Source: Peptococcaceae bacterium BICA1-7 (GTDB taxonomy: Bacteria; Bacillota; Desulfotomaculia; Desulfotomaculales; Desulfocucumaceae). From it: 64,000 nt of DNA. The stretch covers positions 62,001 through 126,000 of the forward strand of contig JUEB01000009.1 in NCBI GenBank assembly GCA_000802095.1, given 5' to 3'. Below, piece by piece: positions 1 to 64,000 of this stretch (the first letter of the stretch is position 1; each line of letters begins with the position of its first letter). The notes beneath the pieces were generated by a model. That model saw only the letters and a list, made by a program, of their open reading frames with translations, did no database searches and had not been told where the DNA came from. The translations under genes were made by a program, and so were the position numbers.

Positions 1-311
1 GTAGCGTCAGCATCTGCCCCTCTTACGGCGACACTTCTTTCATACGCCGTATTTAAGGCGGCAAGATAATTCCTTTGTTCCGCTAATTTTCGACTTAAGA
101 AATCTTGCTTAAGACCTAATCTTTCCGTGGCGGATGCGTTATCGTCAAGCCTCGCTGTAGCCGCTCCGAATTCGGCCTGCAAAATCTGCATTTGCCTACT
201 GGTTTCTCTGCCAACTTGAGATAGATTCTGCCTCGCCTCGTTGAGGGCTTCTGTGAGCCCCGTAGTATCTAAGTCGAGCCGGACATTTAATTGACCGACA
301 TCAGACGACAT
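1..311 (-). CDS. tail tape measure protein, N-terminal part (runs off the left edge)
   Basis: An open frame starts with ATG at 311 on the minus strand and is still open at base 1, giving about 103 residues. The start MSSDVGQLNVRLDLDT is followed by an alpha-helical, Gln/Ala/Arg-rich stretch with pairs such as LGLKQDFLSRKLAEQ and YLAALNTAYER. That is how Firmicutes siphophage tape measure proteins begin. The protein sets tail length and is packed inside the tail tube. Its position right after the frameshifted tail chaperone is the conserved one. The length and the C-terminal domains cannot be seen. Confidence 0.82.
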   Translation of the reverse strand, partial: MSSDVGQLNVRLDLDTTGLTEALNEARQNLSQVGRETSRQMQILQAEFGAATARLDDNASATERLGLKQDFLSRKLAEQRNYLAALNTAYERSVAVRGADADA

Positions 312-335
312 CTGTAACCACCTGCCTTTAGGCAT

Positions 336-371
336 AGCAAAAGCCCTGGCTTATCCACCGGGGCTCTTGCT
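336..371 (-). terminator. inverted repeat after the tail chaperone, possible weak terminator
   Basis: Arms AGCAAAAGCCC (336-346) and GGGCTCTTGCT (361-371) are complementary except for one position. The structure overlaps the chaperone stop codon and ends 25 bases before the tape measure start. The T-run is short, so it may attenuate transcription or protect the message rather than stop transcription fully. Confidence 0.4.
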
Positions 372-692
372 ATTTACAACCTTTCCACCGAACGCTTTAT
401 TCAGCGCAATTATTATGTTTTTATGATCAGTGGGAGTTTGCTTTTTCTGTTGCTTTTTCTCACCCATAAACTTATCAAAACTTGGGTATTTCTTTGCGTG
501 GTAGGCCTGACGGTTCAGGGCGCCAATGTGCCAAACCAGCCACTTCATTCTTTGGAGGTCTAATTTTTTTTCACGCCAGTACCCTTCGATCATATACAGG
601 ATTTCTACCGAAGTCATATCGTAAAGCTGTGTCGGGGCCATGCGAAGAGGGCCAGCCAGCTCAATTACTTTTCGCCAGTTGGCCCCTTCTTG
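351..692 (-). CDS. tail assembly chaperone, -1 frameshift extension (gpT-like part)
   Basis: This frame has no convincing start of its own and is open back to the slippery site in the preceding gene. A -1 shift at 692-698 joins it to that gene and continues as QEGANWRKVIELAGPLRMAP, then helical sequence to a Lys/Gln-rich end. This is the second half of the G/GT-type tail chaperone pair known from lambda and many siphophages, in which a minor fused product coats the tape measure protein during tail assembly. An internal ATG at 641 exists without a good ribosome binding site. The motif is visible; use of the shift is inferred. Confidence 0.75.
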   Translation of the reverse strand, partial: QEGANWRKVIELAGPLRMAPTQLYDMTSVEILYMIEGYWREKKLDLQRMKWLVWHIGALNRQAYHAKKYPSFDKFMGEKKQQKKQTPTDHKNIIIALNKAFGGKVVNSKSPGG

Positions 693-970
693 TTTTTTCC
701 CGTGAACTCCTTAAGAGCTTCAGTTACTTTTTTACTGACATAATCAAGGCCAGCCTCTTCTATAAAGTCACCTACTTGCTCAAGGGTAAGCATTTTATCC
801 TCGTGGTGTAATCCAGCCCAGAGCATCGCTCTAATCTCTCTTACACCTGCGTTCTTAGCGTTAACCTGCGTCACAGGCCTGCATATTATCTCCTCGGCGA
901 GAACTAAGGCGTTTATACCTAAGCGCAGGTTCCTTGGCTTGTCAAGTTCAATAACAATAAACGGTTTCAT
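665..970 (-). CDS. tail assembly chaperone (gpG-like)
   Basis: A 101-residue protein (MKPFIVIELDKPRNLRLGIN...) that starts 13 bases after the tail tube gene and precedes the tape measure gene, the normal place of the tail assembly chaperone. The sequence is mainly helical and ends EFTGKNKKGPTGEK. Near that end the codons GGA AAA AAC form a slippery site. Proteins of this type bind the tape measure protein and recruit tail tube subunits; they are not in the finished virion. Identification rests on synteny, size and the frameshift signal more than on residue motifs. Confidence 0.75.
   Translation of the reverse strand: MKPFIVIELDKPRNLRLGINALVLAEEIICRPVTQVNAKNAGVREIRAMLWAGLHHEDKMLTLEQVGDFIEEAGLDYVSKKVTEALKEFTGKNKKGPTGEK
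692..698 (-). promoter_or_regulatory. programmed -1 frameshift slippery heptamer A AAA AAC
   Basis: On the minus strand the zero-frame codons are ACG GGA AAA AAC AAG, so the heptamer A AAA AAC is in the correct phase for tandem -1 slippage. The -1 frame is open from here to 351, giving a 114-codon extension, while the zero frame stops at 665-667. Confidence 0.8.
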
Positions 971-983
971 ATGCTACCTCCTA

Positions 984-1427
984 TTAAGTTCCCGGGGTCA
1001 ATGTAGGCTGGCCGGATATCTTCAGTGCGGCTGAAAAGCCAAGGACACCGTCTGCCGGGTGCGAAAATTCCAGAGATTTGACCTTGGCTGCAAAAGTCCA
1101 TTTGGATTTATTTGCATCCAGTTCGGCATCGGGCAGCAAGATTTGATAATTACTCACTGTACCAGCATTGAAGTCTGTAATCATCTGTGCATGAGTTGTT
1201 TCCTTGGGTACGAAATTCCCATCAATGGAAATCTCACCGCCATCCTTTAAACCGGCTACATACTCCCGCCACCCATTTGAGTCCATGGATGTGACGTCGA
1301 TGTCTTCAGACTCGAGCTGGGGACCGCCAATCTCCGTAATTTCCGCAAGAGTGGTAAAAACCTCAGTAGGGGTAGCACCGTTACCACGCTGAAATAGAGT
1401 GCCTGATGCATGAATGGCCTGGGTCAT
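984..1427 (-). CDS. major tail tube protein
   Basis: A 147-residue protein with a strong ribosome binding site (AGGAGGAATG overlap region before ATG at 1427). Features of the phage tail tube family are visible: an early GTLFQRGNG segment, ITEIGGPQLESEDIDVTSM (typical of tube proteins that specify an IDVT motif), WREYVAGLKDGGEISIDGNF and a C-terminal beta-rich SAALKISGQPTL. It should polymerise into stacked hexamers that form the inner tube of the long non-contractile tail. It sits between the structural protein at 1441-1776 and the tail chaperone. Confidence 0.88.
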   Translation of the reverse strand: MTQAIHASGTLFQRGNGATPTEVFTTLAEITEIGGPQLESEDIDVTSMDSNGWREYVAGLKDGGEISIDGNFVPKETTHAQMITDFNAGTVSNYQILLPDAELDANKSKWTFAAKVKSLEFSHPADGVLGFSAALKISGQPTLTPGT

Positions 1428-1440
1428 TTATCATTCCTCC

Positions 1441-1776
1441 TTATATCGATATCGCCGCCACAGTTACATCTGCAACTGCGGAGTAGGTTACACTTACCAG
1501 TCCAGCGCCGTCATTGAACCGCTTTTGCGCAAACGGGCCGATCCAACGCTCCTGGCCTGCCGGGACTGCCACGTCCAGATCATGGTCGAATCCCTGATCA
1601 CATTCTGTCTGTGAATTTACTGTCACTGTAACAGATCCGACACTACCGTTCTTGACGGCTAAAAAAGTCTTGCCGCCTGCGGCATTCGGAAAGTTATTCC
1701 CGGTTGCATCGGCGGCAGTAAAACTTGGGTTTAACCCGGTAGCCGCCACACTTTGAACAGCTAATGTAGTTGCCAT
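1441..1776 (-). CDS. phage structural protein, possibly decoration-like, function unknown
   Basis: A 111-residue, Ala/Val/Thr-rich, beta-type protein: starts MATTLAVQSVAATGLNPSF and has the segment VPAGQERWIGPF, then ends in alternating hydrophobic strands. It lies between the DUF3168 tail-terminator gene and the tail tube gene. Similar short beta proteins in this location are annotated only as hypothetical structural proteins. The composition suggests a small beta-sandwich surface or decoration protein, but no family is claimed. Confidence 0.55.
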   Translation of the reverse strand: MATTLAVQSVAATGLNPSFTAADATGNNFPNAAGGKTFLAVKNGSVGSVTVTVNSQTECDQGFDHDLDVAVPAGQERWIGPFAQKRFNDGAGLVSVTYSAVADVTVAAISI

Positions 1777-1798
1777 TTTTACCTCCTATAGTTTTTTT

Positions 1799-2182
1799 CT
1801 AACCGTGCCATATAAAGAAATCAACCGACACAATAAAGAGACCGGTTTCTTCTTCGTATAGGTCGGTTTCATTTTGGAAAAATGCCGCCTTCACATTGTC
1901 TGCCCCTGGCCAGGCCTCCAGAGCCGCAGTTACTTGGTCAGCTACCGCCTTGGCCTCAGGGTAAGTTTCAGCAATGCCAGACACCTGCATCCGGGGGCGC
2001 TGTAGCCCGCTATAGCCTGAGTGAGAGTGTATCCTTGTGTTCGATACCTGCATATACACACAGTAGGGCTTCTCCACATCCTGCGGGGCTACCAGGGGGT
2101 AAATCCGGTCAGCCACCAGGGCAATCAATCCCGCGTAACCGGAAAGGTACCCATATAGCCTCTCCTCAATCAAGGGCATCAC
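1799..2182 (-). CDS. DUF3168-family tail completion/terminator protein
   Basis: A 127-residue protein with hallmarks of DUF3168 (lambda gpU/HK97 gp17-like tail terminator): an N-terminal helix, LVADRIYPLVAPQDVEKPYCVYM, central RPRMQVSGIAETYPEAKAVADQV and a C-terminal VDFFIWHG strand. Such proteins cap the tail tube and join it to the connector. The gene overlaps the upstream HK97-gp10-like gene by 4 bases (ATGA type), so the two are translationally coupled. Confidence 0.82.
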   Translation of the reverse strand: MMPLIEERLYGYLSGYAGLIALVADRIYPLVAPQDVEKPYCVYMQVSNTRIHSHSGYSGLQRPRMQVSGIAETYPEAKAVADQVTAALEAWPGADNVKAAFFQNETDLYEEETGLFIVSVDFFIWHG

Positions 2183-2607
2183 CTCAATACTCTAGCCAAT
2201 TCTTCACGTATTGCTTGCCTAATCCTGTCCTCATTCTCATCCAGCGCTGGGCGCAAGAAAGGTTTTTTTGCTATTCCGGGATGATTAACTTTTTCACCGA
2301 AAAACTCGCCCGCTGATTTGTTGGCAAGCACTTCTTTCCTCTTTGGCCTAATCAAGTGGCTACCAACACCGTACTCTATAAAGCGCCATTTCCAATGTCT
2401 TTTATCGGGGCCAATTAAAGCCGTAGAATCCTCAATTTTTATAGCTATACCTGGGTCACCATTGGCCCGGGCCTCCGCCTCTTGTTTAACTATTTCCGCT
2501 CCAGCCATGAGGGCTTTTTTCTTGGCTGGGCCAGCCAATTCTATGCCTATTTGTGATAGCCTGGCAAATAGTTCTCTTTCTCCTGAAATGACTACACCGC
2601 CTGCCAT
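2179..2607 (-). CDS. HK97 gp10-like head-tail/tail completion protein
   Basis: A 142-residue protein. The order of features matches the HK97-gp10 family: an N-terminal helix (LFARLSQIGIELAGPAKKKAL), AGAEIVKQEAEARAN, then KRHWKWRFIEYGVGSHLIRPKR and a C-terminal helical region FLRPALDENEDRIRQAI. The FLRPALDE segment is highly typical of the family. It is overlapped by its neighbours on both sides (one base at 2607, four at 2182), showing tight coupling within the connector cluster. Confidence 0.88.
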   Translation of the reverse strand: MAGGVVISGERELFARLSQIGIELAGPAKKKALMAGAEIVKQEAEARANGDPGIAIKIEDSTALIGPDKRHWKWRFIEYGVGSHLIRPKRKEVLANKSAGEFFGEKVNHPGIAKKPFLRPALDENEDRIRQAIREELARVLR

Positions 2608-2927
2608 TAGGCCACCGCCTTACATATGATATGCAGCTTGACTTTGGTGTCATCGGGATCATTGGCCCCAAGGATTTTATATATTTTACCGTCAAAACTT
2701 ACTCTCATATCAGTGGTTATGTCTTTGCGGTACCAGATTGTAAAAAGCTCCTGGACTTCAGCATTGACTTTCTGTGCCGCAAAAAACTTCCTTGATGTCT
2801 TATGTGCTTTCTCCGCCCACACCGAGACGTAATCTATCCAGTTAGGGATGACCGCGCCGGTGGAATCTTTTTGGGTGCCGGTATTCTGTTTTATCGTTAT
2901 CCGGCTCCGCATTTTACCAATATCCAA
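2607..2927 (-). CDS. phage head-tail adaptor/joining protein (SPP1 gp16-like)
   Basis: A 106-residue protein starting MDIGKMRSRITIKQNTGTQK and continuing with NWIDYVSVWAEKAHKT. This R-x-RITI-Q...DY-VWA pattern is that of the head-tail joining family PF05521. It forms the stopper ring under the portal that closes the DNA channel and receives the tail. It lies between the gp6-like connector and the gp10-like gene, the standard order. Confidence 0.9.
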   Translation of the reverse strand: MDIGKMRSRITIKQNTGTQKDSTGAVIPNWIDYVSVWAEKAHKTSRKFFAAQKVNAEVQELFTIWYRKDITTDMRVSFDGKIYKILGANDPDDTKVKLHIICKAVA

Positions 2928-2941
2928 ACGGTACGCCTCCC

Positions 2942-3205
2942 TTATGATAGGCTCAACTGAGTGAATATCATTAACACAACTTGAGAAACCTTACCTTTGT
3001 CTATTGTCACAGCCCGCTTCAGATACAATTCAGTGATCAATAACAGGCAGGCTACTTTAGCTAAATAGTCCGTGTCAGTGAAGGTTTTGCCAGTCATATC
3101 AGTTATAAACACTTCTGCGGCATTGATAAGCAGGGTGATATAAGCATCGTCATCATCAACCTCTACTTTTAAATGTCCCTTTGCTTCTGCCAGAGTAACA
3201 ATCAT
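2942..3205 (-). CDS. head-tail connector protein (HK97 gp6/YqbG-like)
   Basis: An 87-residue protein: MIVTLAEAKGHLKVEVDDDDAYITLLINAAEVFITDMTGK. The start AK-HL-V-DDDD-I--LI-AAE is the signature of gp6-like DNA packaging/connector proteins, which form the adaptor ring under the portal. The C-terminus ends VVLMIFTQLSLS, equivalent to the final I--L-QL of the family. A clear ribosome binding site precedes the ATG at 3205. Confidence 0.9.
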   Translation of the reverse strand: MIVTLAEAKGHLKVEVDDDDAYITLLINAAEVFITDMTGKTFTDTDYLAKVACLLLITELYLKRAVTIDKGKVSQVVLMIFTQLSLS

Positions 3206-3257
3206 GTTTCATCACTCTCCCCCTAAGCAAGGAAGAGAAGAGGTATGCCCTCTCCCC

Positions 3258-3848
3258 TTATACCATAAGATAGGCATCAACCACTTTGCCGGCCAGGGCA
3301 CTATTCAGGTCAATGGTATTGCTTTCGATAGCTGTGGCGCTAACCGTGACCGTGGGCGCAGTGCCTTCCTTGGTATTATCCAGGTAGGCCGCCAAAATAG
3401 TATTGTGTGTAAGCAAATAAGGCAGGCCCAACTTATCCCCCCAGCCCGCGCTTACCGTATCTGTGCCGGCATGGGTCTCCACAGGCAGATCTATCTGGGT
3501 TATTGTCTTAAAGGCCTTAACGCCCTCTACAGCTGTGGCCCCATTCAGGGCAATGGTTTCAGTTATTGCCCCGCCCGCGTAATCGGTGCCTGTGATAACT
3601 ACATCGCCAGCAACCCCCGCAGCATTACCCTTGACGATAATATTCCTGGGCGCGGCGGGATTGGTTATCCCCTCTGTTATTACCTGGGCTTCTGCTGTAA
3701 GTGCTGTTGCAGCCAATACCCCCGTATTGCTGGTTGCTACGGCGGCCGCCGCACTGACCTGAAAATGAGCCAGAAAGGAGCGGTCACAGGATACCCCCGG
3801 CACGTGTGATTGAATCTTTTGCCCCATTTTATGGTTGAAAGGATACAT
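3258..3848 (-). CDS. phage structural protein of unknown function, downstream of capsid
   Basis: A 196-residue protein with GGAGG before its ATG at 3848. After a short basic N-terminus it is Ala/Thr/Val-rich with many short beta strands (NPAAPRNIIVKGNAAGVAGD, VVITGTDYAGGAITETIALN). This composition suits a capsid decoration or fibre-like beta protein. It lies between the major capsid gene and the connectors, where a head decoration protein would be expected, but no family was recognised. Confidence 0.55.
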   Translation of the reverse strand: MYPFNHKMGQKIQSHVPGVSCDRSFLAHFQVSAAAAVATSNTGVLAATALTAEAQVITEGITNPAAPRNIIVKGNAAGVAGDVVITGTDYAGGAITETIALNGATAVEGVKAFKTITQIDLPVETHAGTDTVSAGWGDKLGLPYLLTHNTILAAYLDNTKEGTAPTVTVSATAIESNTIDLNSALAGKVVDAYLMV

Positions 3849-3881
3849 GTTTTGATACCTCCGTCGTTCTTATTCAAGTCT

Positions 3882-3912
3882 AAAGGCGGAAGAATTTTAG
3901 TCTCCCGCCTTT
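3882..3912 (-). terminator. hairpin after the major capsid gene
   Basis: Arms AAAGGCGG (3882-3889) and CCGCCTTT (3905-3912) are perfectly complementary with a 15-base loop. It sits in the 85-base gap downstream of the capsid stop codon. The T-tract is only three bases, so partial termination or mRNA 3'-end stabilisation of the capsid message is more likely than full termination. Confidence 0.5.
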
Positions 3913-3933
3913 AACTAACTGGTTGTCCGGATA

Positions 3934-5208
3934 TTATGCGCCTTTCTTTACGATAACCACGCCGTTGGGGTCAATAAGCTTACCGTCAACGATCAGGATT
4001 GCTTTATCAACCCACTCATTGGTGTCGTGATCAAAATACCGGAACATGGTCAGCTGCATATTGCTGTTGAGTCCATAGTTTTTCAGATTGCAGTACACAG
4101 CCACAACGTCACCAATGGCGGCATCGTCGTAGTTGGCGATGACATCGTCCTCAACCTGGATAACTTCCTTGCCACCGAATCTCTCCTGGGGGCCGTCCGT
4201 GATTCCGTAATTTATCCTGCCAACGGGCTGCCCGTTAGCGTCCGTCATGCCGTCGATATAGCCCTCGAAGGTGCCGGAGGCCATGAAGAAGGATGCACCA
4301 GCCTTATATTTAAGCGGCATCTTTGCAAACACTTTCTTTTTCCACTGATCCCAGGCCAGGAAATCAGCAGCTGCAAGTGTGACTTTCTGGGCTGCAGGTA
4401 CCCGAGTATCCACAGTGATACCCAGAGGTTTACCTTCCCCGGTCCCGCTGATTATTGCGAGATCCAAACCCTGCACCATAGCCTCTACAATCAGGTCGGT
4501 GATGGTGCTTTCAAACCCCGTCAGCGTCACGGTATCGGCCAGCAAGGATACGGATACCTTACACTCCAAGCCGTAGTAACTAAAAGATATACTCGTATTC
4601 GCAGTTACCTTTTTCTTGTCCGACGGAGTGCTTTCACCTATCCAGGTTGCAGTCGGCTTCAGCGACAGTATGGGAACCGTCACGCCGCCCTTGATACTGA
4701 GTTTTCTTACCCGGCTGAATATCTGACCATACTCAGTAACCTTCCTGATGACCTCATTCAGGATTGTGCTGGGTATCACGGCACTTACATCAGCGGTTGC
4801 GGTCATCGCGTCTGCCCTAAGTTCCGGAGTTATCTCCCCGGTTTTGGCAAACTTCATGAAAGCCGTCCTGTATTCCAAGGTGGCATACCGGTCTTCCGGC
4901 TCTGTGGCCCTCTGCTGCTGGCCATGGGCAACGCCGTAAGTGGCCAGTACTGACGGCACCCCCACAGGAGGAGGTGTAGCACCTCTCTGCTCGTTACCCT
5001 CGGGCGGGACAGCCTGAGTAGGTGCGGCGGGCTCATTGGGGATGGCCTCGATCATGGTGCGCAGTTCCGTAATCTCATCGTTAATGGTTTCCAGTTCAGT
5101 ATTAATGCTACGCAGTTCCTTTATATCCTCAGTGGCGTTGGCCTTGGTGCCAAGTTCGGTTTTCCTTGCCTCTTTTTTGACAAGCAGTGCCTGGAGTTTC
5201 TTTTTCAT
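3934..5208 (-). CDS. major capsid protein, HK97 fold
   Basis: A 424-residue protein. Residues about 1-110 are a charged coiled-coil (KKLQALLVKKEARKTELGTK) and a Pro/Gly/Gln linker, matching the delta/scaffold domain that the prohead protease removes. The mature part begins near RYATLEYRTAFMKFAKTGE and contains AVIPSTILNEVIRKVTEYGQ, GGVTVPILSLKPTATWIGE and the C-terminal domain ending LIDPNGVVIVKKGA. These are classic HK97-family landmarks. It starts at the stop of the protease gene (1-base overlap), as in HK97-like gene order. Confidence 0.95.
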   Translation of the reverse strand: MKKKLQALLVKKEARKTELGTKANATEDIKELRSINTELETINDEITELRTMIEAIPNEPAAPTQAVPPEGNEQRGATPPPVGVPSVLATYGVAHGQQQRATEPEDRYATLEYRTAFMKFAKTGEITPELRADAMTATADVSAVIPSTILNEVIRKVTEYGQIFSRVRKLSIKGGVTVPILSLKPTATWIGESTPSDKKKVTANTSISFSYYGLECKVSVSLLADTVTLTGFESTITDLIVEAMVQGLDLAIISGTGEGKPLGITVDTRVPAAQKVTLAAADFLAWDQWKKKVFAKMPLKYKAGASFFMASGTFEGYIDGMTDANGQPVGRINYGITDGPQERFGGKEVIQVEDDVIANYDDAAIGDVVAVYCNLKNYGLNSNMQLTMFRYFDHDTNEWVDKAILIVDGKLIDPNGVVIVKKGA

Positions 5209-5891
5209 CAGCTTAGTCCCCCTATTTTCATGAGAATTTGGTTCTTTAACTTCAGCGCCTCCAGCTCATTCTTTCCGTTCTCCAACGCTGACCGGGCATT
5301 CTCCAATGCCCTCTTCGCATTATCCAATGCAAACTGGTCACGAGCTGATATATTGGTATCGCGGTAGGCCGGCATGGTAACTGCCGACACCTCGAATACC
5401 TTTTTAACTTTAAGGATGTGCCTGGTAGGCATATCCTGATCAAGGTTTTCCCAACGCTCTTCAGAAACACGGAAAATAAACGACATCCCGTCGATATCGC
5501 TTCGCTGTATTGAGTGATACAAACTCCTTGACTCCGCGTTATTTTCGATGTCAGGATAGGATTTCACAAACAAACCTTGATCATCAATTGAGATTTGCAT
5601 TGTGGACTTACCATTATTTCTCCTTGAACGCGCCACAGGTATCTTCCTTGTCTCGTGATTTACGCAAAACAACACATCATCGAAGTCACAATCATCGAAG
5701 GCCCCACGCTCAATGATTTCATAAAACCAGTCGCCTATATTGGTTTTTTTACCGTATACGGCGGCATGTCCTTCGATTACAGGCTTCTCATCCTGCTGAA
5801 TTGCCCTGAATTCAGCCATTTCAAAACTTCTGAATTCATTTTTACCCATTCCCACCTCGTCTTTTGTTGGGAGTGTTTTAGCTTTGGCCAC
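5208..5891 (-). CDS. HK97-family prohead protease
   Basis: A 227-residue serine protease of the S78 type. Visible landmarks are GHAAVYGKKTNIGDWFYE near residue 40, the catalytic His in CVNHETRKIPVARS, and the catalytic Ser in RSDIDGMSFIF. The C-terminal 60 residues are a charged coiled-coil. The enzyme cleaves the capsid scaffold domain during head maturation. It directly precedes the capsid gene, but a terminator and the propeller gene separate it from the portal gene, which is unusual. Confidence 0.93.
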   Translation of the reverse strand: MAKAKTLPTKDEVGMGKNEFRSFEMAEFRAIQQDEKPVIEGHAAVYGKKTNIGDWFYEIIERGAFDDCDFDDVLFCVNHETRKIPVARSRRNNGKSTMQISIDDQGLFVKSYPDIENNAESRSLYHSIQRSDIDGMSFIFRVSEERWENLDQDMPTRHILKVKKVFEVSAVTMPAYRDTNISARDQFALDNAKRALENARSALENGKNELEALKLKNQILMKIGGLS

Positions 5892-5916
5892 CTCTATCTA
5901 CCTCCATTTCCGCCTT

Positions 5917-5939
5917 AAAAAAATAGAGCCTTTCGGCTC
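5917..5939 (-). terminator. Rho-independent terminator between propeller gene and protease gene
   Basis: On the minus strand GAGCC-GAAA-GGCTC, a 5-bp stem with a GNRA-type tetraloop, is followed by TATTTTTTT. It comes 25 bases after the stop codon of the propeller gene and before the protease ribosome binding site. It would limit read-through from the portal/propeller genes into the protease and capsid genes. Confidence 0.75.
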
Positions 5940-5963
5940 ACTTTTATACTCTGCTGGGCTTTA

Positions 5964-7508
5964 TTAACTCAGATGCCGGTGATCATCGTACCTTGATACT
6001 CGGCCGTATAGCGTCAGCGTCAGTGTCCCGGAGGCTGCCGCAGCATCAGCCGCAACCCCAAGTATTAAACCTTTTGGCAAGGGCCCGCCCAGCGCCTTCC
6101 AAGTGGAGCCATTTAACAATGCATCTTTTCCAGCAGTTACGGGTTGGCCATAAAAAACACTAGCCTCATCTGCATACCATTCATTACTGCTGTTTAAGCG
6201 AATTTTTATAGCCTGGTCCAGCGAACTCTTTATTACAAGCACCGGATCAAATACGGTCTCTGTTAAAGCTGCGGCCCATTTGGGATTAGTGTCGTTAAAA
6301 TCTGCAAATCCCTTACTAAGAAGGGATATCTCCACCGGGTGCCAGGATCTGCTTGCACTCAGAGGATGCAAAAGCGCACTGACGTTTTTTCGTGGCACCG
6401 CACGGGTTGTTATGTACGCCCCCACCCCCGTCTGAGATTGGAGGTAAAACCTGTGCTCGGCATCTGGTCCAAGAAGTCCGTAATAACTCCCGGAAAGCAC
6501 ACCTTCCTGTACCCATGTCGCCCCGCCGTCAGGACTGACATATACCCACGATAACTCCGATCCCTTCGGGTCGGCCTCTTCAATTCTGACCGATGCTATG
6601 AGTATGTTTTTGGACCCGCCTAGCCCCATGCAGTGGCCGGGTAGGTGTCCTATCTTGCGATAGTTTGTTATATCGTCGAGGTTGGCCGCGTATATAACGG
6701 TATCCGGGGAGCTATCATGTCCCCATACAGCTGTTTTCTGGGGGATGACCGCAAGTCCAACATTTCTATAAGGCGGACTCCCTGTTGCTACCTGTGCCCA
6801 TGTTCCCCCGTCATCTACGGACTTCCACCAGAATGTTTCGGCAGTTGCATCGCCACTGGTAATAATCCATGTTGCAAGTTCACGGATATATTTAACCGTG
6901 TGGTAGTGCCTTATTGCTGTCGTGTCTTTGGTCATGGCCGCAATTGCTGCCCATGTCGCCCCACCGTCGGCAGATTTATATACTTTAAAAGTATCCGGCA
7001 AATCGACCCCATACTGGGCAAATATGACGGTCTCTCCGTTTACATCAATGCCCGCCACCAATATATCCTTGCCCTCGTCCAGTGTACGGGCGAAAGTTGC
7101 GCCGGCGTCGGTAGACAAATATACATCGCCATTTTGGCAAACCAAGACCACGTTCCCTGCTGCGGTGACAACTCCGGTCCTAACTGTGGGCACATTCTGA
7201 GCAAGTGACCCCGACCAGGTGTTGCCGCCGTCCGCACTACTGTGGATGTAATTTGTGGCAAGGTCCTGGGCGTACAGCAAATTGCCGGATATTGCAACTA
7301 CCAAATACGGCAGTTGGGTATAATTAAAATTACTCCCCTTTAGCACAGTAGACTCTGCAGCCTCTACCCACCCTGGGGCAGTGTATGTAAGTTTTTTCTT
7401 GGTATCGATTTCATAAAATTCTGCCCCGAGCCTTACGCCATCAGTAGGCTTTGTATCACTCGAAAGACCCTGCCATCGCTGACTTTGTCCTATTAACTCA
7501 ACTGCCAT
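5964..7508 (-). CDS. BNR/Asp-box beta-propeller virion protein, placed between portal and protease
   Basis: A 514-residue protein with at least five Asp-box motifs (S-x-D-x-G-x-T-W/F): SADGGNTW, STDAGATF, SADGGATW, SVDDGGTW and SPDGGATW, at roughly 60-80 residue intervals over residues 70-340. Such motifs mark sialidase-type or YCF48-type beta-propellers. The C-terminal 150 residues are a separate beta domain. The N-terminus (VRLGAEFYEIDTKKKL) resembles the phage virion domain that precedes adhesion modules. It could be a surface receptor-binding or decoration protein. Catalytic sialidase residues were not identified, so no enzyme activity is claimed. A gene here interrupts the usual portal-protease pair. 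Confidence 0.7.
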   Translation of the reverse strand: MAVELIGQSQRWQGLSSDTKPTDGVRLGAEFYEIDTKKKLTYTAPGWVEAAESTVLKGSNFNYTQLPYLVVAISGNLLYAQDLATNYIHSSADGGNTWSGSLAQNVPTVRTGVVTAAGNVVLVCQNGDVYLSTDAGATFARTLDEGKDILVAGIDVNGETVIFAQYGVDLPDTFKVYKSADGGATWAAIAAMTKDTTAIRHYHTVKYIRELATWIITSGDATAETFWWKSVDDGGTWAQVATGSPPYRNVGLAVIPQKTAVWGHDSSPDTVIYAANLDDITNYRKIGHLPGHCMGLGGSKNILIASVRIEEADPKGSELSWVYVSPDGGATWVQEGVLSGSYYGLLGPDAEHRFYLQSQTGVGAYITTRAVPRKNVSALLHPLSASRSWHPVEISLLSKGFADFNDTNPKWAAALTETVFDPVLVIKSSLDQAIKIRLNSSNEWYADEASVFYGQPVTAGKDALLNGSTWKALGGPLPKGLILGVAADAAAASGTLTLTLYGRVSRYDDHRHLS

Positions 7509-7529
7509 ATTCTACCCACCTCCGATTGC

Positions 7530-8786
7530 TTATTTTTTGTCGTCAACATCTTCGTTTTTCATCCCTGCCCGTTTCAGCTGGTACTCGTTTGATATGATCA
7601 CATCGATGTAGTTAAGGCTCATATTCCGAACATGGCCTCCCTTATATGGCGGGTACCCGAACAACTCAAGCAACTCATTATTGGTTAGGGCCCCCCGGTT
7701 ACCCAGGATGTCTGCAACCGCTATTTTGTTTTTGACGTTGGTGAACAGGAGTTTCTGAGGATAAAAAACTATCTCATTCCCTACATCAAGTTCTCGTGGG
7801 GAGAATATTGTCTTTGAAAAGGCCTGACCCAAACTGATGAGTATGGGTTCCAGGGTTTTCTCGTAAAACGCCTGATACTGCTCGTCCGTGTAATCCCCGG
7901 ACAGGATAGGCACTGACACCCCGTAGTAATTCAGTACCTTGTTTTGCAGGAACTCCAAAGTGTCTTTGTCGAGAAGCTTTGGGTCGATCTTGACAGGAAT
8001 AAATTCGCCCTTCAGGTCCATGGGTAATAGCGCAGATGTTCCAGACTCTAATGCAGCCTCAAACCTTGTTCTCTCCTCATCTTGCTTTTCACCGCTCAGC
8101 AAAGTATTTATTTTCAAAACTCCACGGACTGCTAAGCTGGTTCTTACGGCTTTGTCCAATCCCTGGAGAACCGTATCATTGATTGCGAGCACCTTAAGCA
8201 AGGCTGCGTTGTCCGGCTGGCCGTTCATCCCGCCGCCCATGATGTCGTTCATGCTGAATTTTTTCCGAAGATGAATAATATCTGCATAGGCCAGCGTGAA
8301 GCTATTGCCGTTAGTAAACCTCAAATCGACGAATAACTTCCCCGCGTCATCCTGAAGAAAAGTGACCTGCGTCGGATTCAGCGGATAAAACGCCGTGTAA
8401 TTCCGGGTGGTATTGCCCCGGGCGTCCTCCACCAACTCATACATGGGGTAGATAAAAGCGTTATAGTTCATGTACAGCAGCCAGATAACTTTTTCGATAA
8501 AGTCCCGGGTGGTCATGAGCTCATTGGGCGCAAATTTAAACAGCCGGTTAAGGCTGCCTTTCACGTTTACCTGCATATCGTTGGGGCCTGTTCTAATGTG
8601 CTTCGGCTGGAGTTTTGAGCATTCCGTTGCTATGACATCAATACACATCTGGACCACATCAGAGGCGTATATATTGGCCCCGAACTGGCTAAATATCGGG
8701 CTATACCCGTCCATAAACCTGACATGCTGCAGCCCTTTATTTCCCTTCGCCGAGAACATGTTTTTAAAATAATCAAGCAGAGCCAC
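7530..8786 (-). CDS. portal protein (HK97 family)
   Basis: A 418-residue portal protein. It has the typical start (LLDYFKNMFSAKGNKGLQHV), VVQMCIDVIATECSKLQPK, NRLFKFAPNELMTTRDFIEK, LYMNYNAFIYPMYE, and the later LNYYGVSVPILSGDYTDEQYQAFYEKTLEPI followed by a helical crown region. The dodecameric portal sits at one capsid vertex, is the channel for DNA packaging and binds terminase. The start is GTG at 8786. It follows the large terminase gene after a 4-base gap. Confidence 0.94.
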   Translation of the reverse strand: MALLDYFKNMFSAKGNKGLQHVRFMDGYSPIFSQFGANIYASDVVQMCIDVIATECSKLQPKHIRTGPNDMQVNVKGSLNRLFKFAPNELMTTRDFIEKVIWLLYMNYNAFIYPMYELVEDARGNTTRNYTAFYPLNPTQVTFLQDDAGKLFVDLRFTNGNSFTLAYADIIHLRKKFSMNDIMGGGMNGQPDNAALLKVLAINDTVLQGLDKAVRTSLAVRGVLKINTLLSGEKQDEERTRFEAALESGTSALLPMDLKGEFIPVKIDPKLLDKDTLEFLQNKVLNYYGVSVPILSGDYTDEQYQAFYEKTLEPILISLGQAFSKTIFSPRELDVGNEIVFYPQKLLFTNVKNKIAVADILGNRGALTNNELLELFGYPPYKGGHVRNMSLNYIDVIISNEYQLKRAGMKNEDVDDKK

Positions 8787-8790
8787 CTCA

Positions 8791-10545
8791 TCACCTCACA
8801 ATCTCCAGATATTCAGTCCTGTATCGCATGTAAATGCAATACAGGATTATCAGCGTCACAGCCCCGTCAATTCGTCTGTTCTTAAGGTCATTCACCTTAA
8901 CCGGCATAATAAGCCCCAGGTTATCAATTTTCATGGCTGTATTGCCAAGGCACCAGCGGTCAATCGGGTTATTGTTATAGTTAATTAGCTTGCTTTTGAG
9001 GTCGGCCTCAACCAACTTCATGGGATTGGACAGCGTATTTTTATCCATGGCCACTCTCTCGGTGTCAAAGCCAATATCCTCCATCTCTTTAATCCAGTAT
9101 TTGGCGTTCCAGTTGTCATATCCAGTCTTAAATACCTTGATACCGTATTGTTTATAAAGACTTACAAACCATGCTGTTATCAGGCTGTAATCGTTTTCAT
9201 TGCCCTTACATACCTCTATCAGGCCTTCCCGGGCCCACTCCAGGTAATTTTTCTTGTCCTCTTTCTCACCCTGTTCTATCTTGGTTTCCGGGATGAAGTA
9301 TTTCGTGAGTATATATTTCTTGGGGTTCCCCGGGCGCATGATTAAAACCTTAGCATTGGCCAGGTCAGTTGTTTCTGACAGGTCAACGGCCCCCAGTCCT
9401 ATGCATCCCCGGAACTCTTCCAGGTTGTATGTTTCCTCGTTGATGTACTCATGTTCCAGAAGCCAGGCCTCTGAATTGTTTTGCTTGACATTAAAGTCCT
9501 TGGCCAGCACAAAGGCCCGGGTCGCTTTACTGGTCTTGGCCTCCTCCACCATCCCCCGAAGGAAGCTCCACTTTTTTATAGTCCCGAGGCCCGGGTTGCT
9601 CTTAACCCACGTTTTTTCATCCTGCCATATTTCTGTCTCACTGTCTTGGGTGTATAGCCAGATTCGCCAGCGTGTGCGATCCAGTTCACCGTCAAGTACC
9701 TGCCGAGCTTCCTTTAGCCTGCCGTCAAGGTAGCCGTCATTGACGAATCCCTCGGTTGAAAGTTCAAAATAAAGCGGCTCGTCTTGGGTGGATAGTGCCT
9801 GGCGTATTGGCATGATGGACGTGTTATCCTTTAACTCATGCCCTTCATCCACAGCACCGACGCCAATGTTTTTACCCTCTTTTGCACCGGTCTTGGCTGA
9901 TATTTTGCGAATGTTGCCCTTATTGCGATATGAAAATTTCCCTTTTTTCTTTGGCTTCTTGGGGTTGCCAAAGTATATGCCTTTGATGTTCTTGCGGGTG
10001 ACCCTTTCTAGCGCCGGTGATTCTTCCCGCATTGCATTTATGGCATCAAACATTAACCCAGCCTGATCGTAATCATTGCTGGAACATAGTATTTTTAAGC
10101 CCATCGGGCCGCAGAAGAATTCAGCCAAGCATAAAGCTGAAACAAGTGGGGTTTTCCCGTTTTTCCTGCCCACTAAAAAAAGAACATCTTGAACAAGTCT
10201 TACCCATCGCTTAAGTTCTTCGTCGAATATAAAGAATATGTAAATAGACTCGATAAACGCTTTTTGAAATAATTCCAAAATAAAAGGCTTCCCAGCATAG
10301 GGAGCCTCTGAGTGTTTGCATTTAGTTTCGATGAACTTGATTCGCTTGTGGGCAGGCTCTAAGTCTATCTGTATGGCCGGATCGCTGAACTGCTCTATTA
10401 TGATATCAAGTTCCTGTATTATCTCTCGGCCAACTACTATTTCACCGGACTTGCACTTGTGTATATGCTCTAAGAGAAAAGAATGTGTACCATTATGATT
10501 AAAACCGTTTATGACGTTGTATGGATAGTCTTTTCCGATACTCAT
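8791..10545 (-). CDS. terL: terminase large subunit
   Basis: A 584-residue packaging motor. The ATPase domain shows Walker A-like VGRKNGKTPLVSAL (about residue 145), then GLKILCSSNDYDQAGLMFDA and Walker B-like GVGAVDEGHE. The nuclease domain shows the acidic motif GLGAVDLSETTDLANAKV and a further conserved YDNWNAKYW. It cleaves concatemeric DNA and pumps it into the prohead through the portal. The start codon overlaps the small-terminase stop (ATGA), so they are coupled. Confidence 0.95.
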   Translation of the reverse strand: MSIGKDYPYNVINGFNHNGTHSFLLEHIHKCKSGEIVVGREIIQELDIIIEQFSDPAIQIDLEPAHKRIKFIETKCKHSEAPYAGKPFILELFQKAFIESIYIFFIFDEELKRWVRLVQDVLFLVGRKNGKTPLVSALCLAEFFCGPMGLKILCSSNDYDQAGLMFDAINAMREESPALERVTRKNIKGIYFGNPKKPKKKGKFSYRNKGNIRKISAKTGAKEGKNIGVGAVDEGHELKDNTSIMPIRQALSTQDEPLYFELSTEGFVNDGYLDGRLKEARQVLDGELDRTRWRIWLYTQDSETEIWQDEKTWVKSNPGLGTIKKWSFLRGMVEEAKTSKATRAFVLAKDFNVKQNNSEAWLLEHEYINEETYNLEEFRGCIGLGAVDLSETTDLANAKVLIMRPGNPKKYILTKYFIPETKIEQGEKEDKKNYLEWAREGLIEVCKGNENDYSLITAWFVSLYKQYGIKVFKTGYDNWNAKYWIKEMEDIGFDTERVAMDKNTLSNPMKLVEADLKSKLINYNNNPIDRWCLGNTAMKIDNLGLIMPVKVNDLKNRRIDGAVTLIILYCIYMRYRTEYLEIVR

Positions 10546-10868
10546 TCAAACTCACTCAGTTCATCCTCTTCCTCAATGCCACTCTTATTTAACACGCCGT
10601 TCAGGGTCTTTATTACAACAGCGTAACTGTTGACGTTTTTCAGGTAATGCTTGGCCGCCTCGATGGGTTTTTGTATCTCTGGGTGCTGAGGGTGAACCTT
10701 AACCATGCCGGTTACAGCAATGGACTGCCGCAGGACAAAATTCTCCGCCTTCAAAAAAGCGGCATCCTCAATGAGTCCCTGGACCAGTTTCCTTTTTGCC
10801 GGCTCGACATCCTCAAATATCTCGGTCAGTTTTTCCAGTTCTTTCTGGTAAACTTCAGCTTTTGACAT
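10542..10868 (-). CDS. terminase small subunit (P27-like)
   Basis: A 108-residue helical, acidic protein ending DELSEFE, encoded immediately upstream of and overlapping terL. The segments FEDVEPAKRKLVQGLIEDAAF, LRQSIAVTGMVKVHPQHPEI and AAKHYLKNVNSYAVVIKTL match the P27-type small terminase layout. It would recognise the packaging site and regulate TerL. The HNH gene upstream is the usual neighbour in HK97-type packaging modules. Confidence 0.85.
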   Translation of the reverse strand: MSKAEVYQKELEKLTEIFEDVEPAKRKLVQGLIEDAAFLKAENFVLRQSIAVTGMVKVHPQHPEIQKPIEAAKHYLKNVNSYAVVIKTLNGVLNKSGIEEEDELSEFE

Positions 10869-10972
10869 GTTTCTGAAAACCTCCAGCGAATTTCAAAATT
10901 TTCAGTGTGTATGAAAGATAGGCCCACCTACCGGTCTTGTAAAGTTGATCAATTTTTTTTTAATGGGGGGGG

Positions 10973-11659
10973 CTATGCTACTGTGTATGCCGCAAACCAC
11001 TTCTCGATATAACCCCGCCACTCGTCTTGCCTGCATCGCCGGTCCTCGTCCACCTCAAGACGTCTCAAGCATTCATCTTTGCTCACATCACAGAATATCA
11101 GCTCGGCTCCCAGGTCATCGGCCAGCTTATCTCTCTTGTACCTATCGGCATACCCACCGATTACCCATGCGCTGTGCCACTTGCCATACCTGGTCTTGAT
11201 ATTATCGATAAGCAGGTTGTGTATGCCTCTGACATTACTGAAGAGGTTATCAGGTTTGTCGTAACTCGGCAGCAGCGACACCGCCTGATACAGTCTATCC
11301 ATATCCACCACCAGATCCCCGCGCCCTGCATACTCCTGCACATATGCCACCTTCCCCGATAGCGGCGCACCAAAGACAATGTACACACCTTTACTTGGCT
11401 TATAGCCAAACCTGTTATGTACCTTGTTATGACACTCGTGGCACACTATCAGAACATTAGCCGGGTTAAGCGATATCGATGTGTCCTGTACGTTCTCAGG
11501 TGTAAGTTCTATCTTGTGGTGTACCGTAATGTCTTTAACCTTAAGAACCAATTCATGGCAACACTCACACTTCAAGCCTCTCTCGGCTATTATCAGAAGC
11601 CTAAACGCCTGCCAAGCATAACTTGCATAGAATGATTTCAGGATAGAGTATTTAGCCAT
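10973..11659 (-). CDS. HNH endonuclease fused to a P-loop kinase-like domain
   Basis: A 228-residue protein with two parts. Residues 1-88 are an HNH nuclease: CECCHELV, VHHKIELTPEN, NPANVLIVCHECHNKVHNRF, with four zinc cysteines and the HH/N/H core. Residues about 93-228 form a P-loop fold: IVFGAPLSGKVAYVQ is a relaxed Walker A, VVDMDRLYQA follows, and an Arg-rich lid (DECLRRLEVDEDRRCRQDEW) resembles small kinases. HNH proteins next to terminase assist DNA packaging cleavage in HK97-like phages. The kinase-like part might process DNA ends; that is an inference. Confidence 0.85.
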   Translation of the reverse strand: MAKYSILKSFYASYAWQAFRLLIIAERGLKCECCHELVLKVKDITVHHKIELTPENVQDTSISLNPANVLIVCHECHNKVHNRFGYKPSKGVYIVFGAPLSGKVAYVQEYAGRGDLVVDMDRLYQAVSLLPSYDKPDNLFSNVRGIHNLLIDNIKTRYGKWHSAWVIGGYADRYKRDKLADDLGAELIFCDVSKDECLRRLEVDEDRRCRQDEWRGYIEKWFAAYTVA

Positions 11660-11660
11660 A

Positions 11661-11984
11661 CTACCACAAATCCTTTTGATCAGGGTACAAGCCTTTTAAT
11701 CTGAAAAACTCCTTCATGGCCGCTACATTTCCACGTTTACATTGATTTATTAAAGCCCTCCATACTTCAGGAAGTTCCCCATCGGTATATTGGCTAAGTT
11801 GTTCGTTTATATAATCTATATACCTTTTATCTTTCATCCATCTATAAAAGGTTTTCCTGGAAACATCGACCTCTTTCATTTTTTCGGTTTTAGTTCTCCT
11901 GTCGTCAGGGTTTAGAAGGAGATCGGCCAGTGTTATTTGCTTTTGGTTTGGCCTCCATTTTGTTTCTTTTTGTTTCCTTCCCAA
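11661..11984 (-). CDS. small HTH DNA-binding protein (phage phBC6A51-type)
   Basis: Proposed start TTG at 11984, about 107 residues, beginning after the WRPNQKQITLADLLLNPDDR region; a longer frame exists. It contains MKEVDVSRKTFYRWMKDKRY, a helix-turn-helix of the type that reads 'resolve, kink, recognise', then EQLSQYTDGELPEVWRALIN and AMKEFFRLKGLYPDQ. Such HTH proteins sit in front of phage terminase genes and may be alternative small terminases. It overlaps the metallopeptidase gene by 80 bases. Confidence 0.65.
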   Translation of the reverse strand: MGRKQKETKWRPNQKQITLADLLLNPDDRRTKTEKMKEVDVSRKTFYRWMKDKRYIDYINEQLSQYTDGELPEVWRALINQCKRGNVAAMKEFFRLKGLYPDQKDLW

Positions 11985-12549
11985 TATCACCACCAGCCAA
12001 TATATCAGGTACTTCCTGATTAAATCCATTCCAGTCAAAACCAAACCTACGTAGAATGTCTTTAAAGTCCTCTACGTCGTGGTTCTCAATCCTTAAACCT
12101 TTTTCACCTATGCCAATATGCCTCAGTTCATGTAGCATAAGTATCTTCTTTTGGTTCTCGGTCATGTGATAGATGTTAGGCTCATAAAAGGTTATTATAA
12201 AGTCAAAAGGAAGGTAAGCGGTATATGTGCCCCTAACCTTCCTGCAATCTGCATTAACCTGTTTGCCTTTATCCCGCTTTGCCTCATAGCTTCTAACGTA
12301 GCCGACTTTTATATCGCCATCACGTATAATCCACAACTCTGGCATTGCAGCTATTACTTTCTCTCCTAGCTCCCTCAAATCTTCAGCTACTTCATAGTCC
12401 ACCAAGTTTAAATCTTTCCTGAGATTTTTTATTAGGCTCGCCTTTTCTTCTGCCCTTGCTTCAGTGTATAACCTAGTCAAGGCGTTTAGAGCTTGACAAG
12501 GAAGCTCGCAATTCCTTCCACACCTGTGGCAAATTAAATTCTCAGCCAT
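11905..12549 (-). CDS. phage putative metallopeptidase (HELRH motif)
   Basis: Start chosen at ATG 12549 (MAENLICHRCGRNCELPCQA), preceded by AGGTGG. It is 214 residues with an N-terminal CxxC-type zinc knuckle, a central DUF-type alpha/beta region, and the zincin motif MLHELRHIGIG near residue 155. The family (phage putative metallopeptidase) is common next to terminase genes; its substrate is unknown. It is the first gene after two terminators, so it likely heads the late transcript. Confidence 0.8.
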   Translation of the reverse strand: MAENLICHRCGRNCELPCQALNALTRLYTEARAEEKASLIKNLRKDLNLVDYEVAEDLRELGEKVIAAMPELWIIRDGDIKVGYVRSYEAKRDKGKQVNADCRKVRGTYTAYLPFDFIITFYEPNIYHMTENQKKILMLHELRHIGIGEKGLRIENHDVEDFKDILRRFGFDWNGFNQEVPDILAGGDIGKETKRNKMEAKPKANNTGRSPSKP

Positions 12550-12627
12550 TGCACCACCTGAAATCTCTCTGTTAAGAGCCCGAAGGCTCCCCGGATGCCC
12601 TTTTGGGTTGACCCCGGCGAATAAATA

Positions 12628-12660
12628 AAGACGGTTCAAGCCGCCCGGGCTAACCGTCTT
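12628..12660 (-). terminator. hairpin terminator, second of a tandem pair
   Basis: A 9-bp perfect inverted repeat, AAGACGGTT and AACCGTCTT, with an internal GCC/GGC pairing. On the minus strand it is followed by CTTTATTTATT. Together with the stem at 12,678-12,706 it ends the transcript from the early region. Confidence 0.65.
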
Positions 12661-12677
12661 CAGTACATCCTTAAACG

Positions 12678-12706
12678 AAAAACCGCCCTGTTTAGAAGGC
12701 GGCTCT
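12678..12706 (-). terminator. Rho-independent terminator after the late regulator
   Basis: On the minus strand AGCCGCC...GGGCGG is followed directly by TTTTTCG. It lies about 100 bases beyond the stop codon of the ArpU-like gene. It is the first of two tandem terminators between early and late genes. Confidence 0.75.
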
Positions 12707-12810
12707 TAAGTGTTTTCCGGACATTCGATTTTACGGTACCAGTTTACCACCTTTTTATTTGCATGTAAAATGCAACTTTTTTGCAAGGTATTTGCAGACC
12801 CTGAAACCCT

Positions 12811-13344
12811 TTATATATCTAGTCTCAGCCCGTCTACACCAAACAATAATATGCTCAATTCACGTACCATTTCATTCTTCCAGCGGCGTACTGAATCCGT
12901 GCTACAGTTTAATTCATGAGCTACTGCCTCAATTAGTTCTCCCCAGGCGATATCCCGCCGGGCCCTATCCAAATACAGGCAGTAGATAACCTCATACTTT
13001 TCTGGCTGCCCCTTACTTGCCTGCTTAAGCCTCAGGATGTTAAGGCAGGTATCTATCTGGGTAATCATTATCAGCGTTCTGACCCGGCTGCGCTTGATTG
13101 CCTTGATGATAACATCATCTACATCCAGTTCTTCCAGGTCCTCCACGCTTATGATGTCAGACACCTTATCTTTTGCGTTCTCGTAATGGTCCAATAGACT
13201 TAGGTATTTTTTGAGAAGTAGCTCAGTGTTATGATACCTGGTTCTGCGGATTTGCTGCCGCTCCTCGTCTTTGAACTCTTTCAAGGCCTCTGCCGCTGCA
13301 GCTTTTGCTATGTCGTATGTCTTAGCGGTATTTTTCTTTCTCAT
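12811..13344 (-). CDS. ArpU/RinA-like late gene transcriptional regulator
   Basis: A 177-residue protein. The first half is charged and helical. The C-terminal half has YEVIYCLYLDRARRDIAWGE and AHELNCSTDSVRRWKNEMVRELSILLFG, a sigma-factor-region-4-like helix-turn-helix typical of phage ArpU/RinA regulators. The place is typical too: last gene before the terminase/late operon, followed by terminators. It probably activates the late promoter between 12,550 and 12,630. It overlaps the upstream gene by 4 bases. Confidence 0.75.
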   Translation of the reverse strand: MRKKNTAKTYDIAKAAAAEALKEFKDEERQQIRRTRYHNTELLLKKYLSLLDHYENAKDKVSDIISVEDLEELDVDDVIIKAIKRSRVRTLIMITQIDTCLNILRLKQASKGQPEKYEVIYCLYLDRARRDIAWGELIEAVAHELNCSTDSVRRWKNEMVRELSILLFGVDGLRLDI

Positions 13345-13568
13345 ACGGGCACCCCCAGTTTCTGCCTTATATTCTCCGGTATGTTTCGCCCTTCCCAGAA
13401 TTTATGCTTTAGCTTTGGCCTAAAATAACAGCACCAGCTGCCTTCCCGCTTTTTGCACAAACACCCGTAATTCTTGATTTGTTTATGGCTTAAATACCAA
13501 AGGTGATATTTACATAGTCCTACCTGCCTGGACCTCTTAGGTCTGGAGTACGGTACCCTCCTCGCCAC
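13341..13568 (-). CDS. small basic Cys-containing phage protein, unknown
   Basis: Start chosen at GTG 13568, 8 bases after GGAGG; an upstream GTG at 13577 is too close to that site. It is about 75 residues, very basic, with Cys residues in GLCKYHLWYL, GCLCKKREGSWCC. It may bind nucleic acid through zinc. No family recognised. It overlaps the ArpU-like gene by 4 bases. Confidence 0.55.
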   Translation of the reverse strand: MARRVPYSRPKRSRQVGLCKYHLWYLSHKQIKNYGCLCKKREGSWCCYFRPKLKHKFWEGRNIPENIRQKLGVPV

Positions 13569-13599
13569 CTTAACCACCTCCGTGTGGCCTTTTAGTTAA

Positions 13600-13998
13600 T
13601 CATCGTAAGTTTTGAATGGCTATATAAATCCCCGGTATATCAGCCCAGAACTTCTCCGTCACTTCACTGGCCACCAGTGCATCGTCAGTCCAGTATCCCA
13701 GGCCAGTCATAACATCCTTGAGCAGCTTTTGCAGGTTATCAGTATCTGGTTTGGTGGCCTTATACTCGCCATTCTGGTGTTTACCTTTGACCGGAAAACA
13801 CCACTTCACCACCAGCTGCACTGCAGTCATATATTTTTTAGCCGGTACGTGCTTGGCCAAGTGGGCCTGCAGTTTTGCTCGGGCTGCCTTTAATTCCGGC
13901 GGGTCATAGAATACAGGTTTACCATCCTTGCAGGTTACTTCGTGCTCCTGGTGAGTGATGGTCGGCGGTCGCATCGGCAGGAAGAATTCAGTCCGCAT
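13600..13998 (-). CDS. RusA-family Holliday junction resolvase
   Basis: Start chosen at ATG 13998 (MRTEFFLPMRPPTITHQEHE), 132 residues, close to the RusA norm of about 120-140. The catalytic signature KPDTDNLQKLLKDVM and LGYWTDDALVASEVTEKFW carries the conserved acidic residues (D-x-D-N-x-x-K and DD). It resolves branched recombination intermediates before packaging. It lies just downstream of the putative replication origin. Confidence 0.93.
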   Translation of the reverse strand: MRTEFFLPMRPPTITHQEHEVTCKDGKPVFYDPPELKAARAKLQAHLAKHVPAKKYMTAVQLVVKWCFPVKGKHQNGEYKATKPDTDNLQKLLKDVMTGLGYWTDDALVASEVTEKFWADIPGIYIAIQNLR

Positions 13999-14052
13999 AG
14001 TTTCACGTCCCACTTTTTACGTTTTTGTTTTTAACCTCTCGTGTTTGCCCTA

Positions 14053-14123
14053 GTCACTGGATGGATAGGGGAGGTAGTCGTCGTGCGCAGCTTAACGCAC
14101 GACTACGTACCCCCATCAGTGAC
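14053..14123. repeat. long imperfect hairpin next to the iteron array
   Basis: The left arm starts GTCACTGGATGG (14053) and the right arm ends CCATCAGTGAC (14123). Inner pairs are GGGG/CCCC and GTAGTCG...GTGCG with CGCACGACTAC, around the loop CAGCTTAA. The whole is a 71-base near-palindrome with small bulges. It has no T-run in either direction, so it is not an ordinary terminator. It adjoins the repeat array and may be part of a replication origin. Confidence 0.75.
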
Positions 14124-14163
14124 CAGCGCGTGAGTGCTGCAGAAATAAGGAATTATAGGATAG

Positions 14164-14405
14164 TGTTTTCTGCAACCAAATTAGCACTCTGCTGCAAAAT
14201 ACATGTTTTCTGTTTTCTGCAACGTGCAGAAAACGTGATTTATGTTTTTTGCAACCATGGTATCTGTGAGCTTTTGAGGTGTATTGCAAAAAACGCTTTT
14301 CATGTTTTATGCAACCAAATGTTTCTTAGTGTAGAATTGCAGATTTACGTTTTCTGCAATCAGTTACTACTTTGCAAGATTGCATGAATTACGTTTTTTG
14401 CAACC
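14164..14405. repeat. iteron-like array, consensus YGTTTTHTGCAACC; putative phage replication origin
   Basis: Six direct copies of a 14-base motif start at 14164, 14211, 14243, 14303, 14348 and 14392: TGTTTTCTGCAACC, TGTTTTCTGCAACG, TGTTTTTTGCAACC, TGTTTTATGCAACC, CGTTTTCTGCAATC, CGTTTTTTGCAACC. Two inverted copies lie at 14225-14235 and 14284-14295. The copy at 14211 and its inverted partner form a perfect 10-bp inverted repeat around ACG. This is the only 400-base gene-free stretch in the replication region. It lies between the primase-helicase stop and RusA, fitting an origin or a multi-site operator. Confidence 0.8.
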
Positions 14406-14419
14406 ATCCGAAAACTTTA

Positions 14420-16630
14420 TCACTCCTGTTTTCTGGTAACCACATTCTGATTTATTTCAAAACCACCGTGTTCTTTTATCCTTGCTCTTACAGTTCTCTC
14501 GGCTATTCCCATTGATTCTGCCAGCGTTTGAACCGTGGGAGGCTCCCCGAAATTGCAGCTATTTATTGCATTTTCTAGTGATGCTTTTCTATCTTTTTGC
14601 TTTACTGCTTTAGGCTTCCGTTTATCCATAGCCCTTTTCCACGGCGGCTTCTCCCCCTCGGCCTCCACATCCTTAAGCACCCCAATGTTATCCACATAAT
14701 GCACAGGGTAATCGAACCACAAATTAGCCGGCTTAAACTTCGGAAACTCCCTTAAGGTGCCGTCAATTCTCCACGCTGTGCGCTGCTGTACGGCCTGCCT
14801 GGCGGCGTAAACCTCCGGCAGCATGTCCTGGTATAGTGTTAGCCCTAAAAGGCGCTCACAGGCCGGCAAGAACTGTTTCTCGCTGCACTGGTCGTCCTGG
14901 GATACCTCTTCGCTCCAGTTCTTTTTATGCTTGTTCAGCCATGCCTCACACACCGCACAAACAGCCTTGTTTTCCTCCTGTTTCAGCAGGTCATCAGTGA
15001 GGTCAAGTTCTATGTAGTCCAGTAGCGCATCGGGATCCCGGGCAAACACACCTGAACCGCTGGCTCGGTCCATGCTGCGCTTACTACCCTGGCTGCCTTT
15101 GCTGTGGTGGTGGCAATAAATTACGGCCGCCCCCAACTCCGTGCACACCCGGTCAAATTGATTACAGAAGTGGGCCATTTGGTCTGCACTGTTTTCATCA
15201 CCGGTAATAATTTTATAGATGGGATCAATCACGATGGCAATGTAGTTTTTCTTCTGGGCCCTCCGGATCAACTTCGGCGCCAGCTTGTCCATGGGCACCG
15301 ACTTTCCCCGCAGGTTCCAGATATCAATATTCCTCACATTGTTAGGCTGCCAGCCTAATGCCGTATAAACGTCTTTAAACCGGTGCAGGCAGCTGGCCCG
15401 GTCAAGCTCCAGGTTTACATACATCACCTTGCCCTGGGCGCACTGCCATCCCAGCCACTTCCTGCCCTCTGCAATGGCAACACATAACTCAGTAAGTGCA
15501 AATGATTTTCCGGCCTTGCTGGGGCCGGCCAGGAGCATCTTGTGGCCCTGTCGGAGTACATTATTAATTAATGGCGGCGCCAGTTCAGGCAGGTTGTCCC
15601 ATGCCTCTGCCATGCTTTCCGGCTCCGGAAGGTCATCGTTAATACCCTCAATCCACTCCTGCCACTCTGTCCATGATTCTTTGCCAATGTTGGTATCGAC
15701 CAAAAATTGTTTATGGCCGTTACGCATCACCCCAGGCATACGGGAGAGCCTGGACGGGTTCCGGTTCTGGGTATCTACCTTAAGTCCATTTCGTTTACAA
15801 ACGTCATAAAGGTAGTTAACTCGCTTGCGATATTCCTCATAATTACCAGCATCTACCTTGACAATAGCGTGTATTGATTTTTTCCCGCTATGAACTAGGC
15901 AAGCTATTGGCAATTCAAGTTCTCGCATGATAGCGTGCTGTCGTTCAAGGTCCATATCATCTGATTCAACCAAAGAATACCTGAAATCAGTTACATTATC
16001 ATTTTTACATCCAGTGCCATCCAAGGGATTAAATCTTATCCATGCTCCTACTTCCGGCTTATAGTCACCAAGTACACTGCCAATATCACCATTACAACTG
16101 CTAAGTTGTTGGATTAATTGACCAGCGGTACGGTCCCAGCACCCCTTTGTGGGTAAGTGCTTACCTTCCTTTTCCCAGCTATCGCAAACATAGCCCACAT
16201 TGTCATTGGCCTCAAACAGTATTTCAAGGTATTTAATTAGGTGTTCAACCGGGTTCCATTCACTGGGTTCTGTGACCTCACGCCCCTCGACCCAGTTTTT
16301 ATCTACCACAACCAGGTCGCCCTTGTTGCCGATAACGGAATCCCATTCAAGCTCATAGCCTGGCCCCGTGTCCTTTGGTTCCGGCGTCCATCCCTGGTCC
16401 CTGGCAAGCTGGACCAGTGTGCCGGCCGTCACCGGGTTAGGGGAGCCGTGAAAACTCCCCCACTTCCGGAAACACTCCCCTGCATGGTACCGGCCCGGGT
16501 CACGCTTAGACCAATTATCCCAGTCGGCAGCGGTAAAACCGGCATCCTTTAAGGCCATGCCAACATTTACCCAGTCCTGGTAATCCAGGACAGCGGGGTC
16601 TATATGTTCAAGTAGCTCAAGTTCGGTCAT
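14420..16630 (-). CDS. replication primase-helicase: PriCT-2 + primase-like + RepA-type (AAA_25) ATPase + C-terminal HTH
   Basis: A 736-residue multidomain protein. Residues 5-85 form a PriCT-2 domain (IDPAVLDYQDWVNVGMALKD, then DWDNWSKRDPGRYHAGECFRKW). Residues 150-330 resemble a primase-pol core (WIRFNPLDGTGCKNDNVTDF, SGKKSIHAIVKVDA, NPSRLSRMPGV). Residues 350-560 are a RepA/AAA_25 helicase with Walker A LLAGPSKAGKSFAL and Walker B-like IVIDPIYKI, plus CHHHSKGSQG. Residues about 675-730 carry a helix-turn-helix (TVQTLAESMGIAERTVRARI). It should prime and unwind phage DNA. The HTH could bind the array found right after its gene. Confidence 0.88.
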   Translation of the reverse strand: MTELELLEHIDPAVLDYQDWVNVGMALKDAGFTAADWDNWSKRDPGRYHAGECFRKWGSFHGSPNPVTAGTLVQLARDQGWTPEPKDTGPGYELEWDSVIGNKGDLVVVDKNWVEGREVTEPSEWNPVEHLIKYLEILFEANDNVGYVCDSWEKEGKHLPTKGCWDRTAGQLIQQLSSCNGDIGSVLGDYKPEVGAWIRFNPLDGTGCKNDNVTDFRYSLVESDDMDLERQHAIMRELELPIACLVHSGKKSIHAIVKVDAGNYEEYRKRVNYLYDVCKRNGLKVDTQNRNPSRLSRMPGVMRNGHKQFLVDTNIGKESWTEWQEWIEGINDDLPEPESMAEAWDNLPELAPPLINNVLRQGHKMLLAGPSKAGKSFALTELCVAIAEGRKWLGWQCAQGKVMYVNLELDRASCLHRFKDVYTALGWQPNNVRNIDIWNLRGKSVPMDKLAPKLIRRAQKKNYIAIVIDPIYKIITGDENSADQMAHFCNQFDRVCTELGAAVIYCHHHSKGSQGSKRSMDRASGSGVFARDPDALLDYIELDLTDDLLKQEENKAVCAVCEAWLNKHKKNWSEEVSQDDQCSEKQFLPACERLLGLTLYQDMLPEVYAARQAVQQRTAWRIDGTLREFPKFKPANLWFDYPVHYVDNIGVLKDVEAEGEKPPWKRAMDKRKPKAVKQKDRKASLENAINSCNFGEPPTVQTLAESMGIAERTVRARIKEHGGFEINQNVVTRKQE

Positions 16631-16681
16631 GACCAGACCTCCGAATCTAAGAGTAAATTTGGCTGTTTCATTTCATGCCCC

Positions 16682-16837
16682 CTATTTCCTCGGTATCTTT
16701 TTGCTTTCCCCGCCCCCATAAGCGCACCACGCACAATCGGGCTCGCCCTCTGCTGTTAGCCTCATCCTCCAGTAGCACTCCGGCGGGTATCCGGGGTACA
16801 TGTCACGCCATGGGTATGTGCAAGGCATGTCTGCCAT
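16682..16837 (-). CDS. small Cys-containing phage protein, unknown
   Basis: Start chosen at ATG 16837, after AAGGAGGGCGCAATA. 51 residues: MADMPCTYPWRDMYPGYPPE followed by CAWCAYGGGESKKIPRK. The Cys pattern suggests a small metal-binding fold. No family recognised. Confidence 0.5.
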   Translation of the reverse strand: MADMPCTYPWRDMYPGYPPECYWRMRLTAEGEPDCAWCAYGGGESKKIPRK

Positions 16838-16881
16838 TATTGCGCCCTCCTTGTGTGTGGTGTCTATATTGTTGTGCAGCA

Positions 16882-17607
16882 TTAGGAACTGCGCCTTGCT
16901 GGTGCAAGTGCAACTTCCCCATTTGAACCCTTAAAAAACAAGGTTTTCCATGTGTCTTTGAGTTTATAAAAAACAGAGATTTCACCTAAAAGCGCATTCT
17001 CTATTATGCTTAACATATTATCGTTAACAAGTATTTCCGTGTCCTCAATTACCAGATAAGCCTTATCATAATCACGTGGATTATCTTTATTTTTCCCCTC
17101 ATATCTCCTGGTAATTTGCGAAAACATTACACTTTTATAGTCGGCAATGTTATTAAATATTGCCTTATAATTTGGATATGAAACACTTACTATCCCGGCC
17201 CTGTCGTTGTCCAATACAACAACAATCTTACCTTTCAAGGCATCAGGTATGCAGTCACATTTTAATTTGCAAAGCATGAACATATCCGATGCAACCATGC
17301 ATCCATCATGATCCATGTAAACACCTAAAAATGCTGGTCTATGATTCTCTCTTGTGGTAAAATTTTTGGCAACATCAAAAGTATGTTTAAATACCTCTGA
17401 TAACTCCACGGTAATGTAGTCAGAAATTGCATTTTTGATAGCTTCCTCGTATTCTTCCCGCTCTTTTTTGGTTATATCTTCAGGTTTTACTTCCTCCCAA
17501 TAGTCATAATAATCATGCTCATAATGTTCACATTCTTCGCACATGTTGCTGTCAGCGTTTTTACAATAATCACAATCTCCATAATGACTACTCTTTATAT
17601 TTTTCAC
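16882..17607 (-). CDS. possible sliding-clamp-like protein with N-terminal Cys cluster
   Basis: Start chosen at GTG 17607, after AGAGGTG; longer in-frame starts up to 17646 exist. About 241 residues. An N-terminal CDYCKN...CEECEHYEHDYYD cluster suggests zinc binding. The middle part RPAFLGVYMDHDGCMVASDM resembles the start of a domain in DNA polymerase III beta clamps, where F-GV-----G--VATD is conserved. The rest is alpha/beta. A clamp role would suit its place next to the replication gene, but the similarity is short and this is tentative. Confidence 0.45.
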   Translation of the reverse strand: MKNIKSSHYGDCDYCKNADSNMCEECEHYEHDYYDYWEEVKPEDITKKEREEYEEAIKNAISDYITVELSEVFKHTFDVAKNFTTRENHRPAFLGVYMDHDGCMVASDMFMLCKLKCDCIPDALKGKIVVVLDNDRAGIVSVSYPNYKAIFNNIADYKSVMFSQITRRYEGKNKDNPRDYDKAYLVIEDTEILVNDNMLSIIENALLGEISVFYKLKDTWKTLFFKGSNGEVALAPARRSS

Positions 17608-17621
17608 TCTTTTATTCACCT

Positions 17622-17643
17622 CTTTCTTAATGAACAACATTAC
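17622..17643 (-). repeat. 22-base leader repeat, copy 1 (inverted repeat TAATG-N5-CATTA)
   Basis: The 22-base string is shared exactly with 32,584-32,605. On the minus strand it reads GTAATGTTGTTCATTAAGAAAG and directly precedes a ribosome binding site. Its core is TAATG-TTGTT-CATTA, a short stem. Confidence 0.7.
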
Positions 17644-17750
17644 CATTTCACACTCAACCAGCTAACCGCACACCTCAAACACAGCCACCGATCCCCGACA
17701 TTCACCCGGGCGGGTTGTCCGCAGTTATGGCAACTATCATGACCTTCCAT
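17640..17750 (-). CDS. 36-residue zinc-ribbon-type protein
   Basis: Minus-strand ATG at 17750, preceded by GGAGG 10 bases upstream, stop TAA at 17640-17642. The protein starts MEGHDSCHNCGQPARVNVGD and continues RWLCLRCAVSWLSVKW. Two CxxC pairs 14 residues apart form a compact zinc ribbon. The stop codon overlaps the leader repeat of the next gene (TAATG). One of several tiny Cys-rich proteins in the early region. Confidence 0.7.
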   Translation of the reverse strand: MEGHDSCHNCGQPARVNVGDRWLCLRCAVSWLSVKW

Positions 17751-17768
17751 TCACTTTAAGCCTCCCCA

Positions 17769-18101
17769 CTATTTGACCAACCTTAAATGCGATTTTTTAA
17801 CCTTGGCTGAGTTGACCTTTTCAATGCCTTCATTCTCAAAATAAACGGCCACGTTGCGCATTATTTCGGCAATTCTAAAGAAGTCGAGAGATTTTTGTCT
17901 TTTACATTGCACACTTGCAAATTCGGTATCAACTTCTCCAAAAAGTTCCAGCCTTATTAATAGCGGTTCGCCCTTATCGTTCTTTAGTTTTCCTGGTATA
18001 GCTTGTTCTACTTTATTGTTTTGGCCGATAGTAAACCCAATATAACCACTAATCAACAGGGTGGCCGCTATGGGTACCAGCACATCAAATATGTTCACCA
18101 T
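17769..18101 (-). CDS. membrane-anchored phage protein, unknown
   Basis: 110 residues, ATG at 18101 after AAGGAGG. One transmembrane segment at about residues 3-28 (VLVPIAATLLISGYIGFTIG), then a soluble alpha/beta part with LLIRLELFGEVDTEFASVQC and a basic C-terminus (KVKKSHLRLVK). It likely sits on the inner membrane with the C-terminus in the cytoplasm. No family recognised. Confidence 0.6.
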   Translation of the reverse strand: MVNIFDVLVPIAATLLISGYIGFTIGQNNKVEQAIPGKLKNDKGEPLLIRLELFGEVDTEFASVQCKRQKSLDFFRIAEIMRNVAVYFENEGIEKVNSAKVKKSHLRLVK

Positions 18102-18122
18102 CCCGTGCGCCTCCTTACAAAT

Positions 18123-19400
18123 CTAAGCTACTTCCGGGTCGAACTTCTGACCTTCATCCGTCCAGGTATCATCATCCCAAACCATTTGGTCTACCCGGTC
18201 AAAGATGCAGGGTTTGAACTCCAGTAAGTCCTTGGCGTCGAACATATCGAACATCGAAAGTTGGCCCTTGCGTTTGGCTATCTGAATATTGCGGATCTCC
18301 TCAGCCATGCCCCGCCTCATGTAATACATCCACTGTTTTGGATGAGTTCGCCGTAGCATTGCCATGTGGTTATTGGGGTAAAGCAGGTCGGTACCGCAGC
18401 CCATACATCCGTTGCGCTTAATCTTGTGGTATGTTCCGCTCCCATCAGTCCATCCCATGTCATACAAGGGTGAATAGGGAACATTGAAGCGTTTTATGTA
18501 GGCCCAAATGTCATCATCCGTCCAAATGGATAACGGGTTACAGTGCCAGAATGGATCTTTCCCAAGATGGTCACGATGGGATTTAAAGAGGTACCCACGG
18601 GTAACGAAGTTTGTTTGCCGCTGTCTGCTTTCGGCTGCCATAAGTCCCTTGAAAATCACATCGACATCCAGCTCGACCTGCAGGCGCTCACTTGGTTCTT
18701 TTTTAAGTATGTCGCAGCAGGCCTGACTGAACTTCACCTGCTTTAAAAGCTCGTAATAAGCAAGTAGCTTTTGATTTTCGCTTTGGCTCTCGGAGAACCG
18801 CAAGAAACAGTCAATGTTAATCCGATGAGCTTTAAGTTTTGACGCTGCCTTTCCCATCAGCGGCCAGCCATATTGATCAATACACCACCAGTATGACTTG
18901 CGGGAGCCTGCCGGCCAGGTTAATTTTTCATGTTCAAACTTTTCCTTCAGGTGATCAGGGCATGCCGCTTCCAGTGTGGCAGTACTTTTAAGTTTCCCAT
19001 CTGGCTTTAAAATCTCATGGATACGGCCCGTGTCGATCATATATTGCAGTACTCTCTGTTGTGCCACATATTTCAGTCCATCTACTTCCGTGCGGCCTGG
19101 TGTGGCTTCATAGAAATTGCCATTGCCCCAATCCTGCCTGATTTGCCGCGAGAACTGAACGCACTCTGGATATTCCACTCCGGTATTGCCGTATATTACA
19201 ACCATGCGCTGTGCTTGCTCTGGGAAGTGGGTCCGTATCAGGTGCCAGAGTACGGTACTGTCTTTGCCTGCACTGAAGGCCAGGGCTGAACGATGGCGGC
19301 AAACATCAAAGGCTGACTTAATTGCATCTACAGCGGTGGAGATTTTATAGTCCAAGTCACGGGCCTGCTCTTTCATTAGGTCCTTGAAACTAATAAACAT
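18123..19400 (-). CDS. PAPS reductase-family PP-loop ATPase (DndC-like)
   Basis: A 425-residue protein. The PP-loop is ALAFSAGKDSTVLWHL near residue 42, followed by VVIYGNTGVEYPECVQF, a typical CysH-family core. Later parts have WHCNPLSIWTDDDIWAYIKR and a Cys pair NGCMGCGTDLLYP that could hold a metal or disulphide. The family adenylates a substrate; in phages the role is unclear, perhaps DNA phosphorothioation-like modification or sulphur metabolism (inference). The ATG is only a few bases after the terminator of structured element A, so its expression may depend on that element. Confidence 0.85.
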   Translation of the reverse strand: MFISFKDLMKEQARDLDYKISTAVDAIKSAFDVCRHRSALAFSAGKDSTVLWHLIRTHFPEQAQRMVVIYGNTGVEYPECVQFSRQIRQDWGNGNFYEATPGRTEVDGLKYVAQQRVLQYMIDTGRIHEILKPDGKLKSTATLEAACPDHLKEKFEHEKLTWPAGSRKSYWWCIDQYGWPLMGKAASKLKAHRINIDCFLRFSESQSENQKLLAYYELLKQVKFSQACCDILKKEPSERLQVELDVDVIFKGLMAAESRQRQTNFVTRGYLFKSHRDHLGKDPFWHCNPLSIWTDDDIWAYIKRFNVPYSPLYDMGWTDGSGTYHKIKRNGCMGCGTDLLYPNNHMAMLRRTHPKQWMYYMRRGMAEEIRNIQIAKRKGQLSMFDMFDAKDLLEFKPCIFDRVDQMVWDDDTWTDEGQKFDPEVA

Positions 19401-19417
19401 CTACTTAACCCCCAAAC

Positions 19418-19523
19418 AAAAACCGGCCACACCATTAATTTGGCGGGCCGGTACTCACCCCGGTAGGTGACGGAGGTCTTTGCCTCCTGTTCTTATTCTC
19501 TTGGCCTCAGAGGAAATTGGTTT
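19418..19523 (-). ncRNA. structured RNA element A: two hairpins, possible pseudoknot, competing terminator
   Basis: Minus-strand order: hairpin 1 GGAGG-C-AAA-GA-CCTCC (19487-19472); hairpin 2 TCACC-TACCGG-GGTGA (19470-19455); then GTACCGGCC, which is the 5' arm of a terminator (ACCGGCC...GGCCGGT-TTTTG, 19452-19418). The hairpin-2 loop CCGG can pair with the CCGG of the terminator arm, so pseudoknot and terminator exclude each other. It starts right after the DUF1643 stop codon and ends before the PAPS-reductase-like gene. Copy B shares the same layout. Function unknown; an attenuator or riboswitch is possible. Confidence 0.65.
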
Positions 19524-20054
19524 TTAGGTGGCACCGGGAATCCCCCTCGGTATCTGGTCCCATGTTCTCCTGTATAATTCCGGCTTGGTATCCCCTCTCA
19601 CATACAGGGGATGCCGAGGGTGGCCATCTTTGGTTAGCTCCAGGCACATAATTTCAGTAGCCCCACTATCTATAAGTAGCCTTATAACCTGCTTATCCCT
19701 GCCCTGGTGTTTCCCGTGAGTCCCCCAGGCTGCAATAATGTAATTGGACCTACGGACAGCAGCCAAAATATATCTGTCATTCTCGGGTCCTACCGGGTCA
19801 GGCGCCCGCTTTAATTCCTGCGGGAAGGTTGTCCGGTACCCAAAAAGGTTAACAACTTCCAAGGAGCCATATCCCCACGCCCGGGCAAACCCTATGCAGC
19901 GCCGCAGGGTCGGATCGTCCTTCTCGGCATCCGCCGTGCTGCCGTTTAGCATTACAAAAAGTACTCGGGGCTTTTCCGAATCCCATTCACGAACCAGAGA
20001 GTATCTGTATTGGCAGGTTTCGTCTATGACTGCCGAGGAAACAATACTACTCAT
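19524..20054 (-). CDS. DUF1643-family protein
   Basis: 176 residues. DUF1643 landmarks are visible: CQYRYSLVREWDSEKPRVLF, VMLNGSTADAEKDDPTLRRC, FARAWGYGSLEVVNLFGYRT, and a later AAWGTHGKHQGRDKQV. The family is found in phages and defence or modification islands; no activity is established. It overlaps the dCMP deaminase gene by 4 bases. Its last codons (GGT GCC ACC TAA) are shared with the end of the small gene at 32,026, because structured element copies begin there. Confidence 0.88.
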   Translation of the reverse strand: MSSIVSSAVIDETCQYRYSLVREWDSEKPRVLFVMLNGSTADAEKDDPTLRRCIGFARAWGYGSLEVVNLFGYRTTFPQELKRAPDPVGPENDRYILAAVRRSNYIIAAWGTHGKHQGRDKQVIRLLIDSGATEIMCLELTKDGHPRHPLYVRGDTKPELYRRTWDQIPRGIPGAT

Positions 20055-20539
20055 CTCGGTTCAACACTCCCTTTGTAAATTTCACCATCCTGATTCATAT
20101 AAACAACTTCAACCCCATGACCAAAGAGATAATTAACCCCGATTTCATTTCCCTTACTCCCTGGGGCCGAGCGAAGTATTACCTTTTTAATCTTGGATAC
20201 CACAATGAGCTTGGCACAGGTAACACAGGGCTCCGCATTGATAAAAATTGTGCCACCAACAACTGAAATTGGAGAGCGGGCGGCGTACATAAGAGCGTTC
20301 TGTTCGGCATGGAGACATGGTTTAAAATCCTCGTCACCTGCTACTGTTTTCAAACAGACCCCAGTATCACAGCAATTCCGATCCCCGCTTGGTAGCCCAT
20401 TGTACCCTGCTGAAATCACATAGCCATCTTTTTCTATTACACAGGCAACGTGCTGACGCAGGCAAGTTGACCTCTGGGCCAACACATCCACCCACTGCAT
20501 TCGTATGCTTTCAAAACTGGGACGCGATGAACTGGACAT
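20051..20539 (-). CDS. dCMP deaminase (ComEB-like)
   Basis: 162 residues. The zinc deaminase motif is complete: CLHAEQNALMYAARSP with the catalytic HAE, and AEPCVTCAKLIV with the PCxxC zinc ligands. An upstream CDTGVCLK segment also fits dCMP deaminases. It converts dCMP to dUMP for thymidylate supply during phage DNA synthesis. ATG at 20539 after GGAGG. It is translationally coupled to the DUF1643 gene. Confidence 0.92.
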   Translation of the reverse strand: MSSSSRPSFESIRMQWVDVLAQRSTCLRQHVACVIEKDGYVISAGYNGLPSGDRNCCDTGVCLKTVAGDEDFKPCLHAEQNALMYAARSPISVVGGTIFINAEPCVTCAKLIVVSKIKKVILRSAPGSKGNEIGVNYLFGHGVEVVYMNQDGEIYKGSVEPR

Positions 20540-20559
20540 TTCTAACGCCTCCTTATTCT

Positions 20560-21204
20560 CTATTTGGCCTTCTTCCGCTCACCCATTTTTCTGTAAATAT
20601 CCGCCACGATGATTCCTGTTCTAGTCAGGTCGGCGTTATCTTGTATTAGGCGGTTTTTGTTCAGGACCGCCAGCTGCGCCCGAGAAACAAGGATGAGGTT
20701 GTCCGGGTCAAAATTACGCCGGTTTCCGTCTCCAAAGATAACCGCATGACCTTTTGGCACAGGACCGTTATGCTCTTCCCAGATTATGATGTGCTTGCCT
20801 TTCCAGTTTTTTTGCAATTTGCCATCATCGACTTTTATGTCTACGTAACCATCCCGGTTTACTCTTTCAGAGCCTATAGGTACCCAATTCCATGATTTAT
20901 TGCCTTTTTTAAACTGGCAGGCTTCGGCGACTTCGCCCCCAAGAAAGACACCCTTTCGTCCTTTGTTGGCCGGCATATGCCCCGGCTCAAACCTTCCGTC
21001 TAGGCCGCTGTCTAAGCCGTGATTTTTCTTATATGCTTTGATCTGTGCGAGACTTAGATCCAACCCAAAATGCGCGTTAAACATCTTCATCAGTTCCGGA
21101 TTGCCGCGGCCCTCGACGTTTTCGGCAAGAAAAGCGGTCTGGGCGGGAGTGTACTGGTGCGGCGTCTGATGTTGTGTCCGAGAATTGTACGCTTCAAAAC
21201 TCAT
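20560..21204 (-). CDS. HNH endonuclease (homing-type)
   Basis: 214 residues. N-terminal region with AQTAFLAENVEGRGNPELMK, a DNA-binding type helix set (includes LSLAQIKAYKKNHGL). The nuclease core is HIIIWEEHNGPVPKGHAVIF, GDGNRRNFDPDNLILVSR, which is the HNH-3/NUMOD-associated pattern in free-standing phage homing endonucleases. It cuts DNA, and genes of this kind often spread by intronless homing. It is inserted between replication/modification genes. Confidence 0.88.
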   Translation of the reverse strand: MSFEAYNSRTQHQTPHQYTPAQTAFLAENVEGRGNPELMKMFNAHFGLDLSLAQIKAYKKNHGLDSGLDGRFEPGHMPANKGRKGVFLGGEVAEACQFKKGNKSWNWVPIGSERVNRDGYVDIKVDDGKLQKNWKGKHIIIWEEHNGPVPKGHAVIFGDGNRRNFDPDNLILVSRAQLAVLNKNRLIQDNADLTRTGIIVADIYRKMGERKKAK

Positions 21205-21211
21205 ATCCGTA

Positions 21212-21472
21212 CTACTCCTTCAAAAATTCTGCCTTCAGCAACTTGGGCATTTTCTTTTCACTGTTGCTATCATCTTCGTTACCATACTCAAGTTGGATAG
21301 TTCTCGCCTTAAGCACCAGCTGGCCGTTGGCAATAATCTGTGACGCCAGGCCGGTAATAGCCTTGGCCCTCGCCATTTCTTCCTTCAGTTTTTCGTCCTT
21401 CAGATCCTCATCGCCCAAGCGTTCCAGTTGAGCGAACAGGTGGTTGTTCAGGTCACCAAGCGTATTTTTCAT
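21212..21472 (-). CDS. small helical phage protein, unknown
   Basis: Start chosen at ATG 21472 after GAGGAG. 86 residues: MKNTLGDLNNHLFAQLERLG, then long charged helices and AKAITGLASQIIANGQLVLK. Proteins of this kind are common in Firmicutes prophage replication modules and are annotated as hypothetical. The GDLNNHLF pattern is a recurring one. Function unknown. Confidence 0.65.
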   Translation of the reverse strand: MKNTLGDLNNHLFAQLERLGDEDLKDEKLKEEMARAKAITGLASQIIANGQLVLKARTIQLEYGNEDDSNSEKKMPKLLKAEFLKE

Positions 21473-21520
21473 TATTCCCACTCCTCATTTATTGTAGAGT
21501 GTTTTTGTTTTGTGCATCAA

Positions 21521-21748
21521 CTAATCTGCTTTGCCTCCAATTAAGTCGGTTATCCCAAATTCCCTGTCTTTGCAGGTGTGTATACTTAATAGCTGAGGGT
21601 GAATACATCCCCATTCCTTCGGCAACTCTGCTCCTTTAGCAATTAAAACAAGAGCCATGGCTATATCTGGAGCGTGTGTTGACATGTTAATTTCTCCACA
21701 TCTTCTGCATTTATAGATTAAGAATCCGCCTTTACCTATTAATAACAC
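21521..21748 (-). CDS. small Cys-containing phage protein, unknown
   Basis: 75 residues from a GTG at 21748; the start is uncertain, since GGAAG lies directly against it. It contains IYKCRRCGEINMSTHAPDIA with a CxxC pair and further Cys at CIHPQLLSIHTC. A zinc-binding fold is plausible. No family recognised. Confidence 0.5.
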   Translation of the reverse strand: MLLIGKGGFLIYKCRRCGEINMSTHAPDIAMALVLIAKGAELPKEWGCIHPQLLSIHTCKDREFGITDLIGGKAD

Positions 21749-21780
21749 CTTCCTGTTATCGTATTAAATTACCATTAAAT

Positions 21781-22824
21781 TCATTTTACCTCAGTCGTAT
21801 CCATGGCCCCCGCTTCCCACCAGCCCCGCACTTCATTCCGCATCAGGACATATTTACCGAGCTGCACCCCGCGCGACTTCAGGAACTTTATCAGCGTTCC
21901 GCCGCCTATCTTGGCGCTGCTGCCCTTCTCGATATATTTTTCATTTCGGCTGACCTTATAGGTGTTTGGGCCAGAGTCTTCCCGGATTACCAGGACACCT
22001 CGCTTTGACACTCCCACGAGGACCGCATCAACGCCTTCCAGCTCTTTCTGTGCGCTGGTATTGATACACATGTGCTTTGCATTGACCGTCAAGATAGGTC
22101 TTTTGTCTACGGGCTTGAACGGGGTGGCCCATTCAACTTCATCGTCTGTATCAGTATCGTTTTGGGTTATGCTGATTAACTTACCGTCGCCTGTTTGCAT
22201 GGCGGTATAGTCCGGACCAGGGCCCAGGTCAACGCCCTTTTTAAATGCGAGGCCAAGTTGACCAAGGAATACACCTACAGCTTCAGTGGCCCGTTTCATA
22301 TCCTGATCTGTTCCTGTGGTCATGGTTTCCGGTGCCTTTAAGTTCAGCCCACTGAGCCCCCATTCTTTTTTTAGAGCGGTTAATGTGGCAATCCAGGATG
22401 GTTTATTGATAGCCACTTTTTTTAAAATCTCCGGGTCACTCAGTTTCTTTTCTTTGTAGGCCAGGTATAGATCTTTAGTGAGCTTCGTTTTCAGAAATTC
22501 AAGGCGCCCACCGGGCACACTCTCAGGCCTTACCATATCAGCGACCTCCTCTGTATTAACTCCCCACCGGGGAAATATGTTCCGGGCTCCCAGGTATTGC
22601 TTAAGGCTATTGACGGTTATATTTAAAAGCTCTGCTGCTTCCTCTGGGCTCCCGCTTACCTTTATAGCATTCATAACCCGGGCATGGAACTGATTGTTGT
22701 TCTTCTTCCGGGGTGCGACCGGGCCATAACGGGCCAGTTCCTCCGGGCTCAGGGTGTAGGTTGTAAGCTTACTGGTTACCGTGGCAGCCTGTTCAGTTTT
22801 ACGGTTGTAAATTGGTTCGCTCAT
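21781..22824 (-). CDS. phage protein with N-terminal HTH-like segment, unknown
   Basis: Start chosen at ATG 22824 after GGAGGGGGTG, giving 347 residues. Residues about 30-90 include SPEEAAELLNITVNSLKQYL, resembling a helix-turn-helix. The middle is helical and acidic (TQNDTDTDDEVEW), and the C-terminus is alpha/beta with ILTVNAKHMCINTSAQKEL. The first bases overlap the HTH gene upstream by 26 bases. No known family was recognised. It could be a DNA-binding accessory factor. Confidence 0.55.
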   Translation of the reverse strand: MSEPIYNRKTEQAATVTSKLTTYTLSPEELARYGPVAPRKKNNNQFHARVMNAIKVSGSPEEAAELLNITVNSLKQYLGARNIFPRWGVNTEEVADMVRPESVPGGRLEFLKTKLTKDLYLAYKEKKLSDPEILKKVAINKPSWIATLTALKKEWGLSGLNLKAPETMTTGTDQDMKRATEAVGVFLGQLGLAFKKGVDLGPGPDYTAMQTGDGKLISITQNDTDTDDEVEWATPFKPVDKRPILTVNAKHMCINTSAQKELEGVDAVLVGVSKRGVLVIREDSGPNTYKVSRNEKYIEKGSSAKIGGGTLIKFLKSRGVQLGKYVLMRNEVRGWWEAGAMDTTEVK

Positions 22825-23074
22825 TTTTACACCCCCTCCGGATCCAGTTATAGACCGATCCGGCTGATATACCATACATGGCTCCGATTTCCTTATAGGT
22901 CATTGTCTTTTTAAGCTTGGCCATGTCCTTTTTGTCATCTTCGGTGATGTCCTTATGCCAGCAATGCTTTCTGAGTGGCCTGTCCGTTTCCAGATAATCA
23001 AAAGCTTGTTCAGGCGTTCTCTCGGTTAGGATGGACAAGGCCAGCGCGTAGTAGGCTATTTTGTGGTCCATCAA
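22799..23074 (-). CDS. small HTH protein
   Basis: 91 residues, ATG at 23074. Segment MTYKEIGAMYGISAGSVYNW is a clear helix-turn-helix, preceded by a charged helix KDMAKLKKT. It likely binds DNA as a regulator. It overlaps the next gene by 26 bases. Confidence 0.6.
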   Translation of the reverse strand: MMDHKIAYYALALSILTERTPEQAFDYLETDRPLRKHCWHKDITEDDKKDMAKLKKTMTYKEIGAMYGISAGSVYNWIRRGCKNERTNLQP

Positions 23075-23086
23075 TTCGCACCCCCC

Positions 23087-23710
23087 TCAGACAGTTCCCA
23101 ATTTCAGGGGGCCTGGTAGCCCTTCACCGGGACCGGTTCCGGCAGATGCCACCGGGCTATATTGTGTACTGTATTGTGCCATATCTATGTCACTCTCAAT
23201 TTCATTCCCCCAAGCATTCCACCCCGGGACCCTCCGCCTGGCAAAAAGCTCAATCCGCTTTCGGTTCTCCATGGTCCTGGCCGTGGCTGTTTCAATGATC
23301 TCCCTGAATATTTCGGGCTTCTCGGAGTGTGCCAGGACTGGGTGTTCAACGAAGTTAGGCAACTGGCACCTAAAGGCTTTAATTTTGCCGCGGACTCCGA
23401 AAAGTAATTCCTCGATTTCACCCCGGAACCAGTACCCCAGGCCCAGGCGTCCAGTTTTGCGCCAGGTAATTTTGGTTTTGTAATTGAAGCCCCAGGCCTG
23501 CATCACCTGAAGGCCTTCTTTCAGCATCGGAACGGTGGCCCATAAGAACAGTACTGCATTCCTGTCTGATATTTCCGGGACCGGCAGCCGGCAGATCTCC
23601 TCCACCGACATTACCGTGTACTTCTGGGCGGCCCCGCTTTTGTGGGAGCCGCCAGTTCGTTGGTTATCGTATTTCCAGCCGGGATCAGCATAGAGAACAT
23701 TATATTTCAC
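23087..23710 (-). CDS. MT-A70-family DNA N6-adenine methyltransferase, DPGW variant
   Basis: 207 residues. The catalytic motif IV is YADPGWKYDNQRTGG, where the usual sequence is DPPW. Further family segments are AVLFLWATVPMLKEGLQVMQ, WGFNYKTKITWRKTG, LGLGYWFRGEIEELLFG, PVLAHSEKPEIFREII and RKRIELFARR. The family methylates adenine N6 in DNA; in prophages it may protect against restriction. The Pro-to-Gly change next to the catalytic Asp is noted below. It overlaps the gene at 23707 by 4 bases. Confidence 0.9.
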   Translation of the reverse strand: MKYNVLYADPGWKYDNQRTGGSHKSGAAQKYTVMSVEEICRLPVPEISDRNAVLFLWATVPMLKEGLQVMQAWGFNYKTKITWRKTGRLGLGYWFRGEIEELLFGVRGKIKAFRCQLPNFVEHPVLAHSEKPEIFREIIETATARTMENRKRIELFARRRVPGWNAWGNEIESDIDMAQYSTQYSPVASAGTGPGEGLPGPLKLGTV

Positions 23711-24102
23711 AGTTTATCACCCGCTGCCTTGCAGATTTTCAAATCAGTCCTTACCCTCGGGACATATACCCGGATAGCCTGCCGGTTCTTCTGGACACTG
23801 ATTTGCTTATGGGTCTTTTTCAGTGAATCCTTGAGCTTTGGGTATTCCTTCAGCATTTCATAGAGGAAAATCAGGGTTTCATTTTCATCTTTCATCCGGC
23901 GCCGTTCTTCGCGGACTCGCTTCAGTTCCCGCATCAGCCGCAGACATCCCGCCGGGCTCAGTTGAGACAGTTCAATCTCATGCAATAAATCCTGTGTTTC
24001 CTTGTCTCTGAGCTCTATCGCAATGATGTTGTTTTCGTATGTATCAATTACTGTGCGGATATATTGCATCATTGTGGTTACAACTTTTTCAGCAATACAC
24101 AT
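23707..24102 (-). CDS. helical phage protein, unknown
   Basis: Start chosen at ATG 24102 after AAAGGTG; the frame is open to 24129. About 131 residues, highly charged and helical (ELKRVREERRRMKDENETLI), likely a coiled-coil. Its C-terminus is basic. No family recognised. The stop overlaps the methylase start. Confidence 0.5.
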   Translation of the reverse strand: MCIAEKVVTTMMQYIRTVIDTYENNIIAIELRDKETQDLLHEIELSQLSPAGCLRLMRELKRVREERRRMKDENETLIFLYEMLKEYPKLKDSLKKTHKQISVQKNRQAIRVYVPRVRTDLKICKAAGDKL

Positions 24103-24121
24103 AGACTTCAACACCTTTCTG

Positions 24122-24604
24122 TTATGCAATCACCTCGGGCGACTCCCAGCTCCATAGGCCCTGATGACCTGACGCCGGTATAGGTTCCGGCAGTGGTTGC
24201 ATGTCCTTGAACAGCCAGGCGAACCGGCCCGGGGTATAGTCACCAAAACATATTTCTGGATACCCAGGTAATGGGGCAAACCACTTCGGCGGGTCAATTT
24301 GGTTAGAATCAAGCCTGTATAGGCCGTCCTCTCCAATACGGCAACACTCTGCCAGGATGCAAGTGGCCACTATGGCCCCAAAAGGCAAATCCAAAGAAGA
24401 TGTATAACAGTGCTTTTCAGGACTGAATAGCACCTCTGAAAACGTAATCCTGCTACATAACTCACGCGCCCACTTTGGAAAAACCTTAGCCGCATGTATC
24501 GCCAGCGGCCCCCGGTACCTGGTCGCCCAGCTCCGTGTCTCTATCCGCTTCGCCCCGATGGACACCAGTGAGGCCCAGGGCTGATATAATGTTAGTGCTT
24601 TCAT
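24122..24604 (-). CDS. ASCH-domain protein
   Basis: 160 residues: MKALTLYQPWASLVSIGAKR, IETRSWATRYRGPLAIHAAK and PFGAIVATCILAECC are the ASCH signature (beta-barrel, PUA-like). The end has RFAWLFKDMQPLPEPI. ASCH proteins bind RNA or modified bases; phage and defence-island copies are common. ATG at 24604 overlaps the preceding stop (ATGA). Confidence 0.9.
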   Translation of the reverse strand: MKALTLYQPWASLVSIGAKRIETRSWATRYRGPLAIHAAKVFPKWARELCSRITFSEVLFSPEKHCYTSSLDLPFGAIVATCILAECCRIGEDGLYRLDSNQIDPPKWFAPLPGYPEICFGDYTPGRFAWLFKDMQPLPEPIPASGHQGLWSWESPEVIA

Positions 24605-24765
24605 TCTATCCGTCCCTTTTTTAGCACCCTGGCCCGTCCGGTGTGCCGGTGCTCAAGGTGTAATTCCCCCGAAAGGGCCTTGGTCACCAGCCAGTTATCC
24701 GAATTAAGGCGTGCCACCATAATGGCTAATTTTTGTTTTCTGGTGGGGTTTTTACCTTGCTTCAT
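24601..24765 (-). CDS. 54-residue DUF6906-type small protein
   Basis: Minus-strand ATG at 24765 (inside the end of the helicase gene, 14-base overlap), stop TGA at 24601. Starts MKQGKNPTRKQKLAIMVARL and continues NSDNWLVTKALSGELHLEHR. The MKQGK-PTRKQK--I start is typical of a short conserved family in Firmicutes phages and hosts. The overlaps on both sides (14 and 4 bases) suggest coupled translation. Function unknown. Confidence 0.75.
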   Translation of the reverse strand: MKQGKNPTRKQKLAIMVARLNSDNWLVTKALSGELHLEHRHTGRARVLKKGRIE

Positions 24766-26380
24766 ACCATTCCCCTCCAAACTCAGTATTTATCTGGTTA
24801 AATTCCGGCTTATACTCTGCCGGGCTAATATCCCTCGGCACTTTCCATCCATTGCCCGCGATCCTGTCAATAAGCTTTTTAGCTACATCAAACTGCCAGG
24901 TACCCACGTGCTGGAATCCTTTGCCCTCCAGGAACCTGATCTGCTTCGGGGTGGTAAGCCCCTCCGACCGACGCTTGTCCAGCCTGTCCAGCAGTTTTGT
25001 AGCCTTTCCGGCACTTTCAATCTGGTCTGGAAATATGCCCAGCTTTTCAAGGGTTTTGATCTGTTTATCAGAGGGTGGCCCCATCTCCCATCCAAACGCT
25101 GGGACATAGCTTGCCAGGTCCTCGGCCTGGATGCTCATTTCAAACTGCAGCGGGTCCACCAGTTTACGCTTCCGGTTCCGCATTTCCGCAAGTTGCTTCG
25201 CCAAGGCCTCTTCCCGGGCTGCCACGACATCCTCTTTTGCTTGTACTTCAGCTTCCTGGATATCAACCGGGCAGCCGGCTGCTTCAATGTTTTCTGTCAT
25301 TTTTTCGGCCACTTCTGGAGATTCACATATTAAGTGGGCCGGGTGACATAGCTCATGCCGGGTTGTGTGCCAGAGGAAGTCCAAAAGTAACAGATGATCT
25401 TTTCCTGGGGAAAGCCGGGTACCCCGCCCTACCATTTGGCAGTAAAGACTTCTGATTTTCGTAGGCCGGAGCACCACTATGCAGTCCACCTGGGGACAGT
25501 CCCATCCCTCAGTCAGCAACATGGAGTTACACAGCACGTTATATTTACCAGCCTCAAAATCAGCCAACACCTCGGCCCGGTCCTGACTACCACCATTTAC
25601 CTCTGCTGCGGCGAACCCCTTGCTTTCCAAAATGTCCCTGAACTTCTGACTTGTCTTAATAAGTGGTAGGAATGCTACCGTCTTACGGTCCATGCAACAT
25701 TTAGCCATTTCCTCGGCAATCTGGTACAGGTACGGGTCCAGGGCTGTCCCAAGGTCAGCGGTCTTATAGTCTCCGGCCTGTATCCCCACACCAGTCAGAT
25801 CCAGTTTAAGAGGTATTGTCTGAGCCTTGATCTTACACAGATAGCCTTCCTTGATGGCTTTGGGCAGTGTGTATTCATAGGCCAGGCTTTCAAAATACTG
25901 CCCCAGGTTCCGCATATCCCCCCTGTCAGGGGTAGCGGTAACGCCCAGTACCTTTGCCCGGTCAAAATGCCCCAGGACCCGCTGATAGCTGTCAGAAAGG
26001 CAGTGGTGGGCCTCGTCAACGATAATCGTATTGAAATAATCTTGAGGGAACTGATTAAGCCGCTTTTCCCGCATCAGGGATTGGATACTGCCCACTACTA
26101 TGCGGAACCAGCTACCCAGGCAGGTTTCTTCCGCCTTTTCTGTAGCGCATCCCAGGCCGGTTGCCCGACTCAGCTTATCGGCAGCCTGGTCCAAGAGCTC
26201 TCCCCGGTGGGCCAGGATCAGGACCCGCTCACCACCCCGAACGCAATCCTCAGCCAGGCTGCAAAAAACTATGGTCTTGCCGGTCCCTGTTGGCAACACC
26301 AGCAGGGTCTTGAGTGCCCCGCTGGTCCACTGCCCCTGTATGGCTTCTTTTGCCTGAGTTTGATAAGGTCGAAGTTTCAT
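24752..26380 (-). CDS. DEAD/DEAH-box (SF2) helicase
   Basis: 542 residues. RPYQTQAKEAI at the start (Q-motif type), LLVLPTGTGKTIVF (motif I), IIVDEAHHCLSDSYQRV (motif II), LGVTATPDRGD (III), then VLCNSMLLTEGWDCP and QMVGRGTRLSPGKD (motifs V-VI). The C-terminal 150 residues are phage-specific helical repeats. It belongs to the RecQ/RadD-like phage helicases of replication-recombination modules. ATG after AAGGGA. Confidence 0.93.
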   Translation of the reverse strand: MKLRPYQTQAKEAIQGQWTSGALKTLLVLPTGTGKTIVFCSLAEDCVRGGERVLILAHRGELLDQAADKLSRATGLGCATEKAEETCLGSWFRIVVGSIQSLMREKRLNQFPQDYFNTIIVDEAHHCLSDSYQRVLGHFDRAKVLGVTATPDRGDMRNLGQYFESLAYEYTLPKAIKEGYLCKIKAQTIPLKLDLTGVGIQAGDYKTADLGTALDPYLYQIAEEMAKCCMDRKTVAFLPLIKTSQKFRDILESKGFAAAEVNGGSQDRAEVLADFEAGKYNVLCNSMLLTEGWDCPQVDCIVVLRPTKIRSLYCQMVGRGTRLSPGKDHLLLLDFLWHTTRHELCHPAHLICESPEVAEKMTENIEAAGCPVDIQEAEVQAKEDVVAAREEALAKQLAEMRNRKRKLVDPLQFEMSIQAEDLASYVPAFGWEMGPPSDKQIKTLEKLGIFPDQIESAGKATKLLDRLDKRRSEGLTTPKQIRFLEGKGFQHVGTWQFDVAKKLIDRIAGNGWKVPRDISPAEYKPEFNQINTEFGGEWYEAR

Positions 26381-26382
26381 AG

Positions 26383-26688
26383 CTATTTCCCTTCTAGCCT
26401 TTTGATAAGCTCTGGGACCAGATAGTTCTCCAAAGCGTATTCATATACTTGTGGTGAAAAAGGGTGAGTGCAATTGTCAAGATTATGTTTTACTGCTGCT
26501 ATAAGTGCCTCATTATTAAGCTTGGAATATAGCAATCTAAATCCTGGTGTGTTGGCCCTAACCTTTTTATATTGATCCAGGGTAATAGTTCCCGGTTTTA
26601 CAGCCGCTATGTCTATATCCACGCCATCAATAGACACATGGGGTTTTAATTCAGGTGTTTTTGGTTTCATTAAGCTTCTTAATTCCAT
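26383..26688 (-). CDS. small phage protein, unknown
   Basis: 101 residues, ATG at 26688 after AAAGGGAAG. Contains KPHVSIDGVDIDIAAVKPGT and a C-terminal helical part (SPQVYEYALENYLVPELIKR). No family recognised. It is the gene between helicase and DUF669 protein and likely part of the same recombination operon. Confidence 0.55.
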   Translation of the reverse strand: MELRSLMKPKTPELKPHVSIDGVDIDIAAVKPGTITLDQYKKVRANTPGFRLLYSKLNNEALIAAVKHNLDNCTHPFSPQVYEYALENYLVPELIKRLEGK

Positions 26689-26690
26689 GG

Positions 26691-27137
26691 TTAAAACTTC
26701 CCTTTTTCAAAGGATGGCTTCGACTCTGCCGGGTCATAGAACTTCTTGATTTCGTTGCCCGTTACTTCCTCGCCGTTTTCTTTGGTCCACTTCCGGACTC
26801 CGATTTTGCACCTGCCGGTTGAACCCACAACCCTACCCCAGTTCATAGTCAATTTTTCGCCGTGCTTGCGCTGACCGATTCCCATAAAGAACGCACACAG
26901 CAACCCCTCAGTTTTGGTATGTAGGAATAGATTATGTTTAATGGTAGTCTGGCCCGCAGCACCCTTAATCTTGATGCTTAAAGTGGCCTTGTTACAAGGC
27001 GGCAGTTTTTCTGAACCCGGGTGCCTCCCCCGCTCAAACCCCACAACCTCAAAATCATAATCACCCTCCGGCAGCGTTTCAAAATCAGGGCCATCGTTTT
27101 CAATCGGATCATCCCAGCCTAATTCACGATCACTCAT
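26691..27137 (-). CDS. DUF669-family, SSB-like protein
   Basis: 148 residues with DUF669 landmarks: ETLPEGDYDFEVVGFERGRH, CNKATLSIKIKG, IKHNLFLHTKTEGLLCAFFM and a GRCKIGVRKWTKENGEE end. In phages these sit next to Sak4-type ATPases and probably bind single-stranded DNA. ATG after GGGAGG. It pairs with the ATPase gene just upstream. Confidence 0.88.
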   Translation of the reverse strand: MSDRELGWDDPIENDGPDFETLPEGDYDFEVVGFERGRHPGSEKLPPCNKATLSIKIKGAAGQTTIKHNLFLHTKTEGLLCAFFMGIGQRKHGEKLTMNWGRVVGSTGRCKIGVRKWTKENGEEVTGNEIKKFYDPAESKPSFEKGKF

Positions 27138-27166
27138 GTGGTTTTACCTCCCTATTTAATTGGTGA

Positions 27167-28240
27167 TTAGCTTTCCTTGGCTTGCTTAATCATGGCAAAA
27201 ACCTGCGGCCAGGCCCCCACCAGCACCCCGTTGATAAACTCGGAATCGTAATTGCTGATGGGAGTATCCACCGGATAATAGCCCCTGCTGGCTACGGCCT
27301 GCTGAATTTCTGCAACGGTTACATTGTTTGCCGCCATCAGGTCGGCCAGCGGTTTCGGTACGTCAGGGGAAGGCCCGGCATCCGGTATATCATTTAAGCT
27401 GTAGGTATTAACGGGGGCGGGATCCGGCTTCGTTTCGGGTTTCGTTTCCGGTTTCGGAGGTTCCGACTTTTGCTCTGTCCTGGTTTCAGGCACCGGATTT
27501 TGTTTTGTGGTAGATACCCCCCGGGTGACGATGCAGTGGGCTATTGAGCTGTAATCGAAAGGTATCTTATCAGTCAAACCATGGCGGTTTTTTGCGTCCC
27601 AGGCTGGGTGATGACTGGTGTAAATTACACGTTTGCCACCCTGGGCTTTATTTTTCTTATCCTCAGTTTTAACAACAATGGTTTCATAATTGGCGAAAAG
27701 AACCATGTCTGCCCATTCTTTAACCATTGGAGCTACATATTTGGTAAGTTTCAATTCCCAGCGGTCGTAGGCGCCCATTTCATCCGGCTGCTCAAATTTA
27801 CGCATCTGAGCATGGCACACGATAACCACATTTATACCGAGATCAATTAATTCTTCCAGCGCGTTTAATAATTTACCGAATGATTCTGCCAACCTGGGGT
27901 AACCCTTGCCATATCCAAAATCCTCAATACTTTTTTTCCCAGCCGTTGCACATAAATCATTGGCGCAAAGTTTTTCTGCCCAGTCTCCAGTATCGATAAT
28001 AAAAGTGTCGCAAGCTGTAGGATTGTTTTTGATGTAGTTAACATGTTCCAACAATAATGCCCAGCTACTTGTTTTTGCAGATTTTGATGTTCGCCTAACA
28101 TTTAGTCTCCTGGTGCTTCCTTCAGTATCTTCAAACAAGGCGCCAGGGAAATTAGAAACAAAGGTTGATTTTCCAATTCCTTCGGGGCCGTAAAAGACAA
28201 CCTTTTGAGCCCCATCAATTACTCCGCTGGTGATTTCCAT
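27167..28240 (-). CDS. Sak4-like recombination ATPase (AAA_24)
   Basis: Start chosen at ATG 28240 after GAGGAG, 357 residues. N-terminal ATPase: VVFYGPEGIGKSTFVSNFPG, DTEGSTRRLNVRR, DTFIIDTGDWAEKL (Walker B), GINVVIVCHAQMRKF. A Pro/Thr-rich linker (about residues 250-290) precedes a small C-terminal helical domain. Sak4-type proteins are RecA-like single-strand annealing or recombination proteins of phages. The SSB-like DUF669 gene follows directly, the usual pair. Confidence 0.9.
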   Translation of the reverse strand: MEITSGVIDGAQKVVFYGPEGIGKSTFVSNFPGALFEDTEGSTRRLNVRRTSKSAKTSSWALLLEHVNYIKNNPTACDTFIIDTGDWAEKLCANDLCATAGKKSIEDFGYGKGYPRLAESFGKLLNALEELIDLGINVVIVCHAQMRKFEQPDEMGAYDRWELKLTKYVAPMVKEWADMVLFANYETIVVKTEDKKNKAQGGKRVIYTSHHPAWDAKNRHGLTDKIPFDYSSIAHCIVTRGVSTTKQNPVPETRTEQKSEPPKPETKPETKPDPAPVNTYSLNDIPDAGPSPDVPKPLADLMAANNVTVAEIQQAVASRGYYPVDTPISNYDSEFINGVLVGAWPQVFAMIKQAKES

Positions 28241-28246
28241 CAAGTT

Positions 28247-28984
28247 TCACTCCTCTTCTCTTTCTAAAATGCTGCCTGCTTCAAAATCTGCCGTTGAAAG
28301 CAGAACTACAAGAGGCGTCATTTTAGTGGCATTATTAAAAGCCCATCTGCCGGAATAGTCGCTTAAATCCCAAGCTGCCATATGCCACCTGATGGCAAGC
28401 TTTTCATGGTCAGTAAGCTTGATAAAATCCTGCAGAATACTCAAGGATCTTTCTCCGTGGCCAAGAGGCAGCTTATCGTTAACGGAGAACGCAACCGGTA
28501 ATTCCGGAAATGGATCTTTGGGTCGGTTTTTAAGCCAATCAATCAAAATCGTTGCGCTTGCAGAGGGAACCGATCTTTTGAACTGACCGTTTTCATCAAA
28601 TGTTTTTAAAAAAACGCCGGCGCTAAACTCAGCAACCAAACCTTTTTTCTGTGACCATAAGCTGTTGAGATAGTTGAACTGAGAATCACTGCAAGGCTCT
28701 CCACCTTCCTGATAAAAATTTACCTTGCAGAGGTCGTGGCCCAGGCCGCAAATGATGATTGATTCTTCCGGAGCATCAATTTTGAAAAGTTTTATCTTTT
28801 CATACAGCAGGCTGTAAACATTTAAGCTATGTTCTGCCAGTCCGCCAATTTTGGCTAAATGATGTTTTGTAGAGCAAGGAGCCCGAAAGAAATCAGATTC
28901 ATTCAAGAAACTAATCAGTTCTTCTATCCCGGTTCGGTTAACTTGACGCCAAAGACTGAGAATAACTTCCCTATGTCCAGACAT
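28247..28984 (-). CDS. HD-domain phosphohydrolase
   Basis: 245 residues. The HD signature is KHHLAKIGGLAEHSLNVYSL ... IICGLGHDLCKVNF: the H, HD pair is present, with later GHGERSLSILQDFIKLTDHE and IRWHMAAWDLSD supplying further His/Asp ligands. The family cleaves nucleotides or nucleic acid ends; the phage role is unknown. It lies between the two recombination ATPases. Confidence 0.85.
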   Translation of the reverse strand: MSGHREVILSLWRQVNRTGIEELISFLNESDFFRAPCSTKHHLAKIGGLAEHSLNVYSLLYEKIKLFKIDAPEESIIICGLGHDLCKVNFYQEGGEPCSDSQFNYLNSLWSQKKGLVAEFSAGVFLKTFDENGQFKRSVPSASATILIDWLKNRPKDPFPELPVAFSVNDKLPLGHGERSLSILQDFIKLTDHEKLAIRWHMAAWDLSDYSGRWAFNNATKMTPLVVLLSTADFEAGSILEREEE

Positions 28985-30256
28985 TTAAAACGCACCTGCC
29001 TTCCATTTCGGTGTTTCCGGCGCTTCCGGTACCGGGGCCCCGGCCACATAACCGTCTTCAATGATCAGACTGCATTCCTCCCCGGTGCTGACCCGAGTGG
29101 CAATGGCCTGCAGCCCTTCCTGTTCCAGCCAGACTCCGAACTCGGTCAGGGTGTCCATATCCATCTGCTCCAGCTTGTCAAGCAATACAAAGCCACATTT
29201 GGGGTTAAGCTTGCGGACGATGGCCACAGACACCTTAAGCTGGTCAGACCCGCTCATATTGTCCCATTTGTGGCCATTGTAGGTTAACTCCCCGTCCGCC
29301 ACAGAGAGCCCGGGCAGCGGCAGGTCGGAGCCTTTCAGTAGGTCAATTTTTGCCTGTCTGGCAGCATCCAGCTGAGTAGTCAGGGCTGCATACTGGTTGG
29401 CATAATCCAGGGCGTCCTCTTCGGCTTTATCCTTGTCCAGGTTGGTCCGGACTTTGCGGTTGATTTCCTCAATATTGGCGATATTGGCTTCCAGTTCTTC
29501 GGTGCTTTCATCGTGCAGGTCCACGGCAGACTTCCGAGCTATTTCCAGGTCAGCCAGGATGGCGGCTTGTTTTTTTAGTAGCTCGTCAAGTTGATGCTGA
29601 ATGGTTTTGGCCTGTGCTTCCAGGTTCTGTAGGTTCTGGCGTTTACGCTGGTTCTCGCCGTTCCTGGCCAGGATATCCTGCTGCTGCCGGATCAGCTCGG
29701 AAGCGGAAACCAGTTCCTTGGGCGCATCCGGGTAGTAGGTCTGCTCTTTGGCAAACTTCTTCTTCTGGTCAGCGATCTGGCCGATAGTATGCCGCCGGTT
29801 GTATATTTCCGTTTCCTGCCGCTCCAACTCAACCAGCTTGTTGCCAACGCCGATAATCTGCAGGAGGGTGTTGGCCTTTTCCTTGTTGCTGGACTGCATA
29901 AACTTCGGCAGGTCCAGGGCCAGTTGCTCAACAAATTCATTAAGCAGCTGCTGGCCGCCCTTTTGCCCAGTGGGGTCAATGACTTTCAGATCGCTGTTTT
30001 TCCCTTTCCGCTCTACTACCAGCCCGTTACTCATGGTCAGGTGTAGCGTGGGGGGGATTACCGATCCCGCCCGCTGGGCTTCCGAGGGCCGGTAGGCATT
30101 ACCGCCCAGGGCCCAGGCAATGGCATCCAGTACGGAGGTTTTGCCCTGGTTATTCTTGCCGCCTACTATTGTCAGCCCGTTTGCTGTGGGTTCGATTTTG
30201 ACGGCCTTGACACGCTTGACGTTTTCGATTTCGAGTTTGTTTATTTTAATGCTCAC
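28985..30256 (-). CDS. SbcC/Rad50-like AAA ATPase (phage recombination)
   Basis: 423 residues from GTG at 30256 after GGAGGG. Walker A is IVGGKNNQGKTSVLDAIAWAL. The centre (residues about 150-290) is a long coiled-coil. The end has the signature-like MSGSDQLKVSVAIVRKLNPK and Walker B FVLLDKLEQMDMDTL, where a Lys replaces the usual Glu after the Asp. Such small Rad50-like proteins act in phage DNA repair or recombination. No SbcD-like nuclease gene is adjacent. Confidence 0.88.
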   Translation of the reverse strand: MSIKINKLEIENVKRVKAVKIEPTANGLTIVGGKNNQGKTSVLDAIAWALGGNAYRPSEAQRAGSVIPPTLHLTMSNGLVVERKGKNSDLKVIDPTGQKGGQQLLNEFVEQLALDLPKFMQSSNKEKANTLLQIIGVGNKLVELERQETEIYNRRHTIGQIADQKKKFAKEQTYYPDAPKELVSASELIRQQQDILARNGENQRKRQNLQNLEAQAKTIQHQLDELLKKQAAILADLEIARKSAVDLHDESTEELEANIANIEEINRKVRTNLDKDKAEEDALDYANQYAALTTQLDAARQAKIDLLKGSDLPLPGLSVADGELTYNGHKWDNMSGSDQLKVSVAIVRKLNPKCGFVLLDKLEQMDMDTLTEFGVWLEQEGLQAIATRVSTGEECSLIIEDGYVAGAPVPEAPETPKWKAGAF

Positions 30257-30292
30257 AATTGGCCCTCCTTATTTAGTTTTGTCAGGCAATCT

Positions 30293-30619
30293 TTAAAATG
30301 TGTACTGCTTTAAGCTTTCTTGATACGACTTATCACAGCATTTTTCACATACCATTTCACCCTTATGGCTAACGGTAATCAATGCCCCTTTGGTGTTGTT
30401 GCTGCCACAGGTAGTACAGGTAAATAGGCGTTTTTGATAGTCGCAGGGAATTCCTTTTGGCTTACGCACTTCCGCACTATATCTACGCCATGATACTTTT
30501 GCATGATGGCAGTAACATGTCGGTGAAGAGGGAGCATTTTTTATTCCCGCAAAATTCGCTAATGATGGCGATATACCAGCCCTATATTCATAATGAGTAC
30601 ATGTCTGGCATTTGCTCAT
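30293..30619 (-). CDS. Cys-rich zinc-binding phage protein
   Basis: 108 residues from ATG at 30619: CQTCTHYEYRAG, CYCHHAKVSW, then CTTCGSNNTKGALITVSHKG and CEKCCDKSYQ. It has two zinc-ribbon or knuckle-type modules. It likely binds nucleic acid. No specific family recognised. Confidence 0.7.
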   Translation of the reverse strand: MSKCQTCTHYEYRAGISPSLANFAGIKNAPSSPTCYCHHAKVSWRRYSAEVRKPKGIPCDYQKRLFTCTTCGSNNTKGALITVSHKGEMVCEKCCDKSYQESLKQYTF

Positions 30620-30660
30620 TGTTTACACATCCTTGCTGCGCTGCTTTACCATCAAGTCCA

Positions 30661-30771
30661 TCATTTACTACTTACTCTCTGCCGGCAGAGGTGCAAGGAT
30701 ATTGGGTACAGTCCGCAGTCAAATTCAAACTTACGGCAGTGCCCCGCTTGTTTACATTCCAACAGGGACAC
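30661..30771 (-). CDS. possible 36-residue Cys-rich peptide
   Basis: GTG at 30771, stop TGA at 30661-30663: MSLLECKQAGHCRKFEFDCG, then LYPISLHLCRQRVSSK. Four Cys residues at intervals suit a small zinc fold. No good ribosome binding site is seen, so it is weakly supported; it only fills the 163-base gap between two genes. Confidence 0.3.
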   Translation of the reverse strand: MSLLECKQAGHCRKFEFDCGLYPISLHLCRQRVSSK

Positions 30772-30783
30772 TTTCGCCGGAAT

Positions 30784-31185
30784 TCACCCGGGCACCGGGA
30801 GTGGCTGCGGATTAGCTTTGAGATAACCCACAAGCCCCCTGTAATGATTCCGGAGGAGCCAGTCCAGCAGTGTCCCCGCCGTCCGTAGGTGCTCGTCCAG
30901 TATGGACTTGCAGTGTATTTTGACTTCCTCTGTCTGGTCATATGAGAGATGCAGGCCCAGGGCACGAAGCGCCTCCAGTTGAAGTTGAAAATCGGGTACC
31001 CGGTCAGTGTTGGCCAGGTGGGCCAGTATTTCGGTCTGCCGTTTTTTCAGTTCGCTCAATATGTGCCGGGCGAGATCCGGCAGGGCTCCCATGGACCAGG
31101 GGGTGTCCACCTTTAGGCCCCCCTGGTAATAAATCCTGATTCCCATACTCTCGGCCCGGGTCATTAAATCGGCGGTCTGGTTCAT
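30784..31185 (-). CDS. helical phage protein, unknown
   Basis: 133 residues from ATG at 31185, whose start overlaps the stop of the small zinc-ribbon gene (TAATG). Contains MTRAESMGIRIYYQGGLKVD and long helices (LARHILSELKKRQTEILAHL). No family recognised. Confidence 0.6.
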   Translation of the reverse strand: MNQTADLMTRAESMGIRIYYQGGLKVDTPWSMGALPDLARHILSELKKRQTEILAHLANTDRVPDFQLQLEALRALGLHLSYDQTEEVKIHCKSILDEHLRTAGTLLDWLLRNHYRGLVGYLKANPQPLPVPG

Positions 31186-31319
31186 TATTCGCTTATGTTC
31201 CCGGTGGTTTTTATCTCGAACACCCGGCCGCAGTCATGGCAGACAACTGTTGAGTATTTAGGTTCTACGTTGGTCGGATCGATATTCTCAGATGCGCAAA
31301 ACGGGCAGAAATTCAGCAT
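31185..31319 (-). CDS. 44-residue zinc-ribbon protein
   Basis: Start chosen at ATG 31319 after GGGAGGATAAAAAC. MLNFCPFCASENIDPTNVEP followed by VVCHDCGRVFEIKTTG: two CxxC pairs, a classic zinc ribbon. The stop overlaps the next start (TAATG), so translation is coupled. Confidence 0.7.
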   Translation of the reverse strand: MLNFCPFCASENIDPTNVEPKYSTVVCHDCGRVFEIKTTGNISE

Positions 31320-31531
31320 GTTTTTATCCTCCCTTTTTGTTTTTGGTTTTTCCCGCCGGCCCACCAGCAAGGCTCACAGAACCAGCCCACTTTAACGAGT
31401 TTGATTCTGTTGGGGCCTTTTTCTGGCGCTGGCGCATAAATGCACTTTCTCAGGTATGTTCCGGATACATCGCACCCACAATAGGCGCAGGCTGTACCCG
31501 GTGGAGCGTTAGCCGTGTTTAATGCTTTCAT
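31313..31531 (-). CDS. Cys-rich small protein
   Basis: 72 residues, ATG at 31531 after GGAG. CAYCGCDVSGTYLRKC and GWFCEPCWWAGGKNQKQKGR: two Cys pairs in zinc-finger spacing with a basic tail. It overlaps the neighbours by 7 and 23 bases. Confidence 0.6.
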   Translation of the reverse strand: MKALNTANAPPGTACAYCGCDVSGTYLRKCIYAPAPEKGPNRIKLVKVGWFCEPCWWAGGKNQKQKGRIKTC

Positions 31532-31793
31532 GGTTTCTCCTGCAAATCGGGCAGTATTGACTTGCCTTTTTCATATTCTTAAGGCGCCGTTCAAAGTTTC
31601 TGTCGCCCTCCGGCCAGGTTCGGGCCAACTCAAAGTCTATGCCGGCCTCCTTGATGACTTTCATCAGCTTAGCGCCAGTACCTGACCGGTGATGTTTTAT
31701 TCTGGCTTCAAGTTCCTCCTGGCCGCCGTCAACAAAGCCGATATAGTGACGTGCATGCTGGTAATTTTTATTGAAGTGCAGGAGGTAAACCAA
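31509..31793 (-). CDS. GIY-YIG-like nuclease
   Basis: 94 residues from TTG at 31793 after AAGGAG. The GIY-YIG-type core is VYLLHFNKNYQHARHYIGFV (first and second strands), then ARIKHHRSGTGAKLMKVI with the conserved Arg and an FERRLKNMKKASQYC end (Glu in place). The pattern is Y...YIG, R, E. It may be a free-standing homing or repair nuclease. A CPICRRNHESIKHG tail adds zinc-type Cys. Confidence 0.8.
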   Translation of the reverse strand: MVYLLHFNKNYQHARHYIGFVDGGQEELEARIKHHRSGTGAKLMKVIKEAGIDFELARTWPEGDRNFERRLKNMKKASQYCPICRRNHESIKHG

Positions 31794-31886
31794 CTTGACC
31801 GTCTCCTTTTAATAAACTCCTGTATCAGGCGGCTTTAGTTTCTCGCCCATCAGTCGCCAGCCAGGCCAGCCGCCGCATGGTAATCG

Positions 31887-31896
31887 CCCCCCCCCC
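31887..31896. repeat. homopolymeric run of ten C
   Basis: Ten consecutive C on the plus strand (G on the minus strand), downstream of structured element B. Minus-strand G10 lies 7 bases before an ATG that opens a 17-codon frame (MRRLAWLATDGRETKAA). Such tracts slip easily during replication. No certain gene is affected. Confidence 0.6.
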
Positions 31897-31906
31897 TTAA
31901 GGGTGT

Positions 31907-32025
31907 AAAAAAGGACACCCCCTGATTTACTCAGGAAGTGCCCTACTCACCGGGTCACGGGTGACGGAGGTCAAAGCCTCCCATTCGATATTCACTTTTC
32001 CCTCGGACGCTTGGGGAACTGCGGC
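31907..32025 (-). ncRNA. structured RNA element B: second copy of the hairpin-pseudoknot-terminator element
   Basis: Minus-strand order: hairpin 1 GGAGG-C-TTT-GA-CCTCC (31981-31966); hairpin 2 TCACC-CGTGACCC-GGTGA (31964-31947); then AGTAGGGCAC, the 5' arm of a terminator (GGGCAC...GTGTCC-TTTTTT with inner CCTGA/TCAGG, 31943-31907). Loop GTG-A-CCC can pair with arm GGG-CAC with one bulge, again excluding the terminator. It starts at the stop codon of the zinc-ribbon gene at 32,026. Sequences that differ from copy A keep the pairing in both hairpins and the pseudoknot. Confidence 0.65.
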
Positions 32026-32145
32026 TTAGGTGGCACCGGAATCACCACCGTCCGGTATTTCGGTCCCACAGTAAGGGCAGATCCAGGGGATAGCTCCGGC
32101 GCTGTATGAAGTCTTACTGCAATTCGGGCAGACTCTGCTTTGCAT
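32026..32145 (-). CDS. 39-residue double-CxxC zinc-ribbon protein
   Basis: Minus-strand ATG at 32145, with AAAGGAG 8 bases upstream; stop TAA at 32026-32028. Sequence begins MQSRVCPNCSKTSYSAGAIP and continues WICPYCGTEIPDGGDSGAT. CPNC and CPYC pairs make a zinc ribbon. Its last codons GGT GCC ACC TAA match the end of the DUF1643 gene because structured element B begins there. A different, longer frame over the same bases is not the gene. Confidence 0.78.
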   Translation of the reverse strand: MQSRVCPNCSKTSYSAGAIPWICPYCGTEIPDGGDSGAT

Positions 32146-32190
32146 GGGATCAACTCCTTTGGTGTGGAGTGTCTATAAACTATGCAGTAA

Positions 32191-32571
32191 CTATATGGCA
32201 CGTTTTTTCTTGTTTAAACAGTCCGTGCATACCTGCCCTATGTTTATCCTGGTACTAAATTGACCGCAAGCGGAACATACCATGCCGGAACTTTTAAACT
32301 CGGGAAGGAGTCCAGCAAAGAGAAGCTCCTTATTGCCAAGTCTCTCCACCCTCCAACCCTTTGCCGTATTGACTTCCATTGCCATTTGATGCTTTACAAC
32401 AATAAGCCGGTCATTGTTTTTCTTGCGGATTATGCCCACATAAAGATGGTCTTTCGGGCAATCCTCCCATTTCGGAAGTTGTGACCTACGAGTTATTTCT
32501 TTCACCGATATTACGGCGGGAAGTCCATCCCAGAAACCTTTTATTTTATTTTCAAACTCCTGTATAGGCAT
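32191..32571 (-). CDS. phage protein with C-terminal zinc ribbon
   Basis: 126 residues, ATG at 32571 after AAAGGATG. N-terminal alpha/beta part (KGFWDGLPAVISVKEITRRS), then GMVCSACGQFSTRINIGQVC and DCLNKKKRAI: four Cys in zinc-ribbon spacing and a basic tail. It likely binds nucleic acid. The leader repeat copy 2 is directly upstream of its ribosome binding site. Confidence 0.7.
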   Translation of the reverse strand: MPIQEFENKIKGFWDGLPAVISVKEITRRSQLPKWEDCPKDHLYVGIIRKKNNDRLIVVKHQMAMEVNTAKGWRVERLGNKELLFAGLLPEFKSSGMVCSACGQFSTRINIGQVCTDCLNKKKRAI

Positions 32572-32583
32572 AAAATAATCATC

Positions 32584-32605
32584 CTTTCTTAATGAACAAC
32601 ATTAC
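32584..32605 (-). repeat. 22-base leader repeat, copy 2
   Basis: Exact repeat of 17,622-17,643, with the TAATG-N5-CATTA inverted repeat (core 32590-32604). Again it directly precedes a ribosome binding site (AAAGGATG of the gene at 32571). Confidence 0.7.
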
Positions 32606-32620
32606 TCATGCTGTGCTCAT

Positions 32621-32860
32621 CTACAGAGGCAGGTACGGTATAACCGGCCGCTTCATCAACTGAGCCGCTTTGTTCCCCCTGAAAGGAGTAGGTATGTAGC
32701 CCTTGGACTTGCCCCGGGTTATCTCTTTTATAATCCGCTGGCCCCGCTTGAATTCAGGCACACCGTTTTTCTCTTCCTGCTTCAGAATGGCGGCGATGTT
32801 GGGCCGGTAAACCAGGTGTTTATGCCTCTCCCAGTAGGTGAGCTTTTGTCTTGCCAGCAG
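32621..32860 (-). CDS. small phage protein with apparent CTG start
   Basis: On the minus strand an open frame runs from a TAA just upstream of GGGAGGG to stop TAG at 32621. No ATG, GTG or TTG lies near its beginning. CTG CTG at 32860 and 32857 follow GGGAGGG at ribosome-binding distance. The protein (about 79 residues) begins LLARQKLTYWERHKHLVYRP and continues NIAAILKQEEKNGVPEFKRG. The codons look protein-coding and fill a 350-base gap. Function unknown. Confidence 0.6.
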   Translation of the reverse strand: MLARQKLTYWERHKHLVYRPNIAAILKQEEKNGVPEFKRGQRIIKEITRGKSKGYIPTPFRGNKAAQLMKRPVIPYLPL

Positions 32861-32924
32861 TATCCCTCCCGTGATAAAATTTCCTTAACCAATTATCTGA
32901 CTGCCGTTTTCGGCAGTTTTCTTT

Positions 32925-33179
32925 TTATTTGCCTTGGGCTTTGGTAATAGCGTTATCTAATGCTGTAAAGGCATCGGCATCCTCTTGAATGCACCAATCG
33001 CATGACAGTCTTTCCAGTACCTTGAGTGCCTTTTTTGCTGCCTCCAGTAGTTCCGGTGCTGCCGTGTATAATCGGGCAAGCGATTTTGGATCATCTCCCT
33101 CCTTAATTACTGCGCTAAATAAGGCCACCGGGTCACCATCGGTATTTAGGCTTACGGATTTTAGCCTTACCTCTTTCAC
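32925..33179 (-). CDS. small phage protein, unknown
   Basis: 84 residues from GTG at 33179 after GGGAGG. The end SLARLYTAAPELLEAAKKAL and AFTALDNAITKAQGK fits a widespread family of small phage proteins with an L-AAPELLEA helix. Function unknown. Confidence 0.7.
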   Translation of the reverse strand: MKEVRLKSVSLNTDGDPVALFSAVIKEGDDPKSLARLYTAAPELLEAAKKALKVLERLSCDWCIQEDADAFTALDNAITKAQGK

Positions 33180-33183
33180 CCTC

Positions 33184-33321
33184 TCACCTCCCCGCCCAGT
33201 GAATTATCCCGAAGTACCACACCCCTACCCAGCCAACTAGGGCAATCACCGCCAGGGGCTTACAGTTATACCACCTCCACCGCTTTTGCTTGAACAGCTG
33301 ATTGACATTTGTTATCGCCAT
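33184..33321 (-). CDS. 45-residue membrane protein
   Basis: Minus-strand ATG at 33321 after AGGGGGTACATA; stop TGA at 33184. MAITNVNQLFKQKRWRWYNC, then KPLAVIALVGWVGVWYFGII, HWAGR. A basic N-terminus is followed by one transmembrane helix. The next gene start follows at once. Confidence 0.65.
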   Translation of the reverse strand: MAITNVNQLFKQKRWRWYNCKPLAVIALVGWVGVWYFGIIHWAGR

Positions 33322-33331
33322 TATGTACCCC

Positions 33332-33472
33332 CTAAAACCTCAACAGCTCCGGTGTGTGAGTTATTGCATACCAACCATAGGCCAAGGCACCGAATAACGC
33401 CAGCATCCCCGCAAGCTTTACCATTGCATCAACCCAAATCCACACCGATGCGGCCCTTTTCAGTCCTTTCAT
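33332..33472 (-). CDS. 46-residue membrane protein
   Basis: Minus-strand ATG at 33472 after GGAGGTACGGG; stop TAG at 33332. MKGLKRAASVWIWVDAMVKL, then AGMLALFGALAYGWYAITHT, PELLRF. One transmembrane helix. It overlaps the end of the upstream gene by 44 bases in another frame. Confidence 0.65.
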   Translation of the reverse strand: MKGLKRAASVWIWVDAMVKLAGMLALFGALAYGWYAITHTPELLRF

Positions 33473-33821
33473 CCCGTACCTCCTTCCTGTAGATGCTTCC
33501 GCAGCCCCTGCACCAGGCCGTTATTTCGGGGGCCTGTCCGGCGAGGTAGTCAAAAGCACTTGCGTTACATACCGGGCACCGACTGTATGCCTGCTGGTCT
33601 GCTATGATGATGACCACCGGCCAGCTGCCAGTGTTGGTTACAACCGGGTCACCCTTTCTTACCGAGAAGTTGTCAACCCTCAGCTGAGATATGCCGTACT
33701 TGTCCAAAACGCCGGAGATAAAAGACATCATTTCCTGCCTGTCCCACCTACCCTGGGCGTAAAGCTGCAGGGCTGTGTGGCACTGTGCGCGGTCCTCGTG
33801 TGTGGGGAAAGATTTAATCAT
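33429..33821 (-). CDS. phage protein with C-terminal zinc ribbon
   Basis: 130 residues, ATG at 33821 after AAAGGAGG. N-terminal helices (HTALQLYAQGRWDRQEMMSF), then SRCPVCNASAFDYLAGQAP and WCRGCGSIYRKE: two Cys pairs forming a zinc ribbon. Its 3' end overlaps the membrane-protein gene. Likely an early regulatory or inhibitory protein (inference). Confidence 0.65.
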   Translation of the reverse strand: MIKSFPTHEDRAQCHTALQLYAQGRWDRQEMMSFISGVLDKYGISQLRVDNFSVRKGDPVVTNTGSWPVVIIIADQQAYSRCPVCNASAFDYLAGQAPEITAWCRGCGSIYRKEVRDERTEKGRIGVDLG

Positions 33822-33846
33822 GGGTTGTCCCTCCTTTTGTGGTATT

Positions 33847-34158
33847 TCACTTTACCTGGAGAGTCTTACTAATCGGGGCTATCGACTGTTTTTCTTGGCC
33901 TTCCATCCACTTATCCAGGGCTTCTTCCCTGATTATTATCCTCGTCCCGATACGCATGTGAGGTATCTGTCCTTTGCGAATGGCCTCCCGGAATTTCGTC
34001 AGCCCGATAGCACCCTGAAAATAATCTTTAAGAGCTGTTTGAACTGTGAATACTCGCTTGGGCCTGTCCTCCATTAAAAGGTTGGGCATTTTGCGACCGC
34101 ATTCTGGGCAGAACTTTGCGTTTTCAGGGGCTTTGGAGCCGCATTCCTGACAGTACAC
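33847..34158 (-). CDS. zinc-ribbon plus excisionase-type HTH protein
   Basis: 103 residues from GTG at 34158 after GAGGGTG. Residues 1-25 are a zinc ribbon: MYCQECGSKAPENAKFCPEC. The rest is a MerR/excisionase-like winged HTH: GAIGLTKFREAIRKGQIPHM followed by RIIIREEALDKWM. First genes after the Cro-like gene in the lytic direction are often excisionase or regulatory proteins. Either role is possible. Confidence 0.75.
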   Translation of the reverse strand: MYCQECGSKAPENAKFCPECGRKMPNLLMEDRPKRVFTVQTALKDYFQGAIGLTKFREAIRKGQIPHMRIGTRIIIREEALDKWMEGQEKQSIAPISKTLQVK

Positions 34159-34182
34159 AGAATCACCCTCTCAAGTGGCTTT

Positions 34183-34413
34183 TTAACTAGCCTGTATTTC
34201 CGTCACGCTGTGTAAAAAATTAAGGTCCATTGTCAGACACGCAGCAATGCTTGTCAGCGCTTCTACGCTTGGAGCATACCTGCCGTTTTCTATGTCCGAA
34301 ATATAGTTTCTGGAAAGTCCGGTTTTCTCCGATACTTCCAGCTGAGTTAGACCTTTTTCCAGACGACTCTCTTTTATTTTTTTGCCTATTTTTTCTCTTG
34401 CCGCGGCATCCAT
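34183..34413 (-). CDS. Cro-like XRE-family HTH regulator
   Basis: Start chosen at ATG 34413 after GGGGGTG, 76 residues. REKIGKKIKESRLEKGLTQL, SEKTGLSRNYISDIENGRYA form the full XRE helix-turn-helix. It is transcribed away from the repressor, at the head of the lytic operon, in the position of Cro. Its own promoter (-35 TTTACA, 17-base spacer, -10 TACTAT at 34,434-34,462) contains an operator copy. Confidence 0.85.
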   Translation of the reverse strand: MDAAAREKIGKKIKESRLEKGLTQLEVSEKTGLSRNYISDIENGRYAPSVEALTSIAACLTMDLNFLHSVTEIQAS

Positions 34414-34433
34414 TGTTTTCACCCCCTGGAAAT

Positions 34434-34462
34434 ATAGTACGGTATTTCCGTCACTGTGTAAA
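34434..34462 (-). promoter_or_regulatory. promoter of the lytic/early operon with embedded operator
   Basis: Minus-strand -35 TTTACA (34462-34457), 17-base spacer, -10 TACTAT (34439-34434). The operator GTATTTCCGTCACTG (34442-34456) lies exactly between the two boxes. Repressor bound there would block RNA polymerase. Confidence 0.75.
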
Positions 34463-34602
34463 CTCGGAAAAACAAGCCTTAGGGACTACTACGAAAGGAT
34501 GAGTGGCATTAGCTCACTAATACTAATTAATCCGTCAATGTACTTGTATATCCGTCACTGGTTGTATTGTATATCCGTCTTTCGGGGTATTGTATATCCG
34601 AC
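34442..34602. promoter_or_regulatory. operator array GTATWTCCGTC
   Basis: Direct copies of GTATWTCCGTC start at 34442 (GTATTTCCGTCACTG), 34546 (GTATATCCGTCACTG), 34569 (GTATATCCGTC) and 34592 (GTATATCCGAC). The last three are spaced 23 bases apart, about two helical turns. A weaker copy (TTAATCCGTCA) lies near 34528. A related stretch, GTATTTCCGTCACGCTG, lies at 34194-34210 inside the Cro-like gene. Confidence 0.8.
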
Positions 34603-34618
34603 ATATATTGGTTATAAT
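34590..34618 (+). promoter_or_regulatory. promoter of repressor/integrase transcript
   Basis: -35 TTGTAT (34590-34595), 17-base spacer, -10 TATAAT (34613-34618). The operator at 34592 overlaps the -35, suggesting autoregulation. An inverted repeat GTCGG-TAGAA-CCGAC (34628-34642) lies in the leader. Confidence 0.65.
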
Positions 34619-34667
34619 GTGAGCATAGTCGGTAGAACCGACATTAAACAGGGAGAGGGTATAAATA

Positions 34668-35234
34668 GTGCATTTAGGTGATCGCATAAAAAAGGTAAGG
34701 GAAGGCCTAAATTTTACGCAGAAGGAATTGGCTTTAAAGGCTAACATATCTCGCTCATACTTAGCAGATATAGAGAATAACAGGTATAACCCCAGTTTGG
34801 ACACGCTTACTAAAATTGCAGGAGCGCTCGATGTTTCACCTGATCGCTTAACCGGTGAAACAGCCCGTAGTCTAATAGAGGACAGGCTCGAAGAACTGAG
34901 CATGCCTCTATCCGAATTAGCTCATAAAGCAGAAGTTCCGTTGGCTTTTCTTACTAATCTTGATAGTGTCATACCGGACGAGGGTGATTACGATTATGTA
35001 ACTAAAATCGCTAAAGCCCTTGGAGTTCAACCTGGTAGCCTACGCGCAGCCCTTGCGCGTCAGGAACCCCCGATCTATGATGGCCCCAAATCCAACCCTG
35101 AGGAAGACTTTGCGATGGTCTCAGAGGCTTCTATGGATTATGCCTGTGGCGACGATTGGACGGAAGCTGAACTGAAAGAGATAGAAAGATTCAAAGATTT
35201 CCTGCGCATGAAGCGAAGCCAGAAAAAAGATTAG
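34668..35234 (+). CDS. prophage repressor, XRE family with two HTH domains
   Basis: 188 residues from GTG at 34668 after GAGAGGG. Residues 5-60 are a complete XRE HTH (LNFTQKELALKANISRSYLA, DIENNRYNPSLDTLTKI). A second, more degenerate HTH lies at about 70-125 (ELSMPLSELAHKAEVPLAFL). The C-terminus ends in a charged helix (EIERFKDFLRMKRSQKKD). It lacks a LexA-like peptidase domain, so induction is likely not by self-cleavage. It is divergent from the Cro-like gene. Confidence 0.88.
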   Translation: MHLGDRIKKVREGLNFTQKELALKANISRSYLADIENNRYNPSLDTLTKIAGALDVSPDRLTGETARSLIEDRLEELSMPLSELAHKAEVPLAFLTNLDSVIPDEGDYDYVTKIAKALGVQPGSLRAALARQEPPIYDGPKSNPEEDFAMVSEASMDYACGDDWTEAELKEIERFKDFLRMKRSQKKD

Positions 35235-35244
35235 AGGTGAAAAC

Positions 35245-36465
35245 TTGGCATCTATCGAACAGAAAGACGATGCTGGCCTAAAGTGGCTATTGGTAGTCTC
35301 TGATGGATTCAATGGTAAAAAGAGGGTTAAAAGGAAAAAGATTTTTAGTGGAACTGAGAAACAGGCATTAAAAGCGGCAGTCCTTTTTGAAGATGAAGTG
35401 AAGAACGGTAAATACTGCCCAGCCAGTAAGGACTGCAAACTTTCTGAATTTGTGGATATGTGGATCAAGGATTATGGAGAAAAGAATCTGGCGCCTAAAA
35501 CCTTGGCCCGGTACAAGGAAATGCTGGACAGCAGGATTCTGCCCACTATCGGTCAACTGAAATTGGACAAGCTTAAGCCGATGGTTATTAACCGCCTCAT
35601 AAATGACCTGGCTGACATGCCACGCAAAGATAAAAAGGAAGGTAAGCTTTCAGCCCAAACCATCAGGCATCATTACCGTTGCCTCTCTGCTATACTCCAG
35701 GATGCCGTAGACTGGGACGTAATTAAGGAAAACCCCTGTTCGCGCGTCACGCCTCCCAAGGTTAAAAAGGCCAAAGTAAAGGTCTATGATGAAGAGGAAA
35801 CCAGTGCCTTTTTAACCGCCCTGGAGACGGCACCCCTGAAACACCGGACGCTTATATGGCTTGAGATAGCCACAGGCCTTCGTGAAGGGGAAATTATGGG
35901 CTTGGAGTGGATTGACATAGATTTTAATAATAATAGCCTTAAGGTTGAGAGAGCCAGCCAATATTTACCGGGGAAAGGTGTATTTACAAAAGACCCTAAA
36001 ACGGAAGAGAGCCAGCGCACCTTGGCGCTGCCTAAAAATGTGATGGACTTGCTCAAGCAGCACAAAGCAAAGCTGGCTGAAAAAAAACTTAAGCTGGGCG
36101 ATTTTAAAAACGGGGGGTTGTGGAAAGGATCGGATCGGCTTTTCGTGACCTGGGACGGACGTCCTGGGCACCCCACCTGGCCGGGGAAGTGGCTGGCAAA
36201 ATTTCTGAAAGACAAAGAACTGCCGCACTGCTCTTTTCATTCCCTGCGACACCTCAATGCTACTATGTCTATTGCGGCCGGCGTCCCGCTTAAAAACGTA
36301 TCGGCTCGGCTGGGACATAGCGATATAGGGACCACTGCAAACATCTATGCCGAAGCCCTGAAAAGCGTGGACCGGGAGGCCGCTGAAAAAATGGGTAAGC
36401 TACTTGAGAATAAGCCGGAAGAAAAGGACGGCAGAGCCAAGAAAGTGAAACGCATACGCCGATGA
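35245..36465 (+). CDS. tyrosine-family site-specific integrase
   Basis: 406 residues from TTG at 35245 after AGAGGTG. The N-terminal arm-binding domain (EQKDDAGLKWLLVV...) and SAM-like core domain (SEFVDMWIKDYGEKNLAPKT) precede the catalytic domain. Catalytic residues are visible: Arg in IATGLREGEIMGLEW, His-x-x-Arg in SFHSLRHLNATMSI, His in RLGHSDIGTTANIYAEAL with the Tyr nucleophile. It integrates the phage at the tRNA-Trp. The attachment fragment follows its stop codon by 130 bases. Confidence 0.95.
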   Translation: MASIEQKDDAGLKWLLVVSDGFNGKKRVKRKKIFSGTEKQALKAAVLFEDEVKNGKYCPASKDCKLSEFVDMWIKDYGEKNLAPKTLARYKEMLDSRILPTIGQLKLDKLKPMVINRLINDLADMPRKDKKEGKLSAQTIRHHYRCLSAILQDAVDWDVIKENPCSRVTPPKVKKAKVKVYDEEETSAFLTALETAPLKHRTLIWLEIATGLREGEIMGLEWIDIDFNNNSLKVERASQYLPGKGVFTKDPKTEESQRTLALPKNVMDLLKQHKAKLAEKKLKLGDFKNGGLWKGSDRLFVTWDGRPGHPTWPGKWLAKFLKDKELPHCSFHSLRHLNATMSIAAGVPLKNVSARLGHSDIGTTANIYAEALKSVDREAAEKMGKLLENKPEEKDGRAKKVKRIRR

Positions 36466-36593
36466 TATGGGGGACAGTTGGGGGACACTTTTTTTGATTT
36501 TAAATATTTTCGTAAGATTGCAGACGAATAAAAATCCAGTAAAATAGCGGCTTGCGACTGATGGCGACTGTGTCCGATAGGCCATTCTTCGCA
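36466..36593. other. phage-side gap between integrase and attachment site
   Basis: 128 bases with no gene. Two G5 runs at TGGGGGACAGTTGGGGGACAC (about 36468-36490) probably belong to the integrase arm-type binding region. Nothing else is seen. Confidence 0.5.
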
Positions 36594-36638
36594 CTCCAAA
36601 ACCGTAGGCTGCAGGTTCGAGTCCTGTCTCCCCTGCCA
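36594..36638 (+). other. attachment site: displaced 3' part of tRNA-Trp
   Basis: The sequence from the anticodon loop (CTCCAAA, anticodon CCA) through the T arm (GCAGG-TTCGAGT-CCTGT) to the acceptor end CTCCCCT-GCCA matches the 3' part of a bacterial tRNA-Trp. Upstream of 36,594 there is no D arm or matching AGGGGAG acceptor strand, so the tRNA 5' part is missing. This is the usual result of phage integration in a tRNA anticodon loop: the intact gene lies at the other prophage end. Confidence 0.88.
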
Positions 36639-37046
36639 GAAAAAGTAAGAATCCGTAAGGTATTGCGGGTTCTTTTATTTTTATAGTTTGCGTAAATCAG
36701 CAGAATGGGGAAATCTTGGGGAAATGGCCTTTTCGGGACATAAAAAAACAACCCGGAGGCCGTTAATTTTTTCTATGCCTGTTTTATTTAAGGAGGTCTC
36801 CCCAATTTTCGGAAGACTGTTAATCGGTCGAGATTTCGATAGAGAGGACGGCTTAATATTAAGCCGTCCTAAAGGAACTGAACTAATTGGCACTATAGTC
36901 TGTTTTGGTGTTGTGCTTTTTTTGATAGCGTGTTTTCCGCGAATCTGCATGTTTCTTTTTTTTAATTTCTGTTAGAGGTTGGAGTTTCATTGGTATGTAT
37001 AGTCTTAAAAGAATCTTCCTGAAAATATAATCTCTCGACAGTAATA
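36639..37046. other. gene-poor stretch, probable remnant of an older element
   Basis: No convincing gene. It contains GGGGAAATCTTGGGGAAA at 36707-36724, resembling one at 37858-37875, and a perfect palindrome at 36845-36870. A 95-codon frame here has no ribosome binding site. Confidence 0.5.
36845..36870. repeat. perfect 26-bp palindrome
   Basis: AGGACGGCTTAAT joined to ATTAAGCCGTCCT: both halves are exact reverse complements. No T-run follows on either side, so it is not a plain terminator. It could be a protein-binding site or a transposon/resolution remnant. Confidence 0.85.
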
Positions 37047-37553
37047 CTAATATATACCAATAATAACGCAAATATATCCCGATGCCAAAACAGCTAATAA
37101 TGATATTAATACCCCTAACCAACTGGTCCCGCCTGCCCTTTCAAGAGCCTTATACTTTTCAATATCATTATTTTGGTGCAGCTGCTTAATATAAAGTATT
37201 TTCTTTTTGCTATATCTGTAATAAAATACGTTTCCATATCCAGCAACCACTATAGCTAATGCAGTGTTGTAGGCAAAGGAATTACTCAAGTTAATGTTCA
37301 TAATATATAAAATAATATCCAACCCCAACATTATACCAGCAATACTTAACATAAGGCCATACATTTTTCTGTACCCTACCCAAAATATTGATGTAATCAG
37401 GGCAATCCAGTTCCAGCTTTTAAATCCACGTATAAAAAATATATTTTGTGTTTTACTCACATTCTCTATGTAGTCGAATTTTTTTAGATAGTAATCAGCT
37501 TTTTTACCTAAAAAATGCCTATATTCTTCTTCTGTTATTTGATTAAAGTCCAT
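37047..37553 (-). CDS. DUF2628-family membrane protein
   Basis: Start chosen at ATG 37553 with AAGGGG 10 bases upstream; an earlier frame start at 37583 lacks one. 168 residues. FKSWNWIALITSIFWVGYRK is the DUF2628 signature (SWNW...P/VFW..YRKMY), followed by three further hydrophobic segments (about residues 75-95, 105-125, 150-168). The family is of unknown function. The low GC of the gene and its place between two tRNA fragments suggest it came with a mobile element. Confidence 0.8.
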   Translation of the reverse strand: MDFNQITEEEYRHFLGKKADYYLKKFDYIENVSKTQNIFFIRGFKSWNWIALITSIFWVGYRKMYGLMLSIAGIMLGLDIILYIMNINLSNSFAYNTALAIVVAGYGNVFYYRYSKKKILYIKQLHQNNDIEKYKALERAGGTSWLGVLISLLAVLASGYICVIIGIY

Positions 37554-37981
37554 TTGATACATTTCCCCTTCAATAATAAACACTATTCAGAAAATATATT
37601 ACATAATTATACAAGATTTGGCATCAATAATAAACAATAACTTTTATACAATTGTCGACAATAAACTACAATTAATACCAATTAACTTGTCCGCAAGCTT
37701 GTTATAAACAGTAGTAAATTCCCTAGAGCTAGGTCCATTTATGTCCCTGGTTGACCTATCGGAAAAATCCTATAGGTTAGGGGGAATTTCCCCAATAAAA
37801 AAATACCTCTACCCTTGCAGCTGTAGTATCATAGCGATTTGACCATGTAAAGATACGGGGGAAATCCTGGGGAAAAAATTGCCCAAATTTCCCCAAATGA
37901 TTCCGAAGGGTAAACTTAGAAAACCTTATCATACAAGGCTTTCCGAATTTCGCTTAACCAAACCAAAGGGCTTTTCCCGGT

Positions 37982-38007
37982 CTCCAAAACCGTAGACTGC
38001 AGGTTCG
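37982..38007 (+). other. second, degenerate tRNA-Trp fragment (old attachment scar)
   Basis: CTCCAAAACCGTAGACTGCA continuing to GGTTCG repeats the anticodon-loop-to-T-loop part of the fragment at 36,594-36,619, with one mismatch (TAGGCT versus TAGACT). The acceptor end is lost. It suggests an earlier integration at the same tRNA. Confidence 0.75.
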
Positions 38008-38285
38008 TGACAACTTAGTTAACCGGTACCAATTTACCTCTGTTTCGCTCTCACCTTTTTTCCGACAATGCAGTCATGTTCTTCATGACCTTGGTGACCC
38101 GGACCAAGGATGAGTCGGCTTAGTTACCCATTCAAGCTGGTCAGTGTCCTGTGCTTTTATATGGCCTCACATATCAGGAACAGAAAATGATAGCAGGATA
38201 ATACCCAGTTTTGTAGAAGGAATATTTTTTATAATGACAAATAATTAAAGTCTCACCAAAGGGTAGAACCGAAGGGAGAATATCC
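38008..38285. other. gap without a recognised gene
   Basis: 278 bases. Minus-strand reading gives short pieces such as VTKVMKNMTALSEKR that look like transposase debris, but no continuous frame. The gap from 37,584 to 37,981 also holds no gene. Confidence 0.3.
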
Positions 38286-38603
38286 ATGGAAAAAGTTTTA
38301 AATCAAATTCTGGAAACTCAAAGCCAAATACTCAAAACCCTTCAACAACAAGGTGAGCAACTACAAACCCTGAACAATCGTGTTGGTGGCCTAGAGAAAG
38401 GCCAAACTCGCCTGGGATCAAAAGTGGATAAAATTGAAATCCGCATGGAAAACGAAGTCATTGACAGAATTCGAGCTCTTTTCGATAACCGGGAAGTGCA
38501 GAACGATCGCCTGGAACGCATTGAGAATAAACTTGATGATATGGCCACTGATGTCAGCTATGTTGCCGCCAAAATTGCAGTATCCGGGAAATTGGCAAAG
38601 TAG
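38286..38603 (+). CDS. small coiled-coil protein, unknown
   Basis: 105 residues, ATG at 38286 after GGGAG. Almost all heptad-type helix: EKVLNQILETQSQILKTLQQ, ERIENKLDDMATDVSYVAAK. A parallel coiled-coil or tail-spike-like stalk is possible. No domain recognised. It stands alone. Confidence 0.6.
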   Translation: MEKVLNQILETQSQILKTLQQQGEQLQTLNNRVGGLEKGQTRLGSKVDKIEIRMENEVIDRIRALFDNREVQNDRLERIENKLDDMATDVSYVAAKIAVSGKLAK

Positions 38604-38930
38604 CATATTAAGCTTCGTGCACCCCTGTATAATCACTTAGTAGGCCCCTAAACTTCAATGTCTGGTTTAATATCAAATGCCCATCTACATTCTTAGATTC
38701 CTTAATTCTGATCAATTATACTTTTTCAAGAATAATCCTCAATCCGGCGTTTTCAGTAGGATGCCCACTGGTTATAATTACAATTACTCCCAGGCTGCAT
38801 TAACAATCCCTTAACAACAGTTTACTATTTCATATATTATTAACCCCGGAATTCTCCGGGGGTTAATATGGCATGTTTCACAAGTTGGAGTCAGCCATAG
38901 GCCTGCCTCACATTTTTATAGAATACAGCG
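38604..38930. other. gap with one inverted repeat
   Basis: 327 bases with no gene. Only the inverted repeat at 38,840-38,866 stands out. Confidence 0.4.
38840..38866. terminator. inverted repeat TTAACCCCGGA/TCCGGGGGTTAA
   Basis: An 11-bp arm pair with one extra G and loop ATT-C. No clear T-run follows in either direction, so it may be a weak terminator or a regulatory site for the K+ efflux operon. Confidence 0.4.
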
Positions 38931-40178
38931 CTATCCATTTTCAGAAACAACCCTGGCCTTTTGTTTCGCTCTGCTTTTCTCTATTACCGGAGGCCAGCCG
39001 AACAGGCGGGCCAGCTTGGAGTATATCCATTTGGACTCTTTTGTCATGAGAGGCCCCAGTACAGCCAGAATTAACACATAAAGGGCGGCAAAGGACTGCA
39101 GGATGGGCAGCAGTGCCCCGGCCCAGGCTATGCCGGCCAGAATGATGGAGAACTCACCTCTGGAGATAATGGTCAGCCCTATATTTGTGGAGGCTCTGTG
39201 GGAATATCCGGATATTCGCCCGGATATCATGCCGGATACAAAATTGCCGACTATTGTCAGCAGCACGGCTATTATCGCCGGCCACACCGCGCCGGGCAGA
39301 GACAGCGGATCTATGCTCAGGCCGAAGCTGAAAAAGAACAGGGCGCCGAAAAAATCCCTGAACGGCACCACCAGATGCTCTATCCTTTCGATATGCTCTG
39401 TTTCGGCCAGGACAAGCCCCACCAGCAATGCCCCAATGGCCTCGGCAACGTGTATGGATTCAGAGAATCCTGCCACCAGGATCAAGGAGGCAAATAAGGC
39501 CAGCATAAATACCTCATCCGAGGGAATATCAAGAAGACGATTTAATAAAGAGATTAATTTTCGGCCTAAAAGCAATACCCCCAGCATGAAACCCAAAGCC
39601 ACCAGTGCAGACTGCAAAGCCATTACCGGCGAGGTAGATCCGGTTAAAACCAGTCCGGAAACTATAGACAGATATATGGCTACAAAAACATCCTGAAACA
39701 TCATTAAGCCCAGGATCATTTCTGTTTCAGGCCTGACAGCCCTTTTAAGCTCTACCAGCACCTTTGCCACTATGGCGCTGGAGGATATAGTCATAATTCC
39801 GGCAACTACTAAAATCTCTTTAAAGGGCCACCCCATTAGAAGTGGAAACAGTAGCCCTATTGTAAAGTTGATGGCCATATAAATTAGCCCGGTCTTCATA
39901 ATGGCGCGGCGCGCCTTTAACAGCCTTCCCACCGAGAACTCCAGGCCCAGGTAAAACATAAGGAAAAGAACACCCAGCCGGCCCATAAAGTCTATCAGTG
40001 GAGCACTTTCTATAAACCTTAAATCGATCATCCAAAATTGAGGCATGTGCGGCCCCACGGCCAGTCCGGCCAAAATCAAAAGAGGGACTATGGAAAACCG
40101 CAGCCGGGAGGCCAGAAGCCCGGCAATGGCTATAACGAAAATAGCCAGCCCAATTTCAAAAAGAATATTTGGCTCCAT
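38931..40178 (-). CDS. khtU: KhtU/KefB-type potassium:proton antiporter (CPA2)
   Basis: 415 residues with about 12 membrane segments. CPA2 landmarks: EIGLAIFVIAIAGLLASRLR, GLAVGPHMPQFWMI, FLMFYLGLEFSVGRLLKARR, GIMTISSSAIVAKVLVELKR and FFFSFGLSIDPLSL. It exports K+ (or ammonium) in exchange for protons. The KhtT-like subunit gene is directly upstream and adjacent (stop and start meet), the B. subtilis KhtTU pair. A separate N-terminal KhtS was not found. Confidence 0.88.
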   Translation of the reverse strand: MEPNILFEIGLAIFVIAIAGLLASRLRFSIVPLLILAGLAVGPHMPQFWMIDLRFIESAPLIDFMGRLGVLFLMFYLGLEFSVGRLLKARRAIMKTGLIYMAINFTIGLLFPLLMGWPFKEILVVAGIMTISSSAIVAKVLVELKRAVRPETEMILGLMMFQDVFVAIYLSIVSGLVLTGSTSPVMALQSALVALGFMLGVLLLGRKLISLLNRLLDIPSDEVFMLALFASLILVAGFSESIHVAEAIGALLVGLVLAETEHIERIEHLVVPFRDFFGALFFFSFGLSIDPLSLPGAVWPAIIAVLLTIVGNFVSGMISGRISGYSHRASTNIGLTIISRGEFSIILAGIAWAGALLPILQSFAALYVLILAVLGPLMTKESKWIYSKLARLFGWPPVIEKSRAKQKARVVSENG

Positions 40179-40676
40179 TTAGTCTATACTCCCATTGTTT
40201 ATGAGTCGCTTACAAGCCTTCACCTGTCCCCTTTCCCCTAAGACAACCAGAGTAGCCCCTTCATATACAAACTGGTCAGGACCAGGGTTTATAATTTTTT
40301 GATCCTTTTTAATAACAGCAATAATCATCGCCCCGGTAATTTTACGGATATGTAGTTCTCCTATTGTTTTCCCAATGGCCTTTGCCCCGGGCTCAATCTT
40401 GAACCATTCAATCTTCATCTCGTCAAAGGCCACATCCACTGACTCCAGTGCTTTGGGCATATAAACCATCCCTCCGAGAATAGCCCCCACACGGCGGGCC
40501 TCGGCATCATCAAGGGTAACCATGGATATGCTTTCATCCGGGTCATTATAGTCAAAATGGTGCATTTCACGCTTCCCATCGTCATGAACAATTATTACCA
40601 GCTTATCCCCGCTCCTGGAGTTAATCTGAAACTTCCTTCCTATTCCCGGAAGGTCCGATTCCCGAAATGTGCTCAT
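40179..40676 (-). CDS. khtT: KhtT-like regulatory subunit with TrkA-C domain
   Basis: Start chosen at ATG 40676 after AAGGAG, 165 residues, the size of B. subtilis KhtT. STFRESDLPGIGRKFQINSR at the N-terminus, then EWFKIEPGAKAIGKTIGELH and QFVYEGATLVVLGERGQVKA form an RCK-C (TrkA-C) domain. It binds nucleotides or ions to control KhtU. The downstream khtU gene begins at its stop codon. Confidence 0.88.
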   Translation of the reverse strand: MSTFRESDLPGIGRKFQINSRSGDKLVIIVHDDGKREMHHFDYNDPDESISMVTLDDAEARRVGAILGGMVYMPKALESVDVAFDEMKIEWFKIEPGAKAIGKTIGELHIRKITGAMIIAVIKKDQKIINPGPDQFVYEGATLVVLGERGQVKACKRLINNGSID

Positions 40677-40833
40677 TAATTCCATCTCCTTCACAATTAA
40701 ATTACAGGCGCTTAAATAGTATATTCATTATTAACCATTAGCACTAATATGGTATAGAATATGGCTTTTCACTCTCCTGCCGGGTACAATAATGTTAACT
40801 CCCTAAACGGCTCCAATAATAGAGGTGCTTTTA

Positions 40834-41580
40834 TTGCGAAAAGTTTTTTATTTGCTCCTTATTTTAATTGCTGTTGTATCCGGCTGCTCAGGCCTCAGCC
40901 CTGCCTCAAACGTCTCAGATCAGACCCTCCCGCAGTCTCAGGAAGCCGGTCAGCAGCCGGCCAGAGCCCCTTTATTAAAGGCTAAGGTAACCCGCGTGGT
41001 TGACGGTGACACTGTACACGTAAGACTTAACGGGACAGATCAAACAGTCAGGCTTATCGGTGTGGACACCCCGGAAACCGTTAAGCCCAATTCTCCAGTG
41101 CAGCCTTATGGGAAAGAGGCCTCCGGCTATACCAGATCACAACTGGAAGGAAAAACTGTATATATAGAAAAGGACGTTCAGGATAGGGATAAATACGGCC
41201 GCCTGCTGGCCTATATCTGGTTGGATCAGCCAACAGCTGTTTCCGACCTGGAGATACGGGGCAAGCTTTTTAATGCCCGGCTTCTGCTGGAGGGATACGC
41301 CCAGATTCTAACCATCCCCCCGGATGTTAAGTATGTTGACTACTTTATTGGCTACCAGAAGGAGGCCAGAGACGGGAATAAAGGACTATGGGGGCCGTCA
41401 GCCCACACCCCGCCGCCACAGGACCAGGGTCAGCATACAACCGTATACATCACCAGGACCGGCAAAAAATATCACCTGGAGGGGTGCAGTTCCCTGGCGC
41501 GCAGCCAAATCCCCATCAGCCTTCCCGATGCAAAGGCAAAGGGTTATGGCTCCTGCAAAGTCTGTAAGCCCCCGCTCTAG
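40834..41580 (+). CDS. thermonuclease-family (SNase) lipoprotein with C-terminal Cys domain
   Basis: Start chosen at TTG 40834 after AGAGG. Residues 1-17 are a lipoprotein signal, with lipobox VSGC (Cys about 17). The SNase domain (residues about 45-170) has VTRVVDGDTVHVRLNGTDQT, VRLIGVDTPETVKP, PYGKEASGYTRSQLEGKTVY, VQDRDKYGRLLAYIWL: the catalytic Arg, Asp and Glu pattern is present. The C-terminal part, YITRTGKKYHLEGCSSLARS ... CKVCKPPL, matches the Ada/YokF-type tail of Firmicutes nucleases. It degrades extracellular nucleic acids. Its end overlaps the DUF3006 gene by 4 bases. Confidence 0.88.
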   Translation: MRKVFYLLLILIAVVSGCSGLSPASNVSDQTLPQSQEAGQQPARAPLLKAKVTRVVDGDTVHVRLNGTDQTVRLIGVDTPETVKPNSPVQPYGKEASGYTRSQLEGKTVYIEKDVQDRDKYGRLLAYIWLDQPTAVSDLEIRGKLFNARLLLEGYAQILTIPPDVKYVDYFIGYQKEARDGNKGLWGPSAHTPPPQDQGQHTTVYITRTGKKYHLEGCSSLARSQIPISLPDAKAKGYGSCKVCKPPL

Positions 41581-41744
41581 CCCTTCTTTAATTCGGCGGT
41601 GGCCCTGGAGTCCACGGTTATGTTTATACTTACCACATCCCCCTCCCTGGCCCCCTTGGGAAGGAGAACTTTAGGGATATGGAATATCTTTTTATTCATT
41701 TTTATTAAGGCGTATTCACCTTCGAAGCGGTCAATAACTAGCAT
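41577..41744 (-). CDS. DUF3006-family protein
   Basis: Start chosen at ATG 41744 after AAGGAGG. 55 residues: MLVIDRFEGEYALIKMNKKI, FHIPKVLLPKGAREGDVVSI. The family (I-DRFEG--A----) is common in Firmicutes, often next to SNase-like or ComEC-type genes. Convergent with and overlapping the nuclease gene by 4 bases. Confidence 0.82.
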   Translation of the reverse strand: MLVIDRFEGEYALIKMNKKIFHIPKVLLPKGAREGDVVSINITVDSRATAELKKG

Positions 41745-41939
41745 GGATAATCCCTCCTTATGGTGGTTTCTTCGCTGCTGTCTTACAAAAATCCTGTCCG
41801 GCCCCAAGAAGAGTATACTACCTCATGGTGGCTGTCAAAGGCTGGCAGTCAATGCCCGTAGTGGCAAATGATCTATTAATTGATTGATGAAATGGGCCTC
41901 TCTCTGCCTTATAATATTTTTAAGGGGAGGTGTTTTTCC

Positions 41940-42065
41940 TTGAAAACATTAATAGAAGTATTTGAGAGTATTGTCAAGACTATCATGGGCACCGAGCCGG
42001 TAAAGTTAGATCTTATCTACCCTGAGCTGCGCAGGCCTGAGATTCATAGGGTGACAAAATTATAG
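41940..42065 (+). CDS. 41-residue protein, unknown
   Basis: Start chosen at TTG 41940, 9 bases after GGGGAGG. MKTLIEVFESIVKTIMGTEP, VKLDLIYPELRRPEIHRVTK, L. A terminator follows the stop codon at once, which supports it as a real small gene. Function unknown. Confidence 0.5.
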   Translation: MKTLIEVFESIVKTIMGTEPVKLDLIYPELRRPEIHRVTKL

Positions 42066-42098
42066 TCCGCATCCATGGGTGCGGGCTAATTTTTTAAC
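42066..42098 (+). terminator. Rho-independent terminator
   Basis: CCGCATCC-ATGG-GTGCGG-type stem (one G:T pair) followed by GCTAATTTTTT. It closes the 41-residue gene. Confidence 0.75.
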
Positions 42099-42198
42099 AA
42101 GGCTGGTGAAAATTTTCCCTTACTAACTGCATTGTTCTCATGTCGGATTTTGAAGGATTATACCGCTAAAAATTGAATAGTTATCCTTGGTGATAATG

Positions 42199-43431
42199 AT
42201 GAACAGCAGTTTTGATTTAAAAAATATATTTAGCTCACTTTCCACAGCTCTCGACTTTACCTACTCGGGGCTTTCGTCCCACCATAAGAGAGTGGCCCTA
42301 ATGTCGCTGAAGCTGGCCAGAAGAATGGGACTCCCCCAGGATAGAATAAAGAATCTGTTCATATCCGCAATTATTCACGATATAGGCGCAGTATCAATGC
42401 GTGAAAAGGAGATTCTGGGGGAGTTGGAAATACTGGATCCCTATGCCCACTCTGAAATGGGCTACCAGATGGTGAAAAATGTCAAGTTTCTGGAGCCGGT
42501 CAGCTGTTTTGTAAGATCGCACCATGATGCCTGGAGAGGAGATAATCCCAGCGGCCTAAGGGGTGACCGCATTCCCCTGGAAAGCAGGATTATTAACGCC
42601 GTAGACAGGCTGGACGTGCTCATAAACCGCCGGCAAAACATACTTGAACAGCCCCAAAAAATACTGAGGCGCCTTAAAAGTATCGCCGGAACCATAATAG
42701 ATCCCGATATTATGGTTGAGCTTGCCGATCTGGCCGGTGCGGAGGGCTTCTGGCTGGACCTTGAGTATGGGTCACTTTCAGACCTTCTCTGCGCCCAGAC
42801 AGAAGATTTTGAAATATCCATAGAGAATAATATGCTTTTAGACGTATCTCTTTTATTTTCCGGTGTGATAGATAAAAAAAGCATTTTCACCCATCGGCAC
42901 TCCAGGCTGGTGGCCGCCAGCGCCTTTAAAATAGCCGGAATTTCCGGCTTTTCCGTCGAAGACTCCCAAAAAATGCTGGTGGCCGGACTTCTACATGACC
43001 TGGGCAAGCTGGGGGTGCCGGAGAAAATTCTGGAAAAGCCGGACAGGCTTAGCCCTGAAGAATTCAGGCTAATAAAAAGGCACACCTATTATACCCACAG
43101 GATTCTGGACAAAATAAAAGGCTTTGAAGAGATTAACCGATGGGCCTCTTTCCACCATGAAAGAATGGACGGCGCCGGCTACCCTTTTAGGTTAAAGGCC
43201 GAAAGCATTCCCATTCCTTCCAGATTGATGGCTGTAGCAGATGTCTTTTCCGCCCTGGCGGAAAACAGGCCTTACCGCAGGGGATTGCCGGGGAATAAGC
43301 TTATGGGTATCCTGGATGAGATGACCGGCAGCGCCCTTGACCCCCAGGCGGTGAAAGTTTTAAAAGATAATTACAGTTCCTTTGAGGAGCTTTTGGAAAA
43401 TGAAGACCCCCTGAGCCAGCCCCTGGCCTAG
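42199..43431 (+). CDS. double HD-GYP phosphodiesterase-like protein
   Basis: Start chosen at ATG 42199, 5 bases after GGTGA; an ATG three bases earlier is possible. 410 residues with two HD-GYP modules. The first (about residues 25-200) has SAIIHDIGAVS and SHHDAWRGDN where the GYP motif should be, so it is degenerate. The second (about 235-390) is complete: GLLHDLGKLGVPEKILEKPD, then RHTYYTHRI and HHERMDGAGYPF. The second domain may degrade cyclic di-GMP; the first is probably regulatory. Confidence 0.85.
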   Translation: MNSSFDLKNIFSSLSTALDFTYSGLSSHHKRVALMSLKLARRMGLPQDRIKNLFISAIIHDIGAVSMREKEILGELEILDPYAHSEMGYQMVKNVKFLEPVSCFVRSHHDAWRGDNPSGLRGDRIPLESRIINAVDRLDVLINRRQNILEQPQKILRRLKSIAGTIIDPDIMVELADLAGAEGFWLDLEYGSLSDLLCAQTEDFEISIENNMLLDVSLLFSGVIDKKSIFTHRHSRLVAASAFKIAGISGFSVEDSQKMLVAGLLHDLGKLGVPEKILEKPDRLSPEEFRLIKRHTYYTHRILDKIKGFEEINRWASFHHERMDGAGYPFRLKAESIPIPSRLMAVADVFSALAENRPYRRGLPGNKLMGILDEMTGSALDPQAVKVLKDNYSSFEELLENEDPLSQPLA

Positions 43432-43489
43432 GGGGTCGATTCAACTAATGGCGGCTGGCCTGCAAAAATTACAATAACTGTATCCTACA

Positions 43490-45076
43490 TTATATCTTTA
43501 GCAACTTCCGGTCGGCCAGCTTTTTTTTAACCGTTGGATAATAGTCCATATTGGTATGGGGAATAAATTTGCTGCTTACGAACCTGTTCATAAAATCCTG
43601 GCTGGCATTGAGCTCAAAATAGGTTATGTTGGCAGCGATATCAGCGGCGTCCCGCATACTCTGAAGGGACATAAGGGCCATCCTGGCCCCCTCTCCGGAG
43701 CTGTTGCCCACCCGGACCATTTTATCTCTGGGCAAATCGGGGTACAGCCCCAGGGTCACCGCCGACTCTATGTCCAGGTGGTGGCCGAAGGCCCCGGCGG
43801 CATAAAATTTTCCCAATTCCTTCAGGTCACAGCCCACGCTCTCCATCAAAAGGTCCACAGCGGCGTTTACCGCGCCCTTTGTACGCATCAGGTTATTTAT
43901 GTCCACCTGGCTGATCACTATATCACTGCCTGTTCCGGACTCACCGGAGGGCACCACCAGATAGGAGTCCCTGCCGTCACGGAACCTTCCGCTCCTGTCA
44001 ATAATATCATTCAGAAAAAGCTCGGCTATGCCGTCCACCAGGCCTGACCCGCAAATCCCCAGGGGAGACTTCTCTCCTATGGTGCTGTAGACGGCCCTTT
44101 CGGTTTCAGGGCTTATTCTTATGCTGTCAACGGCCCCCATCTCGGCCCTCATCCCGCTGGCCGCCACCCCACCCTCCAGGGCAGGGCCGGCGGCTCCGGC
44201 GCAGGCCACCATCCACTGGCTGTTGCCCAGAACAATTTCACCATTGGTGCCTATATCCACTAATAGCGCCAGCTCATCCCGGCGGTGCATGCCGCAGGCC
44301 AGCACCCCGGCGATAACATCCCCCCCAAGGTAACTGCCTATGCTGGGGAATATATAGACCGGTGACCTGCTGTTTACCCCCAGTCCGATAAAGCCAGCCT
44401 CTACAATACCCGGGCTGTTTACCACAGGTATATATGGGGCCACGCATATATTGGACGGGTCCAGGCCCAGGAAAAGGTGCACCATGGTGGTATTGGCCCC
44501 CACCGCGGCGGCGCTGATTTCCTTGCCGTCTATGCCGTTTCTTTCACTAAGATCAGCTATCAGCTCATTCAGTGAGCCCACCACCGCACTCTGCAGCAGC
44601 CCCAGCCCCTCACTGTCCCCGGCGTTGAAAATCCTGGTAAGTATGTCCTCGCCATACTTAATCTGTCCGTTATACCCTGCCTCCACATCCAATACTTCAC
44701 CTGTGCGCATATCTACCAGATAAACGACCACCGTGGTAGTACCGATGTCTACCGCAATCCCAAAATGCCTGGCGGTGGTGTCTCCTCCCTCCAGGTCCAC
44801 CAGCCTCCAGCCTGAATCGGTCACCCCTACCGTGGCGGTGGCCTTCCAGCCTGACTCTCTTAAGACCCTGGAAACACTATTCATTATCCCCGGGCCAATG
44901 CTTACCGGGCCAATGACTCTGGCCAGCTCCTGCCTCAGCCTGTCCACATCGGCCCGGTTATCTGACAGCCCGGGGGCCGGCAGATCCAGGTAATTTTTTT
45001 TTGATATGGGGTCAGGCACAATATCTACAGCTTTTCTCTCCCTCAGAATTAGAATTGAATTCTTCCCGCCAGTCAT
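43490..45076 (-). CDS. ASKHA-domain corrinoid-activator-like ATPase (DUF4445), lacking a ferredoxin domain
   Basis: 528 residues, ATG at 45076 after GGAGGTG. FGIAVDIGTTTVVVYLVDMR starts the ATPase-like core; GYNGQIKYGEDILTRI, GANTTMVHLFLGLDPSN, CGSGLVDGIAELFLNDIIDR and AGAFGHHLDIESA are DUF4445 landmarks. The family (RACo-type) uses ATP and a 2Fe-2S domain to reduce corrinoid cofactors for methyl transfer. This copy starts within the linker and has no N-terminal CxxxxCxxC ferredoxin motif. Confidence 0.85.
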   Translation of the reverse strand: MTGGKNSILILRERKAVDIVPDPISKKNYLDLPAPGLSDNRADVDRLRQELARVIGPVSIGPGIMNSVSRVLRESGWKATATVGVTDSGWRLVDLEGGDTTARHFGIAVDIGTTTVVVYLVDMRTGEVLDVEAGYNGQIKYGEDILTRIFNAGDSEGLGLLQSAVVGSLNELIADLSERNGIDGKEISAAAVGANTTMVHLFLGLDPSNICVAPYIPVVNSPGIVEAGFIGLGVNSRSPVYIFPSIGSYLGGDVIAGVLACGMHRRDELALLVDIGTNGEIVLGNSQWMVACAGAAGPALEGGVAASGMRAEMGAVDSIRISPETERAVYSTIGEKSPLGICGSGLVDGIAELFLNDIIDRSGRFRDGRDSYLVVPSGESGTGSDIVISQVDINNLMRTKGAVNAAVDLLMESVGCDLKELGKFYAAGAFGHHLDIESAVTLGLYPDLPRDKMVRVGNSSGEGARMALMSLQSMRDAADIAANITYFELNASQDFMNRFVSSKFIPHTNMDYYPTVKKKLADRKLLKI

Positions 45077-45127
45077 ATTTCACCTCCGCCGCTTTTAATA
45101 ACACCAGGGCTTTCGGTTTCCCGGCGG

Positions 45128-46618
45128 TTAAGTCCTTTTAACCGCGAACCAGAATTCCGACCCTTTTCCCGGACTGCTTTCCACTCCCATTGACCCGCCG
45201 TGCCGCTCTATTATCTGCCTGGCTATGGCCAGTCCAAGACCGCTCCCTGTATACTCCCTGTCAATTCTGGAGTCACTGGTTCTATAAAATCTCTCCCATA
45301 TAAGCTCCCTGTCCTTTTCGTCCACACCAGGGCCCTGGTCGGACACCGAAACTCTTATTTCTCCATCCAGCACCTCTCCCTTAATATCAACAGTTCCTCC
45401 CGCAGGGCTGTACCTGACGGCGTTATCCACCAGATTTATGATAACCTGCCTGATCCTGTCGGGATCAACCAGTGCTGTAAGCCTTTCCCCGGTGACAGCG
45501 GCCACTACCTTTACCTCACTGCCTGAAATAACCCCGCTGTACTGATCGGCCACCTCCCCTATGAGGACGGCAATATCGATCTCCTCTGCATTCATACTTA
45601 TCTGGCCTGTCTCCAGCCTCCTTAAGTCCAGCACATCGTTGACCAGCCTGCCCAGGCGCACAGTTTCACTGTATATATTTAAAAGATATTTTTCCCTTTG
45701 CTGATCATCCCCGGCTATCCCATCCAGCAAAGCCTCAGTATAACCCTGTATTATAGTAAGAGGTGTTCTGAGCTCGTGCGATATATTGGCCACAAAGCCT
45801 CTCCTGGTGGAGTCCATTTCCTCTATAGTATTTATTTTTTCCTTCAGCTGCCCGGAAAGTGTATTTATGGAATGAGCCAGCGCCCCCAGCTCATCACCTG
45901 ACTCAAAAGCTATTTTCTTGCCGAAATTACCCTCCGCCATGGACCGGGCCACCGAATTTATCATAAGTATCGGTCCGGTTACCCGCTTTGAAAACAGTAA
46001 GGCCAGCAGAGTGGCCGCCGCCAGGCCCAGCAGAAGAGAGTAAAAAACCGCCTGCTCAATAGCATTTACATTGGACTCTATGGGCGCCATGGGAGACTGA
46101 ATGATAACAGCCCCGGCTGTGCTTTCATCCTTTTTTACGGGAATAGCCACCAGTAAAATATCGGCCCCAAAAAACTGGTTAACCTCTTTTTTTACCAGTT
46201 TTTCCCCGCTCAGGACCTCTTCCAGGTCGGCTGTCTCCACTGGAATGCCAGGGCCTGTGCCCCGCAGCCTTCCCAGCATGGCCCCTCTGCCCTGGCCCAT
46301 ACCCATACCCATGCCCATGCCATTGCCGTTGCCGTGCCTGCCGGACCAGCTTATTATGCCTGACTTTGAGTCTACCACCATAACACTGGCATTAAGGGCG
46401 CTGGCAAGAGCGTATACATTTCTTTCCACCTCGGCCTGGTCACTTAAATTGACCTCACGGGCAAAAGAGCTGCCGCTTTCCAGCAGCCTGTCAGTCTGCT
46501 GCTTCAAATAAATCCTTGTGATCAGGGACGACTGCAAAACTGCGGACAGCCCCAGTACAAGCACCACCAGGGCAAGCATGGCCATCCATATTTTAAAGGC
46601 CAGTCCTATCCTTCTCAA
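45128..46618 (-). CDS. sensor histidine kinase with Met/Gly-rich extracytoplasmic loop
   Basis: 496 residues. Transmembrane segments at about 10-32 and 183-205 bracket a sensor region. HAMP follows (SKRVTGPILMINSVARSMAE), then HisKA with ANISHELRTPLTIIQGY, and HATPase with VIINLVDNAVRYSPAGG, SDQGPGVDEKDR and GSGLGLAIARQI. The sensor region contains a simple repeat (GNGNGMGMGMGMGQGRGAML) that could bind metal. The response regulator gene upstream overlaps by 4 bases, so they form a two-component system. Confidence 0.93.
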   Translation of the reverse strand: MRRIGLAFKIWMAMLALVVLVLGLSAVLQSSLITRIYLKQQTDRLLESGSSFAREVNLSDQAEVERNVYALASALNASVMVVDSKSGIISWSGRHGNGNGMGMGMGMGQGRGAMLGRLRGTGPGIPVETADLEEVLSGEKLVKKEVNQFFGADILLVAIPVKKDESTAGAVIIQSPMAPIESNVNAIEQAVFYSLLLGLAAATLLALLFSKRVTGPILMINSVARSMAEGNFGKKIAFESGDELGALAHSINTLSGQLKEKINTIEEMDSTRRGFVANISHELRTPLTIIQGYTEALLDGIAGDDQQREKYLLNIYSETVRLGRLVNDVLDLRRLETGQISMNAEEIDIAVLIGEVADQYSGVISGSEVKVVAAVTGERLTALVDPDRIRQVIINLVDNAVRYSPAGGTVDIKGEVLDGEIRVSVSDQGPGVDEKDRELIWERFYRTSDSRIDREYTGSGLGLAIARQIIERHGGSMGVESSPGKGSEFWFAVKRT

Positions 46619-47307
46619 TTCTTCACCTCAAATTTATAGCCCGTGCCCCAGACCGTATGAATATACTGGCGTTCTCCACTCACCCTGGCTATCTTTTCCC
46701 TCAGCCTGGTAATATGTGTGTCTACCGTCCTGGCCTCCCCCATAAAGTCGTATCCCCATACCTGTCTTAACAGCTGCTCCCGGGTAAATACCCTTCCGGG
46801 GCGCCCGGCCAGGCAGACCAGAAGATCATATTCTTTGGGGGTAAGAGCAACTGTAATCCCCCCCACCAAAACCTCTCTTTTATCCTCGTTAATTATAATG
46901 TCACCGGCCACTAGAAGCTTTCCCTCACGATCTTCACCCTTTTTCAGCCTTCTCAAGACAGCCTTTATCCGGGCCACCAGCTCTCTGGGGCTGAAAGGCT
47001 TGACCATATAATCATCGGCGCCCAGTTCAAGTCCAAGCACCCTGTCTATCTCATCTCCCCTGGCGGTAAGCATGATCACGGGCACATCGGATTTTTTTCT
47101 TATTTCACGGCATAGTTCCAGCCCGTCCATGCCCGGCATCATCAAATCCATAATAATGAGGTCATATAGAGTCCCGTCAATTCTTTCCAGGGCCTCCAGG
47201 CCGCTGCCGGCCTCATTAACCTCAAAGCCTTCCTTTTCCAGGTAAGCCTTTACCAGTTCCCGTATCTTTACCTCGTCATCCACCACCAGCAGTTTAATTT
47301 CCTTCAT
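46615..47307 (-). CDS. OmpR-family response regulator
   Basis: 230 residues. Receiver: LLVVDDEVKIRELVKAYLEK, IIMDLMMPGMDGLELCREIR (phosphoacceptor Asp in DLMM), VIMLTARGD, DYMVKPFSPRELVARI (Lys). The winged-helix output has VALTPKEYDLLVCLAGRPGR, FTREQLLRQVWGYDFMGEAR and TVDTHITRLREKI. It pairs with the overlapping histidine kinase gene. Confidence 0.95.
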   Translation of the reverse strand: MKEIKLLVVDDEVKIRELVKAYLEKEGFEVNEAGSGLEALERIDGTLYDLIIMDLMMPGMDGLELCREIRKKSDVPVIMLTARGDEIDRVLGLELGADDYMVKPFSPRELVARIKAVLRRLKKGEDREGKLLVAGDIIINEDKREVLVGGITVALTPKEYDLLVCLAGRPGRVFTREQLLRQVWGYDFMGEARTVDTHITRLREKIARVSGERQYIHTVWGTGYKFEVKN

Positions 47308-47356
47308 GGCCTCTCCCCTATTGTATTCCCTTAAAAATATATCACATTTTCACCGC

Positions 47357-47399
47357 AAAAAAAAAGCATCCCCAGGACGTCTGATACACCCGGGGAGCT
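47357..47399 (-). terminator. Rho-independent terminator
   Basis: Minus-strand stem AGCTCCCCGGG...CCTGGGGATGCT followed by eight or nine T. It closes the coiled-coil gene at 47,413. Confidence 0.8.
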
Positions 47400-47412
47400 T
47401 TATTCATCCTTA

Positions 47413-48831
47413 TCAGGAAATATCACCTTTTGGGGAGCCGGTAAAAAAGCTTATTATTTTGATAAGGCCTTTAACCAGTGGGCTCTTGATACTTTCCTCC
47501 ACACTGCTCAGCCTGGATCTGGCCCTGGCCAGCTCCTGCTGTACGAATCGAAGCGATCTTTTAGCCTCTTCACTGCCTTCAAGAGATATTTTCAGGTCAT
47601 TGCTCAGAATGCTTATCTCTTCCAGGCGCCTTTTATTTTCAAGGTTACTGTTTTCAACCGTTTTCTCAAGCTTTTGCCTTAAGTCAACTATTTCTGACTG
47701 AAGCTCGGCAGTCTTTTCAGAGCTTCTTTCCTTCAGCTCGGCCAGCCTTATTTTATTTTCCCTGTCTTTCTCCTTGTACTGCTGCAGCTTGGTAAAGAGC
47801 GCCTCCAGGCTGGCCTGATTCTTATTCAGCGCCTCTCTGTACTTTTCCTTCTCTCCCTCGGCCTCCCTGGCTCTTCTTACCCACAGCCTGCACTGGTGCA
47901 GTATGCTGTTGGCCTTTGACTCAAGCCTGGACACATGCTCCCTGTACCTGTATATTTCCTTTTTTCTCAGGGAGAGCAGCAGATCCTTTTCGGCCATCTG
48001 GGTCACCAGGTAGTCGTGCTGCCCGGCCTCCTCTAATCTGACCGCCAGAGCCGCGGCCACCTCCCTGTGTGCGGAGCTGACCTCGTACACCTGCCTCTCC
48101 ATAGACTCTGTTTTTTTCTTCCAGCGCAGCCTGTCTCTCTGCCATTTTTCCCTCTGCCTGTTTACCGAAGATAAGAATCTTTTCATCATTTCCTCGTAGG
48201 CCACCTGTATGGAGGGGCTGTAAGCCCATATACCGTCCCCTATGGCCTCGAAATAAGGAAATTTATTAAGTACCCCATCCACGGCCTTGAGGCTTGTCCC
48301 TCTCCACGAGTTGACTATCTCAAATATCTGCTGGGAGGACAGTCCTCCCGGGTGTTTTTTATGAGCCTTTATGATCAGCTGCTTTAGTGAGTACTGGCCA
48401 GCCTCAACCTCCCACTCAGTAAGCCCCCACAGCCCGCTTTCCAGCTGTATGAACCTTCCGTCTGAAATGAGACTGGCCTCCCCCGAGACAAGCGGCTTTG
48501 TTTTCTTTTTATTTTTTGCGCCAAGGCCTGTTTTAAGCACCTCCTTCACGCTTACCGGCTGCTGCTTTCTCAACAGCATCGAGTAAAACTGGTCGTTATC
48601 CCGGCCTCCCTCCAGATTTAAACTCCACAGTCCTCTTTCATTATAATCAAAACAGGGGTTTTGACGCAGACACAAAAGCACTTTCTCCTCAACCTGGTCC
48701 TGGGTATAGTCTCTTAACATTCTTCTGTGCACGTGAGGAACAACTTCAGCCACAGAAAGTTCTTCAAAGAAAAAAAGTGTTTTCTTCAACACGTCTGTAA
48801 GGGAATGAAGCTTACCGCCCAAACCATCCAC
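47413..48831 (-). CDS. HARE-HTH-type protein with long coiled-coil
   Basis: 472 residues from GTG at 48831. The N-terminal 100 residues are alpha/beta with winged-helix-like repeats (LCLRQNPCFDYNERGLWSLN and FIQLESGLWGLTEWEVEAGQ). A clear HARE-HTH-type module follows: IIKAHKKHPGGLSSQQIFEI, VDGVLNKFPYFEAIGDGIWA. The rest is a long coiled-coil (residues about 210-450) rich in Glu/Lys/Arg/Leu. It may bind DNA and oligomerise. No specific function known. Confidence 0.7.
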   Translation of the reverse strand: MDGLGGKLHSLTDVLKKTLFFFEELSVAEVVPHVHRRMLRDYTQDQVEEKVLLCLRQNPCFDYNERGLWSLNLEGGRDNDQFYSMLLRKQQPVSVKEVLKTGLGAKNKKKTKPLVSGEASLISDGRFIQLESGLWGLTEWEVEAGQYSLKQLIIKAHKKHPGGLSSQQIFEIVNSWRGTSLKAVDGVLNKFPYFEAIGDGIWAYSPSIQVAYEEMMKRFLSSVNRQREKWQRDRLRWKKKTESMERQVYEVSSAHREVAAALAVRLEEAGQHDYLVTQMAEKDLLLSLRKKEIYRYREHVSRLESKANSILHQCRLWVRRAREAEGEKEKYREALNKNQASLEALFTKLQQYKEKDRENKIRLAELKERSSEKTAELQSEIVDLRQKLEKTVENSNLENKRRLEEISILSNDLKISLEGSEEAKRSLRFVQQELARARSRLSSVEESIKSPLVKGLIKIISFFTGSPKGDIS

Positions 48832-49064
48832 ACCGTCCTTTTACTACTGTTAATGCTTCTACAACCCATTTTCCCCATATATTTCCATTTCCCTTCTTGT
48901 CTGGAGATACTTTTTGGCAAAATATTCCTACAACATAATACAATGAATTGTATTAAATGACTCCAAATAATAAGTTAAATTCAATATTGTGGCTGCTTAC
49001 CAGGTAGTTTATAATAAATTAAATAGTATTCATAAAGGCAGTACTTAAAAAAGAGGTGATGGCA

Positions 49065-49694
49065 TTGTCTGAGGCAGGCCAGCAGTCTAACGCCAGCCAG
49101 ATAGAATGCGACAGGGGCACTATAACTATCCATGGGCCGGTTAGTGCTAATTACCTTGAAGCACTGGGTATAGACGAAAACCTTAACAACTTCCGGAAAG
49201 CCAGTAAGCAAAAACAATCTCTGATTGAAATAGCAAAATCAGATGACGGCTTTATCCATATAGCTGTGCATGATAATACTCTGGTGGGGTACGTGACCTT
49301 CCACCGCCCGGATGCCTACACCCGCTGGTACAGGCATCCCCTCATGCTTGAGCTGGGCGCCATTGAGGTTAGCCCCCAGTGGAGAAAATACAAGCTGGGA
49401 CGCAGCCTGCTGGCCAATGCTTTTTCAAATCCAATAATGGAAGAGCGCATAGTGATCACCCTTGAATACTGCTGGCACTGGGATCTTGAAAACAGCAAGC
49501 TTTCTATATGGCAGTACCAGAAAATGCTCACCGGGCTATTTGGAACGGCGGGGCTGGAAAAAGTGCAGACAGACGATCCGGAAATACTGGAGAATCCGGC
49601 CAATGTCCTGATGGCCCGGGTAGGTAAAAATGTTTCCCCGGAGGATTTCGACACCTTTGAGAGAATGAGATTTGAAGGCCGCCTAATTCAGTAA
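49065..49694 (+). CDS. acuA: AcuA-type acetyltransferase (GNAT)
   Basis: Start chosen at TTG 49065, 8 bases after GAGG; an ATG at 49059 is the alternative. 209 residues, like B. subtilis AcuA. GNAT elements are visible: ALGIDENLNNFRKASKQKQS, HDNTLVGYVTFHRPDAYTRW, EVSPQWRKYKLGRSLLANAF (acetyl-CoA loop) and HWDLENSKLSIWQYQKM. It acetylates acetyl-CoA synthetase. An AcuB/AcuC partner is not in the window. Confidence 0.88.
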   Translation: MSEAGQQSNASQIECDRGTITIHGPVSANYLEALGIDENLNNFRKASKQKQSLIEIAKSDDGFIHIAVHDNTLVGYVTFHRPDAYTRWYRHPLMLELGAIEVSPQWRKYKLGRSLLANAFSNPIMEERIVITLEYCWHWDLENSKLSIWQYQKMLTGLFGTAGLEKVQTDDPEILENPANVLMARVGKNVSPEDFDTFERMRFEGRLIQ

Positions 49695-49715
49695 ATTGAA
49701 AAAAACGCAGAAAAA

Positions 49716-49742
49716 AACAGGCCACCAAGGCCTGTTTTCTTA
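49716..49742 (+). terminator. Rho-independent terminator after acuA
   Basis: AACAGGCC-ACCAA-GGCCTGTT followed by TTCTTA. An 8-bp stem, 20 bases after the stop codon. Confidence 0.75.
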
Positions 49743-49845
49743 CCACCTGTCTAAACAAGGGTGGTTTTTTATTTTGCATCAGAGACCATCAGAAATGAAT
49801 TCTGAGTTCTGTATTCCGACCCATAAGAACCTCAGTATTAGCAGT

Positions 49846-51330
<1,485 letters not shown>

Positions 51331-51451
51331 TTAATATATATCCACTGCCTGTCTAATTAATAAATAATCTTCTTACCTGAAGACCCCCTGAATTTTATTG
51401 GACTATTATAGCACAACGGCGCAAAGAGTTGCCAGGAAATTTTTATATCTT

Positions 51452-51841
51452 CTATCTCATGTAAATTCTAAAGCTCCTGGCCGCAAGCCTGGCCAAAAAG
51501 CCCCGGGTAAGCGCGGCCCGGTAAAATTTTCTCAGTCCCGGGAACAGAACACTAAAGCCCAGCAGATCGGTTATTATACCGGGAGTGATCAGAAGCAGCC
51601 CACCTGCAAATATCAGTATGCCGTCTATGATACTGCTCCCAGGCAGCCTTCCTGCCGCCAGATGGCTTTTAATATCAGACAGCACCGCCAGTCCCTGGGA
51701 GCGCGCCATTGCGGCTCCCAGGACACCCGGAATAACAATCAGGGCAATGGTGGGCCAGAATCCAACACGGGAGCCTATTTTAACCAGTAGCATTATTTCA
51801 ATAGCCGGTATAAGTATAAATATACTAAGGAGTTTTAGCAA
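51452..51841 (-). CDS. fxsA: FxsA-family membrane protein
   Basis: 129 residues with about three hydrophobic segments. FILIPAIEIMLLVKIGSRVG, WPTIALIVIPGVLGAAMARS and FAGGLLLITPGIITDLLGFS are FxsA signatures. It is an inner-membrane protein of unknown role in bacteria, known for blocking F-plasmid exclusion of phage T7 in E. coli. Confidence 0.92.
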   Translation of the reverse strand: MLKLLSIFILIPAIEIMLLVKIGSRVGFWPTIALIVIPGVLGAAMARSQGLAVLSDIKSHLAAGRLPGSSIIDGILIFAGGLLLITPGIITDLLGFSVLFPGLRKFYRAALTRGFLARLAARSFRIYMR

Positions 51842-51860
51842 ATGACAACCTCCCGGCCTG

Positions 51861-52085
51861 TCAGTCCTGGCCCATTATAGACCCCAGCCCTTTTCTCATA
51901 AAATGGTCTCTCAGATGCTGTATGGTTTTCTCAGTCACCCCCAGCTCTCCGGCCAGCTCCACATCAGATTTATCATATTTCATCCCGTAAATAAAGCGAT
52001 CAAAGTCAATGCCTATTTCTTCGGTAAGCTGCTTAAGGCTGGGCTCTGTGCTCCAGGGAACCCTGGACCTAAGATACTCTTCCAT
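51861..52085 (-). CDS. small HTH protein
   Basis: 74 residues, ATG at 52085 with a GGGGAGGGGT-type site. EYLRSRVPWSTEPSLKQLTE, then SDVELAGELGVTEKTIQHLR: a clear helix-turn-helix. Conserved small protein of the Desulfotomaculum type is suspected, no role known. It lies between fxsA and the repeat region. Confidence 0.6.
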   Translation of the reverse strand: MEEYLRSRVPWSTEPSLKQLTEEIGIDFDRFIYGMKYDKSDVELAGELGVTEKTIQHLRDHFMRKGLGSIMGQD

Positions 52086-52239
52086 TTTTTACCCCTCCCC
52101 GGCATAGTTTTTATTTATATTCTGCTTCAGTTTAACTGTATAAATCCCTCTTGTTTTATTTTTCATGTTTAAAGAAAGGACTTTATAAACACCAAACAAA
52201 ATATATGTAAATAGAATTAAAATGGATATTTTAACAATA

Positions 52240-52397
52240 ATAAAAAAGCACCAATGGTGCATGCCTTTCTCGAATGCTGTCAGAGGAAGCTTTTTTGAAA
52301 CGCTTTTAACGGAAAGTGGGAAATAGAGGAGAACTATACTTTCCTAAGCGTTATAAAAAAGCACCAATGGTGCATGCCTTTCTCGAATGCTGTCAGA
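52240..52397 (-). ncRNA. candidate small RNA flanked by two identical 45-bp terminator repeats
   Basis: Two perfect 45-bp direct repeats, 52240-52284 and 52353-52397, are separated by 68 bases. On the minus strand each contains GCACC-ATT-GGTGC followed by TTTTTT, a Rho-independent terminator. The spacer folds as a long hairpin (AACGCTT...AAGCGTT, inner GGAAAGT/ACTTTCC) with an apical TTCTCCT, complementary to a Shine-Dalgarno. So one transcript from about 52,352 to 52,240 would be a terminated RNA with an anti-SD loop; a second would end at the right repeat. Promoters are not clear. Confidence 0.55.
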
Positions 52398-52475
52398 AGA
52401 TGGTTTTAATAAAAAAACATCCGCTGATAAAATAAATTTATTTATAAATAATTTATGGAAGGAAGAAGAATAATC

Positions 52476-53765
52476 ATGGAATGGGTTCTGGTAAAAAATC
52501 TTAAAAGCCATGTGGGCAAAGAGGTGGAGCTGAGAGGCTGGGTGTACAACCAGAGAGCCTCAGGGAAAATAAGGTTTATCATACTGCGGGACGGAACCGG
52601 GACGGTACAGTGCGTGCTGGTAAAGGCTGAAAACCCGGAGCTTTTTGAAAAGGCCTCTGAGCTTACCCAGGAGTCCTCAGTCATTTTAACCGGGTCGGTC
52701 AGAGAGGAGCCCCGGTCTCCCTCCGGAGTTGAAATAACCCTTATTTCCTTTAGAATAATAGGCCGGGCCGATCCCTATCCAATTACCCTGAAAGAGCATG
52801 GAGTTGACTTTCTTTCCGAGAACAGGCACCTGTGGATACGGACTCCCAGGCAGTCGGCCATATTAAGAATACGCTCCACGGTGGAGCAGGCCTGCCGTGA
52901 GTTTCTGCACGGAAGGGACTTTGTGCTGGCTGACTCTCCTATCATAACACCGGCGGCCTGCGAGGGAACATCAACCCTTTTTGAAATAAACTACCACGAG
53001 GAAAAGGCTTACCTGTCCCAGAGCGGACAGCTGTATAACGAGGCCACCGCCATGGCCCTGAACAGAATCTTCTGCTTCGGGCCCACCTTCAGGGCCGAAA
53101 AGTCAAAAACAAGAAGACACCTTATGGAATTCTGGATGCTGGAGGCCGAGGCCGCTTTTTTTGAATATGAAGACAACCTCAGGCTGCAGGAGGAACTGGT
53201 TTACCACCTGGTCAGCACTGTTCTGGAAAGGCACAGCCAGGACCTCAGGCTGCTGAACAGAGATACCGCAAAGCTGGAGGCGATATCCCTTCCCTTCCCC
53301 AGGGTGAGCTACACTGACGCAGTGCAGACGCTCATCTCCGAGGGACACCAGATCCAGTGGGGAGAGGACTTCGGGGCTCCCCAGGAAACAGCTATATCTG
53401 AAAAACACCAGTCACCGGTCTTTATTACACACTTCCCCACCAGCATTAAAGCCTTTTACATGGAGCCGGACCCCTCCAACCCGGAGGTTATAATGGGGGC
53501 TGACATGCTGGCGCCCGAGGGCTATGGGGAGATCATAGGAGGTTCTCAGAGGATCAGCGATCCTGAGCTGCTCAGGAAAAAAATTGCCGATCACAATCTT
53601 CCGGCGGATACCTTCAACTGGTACCTGGACCTGCGCAGGTACGGCACGGTTCCCCACTCAGGCTTCGGCCTCGGCATAGAAAGAACGGTGGCCTGGCTTT
53701 GCGGAATAGAGCATGTCAGGGAGGCCATCCCGTTCCCCAGAACACTTTACCGGATGTATCCCTAG
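52476..53765 (+). CDS. asnS: asparaginyl-tRNA synthetase
   Basis: Start chosen at ATG 52476 with GGAAGGAAGAAG upstream; an in-frame ATG at 52455 lacks a site. 429 residues. N-terminal OB domain (VELRGWVYNQRASGKIRFII) and class II catalytic domain: FGPTFRAEKSKTRRHLMEFW (motif 2), GGSQRISDPELLRKKI, FGLGIERTVAWLCGIEHVRE (motif 3) and the final PFPRTLYRMYP. The ending with FPRTL-R--P is Asn-type rather than Asp-type. No T-box leader was found. Confidence 0.93.
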   Translation: MEWVLVKNLKSHVGKEVELRGWVYNQRASGKIRFIILRDGTGTVQCVLVKAENPELFEKASELTQESSVILTGSVREEPRSPSGVEITLISFRIIGRADPYPITLKEHGVDFLSENRHLWIRTPRQSAILRIRSTVEQACREFLHGRDFVLADSPIITPAACEGTSTLFEINYHEEKAYLSQSGQLYNEATAMALNRIFCFGPTFRAEKSKTRRHLMEFWMLEAEAAFFEYEDNLRLQEELVYHLVSTVLERHSQDLRLLNRDTAKLEAISLPFPRVSYTDAVQTLISEGHQIQWGEDFGAPQETAISEKHQSPVFITHFPTSIKAFYMEPDPSNPEVIMGADMLAPEGYGEIIGGSQRISDPELLRKKIADHNLPADTFNWYLDLRRYGTVPHSGFGLGIERTVAWLCGIEHVREAIPFPRTLYRMYP

Positions 53766-53782
53766 CCGCCTTGCAGGCGGCT
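53764..53782 (+). terminator. stem after asnS
   Basis: AGCCGCC-TTGCA-GGCGGCT, a 7-bp stem that begins inside the asnS stop codon. It is followed by CTCCC repeats and not by T, so it may stabilise mRNA instead of terminating. Confidence 0.45.
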
Positions 53783-53845
53783 CTCCCGTCTCCCGTCTCC
53801 CGACCGCATAGCAATACAGTATAAGCCATCTAACGGAGGTTTGCC

Positions 53846-54877
53846 TTGTCAACGGTATACATACTGGGAGCAGGCGCCAGCGCCGGCTACGACAGGTCCA
53901 TCACCGGAATGAAGTGCCCCTCCGCCAAGAATTTTTTTACTGTGGCCCAGGGCATTATCGGGTCCGACCTGGTAAAAGACAATAAAAGCTTTAAAAATAT
54001 AGTAATTTTCCTGGAAAAATACTTTAACCTTTCCTTTGCAGAACTGGAAGCGGCCGGGATGGATATGCAGGATGTGCTGACCTTTCTGGACCTGGAGATT
54101 GAATACAGCGACAGTGAAGCAGAGCTTATTTTACTGAGGAGGGCCAGGCACCAATTTATGGACCTCCTCACCATAACCTTCAGCCACGTGCTTAAAGGGC
54201 CGCCCTGCCCATACCACGCCGCCCTGGCTTCGGGACTGGGCGAAGGAGACTCAGTAATATCCTTTAACTACGACCTGCTGATGGACACAGCCCTTTTGCA
54301 TAACAATCCACTTTGGGAACCGGAAACTGGCTATGGATTTCCGGCAGCCTGCCCGGAAAAAATGCAGGCAGCCCCTTCGGCACTGCACCTCTTAAAGCCT
54401 CACGGGTCCTTTAACTGGGTTGTCTGCAGCACCTGCGGAAGTATTTATGTTCTGCCCCCCAGCCAGTCAGGTGTCCCGGTGAGCTGGAATGACCTCCGCT
54501 CTTTAGTGCCGAATCACCCTGGCCACCAGCTGGACAGGCTTATAATTCCACCGTCCCTTAAAAAAGACGTGCATGGAAGAGTAATGCAGCATATATGGAT
54601 GAAGGCCCACCTGGCACTTAAAGAGGCCAGCCGTATTGTGATTATAGGCTATTCCCTGCCGGCCACAGACTTCCTGGTAAAAAGGCTTTTATACCGGTCG
54701 TTTTCCATGAACAGTAATCTCCGTCAGCTTGAGGTGGTGGACAGGAATAACAGTAAATCCTCCAGCCCACTGATTAAAAAATACAAAAAGCTATTATATA
54801 ATTCCACAAAGCAGGTAAGTCTGGTTTATGACAAAAGGAATCTCAGAGAATACGTAGCATGCAGGCCGGTACACTAA
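53846..54877 (+). CDS. SIR2-like domain protein
   Basis: 343 residues from TTG at 53846 after GGAGG. N-terminal VYILGAGASAGYD is the GAGAS nucleotide-binding motif of SIR2-like folds. Further landmarks: VISFNYDLLMDTALL, LLKPHGSFNWVVCSTCGSIY (HGS and Cys pair), RIVIIGYSLPATDFLVKRLL. Such proteins occur as NAD-depleting effectors in defence systems and as stand-alone proteins. No partner gene (e.g. Argonaute, TIR, helicase) is adjacent, so the role is open. Confidence 0.85.
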   Translation: MSTVYILGAGASAGYDRSITGMKCPSAKNFFTVAQGIIGSDLVKDNKSFKNIVIFLEKYFNLSFAELEAAGMDMQDVLTFLDLEIEYSDSEAELILLRRARHQFMDLLTITFSHVLKGPPCPYHAALASGLGEGDSVISFNYDLLMDTALLHNNPLWEPETGYGFPAACPEKMQAAPSALHLLKPHGSFNWVVCSTCGSIYVLPPSQSGVPVSWNDLRSLVPNHPGHQLDRLIIPPSLKKDVHGRVMQHIWMKAHLALKEASRIVIIGYSLPATDFLVKRLLYRSFSMNSNLRQLEVVDRNNSKSSSPLIKKYKKLLYNSTKQVSLVYDKRNLREYVACRPVH

Positions 54878-54970
54878 AAAAACTGTGAAATACTTATTAA
54901 TAGATGATAAAATACTAATAATGCTACAGATCCCTTTACCTGCATAAATTAATAAAAAGAAGGTGGGCAA

Positions 54971-55450
54971 ATGATCCGTCTGTATATAAAGGGACTGGCT
55001 TATGACACCAACAGCAACCCCATTATACTTCTTTCCGATGAAAGGGAGGATATGGTGCTGCCTATCTGGGTTGGCATTCTGGAGGCCCACGCCATTACTA
55101 TTGCCATAGAGGGGACCCCCATTCAAAGGCCCATGACCTATGATCTGTTCCATACAATGCTTGATTGTCTTAAAGCAACTATTAAAAGAGTGGTTATTAA
55201 CGACCTGAAGGAGAACACCTTTTACGCCGAGCTGCACCTGGGCACCCCTGAGGGTGACATTGTGATTGACTCAAGGCCGTCTGATGCCATAGCACTGGCC
55301 ATAAAATCATCGTCCCCTGTTTTCCTCAATAAAAAACTTACCGGAAGCATGTTTCAAATAAAGGATCTATTCGACGAGGAAATACGGGATGAGCTGGATA
55401 AACTGTTTAATTCCGATTTATTCAAGGAGCACAAAAAATCACTGCACTGA
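54971..55450 (+). CDS. bifunctional nuclease-family protein (DUF151)
   Basis: 159 residues. IKGLAYDTNSNPIILLSDER, LPIWVGILEAHAITIAIEGT, RPMTYDLFHTMLDC and LHLGTPEGDIVIDSRPSDAI are the family landmarks. Plant homologues have nuclease activity; bacterial role is unclear. ATG at 54971 after AGAAGGTG. Confidence 0.93.
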   Translation: MIRLYIKGLAYDTNSNPIILLSDEREDMVLPIWVGILEAHAITIAIEGTPIQRPMTYDLFHTMLDCLKATIKRVVINDLKENTFYAELHLGTPEGDIVIDSRPSDAIALAIKSSSPVFLNKKLTGSMFQIKDLFDEEIRDELDKLFNSDLFKEHKKSLH

Positions 55451-55502
55451 TAATTACTGACTGACTAACCCCACCGAATTAATTATATTCAAGGGGGTTA
55501 AG

Positions 55503-55601
55503 AAGGGGGCATCCCCCTTTATTGCAGGGTGAGGGACCGGTAGTCCCGAGGGGCGGCAGCCCCTTTTCAAATGAGGATACGGGCGATAGCCCGTCTTTTT
55601 T
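55503..55601 (+). ncRNA. cluster of four GC-rich hairpins ending in a terminator
   Basis: AAGGGGG-CAT-CCCCCTT (55503-55519), GGGAC-CGGTA-GTCCC (55533-55547), GGGGC-GGCA-GCCCC (55550-55563), ACGGGC-GATA-GCCCGT (55579-55594) followed by CTTTTTT. The last is a Rho-independent terminator. The others are REP-like or form a structured 3' end of the bifunctional-nuclease message. Confidence 0.6.
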
Positions 55602-55665
55602 ATGGATATTTTAAGACCTTCGGGGGAAAAATTAATCAACCAGGCCAGGAAGGGAGTGAATATTC

Positions 55666-55863
55666 ATGGAAAAAACCGGGCCGTACAATGAAATAAAAAT
55701 CCCTGAAACCGTGGAAAATCTTCACCGCCCCCCAGGCTCACCCAGGCCCAGGGAAATAAAGTCCCAGAAGGCGCAACTTGAAAGCGCTCACCAGCACGGA
55801 ACCCAAAAAGACATAAAGCTGGGTATGGAATACAAGACAGGACTAAAAGATAAGAAGGACTGA
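55666..55863 (+). CDS. small hydrophilic protein, unknown
   Basis: 65 residues, ATG at 55666 after GGAGTG. Pro/Lys/Glu-rich: MEKTGPYNEIKIPETVENLH, RPPGSPRPREIKSQKAQLES. Likely unstructured. No family recognised; small acid-soluble or phage-type protein are not supported. Confidence 0.5.
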   Translation: MEKTGPYNEIKIPETVENLHRPPGSPRPREIKSQKAQLESAHQHGTQKDIKLGMEYKTGLKDKKD

Positions 55864-55952
55864 CTTTTCCATTGAAGACGGCCTGGTATTGACAGGCCGC
55901 GCTGAGAAATGTGCAACTACTCTATTCTGAAAAAATGATTGTCTTTTTAAAA

Positions 55953-56096
55953 CCACAGAGATCACAGAGAAAAAGCTAACAGGCGCTACTATCAGGTCAC
56001 AATTCTAGAAGTAATGCCGCCTTTTCTCCTTACTATTTTAGTAAAAATAGTAATTACCCTTCAAGGAAGGGCTAAAAACCTCTGTGTCCTCTGTGG
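55953..56096. mobile_element. MITE-like inverted-repeat element, copy 1
   Basis: Begins CCACAGAGATCACAGAG and ends CTCTGTGTCCTCTGTGG: the ends are inverted repeats. 144 bases, no gene. A similar element lies at 57,159-57,297. Elements with this CACAGAG end occur widely in bacteria. Confidence 0.75.
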
Positions 56097-56160
56097 CTTA
56101 TTAGGACATGCATTAACAACCTTTATAAATATTTTCATTACTCTGTGGCGCCGTTTTTCT

Positions 56161-56625
56161 TTATCCCCCTGCGCCCTCACCGTATTTCCTTATAAATACA
56201 CTCCGGGACGCCAGGTAAGTAATTATGATGGCGGCGGCCAGCCTGCCTGCTATAATAACCAGGGGGCTGGCCCCCAGGGCCAGGAAAAGCGCGGTGTCCT
56301 CAACCACTGCATGGCATACCGACAGGAATATATTTACCAGTATCATATCCTTGACTGTTATTCTCCCGCTCCTGTATGAGTCAATGATAACCCCTGCGCC
56401 ATAGCTTATCCCAAAAATAAAACCGGCCAACAGGGGGAAGGAGGCCTCCGGTGACATGCCGAAAATTTTCAGCACAGGCCCTGTTTTAGCAGCTAACTTC
56501 TCCAGCAGCTTTTTCTCCCTGGCCAGCTCCAGCATTATCATGACCGGGATTATTATAGCGGCCATAATCAGCACATACTTTAGGCTGCCTCCGGCGGCCT
56601 CCGCAGCAAAGGACTTCCAGTCCAC
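56161..56625 (-). CDS. nucleoside-recognition domain membrane protein (SpmB-like half)
   Basis: 154 residues with about four membrane segments. SLKYVLIMAAIIIPVMIMLE and EASFPLLAGFIFGISYGAGV (gate-like motif) are family landmarks. It is the second of a pair with the gene at 56,647. Such halves resemble the spore maturation proteins SpmA/SpmB, whose transport role is unknown. Confidence 0.82.
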   Translation of the reverse strand: MDWKSFAAEAAGGSLKYVLIMAAIIIPVMIMLELAREKKLLEKLAAKTGPVLKIFGMSPEASFPLLAGFIFGISYGAGVIIDSYRSGRITVKDMILVNIFLSVCHAVVEDTALFLALGASPLVIIAGRLAAAIIITYLASRSVFIRKYGEGAGG

Positions 56626-56646
56626 TTAGAGCACCTCCCGCAATTT

Positions 56647-57096
56647 TTACATAACCAGATTCAGGACTGCCCCCGCCGCCACCGACAGTGCCACCCGTAT
56701 GGTCACCATGGCCAGCCCGCTAACTCCCACCTTTTTGGAAACAGCCGTTTCCATGGGCAGGCTGTGGGCTATGAGCAGCATGGTAGCGATTATTGTTGTT
56801 TCCTTGGAAGACAGATTAAGAGAGGCTATGGCTCCTATGGCGGCGTAAAGGTTGGTAAAATAGCCCAGCACAATAGCCACAGATGCCTCTCCCGGAAGTC
56901 CCACCAGCTTCATAAGAGGCTGGGCTGTCTTTGCTATATACCCCAGGACCGGGGTATACTTTAAAAAAGTCACCAGTATGTATACCGGCACCACTATTTT
57001 GGCCAGCTCCAGCGTAACCGTCAGCCCTTTGACAACTCCCCTTTTTATTACCGCCGTCAATTTTCCCTTACCTCTCTTTTTTGAAATGCTTTTCAC
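56647..57096 (-). CDS. nucleoside-recognition domain membrane protein (SpmA-like half)
   Basis: 149 residues with about four membrane segments. Landmarks: LAKIVVPVYILVTFLKYTPV, LPGEASVAIVLGYFTNLYAA and IATMLLIAHSLPMETAVSKK. It is encoded directly upstream of its partner half (21-base gap). The pair sits between two inverted-repeat elements. Confidence 0.82.
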   Translation of the reverse strand: MKSISKKRGKGKLTAVIKRGVVKGLTVTLELAKIVVPVYILVTFLKYTPVLGYIAKTAQPLMKLVGLPGEASVAIVLGYFTNLYAAIGAIASLNLSSKETTIIATMLLIAHSLPMETAVSKKVGVSGLAMVTIRVALSVAAGAVLNLVM

Positions 57097-57158
57097 CAGA
57101 TTAACTAGTTCTATTGAATCACTCCCAATCCCTTTAGTCTGAATGGGGTCTCAATTAG

Positions 57159-57297
57159 CCACAGAGGACACAGAGATCACAGAGAATTTGCTCTCAGGCA
57201 GTACTCTAAGGTCTGAAACCATGTAGAAAATAAGAAAAGTTTTCTTTCACAATTAAAGCATTCAAGCAGGGCTTAAAAACCTCTGTGTCCTCTGTGG
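57159..57297. mobile_element. MITE-like inverted-repeat element, copy 2
   Basis: Begins CCACAGAGGACACAGAGATC and ends CTCTGTGTCCTCTGTGG. 139 bases, no gene. With copy 1 it brackets the nucleoside-recognition gene pair. Confidence 0.78.
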
Positions 57298-57442
57298 CTT
57301 AAAAAGGACCTCAATCCCCATCTTAACTGGTAGCCGTTTTAGGCGGCCAGGGTGTCTGGTTTAAAAAAACAAAAGAGGAGCAGGAATAGAAACTCTTTAG
57401 GCAAATTATTATGTAAAATACTGAAGACGGGGTGAAGAATAC

Positions 57443-58099
57443 ATGACCTACCCCTATATGATTAGCAACAGGCCGTGGGGGGTTTACAGCCGCACACGGG
57501 ATTTTTCTGTGGAGAAGTTGTCACTGGGCGATCCACTGGCCATGGCAGCCAGGAGCGGAACCATCTTTGACCAGGACCGGTCCTGCTTTATTGTGGAAAG
57601 CTTCGGGCAGAATTTATCAGTCTCCTTCCCTGAAGGTGATATCTTTTTCCTGGATACAGTCCATTCTCCCCATTTCTCCCTGTGTATTTGCGCCCTCAAC
57701 TACCTTCCCCGGGCCGACGGCACACCCCTTTCCGGTAAGCACATATCCTACCGGGAACTGGAGAACGGACATGTTTACTATGCAGCCTTCCGCCGTGAGT
57801 CAATAAACATGCTCTCGGCCTGCCTGCCGGGAAAGAATCCCCGGCTCTTTGCCGAGGCCGCCAGGAAGTTGGGGGGCTCAGTGGGGGAGGGGGCCGACCT
57901 GGCCTGCACCCTCTACCCCCTGCCGCGCTTCCCGGTTACTATTAAACTGTGGTTTCCCGATGATGAAATGGAGGGTTCGGCCAACATACTTTTTGATTCT
58001 TCAGCCAACCACTACCTGCACACCGAGGATATAGCCGCAGTCGGAGAGCTGGCCGCACGTTTTCTGGTAAAGCAGTACCAACTGCTGGCATCCTCGTAA
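57443..58099 (+). CDS. DUF3786-family protein
   Basis: 218 residues, ATG at 57443. Typical parts are SFGQNLSVSFPEGDIFFLDT, PLSGKHISYRELENGHVYYA, LPRFPVTIKLWFPDDEMEGS and LFDSSANHYLHTEDIAAVGE. The family occurs in anaerobes with corrinoid or Fe-S metabolism; function unknown. The alpha/beta hydrolase gene follows after 15 bases. Confidence 0.82.
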   Translation: MTYPYMISNRPWGVYSRTRDFSVEKLSLGDPLAMAARSGTIFDQDRSCFIVESFGQNLSVSFPEGDIFFLDTVHSPHFSLCICALNYLPRADGTPLSGKHISYRELENGHVYYAAFRRESINMLSACLPGKNPRLFAEAARKLGGSVGEGADLACTLYPLPRFPVTIKLWFPDDEMEGSANILFDSSANHYLHTEDIAAVGELAARFLVKQYQLLASS

Positions 58100-58114
58100 A
58101 GGAGCTGACTGAAA

Positions 58115-58873
58115 GTGGAAAAGGTATTTTTTCTTAATAAAAAGCTGCAAAAGCTATCCGGACTCTTATATCCCCTCCCGCCGGACTCAAACCCTGTCCT
58201 GATCGTTGTCTGCCATGGCTTCACCGGCAGCAAGGAGGGAGCAGGAAAGGCCGTTGAAATGGCCCGGTTCCTGGCCGGCAGCGGCATTTCCACACTATTG
58301 TTTGACTTTGCCGGGTGCGGCGAGAGCGAGGGGTCATTTGAAGACATATCCCTGGGCGGACACATAGAAGACCTGGAAAGCGCGGTTGACTTCTGCTATG
58401 AGAAAGGCTATACACAAATAATAACCCTGGGCAGGAGCTTCGGCGGGAGCACCGCCATCTGTCAGGCCCCGTCCGACTTAAGAATTAAGGGGGTCTGCAC
58501 GTGGGCCGCCCCGGCCTCCCTTATGGATCTCTTCCTTGGATTCACCGACGGGGAGCTGCCCGTAGACCAAAGTGAGCTGGTCAGCATGGCCGGTGATGAG
58601 GGCATTATTTTTCTTAAAAGGTCATTTTTCTCTGACCTTTCCCTGCATAGCGTGGCGCACTGCGCGTCAAAGCTTTCCCCCAGGCCAATACTGGTCCTTC
58701 AGGGCACCGGGGACAGCGTGGTTCCCCGGGAAGATGCCCTCCTCATTTATAATTCCGCCGGAGAGCCAAGGGAACTTCACCTTGTGGAGGGGGCTGACCA
58801 CCAGTTTTCCTCGCACTACAGGGCGATCTGGGATATTTTTTTAGAATGGGTGCAAAAGCACTTCAGCGCATAA
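58115..58873 (+). CDS. alpha/beta hydrolase
   Basis: 252 residues from GTG at 58115 after AAAGGAG. VIVVCHGFTGSKEGAGKAVE (oxyanion HG), LGRSFGGSTAICQAP with the nucleophile Ser in GRSFGG, LQGTGDSVVPREDALLI (Asp) and EGADHQFSSHYRAI (His) form the catalytic triad. A cytoplasmic esterase/peptidase of the dienelactone-hydrolase type. Its end overlaps the convergent DUF362 gene by 11 bases. Confidence 0.88.
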   Translation: MEKVFFLNKKLQKLSGLLYPLPPDSNPVLIVVCHGFTGSKEGAGKAVEMARFLAGSGISTLLFDFAGCGESEGSFEDISLGGHIEDLESAVDFCYEKGYTQIITLGRSFGGSTAICQAPSDLRIKGVCTWAAPASLMDLFLGFTDGELPVDQSELVSMAGDEGIIFLKRSFFSDLSLHSVAHCASKLSPRPILVLQGTGDSVVPREDALLIYNSAGEPRELHLVEGADHQFSSHYRAIWDIFLEWVQKHFSA

Positions 58874-59993
58874 GTTTTTTCACCGGCCACCACTGGTAAA
58901 CCGAGACCGCCCTGGGAAGGCACAGCTCATGGCAGCAGAAACAGCGTATGCACCTGTCCAGATCCACCAGAGCCTTGCCTTCTTTTAAGCTGATGGCCCC
59001 CGCCGGGCAGGCCCTGGCACACTCCCCGCAGCCCCGGCACACCTTGCCGCTGATTACAGGCCTTGGCTGAAGCCACCTGCCCAGCAGCTTTTTAGCCACC
59101 GGCGGAAGATTAAAATCAATATTCCTGTACCCCGGCAGCTTAAAGGGCTGGTCCAGGGGAAGATAAGGGTCCCCGGCAAGCTGCATGGCATTTAAGTCCG
59201 ACACCAGCCCCCGGTCCAGGGCGGCCTTCAGGTAGACTATTCCTTCAGGCTTTATACCCGCCAGCCGGCAGGCCGCCGCATCAACCGCAAAGGGATTCCG
59301 TCCGGCCAGAAGCACCCCTGCAAATCTTGGTGTGCCCGAAAGAGGGCCGTCTCCCTCCATGCCCCATATACCATCCATTATTGAGAATTTGGGTTTAATC
59401 ATATCCGCCAGATCAACCAGCAGCTGGCTAAAGCTCTCCAATTTCTGTATATTGAAGTGATACTCTGCCTTGGTCAGCCCCGGGACCGCTCCGTAAAAGA
59501 GTTTCACCGCCCCGGTAAAAGTGGTCATTCCGTGGGTCTTCATCTTGGAAAGCCCTATTATCACATCAGCCCCGGCCAGGGGGGTGATCACCGGGTAGCT
59601 GCTGTACACCTTTCCTTCCGGGTATTTCACAGTTACCCCGCCGGTATCAAAATTAAGCTCCGCCCCGGTCCTTTCAGCCACCCCTGACATCCCTGTTTCC
59701 CTATACACCGCCTTTAGCAGCACCTTTGAATAGGGCCCCCCGGGGCTGTCGCAGATTACCGGCCTTCCTCCCGCCCTGATCACTTCCCGTGCCACGGCCT
59801 CCACCAGGGCAGGGTGAGTGGTGGCTGCAAAATCAGGCTTTTTCCTGGCTATCAGGTTCACCTTAAGGGCCACCTTCTGGCCCGGATTTACCAGGGAGCC
59901 AATACCGCCTGCCTGCTCAAATATAAAGCCAACAGCAGCTTCAACTTTTTGGGGATTGTAAGAATCACATCTTTTAAGAATCACACTGCTCAA
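58863..59993 (-). CDS. DUF362 protein with two C-terminal 4Fe-4S clusters
   Basis: 376 residues. N-terminal DUF362 domain: AGGIGSLVNPGQKVALKVNL, KTHGMTTFTGAVKLFYGAVP and FSIMDGIWGMEGDGPLSGTP. C-terminal ferredoxin motifs: CRGCGECARACP and CIRCFCCHELCLP. It is probably a redox protein; DUF362 proteins are common in anaerobes. Divergent from HyuA across a 98-base gap. Confidence 0.9.
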   Translation of the reverse strand: MSSVILKRCDSYNPQKVEAAVGFIFEQAGGIGSLVNPGQKVALKVNLIARKKPDFAATTHPALVEAVAREVIRAGGRPVICDSPGGPYSKVLLKAVYRETGMSGVAERTGAELNFDTGGVTVKYPEGKVYSSYPVITPLAGADVIIGLSKMKTHGMTTFTGAVKLFYGAVPGLTKAEYHFNIQKLESFSQLLVDLADMIKPKFSIMDGIWGMEGDGPLSGTPRFAGVLLAGRNPFAVDAAACRLAGIKPEGIVYLKAALDRGLVSDLNAMQLAGDPYLPLDQPFKLPGYRNIDFNLPPVAKKLLGRWLQPRPVISGKVCRGCGECARACPAGAISLKEGKALVDLDRCIRCFCCHELCLPRAVSVYQWWPVKKLMR

Positions 59994-60091
59994 TGAAAAT
60001 CCTCCCGGTATTGGTAAAATAATTGATTATACTGTAAAATCATATAAGGAAAATTAAAATTGACTCCTTAATTATTAAACGGAGATAAAAA

Positions 60092-62146
60092 ATGAATGCG
60101 TCAAATTTCCCCCTCTGGAGAGCCTGCATTGATTCAGGAGGAACTTATACCAGCGCCTGTCTTTTATCTGAAGACGGTGAAATATACTCTGTAAAGGTCC
60201 CTACCCTGCCGGGGAGCCCATCAGCCTCAGCAGAGGAGGCCCTTACCTCCCTGATTGAGAAAACAGGCCTTGCACCCGGCAGCCTGTGTTATATTATATA
60301 CTGCACTACACTGGCCTTAAACCCAGTCCTGCAAGGACTGGCCACCAAGACCGCCATCCTTACGACCCGGGGCTTCGGGGATATTCTGCTGGCTGGAATT
60401 CAACAGACTTTAATTCTGCCCGGCCCTACCCTCCAGCGACTGCCCTTTCGCCGCAGGCTCATCTTTGAAATTGAAGAAAGAATGCTCCCCGGCGGCGGCA
60501 CTTTTACCCCCCTTGCAGAAAATGAGCTGAGGGGACTTGTTCCGCGCCTTCGGGATGAGGGGATAGAGTCGGTGGCCATATGTTTCCTCCACTCCTATGT
60601 TAATCCTATTCATGAGCAAAAGGCCAGGGATATATTGGCAGAAGCTATGCCCGGCCTCCCGGTGACTATTTCCAGTGAAGTACTGCCCTTTCCGGGAGAA
60701 TCCTTTAGGGCCGCCGCCACCGCACTGAGCGCCATGGTAAGGCCCCAGCTGGAAAGCTGTATAGTAGCCACTTATGACAGAATTAAGAATTGGCCGGGAA
60801 AATCCCCCGGCTTTATGGTTTCCCAGTCTGACGGCAGCACTGCCGACGTCCTCAGCTCCTGCCTTGTGGCAGCCGGCGCCATACTCTCGGGCCCGGCCGG
60901 AGGTGTAGCGTCTGCCTCCCTCCTGTCAGCCAAAACAGGCAGGCCCAACCTTATCACCCTGGAAATAGGCGGTTCCTCTACCAATATAAGCATTATACAA
61001 AGAGATAAGCCGTCCCTGTATTCCGGAAACAAAGCCCCTGTTTCCTCCCAGGCGGGACTTCCCTCCCTAAATATTCACTCTTTGGGGGCAGGTGGAGGCA
61101 GTATCGCAGCCCTGGACGCTAATGGTTCTATCCGGGTGGGCCCTCTGAGCGCCGGGTCACATCCCGGGCCGGCCTGCTGCGGTGGAAGCCTGCCCACCTG
61201 CACCGATGCCAATGTGCTGCTGGGCAGGATCAACCCTGATGCCATTATTACCGGAGGCCCGCCGGCCAGCGCCGGGGCAGCCTTAAATTCAATAAAAGCA
61301 AGTCTGGCCGGACCTCTTGGCATCTCTGCCGAAGAGGCAGCCCGGAGAATAATAGCTTCCCTGAACTCAAATATTATACAGGCGCTGAGGGCAATTATCG
61401 ATAAAAATGGGCTGGACCCACGGGAGTATACTCTTGTTTCCTACGGCGGGGCTGGACCTCAGCACGCCGCCGAAATTGCCAGGGAATGCGGCATACACTA
61501 CGTGCTGGTGCCCCGGGAGCCGGGATTTTACTCAGCCCAGGGAGCGCTTTCAACCGTTCGCCGCAGCTATGAGGCCGTAACATTTATAAACCTTGAGGAG
61601 GCCGACCCTGACAGAATATTTGAGTCCTATGCCGAACTGGAGAAAACCGCCCTGGATGATTTTGCAGCCCAGGGGATTAACGCCTCCCGGATTATAATAG
61701 AAAGAACAGCTGACTTACGCTTTATGGATCAGCTGCTGGAATTAAATATGCAGTTTCCTGCCGGAAGGCTAAAAAAGGCAGACCTCTCTCTTCTGGGCAG
61801 GGCCTTTGTAATAAGCTTCAGCTCTGCCTACGGCTTTACTCCCGATGACACCGGGACAGAAATTGTAAGGCTGCGCCTTACAGCAGCCCTTGACACCCCA
61901 AACCGGCCGTCCTGCCCGGGAAAATTGACTATCAACGGGCTTAAGCCTGCTCTTTACAGAAAGGCTGTCTTCGGCGATGACACCCTGGATACACCGGTTT
62001 ATTCCAGAAATGAACTATACCCCTCCGCCAGCCTGAGGGGGCCGCTTATAATAGAGCAGGAGGGTACGTCAACCCTTGTCTGGCCAGGCATGTCGGCCTC
62101 GGTTGATGCCCGGGGCAATATAATAATTAGCGTGGAGGTTTTATAA
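60092..62146 (+). CDS. hydantoinase/oxoprolinase, HyuA-type subunit
   Basis: 684 residues, ATG at 60092 after ACGGAGAT. ASKHA-like N-terminus (RACIDSGGTYTSACLLSEDG) and HyuA landmarks: EEALTSLIEKTGLAPGSLCY, ATKTAILTTRGFGDILLAGI, AGAILSGPAGGVASASLLSA, LITLEIGGSSTNISIIQRDK, LGAGGGSIAALDANGSIRVG, VSYGGAGPQHAAEIARECGI. It acts with HyuB in ATP-dependent ring opening of hydantoins or related compounds; the actual substrate is unknown. Confidence 0.9.
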   Translation: MNASNFPLWRACIDSGGTYTSACLLSEDGEIYSVKVPTLPGSPSASAEEALTSLIEKTGLAPGSLCYIIYCTTLALNPVLQGLATKTAILTTRGFGDILLAGIQQTLILPGPTLQRLPFRRRLIFEIEERMLPGGGTFTPLAENELRGLVPRLRDEGIESVAICFLHSYVNPIHEQKARDILAEAMPGLPVTISSEVLPFPGESFRAAATALSAMVRPQLESCIVATYDRIKNWPGKSPGFMVSQSDGSTADVLSSCLVAAGAILSGPAGGVASASLLSAKTGRPNLITLEIGGSSTNISIIQRDKPSLYSGNKAPVSSQAGLPSLNIHSLGAGGGSIAALDANGSIRVGPLSAGSHPGPACCGGSLPTCTDANVLLGRINPDAIITGGPPASAGAALNSIKASLAGPLGISAEEAARRIIASLNSNIIQALRAIIDKNGLDPREYTLVSYGGAGPQHAAEIARECGIHYVLVPREPGFYSAQGALSTVRRSYEAVTFINLEEADPDRIFESYAELEKTALDDFAAQGINASRIIIERTADLRFMDQLLELNMQFPAGRLKKADLSLLGRAFVISFSSAYGFTPDDTGTEIVRLRLTAALDTPNRPSCPGKLTINGLKPALYRKAVFGDDTLDTPVYSRNELYPSASLRGPLIIEQEGTSTLVWPGMSASVDARGNIIISVEVL

Positions 62147-63847
62147 ATGGGCCCCACCACCACTGAAATTGTCGGCAGCGCCCTCCGGGCGGCGGCAGAA
62201 AAAGCGGAAGAAATAATGGCGGCAGCCTCTCCCTTCTCAAAAACTCAGTATATAAGCCGATCCTATGCAATCTTTACCAGAGAAGGGAAAATGACGGCCC
62301 ACGGAAGCGGTAGCAGGTTCCTGGCAGGCCTTCTGCCATTGTTTGTAGAGTCTGTTTTGGAGCTTAACCCCCTTCACACCATCAGCCCCGGGGATTTTAT
62401 AGTCACCAATGATCCCTATACCTGCGGCTCAAGCCTTCCGGTTATTCTGGGCGTATCACCGGTCTATTTCAGCAAAAGGCCCCTGGCCCTGGTGGCCAGC
62501 GCCTGTAGTTATTCAGACCTGGGTGGATCTGCTCCCGGAGGCATGCCCGCCCAGGCCAGGGATATATTTCAGGAGGGGCTCAGGTTCTCACCAGTCAGGG
62601 TATTTAAAAGAGGCATTCCCAACGAGGGCCTATTTGCAGTGCTGTCCCACAATTCACGGTCCGGGTCCAATCTGTCCAAAGGCATAAAGGCCCAGTTCTG
62701 GGCTGTTCAGACAGCTGAGAAAATACTCTCCGGACTGGCCGGAAAATACGGCTTCGAGAAGCTGATGCGCTGTATGGAGGAAATTATTGAAAACAGCAGG
62801 CGAAGCATTGCTGACAGGCTTCAGACTTTGCCCGAAAGGAATCTGATCAGCTCTGTTTCTGCCGGTGAGGAACCCGGCAGCGGCAGTCCCTTAATTATAA
62901 AAGCAGCGGTAAAAAAATGCGGAGATTTACTCACCGTAGATTTCACAGGGACTTCCCCCCAGGCATCCGGGCCGGTCAACTCCTCACTGGGGACAACCCT
63001 GTCCTCTGTATATGCGGCAGTTGGAGGGGCGCTTCCGGAGATACCTTTAAACGACGGCCTTTTTCGTTCAATTAAGGTTAATGCCCCCGGAGATTCACTG
63101 GTAAATCCCTCCTTCCCGGCACCGGTGTCCAGCCCGCCGGTCGATGCCATACAGGATGCGGTTTGCCGCTGCCTGGCACAAATTTTTACCGGCGCCACGC
63201 CAACCGGGTCGGGGGGAAAAGCACATTTTACCGTCGGGGGTTTTAATTCTGCAAAAGATTCTTTTTTCTGCTATAGCACCCACATAACCGGGGGCGAGGG
63301 AGCAGTCTTCTCCCGGGACGGAGGCAGTCCGGCTTATCTTTCCCACTCTGCCTCTCCCCAGACCTCAGTGGAAAGGCTGGAGGCTGCCTGTCCTGTTTTG
63401 GTCAGTAAAGTCCGCCTGGTGAAGGACTCCGGAGGCGCAGGAGAGTTCAGAGGAGGGCCGGCAGTGGTATGGTCCTTCACTGTTCTTGACAGCAATACCG
63501 TGGTTTCTGCCGGAACCGGCGCGGCCGCGCCTCCGGAGGGCCAAAAGGGAGGGCTTCAGGGCAGCCCCCCACTGATAACAATAAGCAGCCCCGGAAATGG
63601 AGAAAGTTTTAATACTACCGGGATTTATACAGGAAGCCCCGGAATAAACGGGATAGTTACCCTCCGGACAGCAGGAGGAGGAGGCTTTGGACCGCCCCTG
63701 GAAAGAAATCCGGACAGAGTAAGGAATGATTTGCTGGAGGGACTTGTGTCTCCTGAAGCTGCCGGGGGAATATACGGGGTTGTGCTGGCAGGCACTGATC
63801 TGGAAGTGGATGTTGAGGCCACAGCCAGGCTGCGCGGTAAAGGATGA
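62147..63847 (+). CDS. hydantoinase B-type subunit (HyuB)
   Basis: 566 residues, ATG at 62147, one base after the HyuA stop (TAAATG). HyuB landmarks: FSKTQYISRSYAIFTREGKM, GDFIVTNDPYTCGSSLP, ALVASACSYSDLGGSAPGGM, NSRSGSNLSKGIKAQFWAVQ, VDFTGTSPQASGPVNSSLGT and a Gly-rich end (VTLRTAGGGGFGPPLERNPD). It forms the catalytic complex with HyuA. Confidence 0.92.
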   Translation: MGPTTTEIVGSALRAAAEKAEEIMAAASPFSKTQYISRSYAIFTREGKMTAHGSGSRFLAGLLPLFVESVLELNPLHTISPGDFIVTNDPYTCGSSLPVILGVSPVYFSKRPLALVASACSYSDLGGSAPGGMPAQARDIFQEGLRFSPVRVFKRGIPNEGLFAVLSHNSRSGSNLSKGIKAQFWAVQTAEKILSGLAGKYGFEKLMRCMEEIIENSRRSIADRLQTLPERNLISSVSAGEEPGSGSPLIIKAAVKKCGDLLTVDFTGTSPQASGPVNSSLGTTLSSVYAAVGGALPEIPLNDGLFRSIKVNAPGDSLVNPSFPAPVSSPPVDAIQDAVCRCLAQIFTGATPTGSGGKAHFTVGGFNSAKDSFFCYSTHITGGEGAVFSRDGGSPAYLSHSASPQTSVERLEAACPVLVSKVRLVKDSGGAGEFRGGPAVVWSFTVLDSNTVVSAGTGAAAPPEGQKGGLQGSPPLITISSPGNGESFNTTGIYTGSPGINGIVTLRTAGGGGFGPPLERNPDRVRNDLLEGLVSPEAAGGIYGVVLAGTDLEVDVEATARLRGKG

Positions 63848-63874
63848 GATGTATTTCCAAATACTCTTAAGTAT

Positions 63875-64000
63875 TTATATATCTATAGTTACCCCCTCCC
63901 AGTCTCCGGGTTTGCTGGTCTCGTAATAATCGGCCACTATCCGGCCTGCTCTTCGGCAGAAATAGTAATTGACTGATCCTGAGATAAAAGCTCCAATAAA
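63875..64000 (-). CDS. probable EcsC-family protein, C-terminal end only (runs off right edge)
   Basis: A minus-strand frame open at base 64,000 ends with TAA at 63875-63877. The 41 visible residues begin FIGAFISGSVNYYFCRRAGR and end GDWEGVTIDI. A hydrophobic GA-ISGSVNYYF then R-GR-A-YY resembles the C-terminus of EcsC-family proteins. It converges with the HyuB gene. Confidence 0.6.
   Translation of the reverse strand, partial: FIGAFISGSVNYYFCRRAGRIVADYYETSKPGDWEGVTIDI

Follow-up and report, generated by a model that had tools for sequence, protein, structure and literature searches.

A candidate pseudoknot-gated transcription attenuator behind a conserved mini-ORF in the early operons of temperate phages from Desulfotomaculales-type hosts

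In the classical cases, what opens the early operon of a phage is either a protein, such as lambda N, or an RNA travelling with the polymerase, such as HK022 put, whose stem-loops are separated by one nucleotide. Control at a terminator is also common among the riboswitches of Firmicutes. HK022 carries two putRNAs of two stem-loops each, downstream of the early promoters; the putRNA is about 70 nt long, with long stems and a triplex in stem I, and a pseudoknot is not mentioned (PMC9378689). Here we analyse a window (the whole 64,000-nucleotide stretch, lying within one of the 33 contigs of a 4.7-Mb genome) in which two adjacent hairpins are followed by an intrinsic terminator. We read this element, with a probability of roughly 0.6, as a cis-acting transcription attenuator of temperate phages that would use a pseudoknot as its antiterminator.

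The left part of the window is a temperate phage, which is also found in IMG/VR. Its early operon of about 21 kb runs leftward from a Cro-like HTH protein to a primase/helicase and carries two copies of the element on its coding strand, copy B 2.4 kb and copy A 15 kb into the operon. When the coding strand from 13.5 to 34.5 kb was scanned for stable hairpins with a U-tract behind them, just two strong sense-strand terminators came up, those of A (-21.1 kcal/mol) and B (-22.7 kcal/mol), the next best candidate reaching -13.7 kcal/mol. Similarly, in the prophages that carry copies C and L176 (see below), the terminator of the element is the sole strong one on the coding strand from the repressor region to the genes after the replication initiator. 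At 14193-14407, inverted and direct repeats cluster around TGCAGAAAAC/GTTTTTTGCA, possibly as the phage's replication origin or as a site for a regulator.

Copy A occupies positions 19487-19422 and copy B positions 31981-31912, both on the minus strand (Table 1). The two hairpins, 1 nt apart in A, together span about 33 nt and have stems of 5-6 bp; the computed fold of hairpin 1 of A has a six-nucleotide loop, which can equally be read as a C-G-closed triloop with a bulged A. The CCGG in the hairpin 2 loop of A can pair with the CCGG at the foot of the terminator, giving a compact H-type pseudoknot in which the stem of hairpin 2 is S1 and the loop-arm helix is S2. The whole A stretch folds better than its dinucleotide shuffles (z -2.8, 4/200), as against an unremarkable z of -0.8 for hairpins 1 and 2 alone. 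Since the two hairpins alone do not stand out, the single copy is not convincing, and it is the homologues that lift the element above chance.

Table 1. Positions, in the window, of the parts of copies A and B and of genes of the surrounding phage
Feature	Position	Strand	Details
Hairpin 1, copy A	19472..19487	-	GGAGGC-AAA-G(A)CCTCC, bulged A on 3' side
Single G between hairpins 1 and 2, copy A	19471	-	
Hairpin 2, copy A (pseudoknot stem S1, TCACC/GGTGA)	19455..19470	-	TCACC-TACCGG-GGTGA
S2 5' strand, copy A	19463-19460	-	CCGG at end of hairpin 2 loop TACCGG
GTA joining segment, copy A	19454-19452	-	
S2 3' strand, copy A	19448..19451	-	CCGG, polymerase-proximal foot of terminator 5' arm
Intrinsic terminator, copy A	19414..19452 (incl. 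U-tract)	-	ACCGGCC...GGCCGGT at 19452-19422, -21.1 kcal/mol, then TTTTTGTT
Leader mini-ORF, copy A	19493..19534	-	GTG CCA CCT AAA AAC CAA TTT CCT CTG AGG CCA AGA GAA TAA (MPPKNQFPLRPRE, stop)
PAPS-reductase-domain gene downstream of A	18123..19400	-	Pfam PF01507 E 5.5e-24, PHROG 424
Hairpin 1, copy B	31966..31981	-	GGAGGC-TTT-G(A)CCTCC
Hairpin 2, copy B	31947..31964	-	TCACC-CGTGACCC-GGTGA; GTGACCC is the S2 5' strand
S2 3' strand, copy B	31938..31943	-	GGGCAC, terminator foot; 6 pairs with GTGACCC, one bulged A
Intrinsic terminator, copy B	31906..31944 (incl. U-tract)	-	-22.7 kcal/mol
Leader mini-ORF, copy B	31992..32036	-	MPPKPQFPKRPREK, stop; overlaps end of upstream gene
Integrase-like protein	35245-36465	+	Phage gene
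Repressor-like HTH protein	34668-35234	+	Phage gene
Cro-like HTH protein	34183-34422	-	Start of leftward early operon
Primase/helicase	14420-16630	-	End of leftward early operon

In total the element was found seven times. The phage of the window carries A and B, another prophage-like region of this genome carries C, and the other four copies (L152, L153, L154 and L176) belong to genomes from the same order. A search of 200 related genomes by blastn with A alone found C, L152, L153 and L154 (E about 1e-9 to 1e-11), and L176 came up at E 2e-6 with a covariance model trained on these copies together with B. The core of the element is identical among copies that can no longer be aligned inside their terminators. 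Further scans gave no convincing copy, and the family therefore looks narrow, belonging to phages and prophages of Desulfotomaculales-type hosts. Scans of viral contigs returned, among the matches listed, only the phage of the window; a scan of genome contigs gave only already-known genomes and one chance match; and the 398 genomes sampled across the phylum yielded chance matches only, mostly within coding sequence. PLSDB and INPHARED held no convincing further copy, a class-level model search returned the same copies as the order-level one, and a loose S1 pattern run over the order yielded no new copy and many GGTGAGTATG-type matches, which are probably ribosome-binding sites. We judged L160, which has the core string without a terminator, to be a chance match, and likewise a 20-nt match (TCACCAACCGGGGTGAGTAC) to the L153 core in L282 (G012:C1:62417-62437), which lies inside a sporulation-sigma-factor-like coding sequence (..FTNRGEYVDDLFQ..). 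A partial copy in L264 (about 1495-1610; G109:C223:12873) has the same upstream peptide (PPKPQFPKRQKEK); its hairpin 1 is shorter, no pseudoknot accompanies its terminator (GCACC...GGTGC-TTTTTT), and it may be a variant that has decayed or collapsed.

All seven copies share CACC and GGTGAGTA unchanged. In C two compensatory pairs preserve the hairpin 1 helix (AGGG/CCCT); the helix has one mismatch in L152 and in L176 consists of GGA/TCC and GGC/GCC around an internal loop; S1 hardly varies and so offers no covariation. The informative helix is S2, the register of which is the same in 7/7 copies: the loop strand lies directly 5' of the 3' strand of S1, and the arm follows directly after GTA, starting 3 nt after hairpin 2. 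Five of the seven copies have CCGG:CCGG, and, this string being self-complementary, they are equally compatible with a pseudoknot and with a direct repeat. The S2 strands of L176 (CTGG:CCAG) and B (GTG-a-CCC:GGGCAC) are complements and not direct repeats, which amounts to two-sided change at all four S2 pairs. Over the seven copies S2 pairs in 28/28 cells, with B, whose loop is two nucleotides longer, aligned by hand, and 2.4% of permutations do as well (p 0.024); the loop-arm complementarity of individual copies is weak against shuffles (p 0.02-0.28). With two independent S2 variants among seven copies we regard the covariation as suggestive, and, on the aligned copies, the loop-arm pairing is conserved through compensatory change in B and L176. 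The initial annotation had described two hairpins and a terminator before the gene at 19,400, a pseudoknot that would exclude the terminator, and a covariance-model search as a means of finding homologues. All the parts lie where it placed them, the predicted exclusion holds in the homologues with the compensatory changes of B and L176, and the search recovered L176 with the pairing conserved.

In all six copies with a complete terminator (L152 falls outside this count, being cut by the contig end), the polymerase-proximal foot of the terminator stem, beside the U-tract, is formed by the S2 arm, and S2 and the full terminator are thus predicted to be mutually exclusive pairings. When the S2 arm is blocked, the computed stability of the terminator falls from -21.1 to -8.1 kcal/mol in A, from -22.7 to -7.9 in B, from -18.7 to -5.8 in C, from -22.4 to -9.5 in L154, from -20.0 to -8.5 in L176 and from -7.2 to -3.0 in L153. 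The cost is 11.5-14.8 kcal/mol in the first five and 4.2 kcal/mol in L153, and the residual terminator stem is left detached from the U-tract. S2 stacking, calculated as duplex values plus about 4.1 for initiation, comes to approximately 7.5 to 10.5 kcal/mol, an estimate before the cost of closing the pseudoknot, and by this estimate the terminator beats S2 in 5/6 complete copies (about -9 gained, about -13 lost). Since the terminator should be favoured at equilibrium in these five copies, antitermination would need either speed or a stabilising partner, and the outcome would otherwise be mostly termination. Speed could serve because the pseudoknot emerges before the terminator.

A feature that the initial annotation had missed is a mini-ORF just upstream of the element. 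It encodes (M)PPKPQFPKRP(R/K) or close variants in six of the seven copies (A, B, C, L152, L154 and L176, the last having been recovered without its sequence in the model) and in A overlaps the 3' end of a DUF1643 gene. The remaining copy, L153, has a different small ORF, preceded by a strong promoter-like sequence of its own (TTGACG-17-TAGAAT). On the reverse strand of that locus (L153/L204), just 5' of the element, this sequence is followed by a perfect palindrome, ACGTGGTGAAATTCACCACGT, which is probably a repressor operator. Comparing eleven codons in seven sequences, the partial L264 included, we counted 85 synonymous versus 72 nonsynonymous codon differences in the mini-ORF frame as against 8:138 and 7:136 in the other frames, these pairwise counts not being independent of each other. 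Given this large contrast between frames, the mini-ORF looks translated and, to judge from its codons, under selection at the protein level. A and B have its stop codon ahead of hairpin 1, whereas in C, L154 and L176 the frame ends only inside the element or beyond it; in L152 it runs off the contig. The peptide is proline/arginine-rich and by eye only recalls proline-rich ribosome-binding peptides.

We propose that, as the polymerase leaves the core of the element, the nascent RNA would fold hairpin 1 and then the H-type pseudoknot, with S1 formed by TCACC/GGTGA and S2 by the hairpin 2 loop and the four to six bases after GUA. With S2 holding the foot of the terminator 5' arm, only the upper part of the terminator could form, off the U-tract, and the polymerase would read through; with S2 absent or displaced, the full terminator would form and transcription would stop before the next early genes. 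The pseudoknot uses up the terminator foot, and the element therefore probably decides between a stop and readthrough into further early phage genes, among which a replication initiator would be gated in three copies and the PAPS-reductase-like gene at A. Since the conserved mini-ORF sits just upstream, its translation or the nascent peptide may be part of the signal; we infer this input, like the direction of the response, from the arrangement of the parts. A more far-reaching version is doubtful, though worth stating: that this is a previously undescribed phage device in which translation of a conserved peptide of about 13 residues (MPPKPQFPKRPR/K..) directs the co-transcriptional folding of an H-type pseudoknot antiterminator, tying early or replication genes to the state of the host ribosomes.

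The mini-ORF could also act as the leader of a ribosome-mediated attenuator in which its peptide stalls the ribosome and the ribosome's position alone picks the structure. MPPKPQFPKRP(R/K) is conserved as protein, its starts are accompanied by GGNGTGAT-like ribosome-binding sites, and in four copies, by hand count, about 19-22 nt separate the end of the conserved Arg-Pro-Arg/Lys codons from hairpin 1, a distance that would place a stalled ribosome just 5' of the hairpin. We nevertheless hold this explanation to be rather unlikely: A, at 11 nt, and C, at 46 nt, depart from this spacing, the position of the stop codon is inconsistent, and we found no alternative pairing between hairpins 1 and 2 for the ribosome's position to switch.

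Still less likely, in our estimation, is an RNA of the HK022 put type, whose adjacent hairpins would bind RNA polymerase and confer long-range resistance to terminators, with the pseudoknot as a secondary matter. The two stem-loops one nucleotide apart, the bulge, the two copies in the phage of the window and the early-operon position all fit such an RNA. Against it, the stems are only 5-6 bp, the terminator follows directly with its foot inside the folded element, there is no Rfam match, hairpin 1 is not the centre of conservation, which lies in hairpin 2 and the loop-arm pairing, and the operon has few other strong terminators to need processive readthrough.

We consider it similarly improbable that these loci contain only ordinary small genes and the usual terminators, with hairpins and a loop-arm complementarity that are incidental or belong to the coding sequence. 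The mini-ORF is open into the element in L152, L176 and C (..PSPxGVST..), and L264 has peptide and terminator without the pseudoknot. However, the frame across the core differs among copies (PSPxGVST in three, TSVTxRGEYR in two, a stop before the core in A and B), so that coding does not account for the conservation of the core, and the S2 changes of L176, although nonsynonymous in the frames that were read, are complementary. Two candidate recoding signals were also rejected. The A7 runs that might mark a frameshift stimulator in L152-L154 are absent in A and B, lie rather far upstream and lead to no shifted open frame in L154. Stop-codon recoding, considered for the three in-frame TGA codons of B, is not supported by their positions, two of them coming from conserved core bases.

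The genes around the element differ from copy to copy. Directly 3' of B lies a gene that is GIY-YIG-nuclease-like by eye, with no Pfam match; replication initiators stand directly 3' of C, L153 and L154, whereas L176 has a small protein in that place, with replication genes after it (naming for these four read from the sequences). The upstream genes vary as well. The phages share few proteins beyond HTH regulators, and we saw no shared phage-encoded RNA-binding protein among their genes (mainly HTH regulators were common to them, with partial contigs for two loci). The region of copy C (G000:C15:113001-153000; L255, L256) has a PAPS-reductase-like gene of its own about 3 kb upstream of C. The link to the PAPS-reductase gene drawn by the initial annotation had to be given up: close homologues of the gene occur in other phage contigs without the element, which was found only in contigs of the same phage, and other copies precede replication or other genes. 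These differing downstream genes and elementless homologues make a metabolite riboswitch for that gene unlikely. Of the attenuator or riboswitch logic proposed at the same time, the attenuator part stands, in keeping with the predicted mutually exclusive pairings, and the sensing of a small molecule is not supported. The remark that no known riboswitch consensus is recognisable agrees with Rfam release 15, which has no match in the window at gathering score and, with E relaxed to 10, none that overlaps the element; at five other loci, only an off-element chance match appeared at E up to 1. Any metabolite-sensing riboswitch, although suggested by the compact pseudoknot, the nearly invariant S1 and the GUA joining segment, is very improbable, given that the downstream genes (PAPS-reductase-like, GIY-YIG-like by eye, replication initiators, unknown) share no pathway, that PAPS-reductase homologues of other phages lack the element and its copies sit in phage-like loci, that a mini-ORF stands in front, and that no Rfam family fits.

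If the pseudoknot-based attenuator that we favour acts as proposed, it would be a third way to open phage early operons, beside a protein and a polymerase-riding RNA: a terminator foot held in a pseudoknot would gate the early operon, often immediately ahead of the replication genes, in a small and self-contained element with, possibly, a built-in reporter of translation.

How does the element compare with known systems? Like HK022 putL and putR, it has adjacent stem-loops, is cis-acting in our reading, occurs in two copies per phage and lies in an early operon with terminators downstream; in contrast to put, its stems are much shorter, an H-type pseudoknot would take the foot of the adjacent terminator, a mini-ORF stands in front, it has no Rfam match and its host is a Firmicute. 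As at lambda nutR-tR1, a strong terminator separates cro-like from replication genes in the early operon, but on the contigs compared the phages have no N-like protein in common, only HTH regulators being shared by most of them, and by eye we recognise no boxA/boxB arrangement. With the preQ1-I and fluoride pseudoknot riboswitches it shares the competition of pseudoknot and terminator for the same bases, and it differs from them in lacking an Rfam match and a common metabolic gene and in having a mini-ORF upstream. The string GGGUG-agu-ACCG just before the terminator recalls the T-box sequence AGGGUGGNACCGCG; however, the element has no stem I, specifier or UGGN bulge, reads UGAGU, has no Rfam T-box match, and its S2 arm is itself an arm of the terminator. 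Leader-peptide attenuators, of the trp and the antibiotic-inducible type, likewise have a small conserved ORF before hairpins and a terminator, whereas here there are neither runs of codons for a single amino acid nor a fixed stop, and the antiterminator would be a pseudoknot. Among the traits by which such systems are recognised, the element has a terminator competing with an upstream structure in 6/6 copies, compensatory change in B and L176, and a conserved leader ORF in 6/7. By analogy, and claiming membership of none of these classes, we suggest that in its mechanism it resembles a pseudoknot riboswitch platform and in its position put or nutR-tR1.

Follow-up and report, generated by a model that had tools for sequence, protein, structure and literature searches.

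Attenuators of the trp and his type are built from a small leader ORF, alternative hairpins, and an intrinsic terminator. In the preQ1-I and fluoride riboswitches, a pseudoknot gives a compact pairing of a loop with downstream sequence, which is able to take the 5' arm of a terminator. Mobile attenuators, i.e., prophage or IS terminators used as 5' regulators, were described in 2010 (PMC2965389), and going by the parts of that article used here, they are the nearest published concept that was found for the element reported below. The HK022 putRNA is about 70 nt long and has two stem-loops with a G at the bifurcation, and put gives processive antitermination through the zinc-binding domain of the RNA polymerase β' subunit (PMC9378689). 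It is the closest in anatomy, but it is larger, and a link between loop and terminator is not described for it in the portion of the source used here (PMC9378689).

The element was found as two copies, A and B, in a 64,000-nt stretch of contig C9 (the window, i.e., the whole stretch analysed) of the 4.75-Mb genome of Peptococcaceae bacterium BICA1-7. The window contains a temperate prophage, the origin of which is clear from integrase, terminase, portal, and capsid genes. Both copies have a common order on the minus strand, i.e., small ORF, GAAYR box, hairpin P1 (GGAGG-6 nt-CCTCC), a single G, hairpin P2 (TCACC-loop-GGTGA), GTA, and a terminator with a T run. By direct reading, all parts of copy B are on the minus strand of 31907-32043, and the order, coordinates, and pairings (P1, P2, and terminator) given for it in the original prediction were right for that strand. 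The features of the two copies and of their surroundings are as follows.

32026..32145, minus: ORF upstream of B, 39 aa, zinc-ribbon-like (Pfam matches under the curated cut-offs)
31992..32036, minus: small ORF of B, GTG CCA CCT AAG ... TGA, 14 codons and stop, (M)PPKPQFPKRPREK
31966..31986, minus: GAAYR box and hairpin P1 of B (reading, folding, and fixed-register comparison)
31986-31982, minus: GAATG box of B (sequence reading)
31981-31977 and 31970-31966, minus: 5' arm GGAGG and 3' arm CCTCC of P1 of B
31965, minus: single G between P1 and P2 of B
31947..31964, minus: hairpin P2 of B, TCACC - CGTGACCC - GGTGA (reading and eight-copy comparison)
31964-31960, 31959-31952, and 31951-31947, minus: TCACC, loop CGTGACCC, and GGTGA of P2 of B
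31944..31946, minus: GTA linker of B, identical in 8/8 copies
31906..31943, minus: intrinsic terminator and T run of B, arm from 31943, 14 pairs counted, then the T run
31509..31793, minus: ORF downstream of B, 94 aa, no family match
19524..20054, minus: gene upstream of A, DUF1643 (PF07799, E 2.5e-51)
19534-19419, minus: copy A, whole
19493..19534, minus: small ORF of A, (M)PPKNQFPLRPRE, stop directly before the GAACA box
19419..19492, minus: GAACA, P1, G, P2 (loop TACCGG), GTA, and terminator (arm CCGGCC) of A
18123..19400, minus: gene downstream of A, PAPS reductase domain (PF01507, E 5.5e-24)
34668-35234, plus: CI-like HTH protein
35245-36465, plus: integrase

The minus-strand prophage genes run left and encode a Sak4-like protein, helicase, DNA primase, RusA, terminase, portal, protease, and capsid, and the single leftward run that they form takes in both B (32 kb) and A (19.5 kb). 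A sigma-70-like promoter match was found upstream of B (32218-32190, 9/12 positions). It was left out of the argument because the region holds five such matches, against a shuffled mean of 2.2 (sd 1.5). Three other features were observed in the window. An 89-aa ORF in the phage early region (21212-21481, minus) matches phrog_2044, annotated as RNA polymerase beta subunit, and has no Pfam match. The PAPS reductase-domain gene behind A also gives weak matches to the BrxP and DndC defence models. A gene pair of Na+/H+ exchanger and TrkA-C (38931-40694, minus) adjoins the prophage and is 71-74% identical to a pair at locus L138 (4938-6689, minus), about 3 kb from the copy in genome G105 listed below.

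Like the mobile attenuators, the element would be a terminator control unit of prophage or IS origin ahead of different genes. It differs from them, as they are presented in the parts of the article used, in lying inside prophage operons and in having a conserved leader ORF, two hairpins, and a loop that covaries with the terminator arm (PMC2965389); Pelotomaculum and Desulfotomaculum are not mentioned in the main text of that article. The likeness to the HK022 putRNA is one of working, i.e., a phage early operon, two adjacent hairpins, a junction G, and nascent RNA that would influence termination, whereas the present element has much shorter stems, carries a leader ORF, and adjoins a terminator whose arm is complementary to the P2 loop (compared with the part of PMC9378689 used). 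The small leader ORF, the alternative hairpins, and the intrinsic terminator are common to it and the trp/his leader-peptide attenuators (PMC2965389, in part). However, the element shows no single-codon run, its stop and frame are not conserved, and two copies are without the ORF; those attenuators stand ahead of biosynthesis genes, and the element is inside phage operons. Unlike the preQ1-I and fluoride riboswitches, it has no Rfam match, and a common metabolic theme is absent from the genes behind its copies.

Homologues were searched by DNA and pattern searches of relatives and by a covariance model, R1, of the P2-terminator core. Six further copies were found, one elsewhere in the own genome (C15:133830, hereafter C15) and five in Pelotomaculum and Desulfotomaculaceae genomes, which belong to the same order, i.e., G109 (contig C229), G091 (C82, cut by the contig end), G045 (C65), G107 (C201), and G105 (C82). 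The total is eight copies in six genomes among 113 genomes of the class, and the own genome has three units (A, B, and C15). In the own genome, A and B hold the only two exact occurrences of the 12-mer GGTGCCACCTAA. From phage-type genes nearby, prophage origin is likely for the copies C15, G107, G109, G091, and G045, and unclear for G105. In contig C15, locus L136 (1392-1694), in the region of the third copy, holds an ORF 79% identical over 87 aa to the PAPS reductase gene of the window, so the contig holds a relative of the window phage. A remnant was found in another contig of G109 (C223), with the ORF motif, GAACA, a short P1, and the terminator, and with P2 missing. At the loci L142 and L054 of that contig (about 12873-12990), ORFs match fragments of the MT-A70 gene from the intact copy, i.e., this is a decayed copy.

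No convincing copy was found outside the order, either in 398 genomes of the phylum with R1 or in the wider genome contigs. At E 5e-4, R1 matched three of the 398 genomes, i.e., the own genome, G022, and G409, and the matches in the last two look like chance. At E 0.05, 46/113 class genomes had a match, and besides the known copies, the weak loci inspected were a set of 22, minus L106 and L114 and with L121 slightly shifted, and a set of 8. The scan of wider genome contigs gave 84 stretches with 80 loci listed, four of them real and none beyond the order. Scans of viral contigs gave 3/46, 2/6, 3/9, 2/3, 1/3, and 3/6 real stretches; the real matches come from three loci on two contigs, which do not differ from the window (100% identity) in the available stretches, and the remaining stretches were judged by eye as chance. 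The phage collection had no match to B. With Rfam release 15 at the gathering threshold, the whole window gave no match, and at E up to 10 the six element loci searched gave five matches, none overlapping the element. A T-box was considered for GGTGGCACC on the plus strand and rejected; the sequence merely resembles one, and a Rfam match is absent. A published description of the element was not found in a literature search.

In fixed-register reading, the GAAYR, single-G, and GTA landmarks are in identical order in 8/8 copies. The pairing between the P2 loop and the terminator arm is hereafter called P3. Compensatory changes were found in it as well as in P1, P2, and the terminator. It had been proposed from A and B that changed bases keep the pairings, and the six further copies show such changes independently. 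In the alignment of eight copies, which was fitted to that very structure and thereby favours it, 98.7% of 79 cells of P2 and terminator are paired and 6/11 pairs are changed on both sides, and 0/500 shuffles were as high on every measure. For P2 with P3, which was not included in the covariance model used for alignment, 97.1% of 68 cells are paired and 4/9 pairs are changed on both sides (0/500 shuffles); G105 is gapped in the loop in this test and was read by script in the fixed register instead. When the partners were slid by 1-3 columns, the paired cells dropped from 97% to 24-53%. The MAFFT alignments A3 and A5, in which G107 and/or G105 are misaligned, are excluded from these counts.

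Base by base, pairs 1 and 2 of P1 are standard in 8/8 copies, pairs 3 and 4 in 7/8, and pair 5 in 6/8. Two-sided replacements were found at pairs 1, 3, 4, and 5 (GC-to-AT and AT-to-GC in C15, GC-to-CG in G105), and broken pairs in G091 (A x G) and at inner positions in C15, G107, and G105. Pairs 2-5 of P2 are standard in 8/8 copies and pair 1 in 7/8, broken in C15; G105 has a CG-to-GC replacement. The register of P3 is constant in 8/8 copies, i.e., the last loop bases with the first bases after GTA, and its pairs 1-3 are standard in all eight and pair 4 in seven. The exception is B, with A x C in the fourth loop-arm column and pairing continued past a bulged A, so the claim that its changed bases keep every pairing was nearly exact.

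Four types of loop and arm were found, i.e., CCGG/CCGG, CTGG/CCAG, CCC/GGG, and GGG/CCC. In B, the P2 loop GTGACCC is complementary to GGGCAC, the first bases of the terminator 5' arm, with a computed duplex of -7.8 kcal/mol. B and G105 are the most telling pair of copies for loop-arm covariation. Their inner terminator stem-loop is nearly the same, and the 5' arm (GGGCAC / CCCGGC), the 3' arm, and the P2 loop are all changed together. Among the 24 ways of assigning loops to arms over the four types, the one that gives each loop its own arm does best, in a test where the proportion cannot go below 0.042. Taken singly, own duplexes are not exceptional, since 28 to 406 of 2000 shuffles do as well, and a foreign arm suits some loops better, e.g., the G109 loop with the A arm (-12.4 vs. 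-6.2 with its own) and the G107 loop with the G109 arm (-9.0 vs. -5.3). Single-copy folding is weak evidence because the folds are just mildly better than shuffled sequence (B, z = -1.94, 10/200 as good; A, z = -2.50, 3/200). The comparison across eight homologous loci is strong evidence for the predicted pairings, in a sample where four copies (A, G109, G091, and G045) are closely alike.

The GTG in the 12-mer GGTGCCACCTAA starts a small conserved reading frame, (M)PPKPQFPKRP-, which overlaps the upstream stop; in B, this overlap was read directly. The element had been thought to include the final codons of the upstream gene. Instead, GTG-CCA-CCT starts a separate conserved ORF with a KPQF-x-KR motif, and GGTGCCACC is the start of this ORF rather than a common gene end as such. 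Over six copies, in 15 non-independent pairs, differences in synonymous codons are 72/186 (39%) in the ORF frame vs. 6/168 (4%) and 3/168 (2%) in the other frames. The ORF is present in 6/8 copies, i.e., (M)PPKPQFPKRP.. in B, (M)PPKNQFPLRP.. in A, and related frames in G109 and G091 (with ATG), G107, and C15, and is absent with its KPQF motif from G045 and G105. A degenerate DNA pattern for KPQF-x-KR gave six exact matches in the 113 genomes, 6/6 at the element or the remnant, whereas none of the 22 one-mismatch matches has the element; A was missed by the pattern because its motif differs. These codon and motif counts show a leader ORF that is constrained as coding sequence and goes together with the element. 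In G045, a near-perfect palindrome, ACGTGGTGAA-A-TTCACCACGT, is placed just upstream of the element (locus L092) where the KPQF motif would be, and the frame from DKK onward still resembles G109.

In A, the leader ORF ends immediately ahead of the GAACA box, and in B, 5 nt separate its stop from GAATG; elsewhere, the stop is within or beyond the terminator. The distance from motif to P1 varies from about 21 to >50 nt (by eye). G109 and G091 run through P1 and P2 in different frames, so it is not as protein that the hairpins are conserved, and a coding explanation for them was ruled out.

The unit was predicted to adjoin unrelated genes, and this was borne out by DUF1643 (A), the 39-aa zinc-ribbon-like ORF (B), MT-A70 (G109 and G091), and ORFs without a family. 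Upstream of G107, C15, and G045 are ORFs without family match or not scanned, and upstream of G105 is a topoisomerase 882 nt off. The arrangement that would have pointed to an old duplication, i.e., all homologues behind the same upstream gene, was looked for, and the upstream genes vary. The MT-A70 gene of the window itself (23087-23710) has no element behind it. Downstream are the PAPS reductase domain (A), the 94-aa ORF without family (B), DnaD-like/DnaB_2 (C15), replication initiation (G109), phage replication protein O (G045), Y2 transposase (G105), and the contig end (G091); in G107, two ORFs come first, then a DnaD-like loader and DnaB helicase. Replication-initiation genes are thus directly behind the element in C15, G109, and G045 and are the third gene in G107. 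The genes behind the copies have no common metabolic theme. No protein was common to all contexts in an all-against-all comparison of ORFs of at least 40 aa (window and seven loci, E 1e-5), by which a common trans-acting protein encoded near all copies was rejected. A homologous terminator unit of prophage or IS origin is found ahead of non-homologous genes, as in the mobile attenuators.

In the 45-nt core, A matches G109, G091, and G045 at 40/45 and B at 33/45, and the four alike copies have a mutual identity of 38-42 of 45. B is less similar to A than are copies from another genus, which argues that the module was exchanged among prophages and is not one old duplication. A recent duplication within the phage was rejected on the same identities (40/45 with G109 vs. 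33/45 with B). Phage mosaicism would explain the spread of the element.

The element is probably a portable transcription attenuator in prophage early operons of this bacterial order, a reading to which a rough probability of 0.55 is given. An attenuator is marked by a terminator ahead of a gene, a mutually exclusive arm pairing, and termination that changes with a signal, and the first two were found by computed and comparative evidence. The sequence shows the parts and their fixed order, covariation, a leader ORF that is coding, and neighbours that vary from copy to copy, and we infer that termination is conditional. RNA polymerase would make the small leader ORF, then P1, P2, and the 5' arm of the intrinsic terminator. 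P3, i.e., the end of the P2 loop with the terminator 5' arm, would form before the 3' arm exists. It would either replace P2 or join with it in a compact pseudoknot. If P3 is held, the terminator would be blocked and the downstream genes transcribed, i.e., P3 would be the read-through state; if P3 is lost, the terminator would form and transcription would stop. The choice may be set by the leader ORF, through translation or the nascent peptide, or by a factor that binds at the GAAYR, single-G, and GTA positions, which are nearly invariant.

P2 and P3 are crossing pairings. They could coexist as an H-type pseudoknot with 5-bp and 4-bp stems and connecting loops of 2 nt and 3 nt (CCGG type), or they could be mutually exclusive. 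The computed stability is -4.7 to -7.3 kcal/mol for P2 and -4.5 to -7.3 kcal/mol for P3 as a simple hairpin, and such similar values suit a switch. The terminator has -17.6 to -22.3 kcal/mol in six of the seven complete copies and is weak in G045 (-6.1). Because it far outweighs P3, read-through should need a stabilising influence, i.e., the leader ORF, a bound factor, or RNA polymerase.

It is rather unlikely that the element works instead as a put-like antiterminator, in which the P1-G-P2 RNA binds RNA polymerase so that terminators are ignored, the adjacent one first, and the loop-arm complementarity is secondary. The two stem-loops are joined at a single G in 8/8 copies, as in the HK022 putRNA (PMC9378689, in part), the setting is phage early operons with GAAYR, G, and GTA conserved, and B and A are two copies along one leftward gene run. 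However, the stems have 3-5 bp and the two-hairpin part 38-47 nt, against about 70 nt with long stems in put as given in that source, the loop-arm covariation would go unexplained by a plain put element, and there is no Rfam match.

Control by the leader peptide alone, i.e., fast, slow, or stalled translation of the proline- and lysine-rich ORF deciding the hairpins with no separate factor, is rather unlikely as well. The coding constraint on the ORF, its association with the element, the stops close to the box in A and B, and the frame that runs into the terminator in G107 and C15 would all suit it, but the ORF is missing in G045 and G105, and stop position, frame, and distance to P1 vary. 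A run of regulatory codons with a stop fixed relative to the hairpins, as in amino-acid leader peptides, was not found.

An antitermination module of peptide and RNA is considered quite improbable, i.e., that the nascent KPQF-x-KR peptide, on the ribosome trailing the polymerase, acts in cis by recognising GAAYR-P1-G-P2-GTA RNA and keeping the P2 loop paired with the arm, with loop and arm coevolving as a private pair. If it is true, the peptide-RNA module would be self-contained and placeable ahead of any gene.

There is a slim chance that the terminated short RNA is itself the product, i.e., that A and B make sRNAs of leader ORF and hairpins that act in trans, for example as prophage immunity RNAs. 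Immunity RNAs of the P4 and P1 type with short leader ORFs exist. A terminator closes each unit, the own genome has three units, and the Gifsy-1 IsrK locus yields a terminated sRNA and a read-through mRNA (PMC4825925, in part), but in all copies the P2 loop pairs in a fixed register with its own terminator arm. The slimmest chance is given to ordinary constitutive terminators behind a small gene, conserved by recent common ancestry only, which would fit just eight copies in one bacterial order and the mutual identity of A, G109, G091, and G045, but the covariation of P2 loop and arm and that of P1 and P2 are unneeded by a plain terminator.

As a probable attenuator, the element adds an RNA control family, absent from Rfam, to the prophages of an anaerobe order with little-studied phage regulation. 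It is a regulatory unit that appears to be exchanged independently of the flanking genes, while its loop and terminator arm change together. If conditional termination is true, the element would be a compact portable on/off part, and its natural covariation series marks the pairings worth testing.
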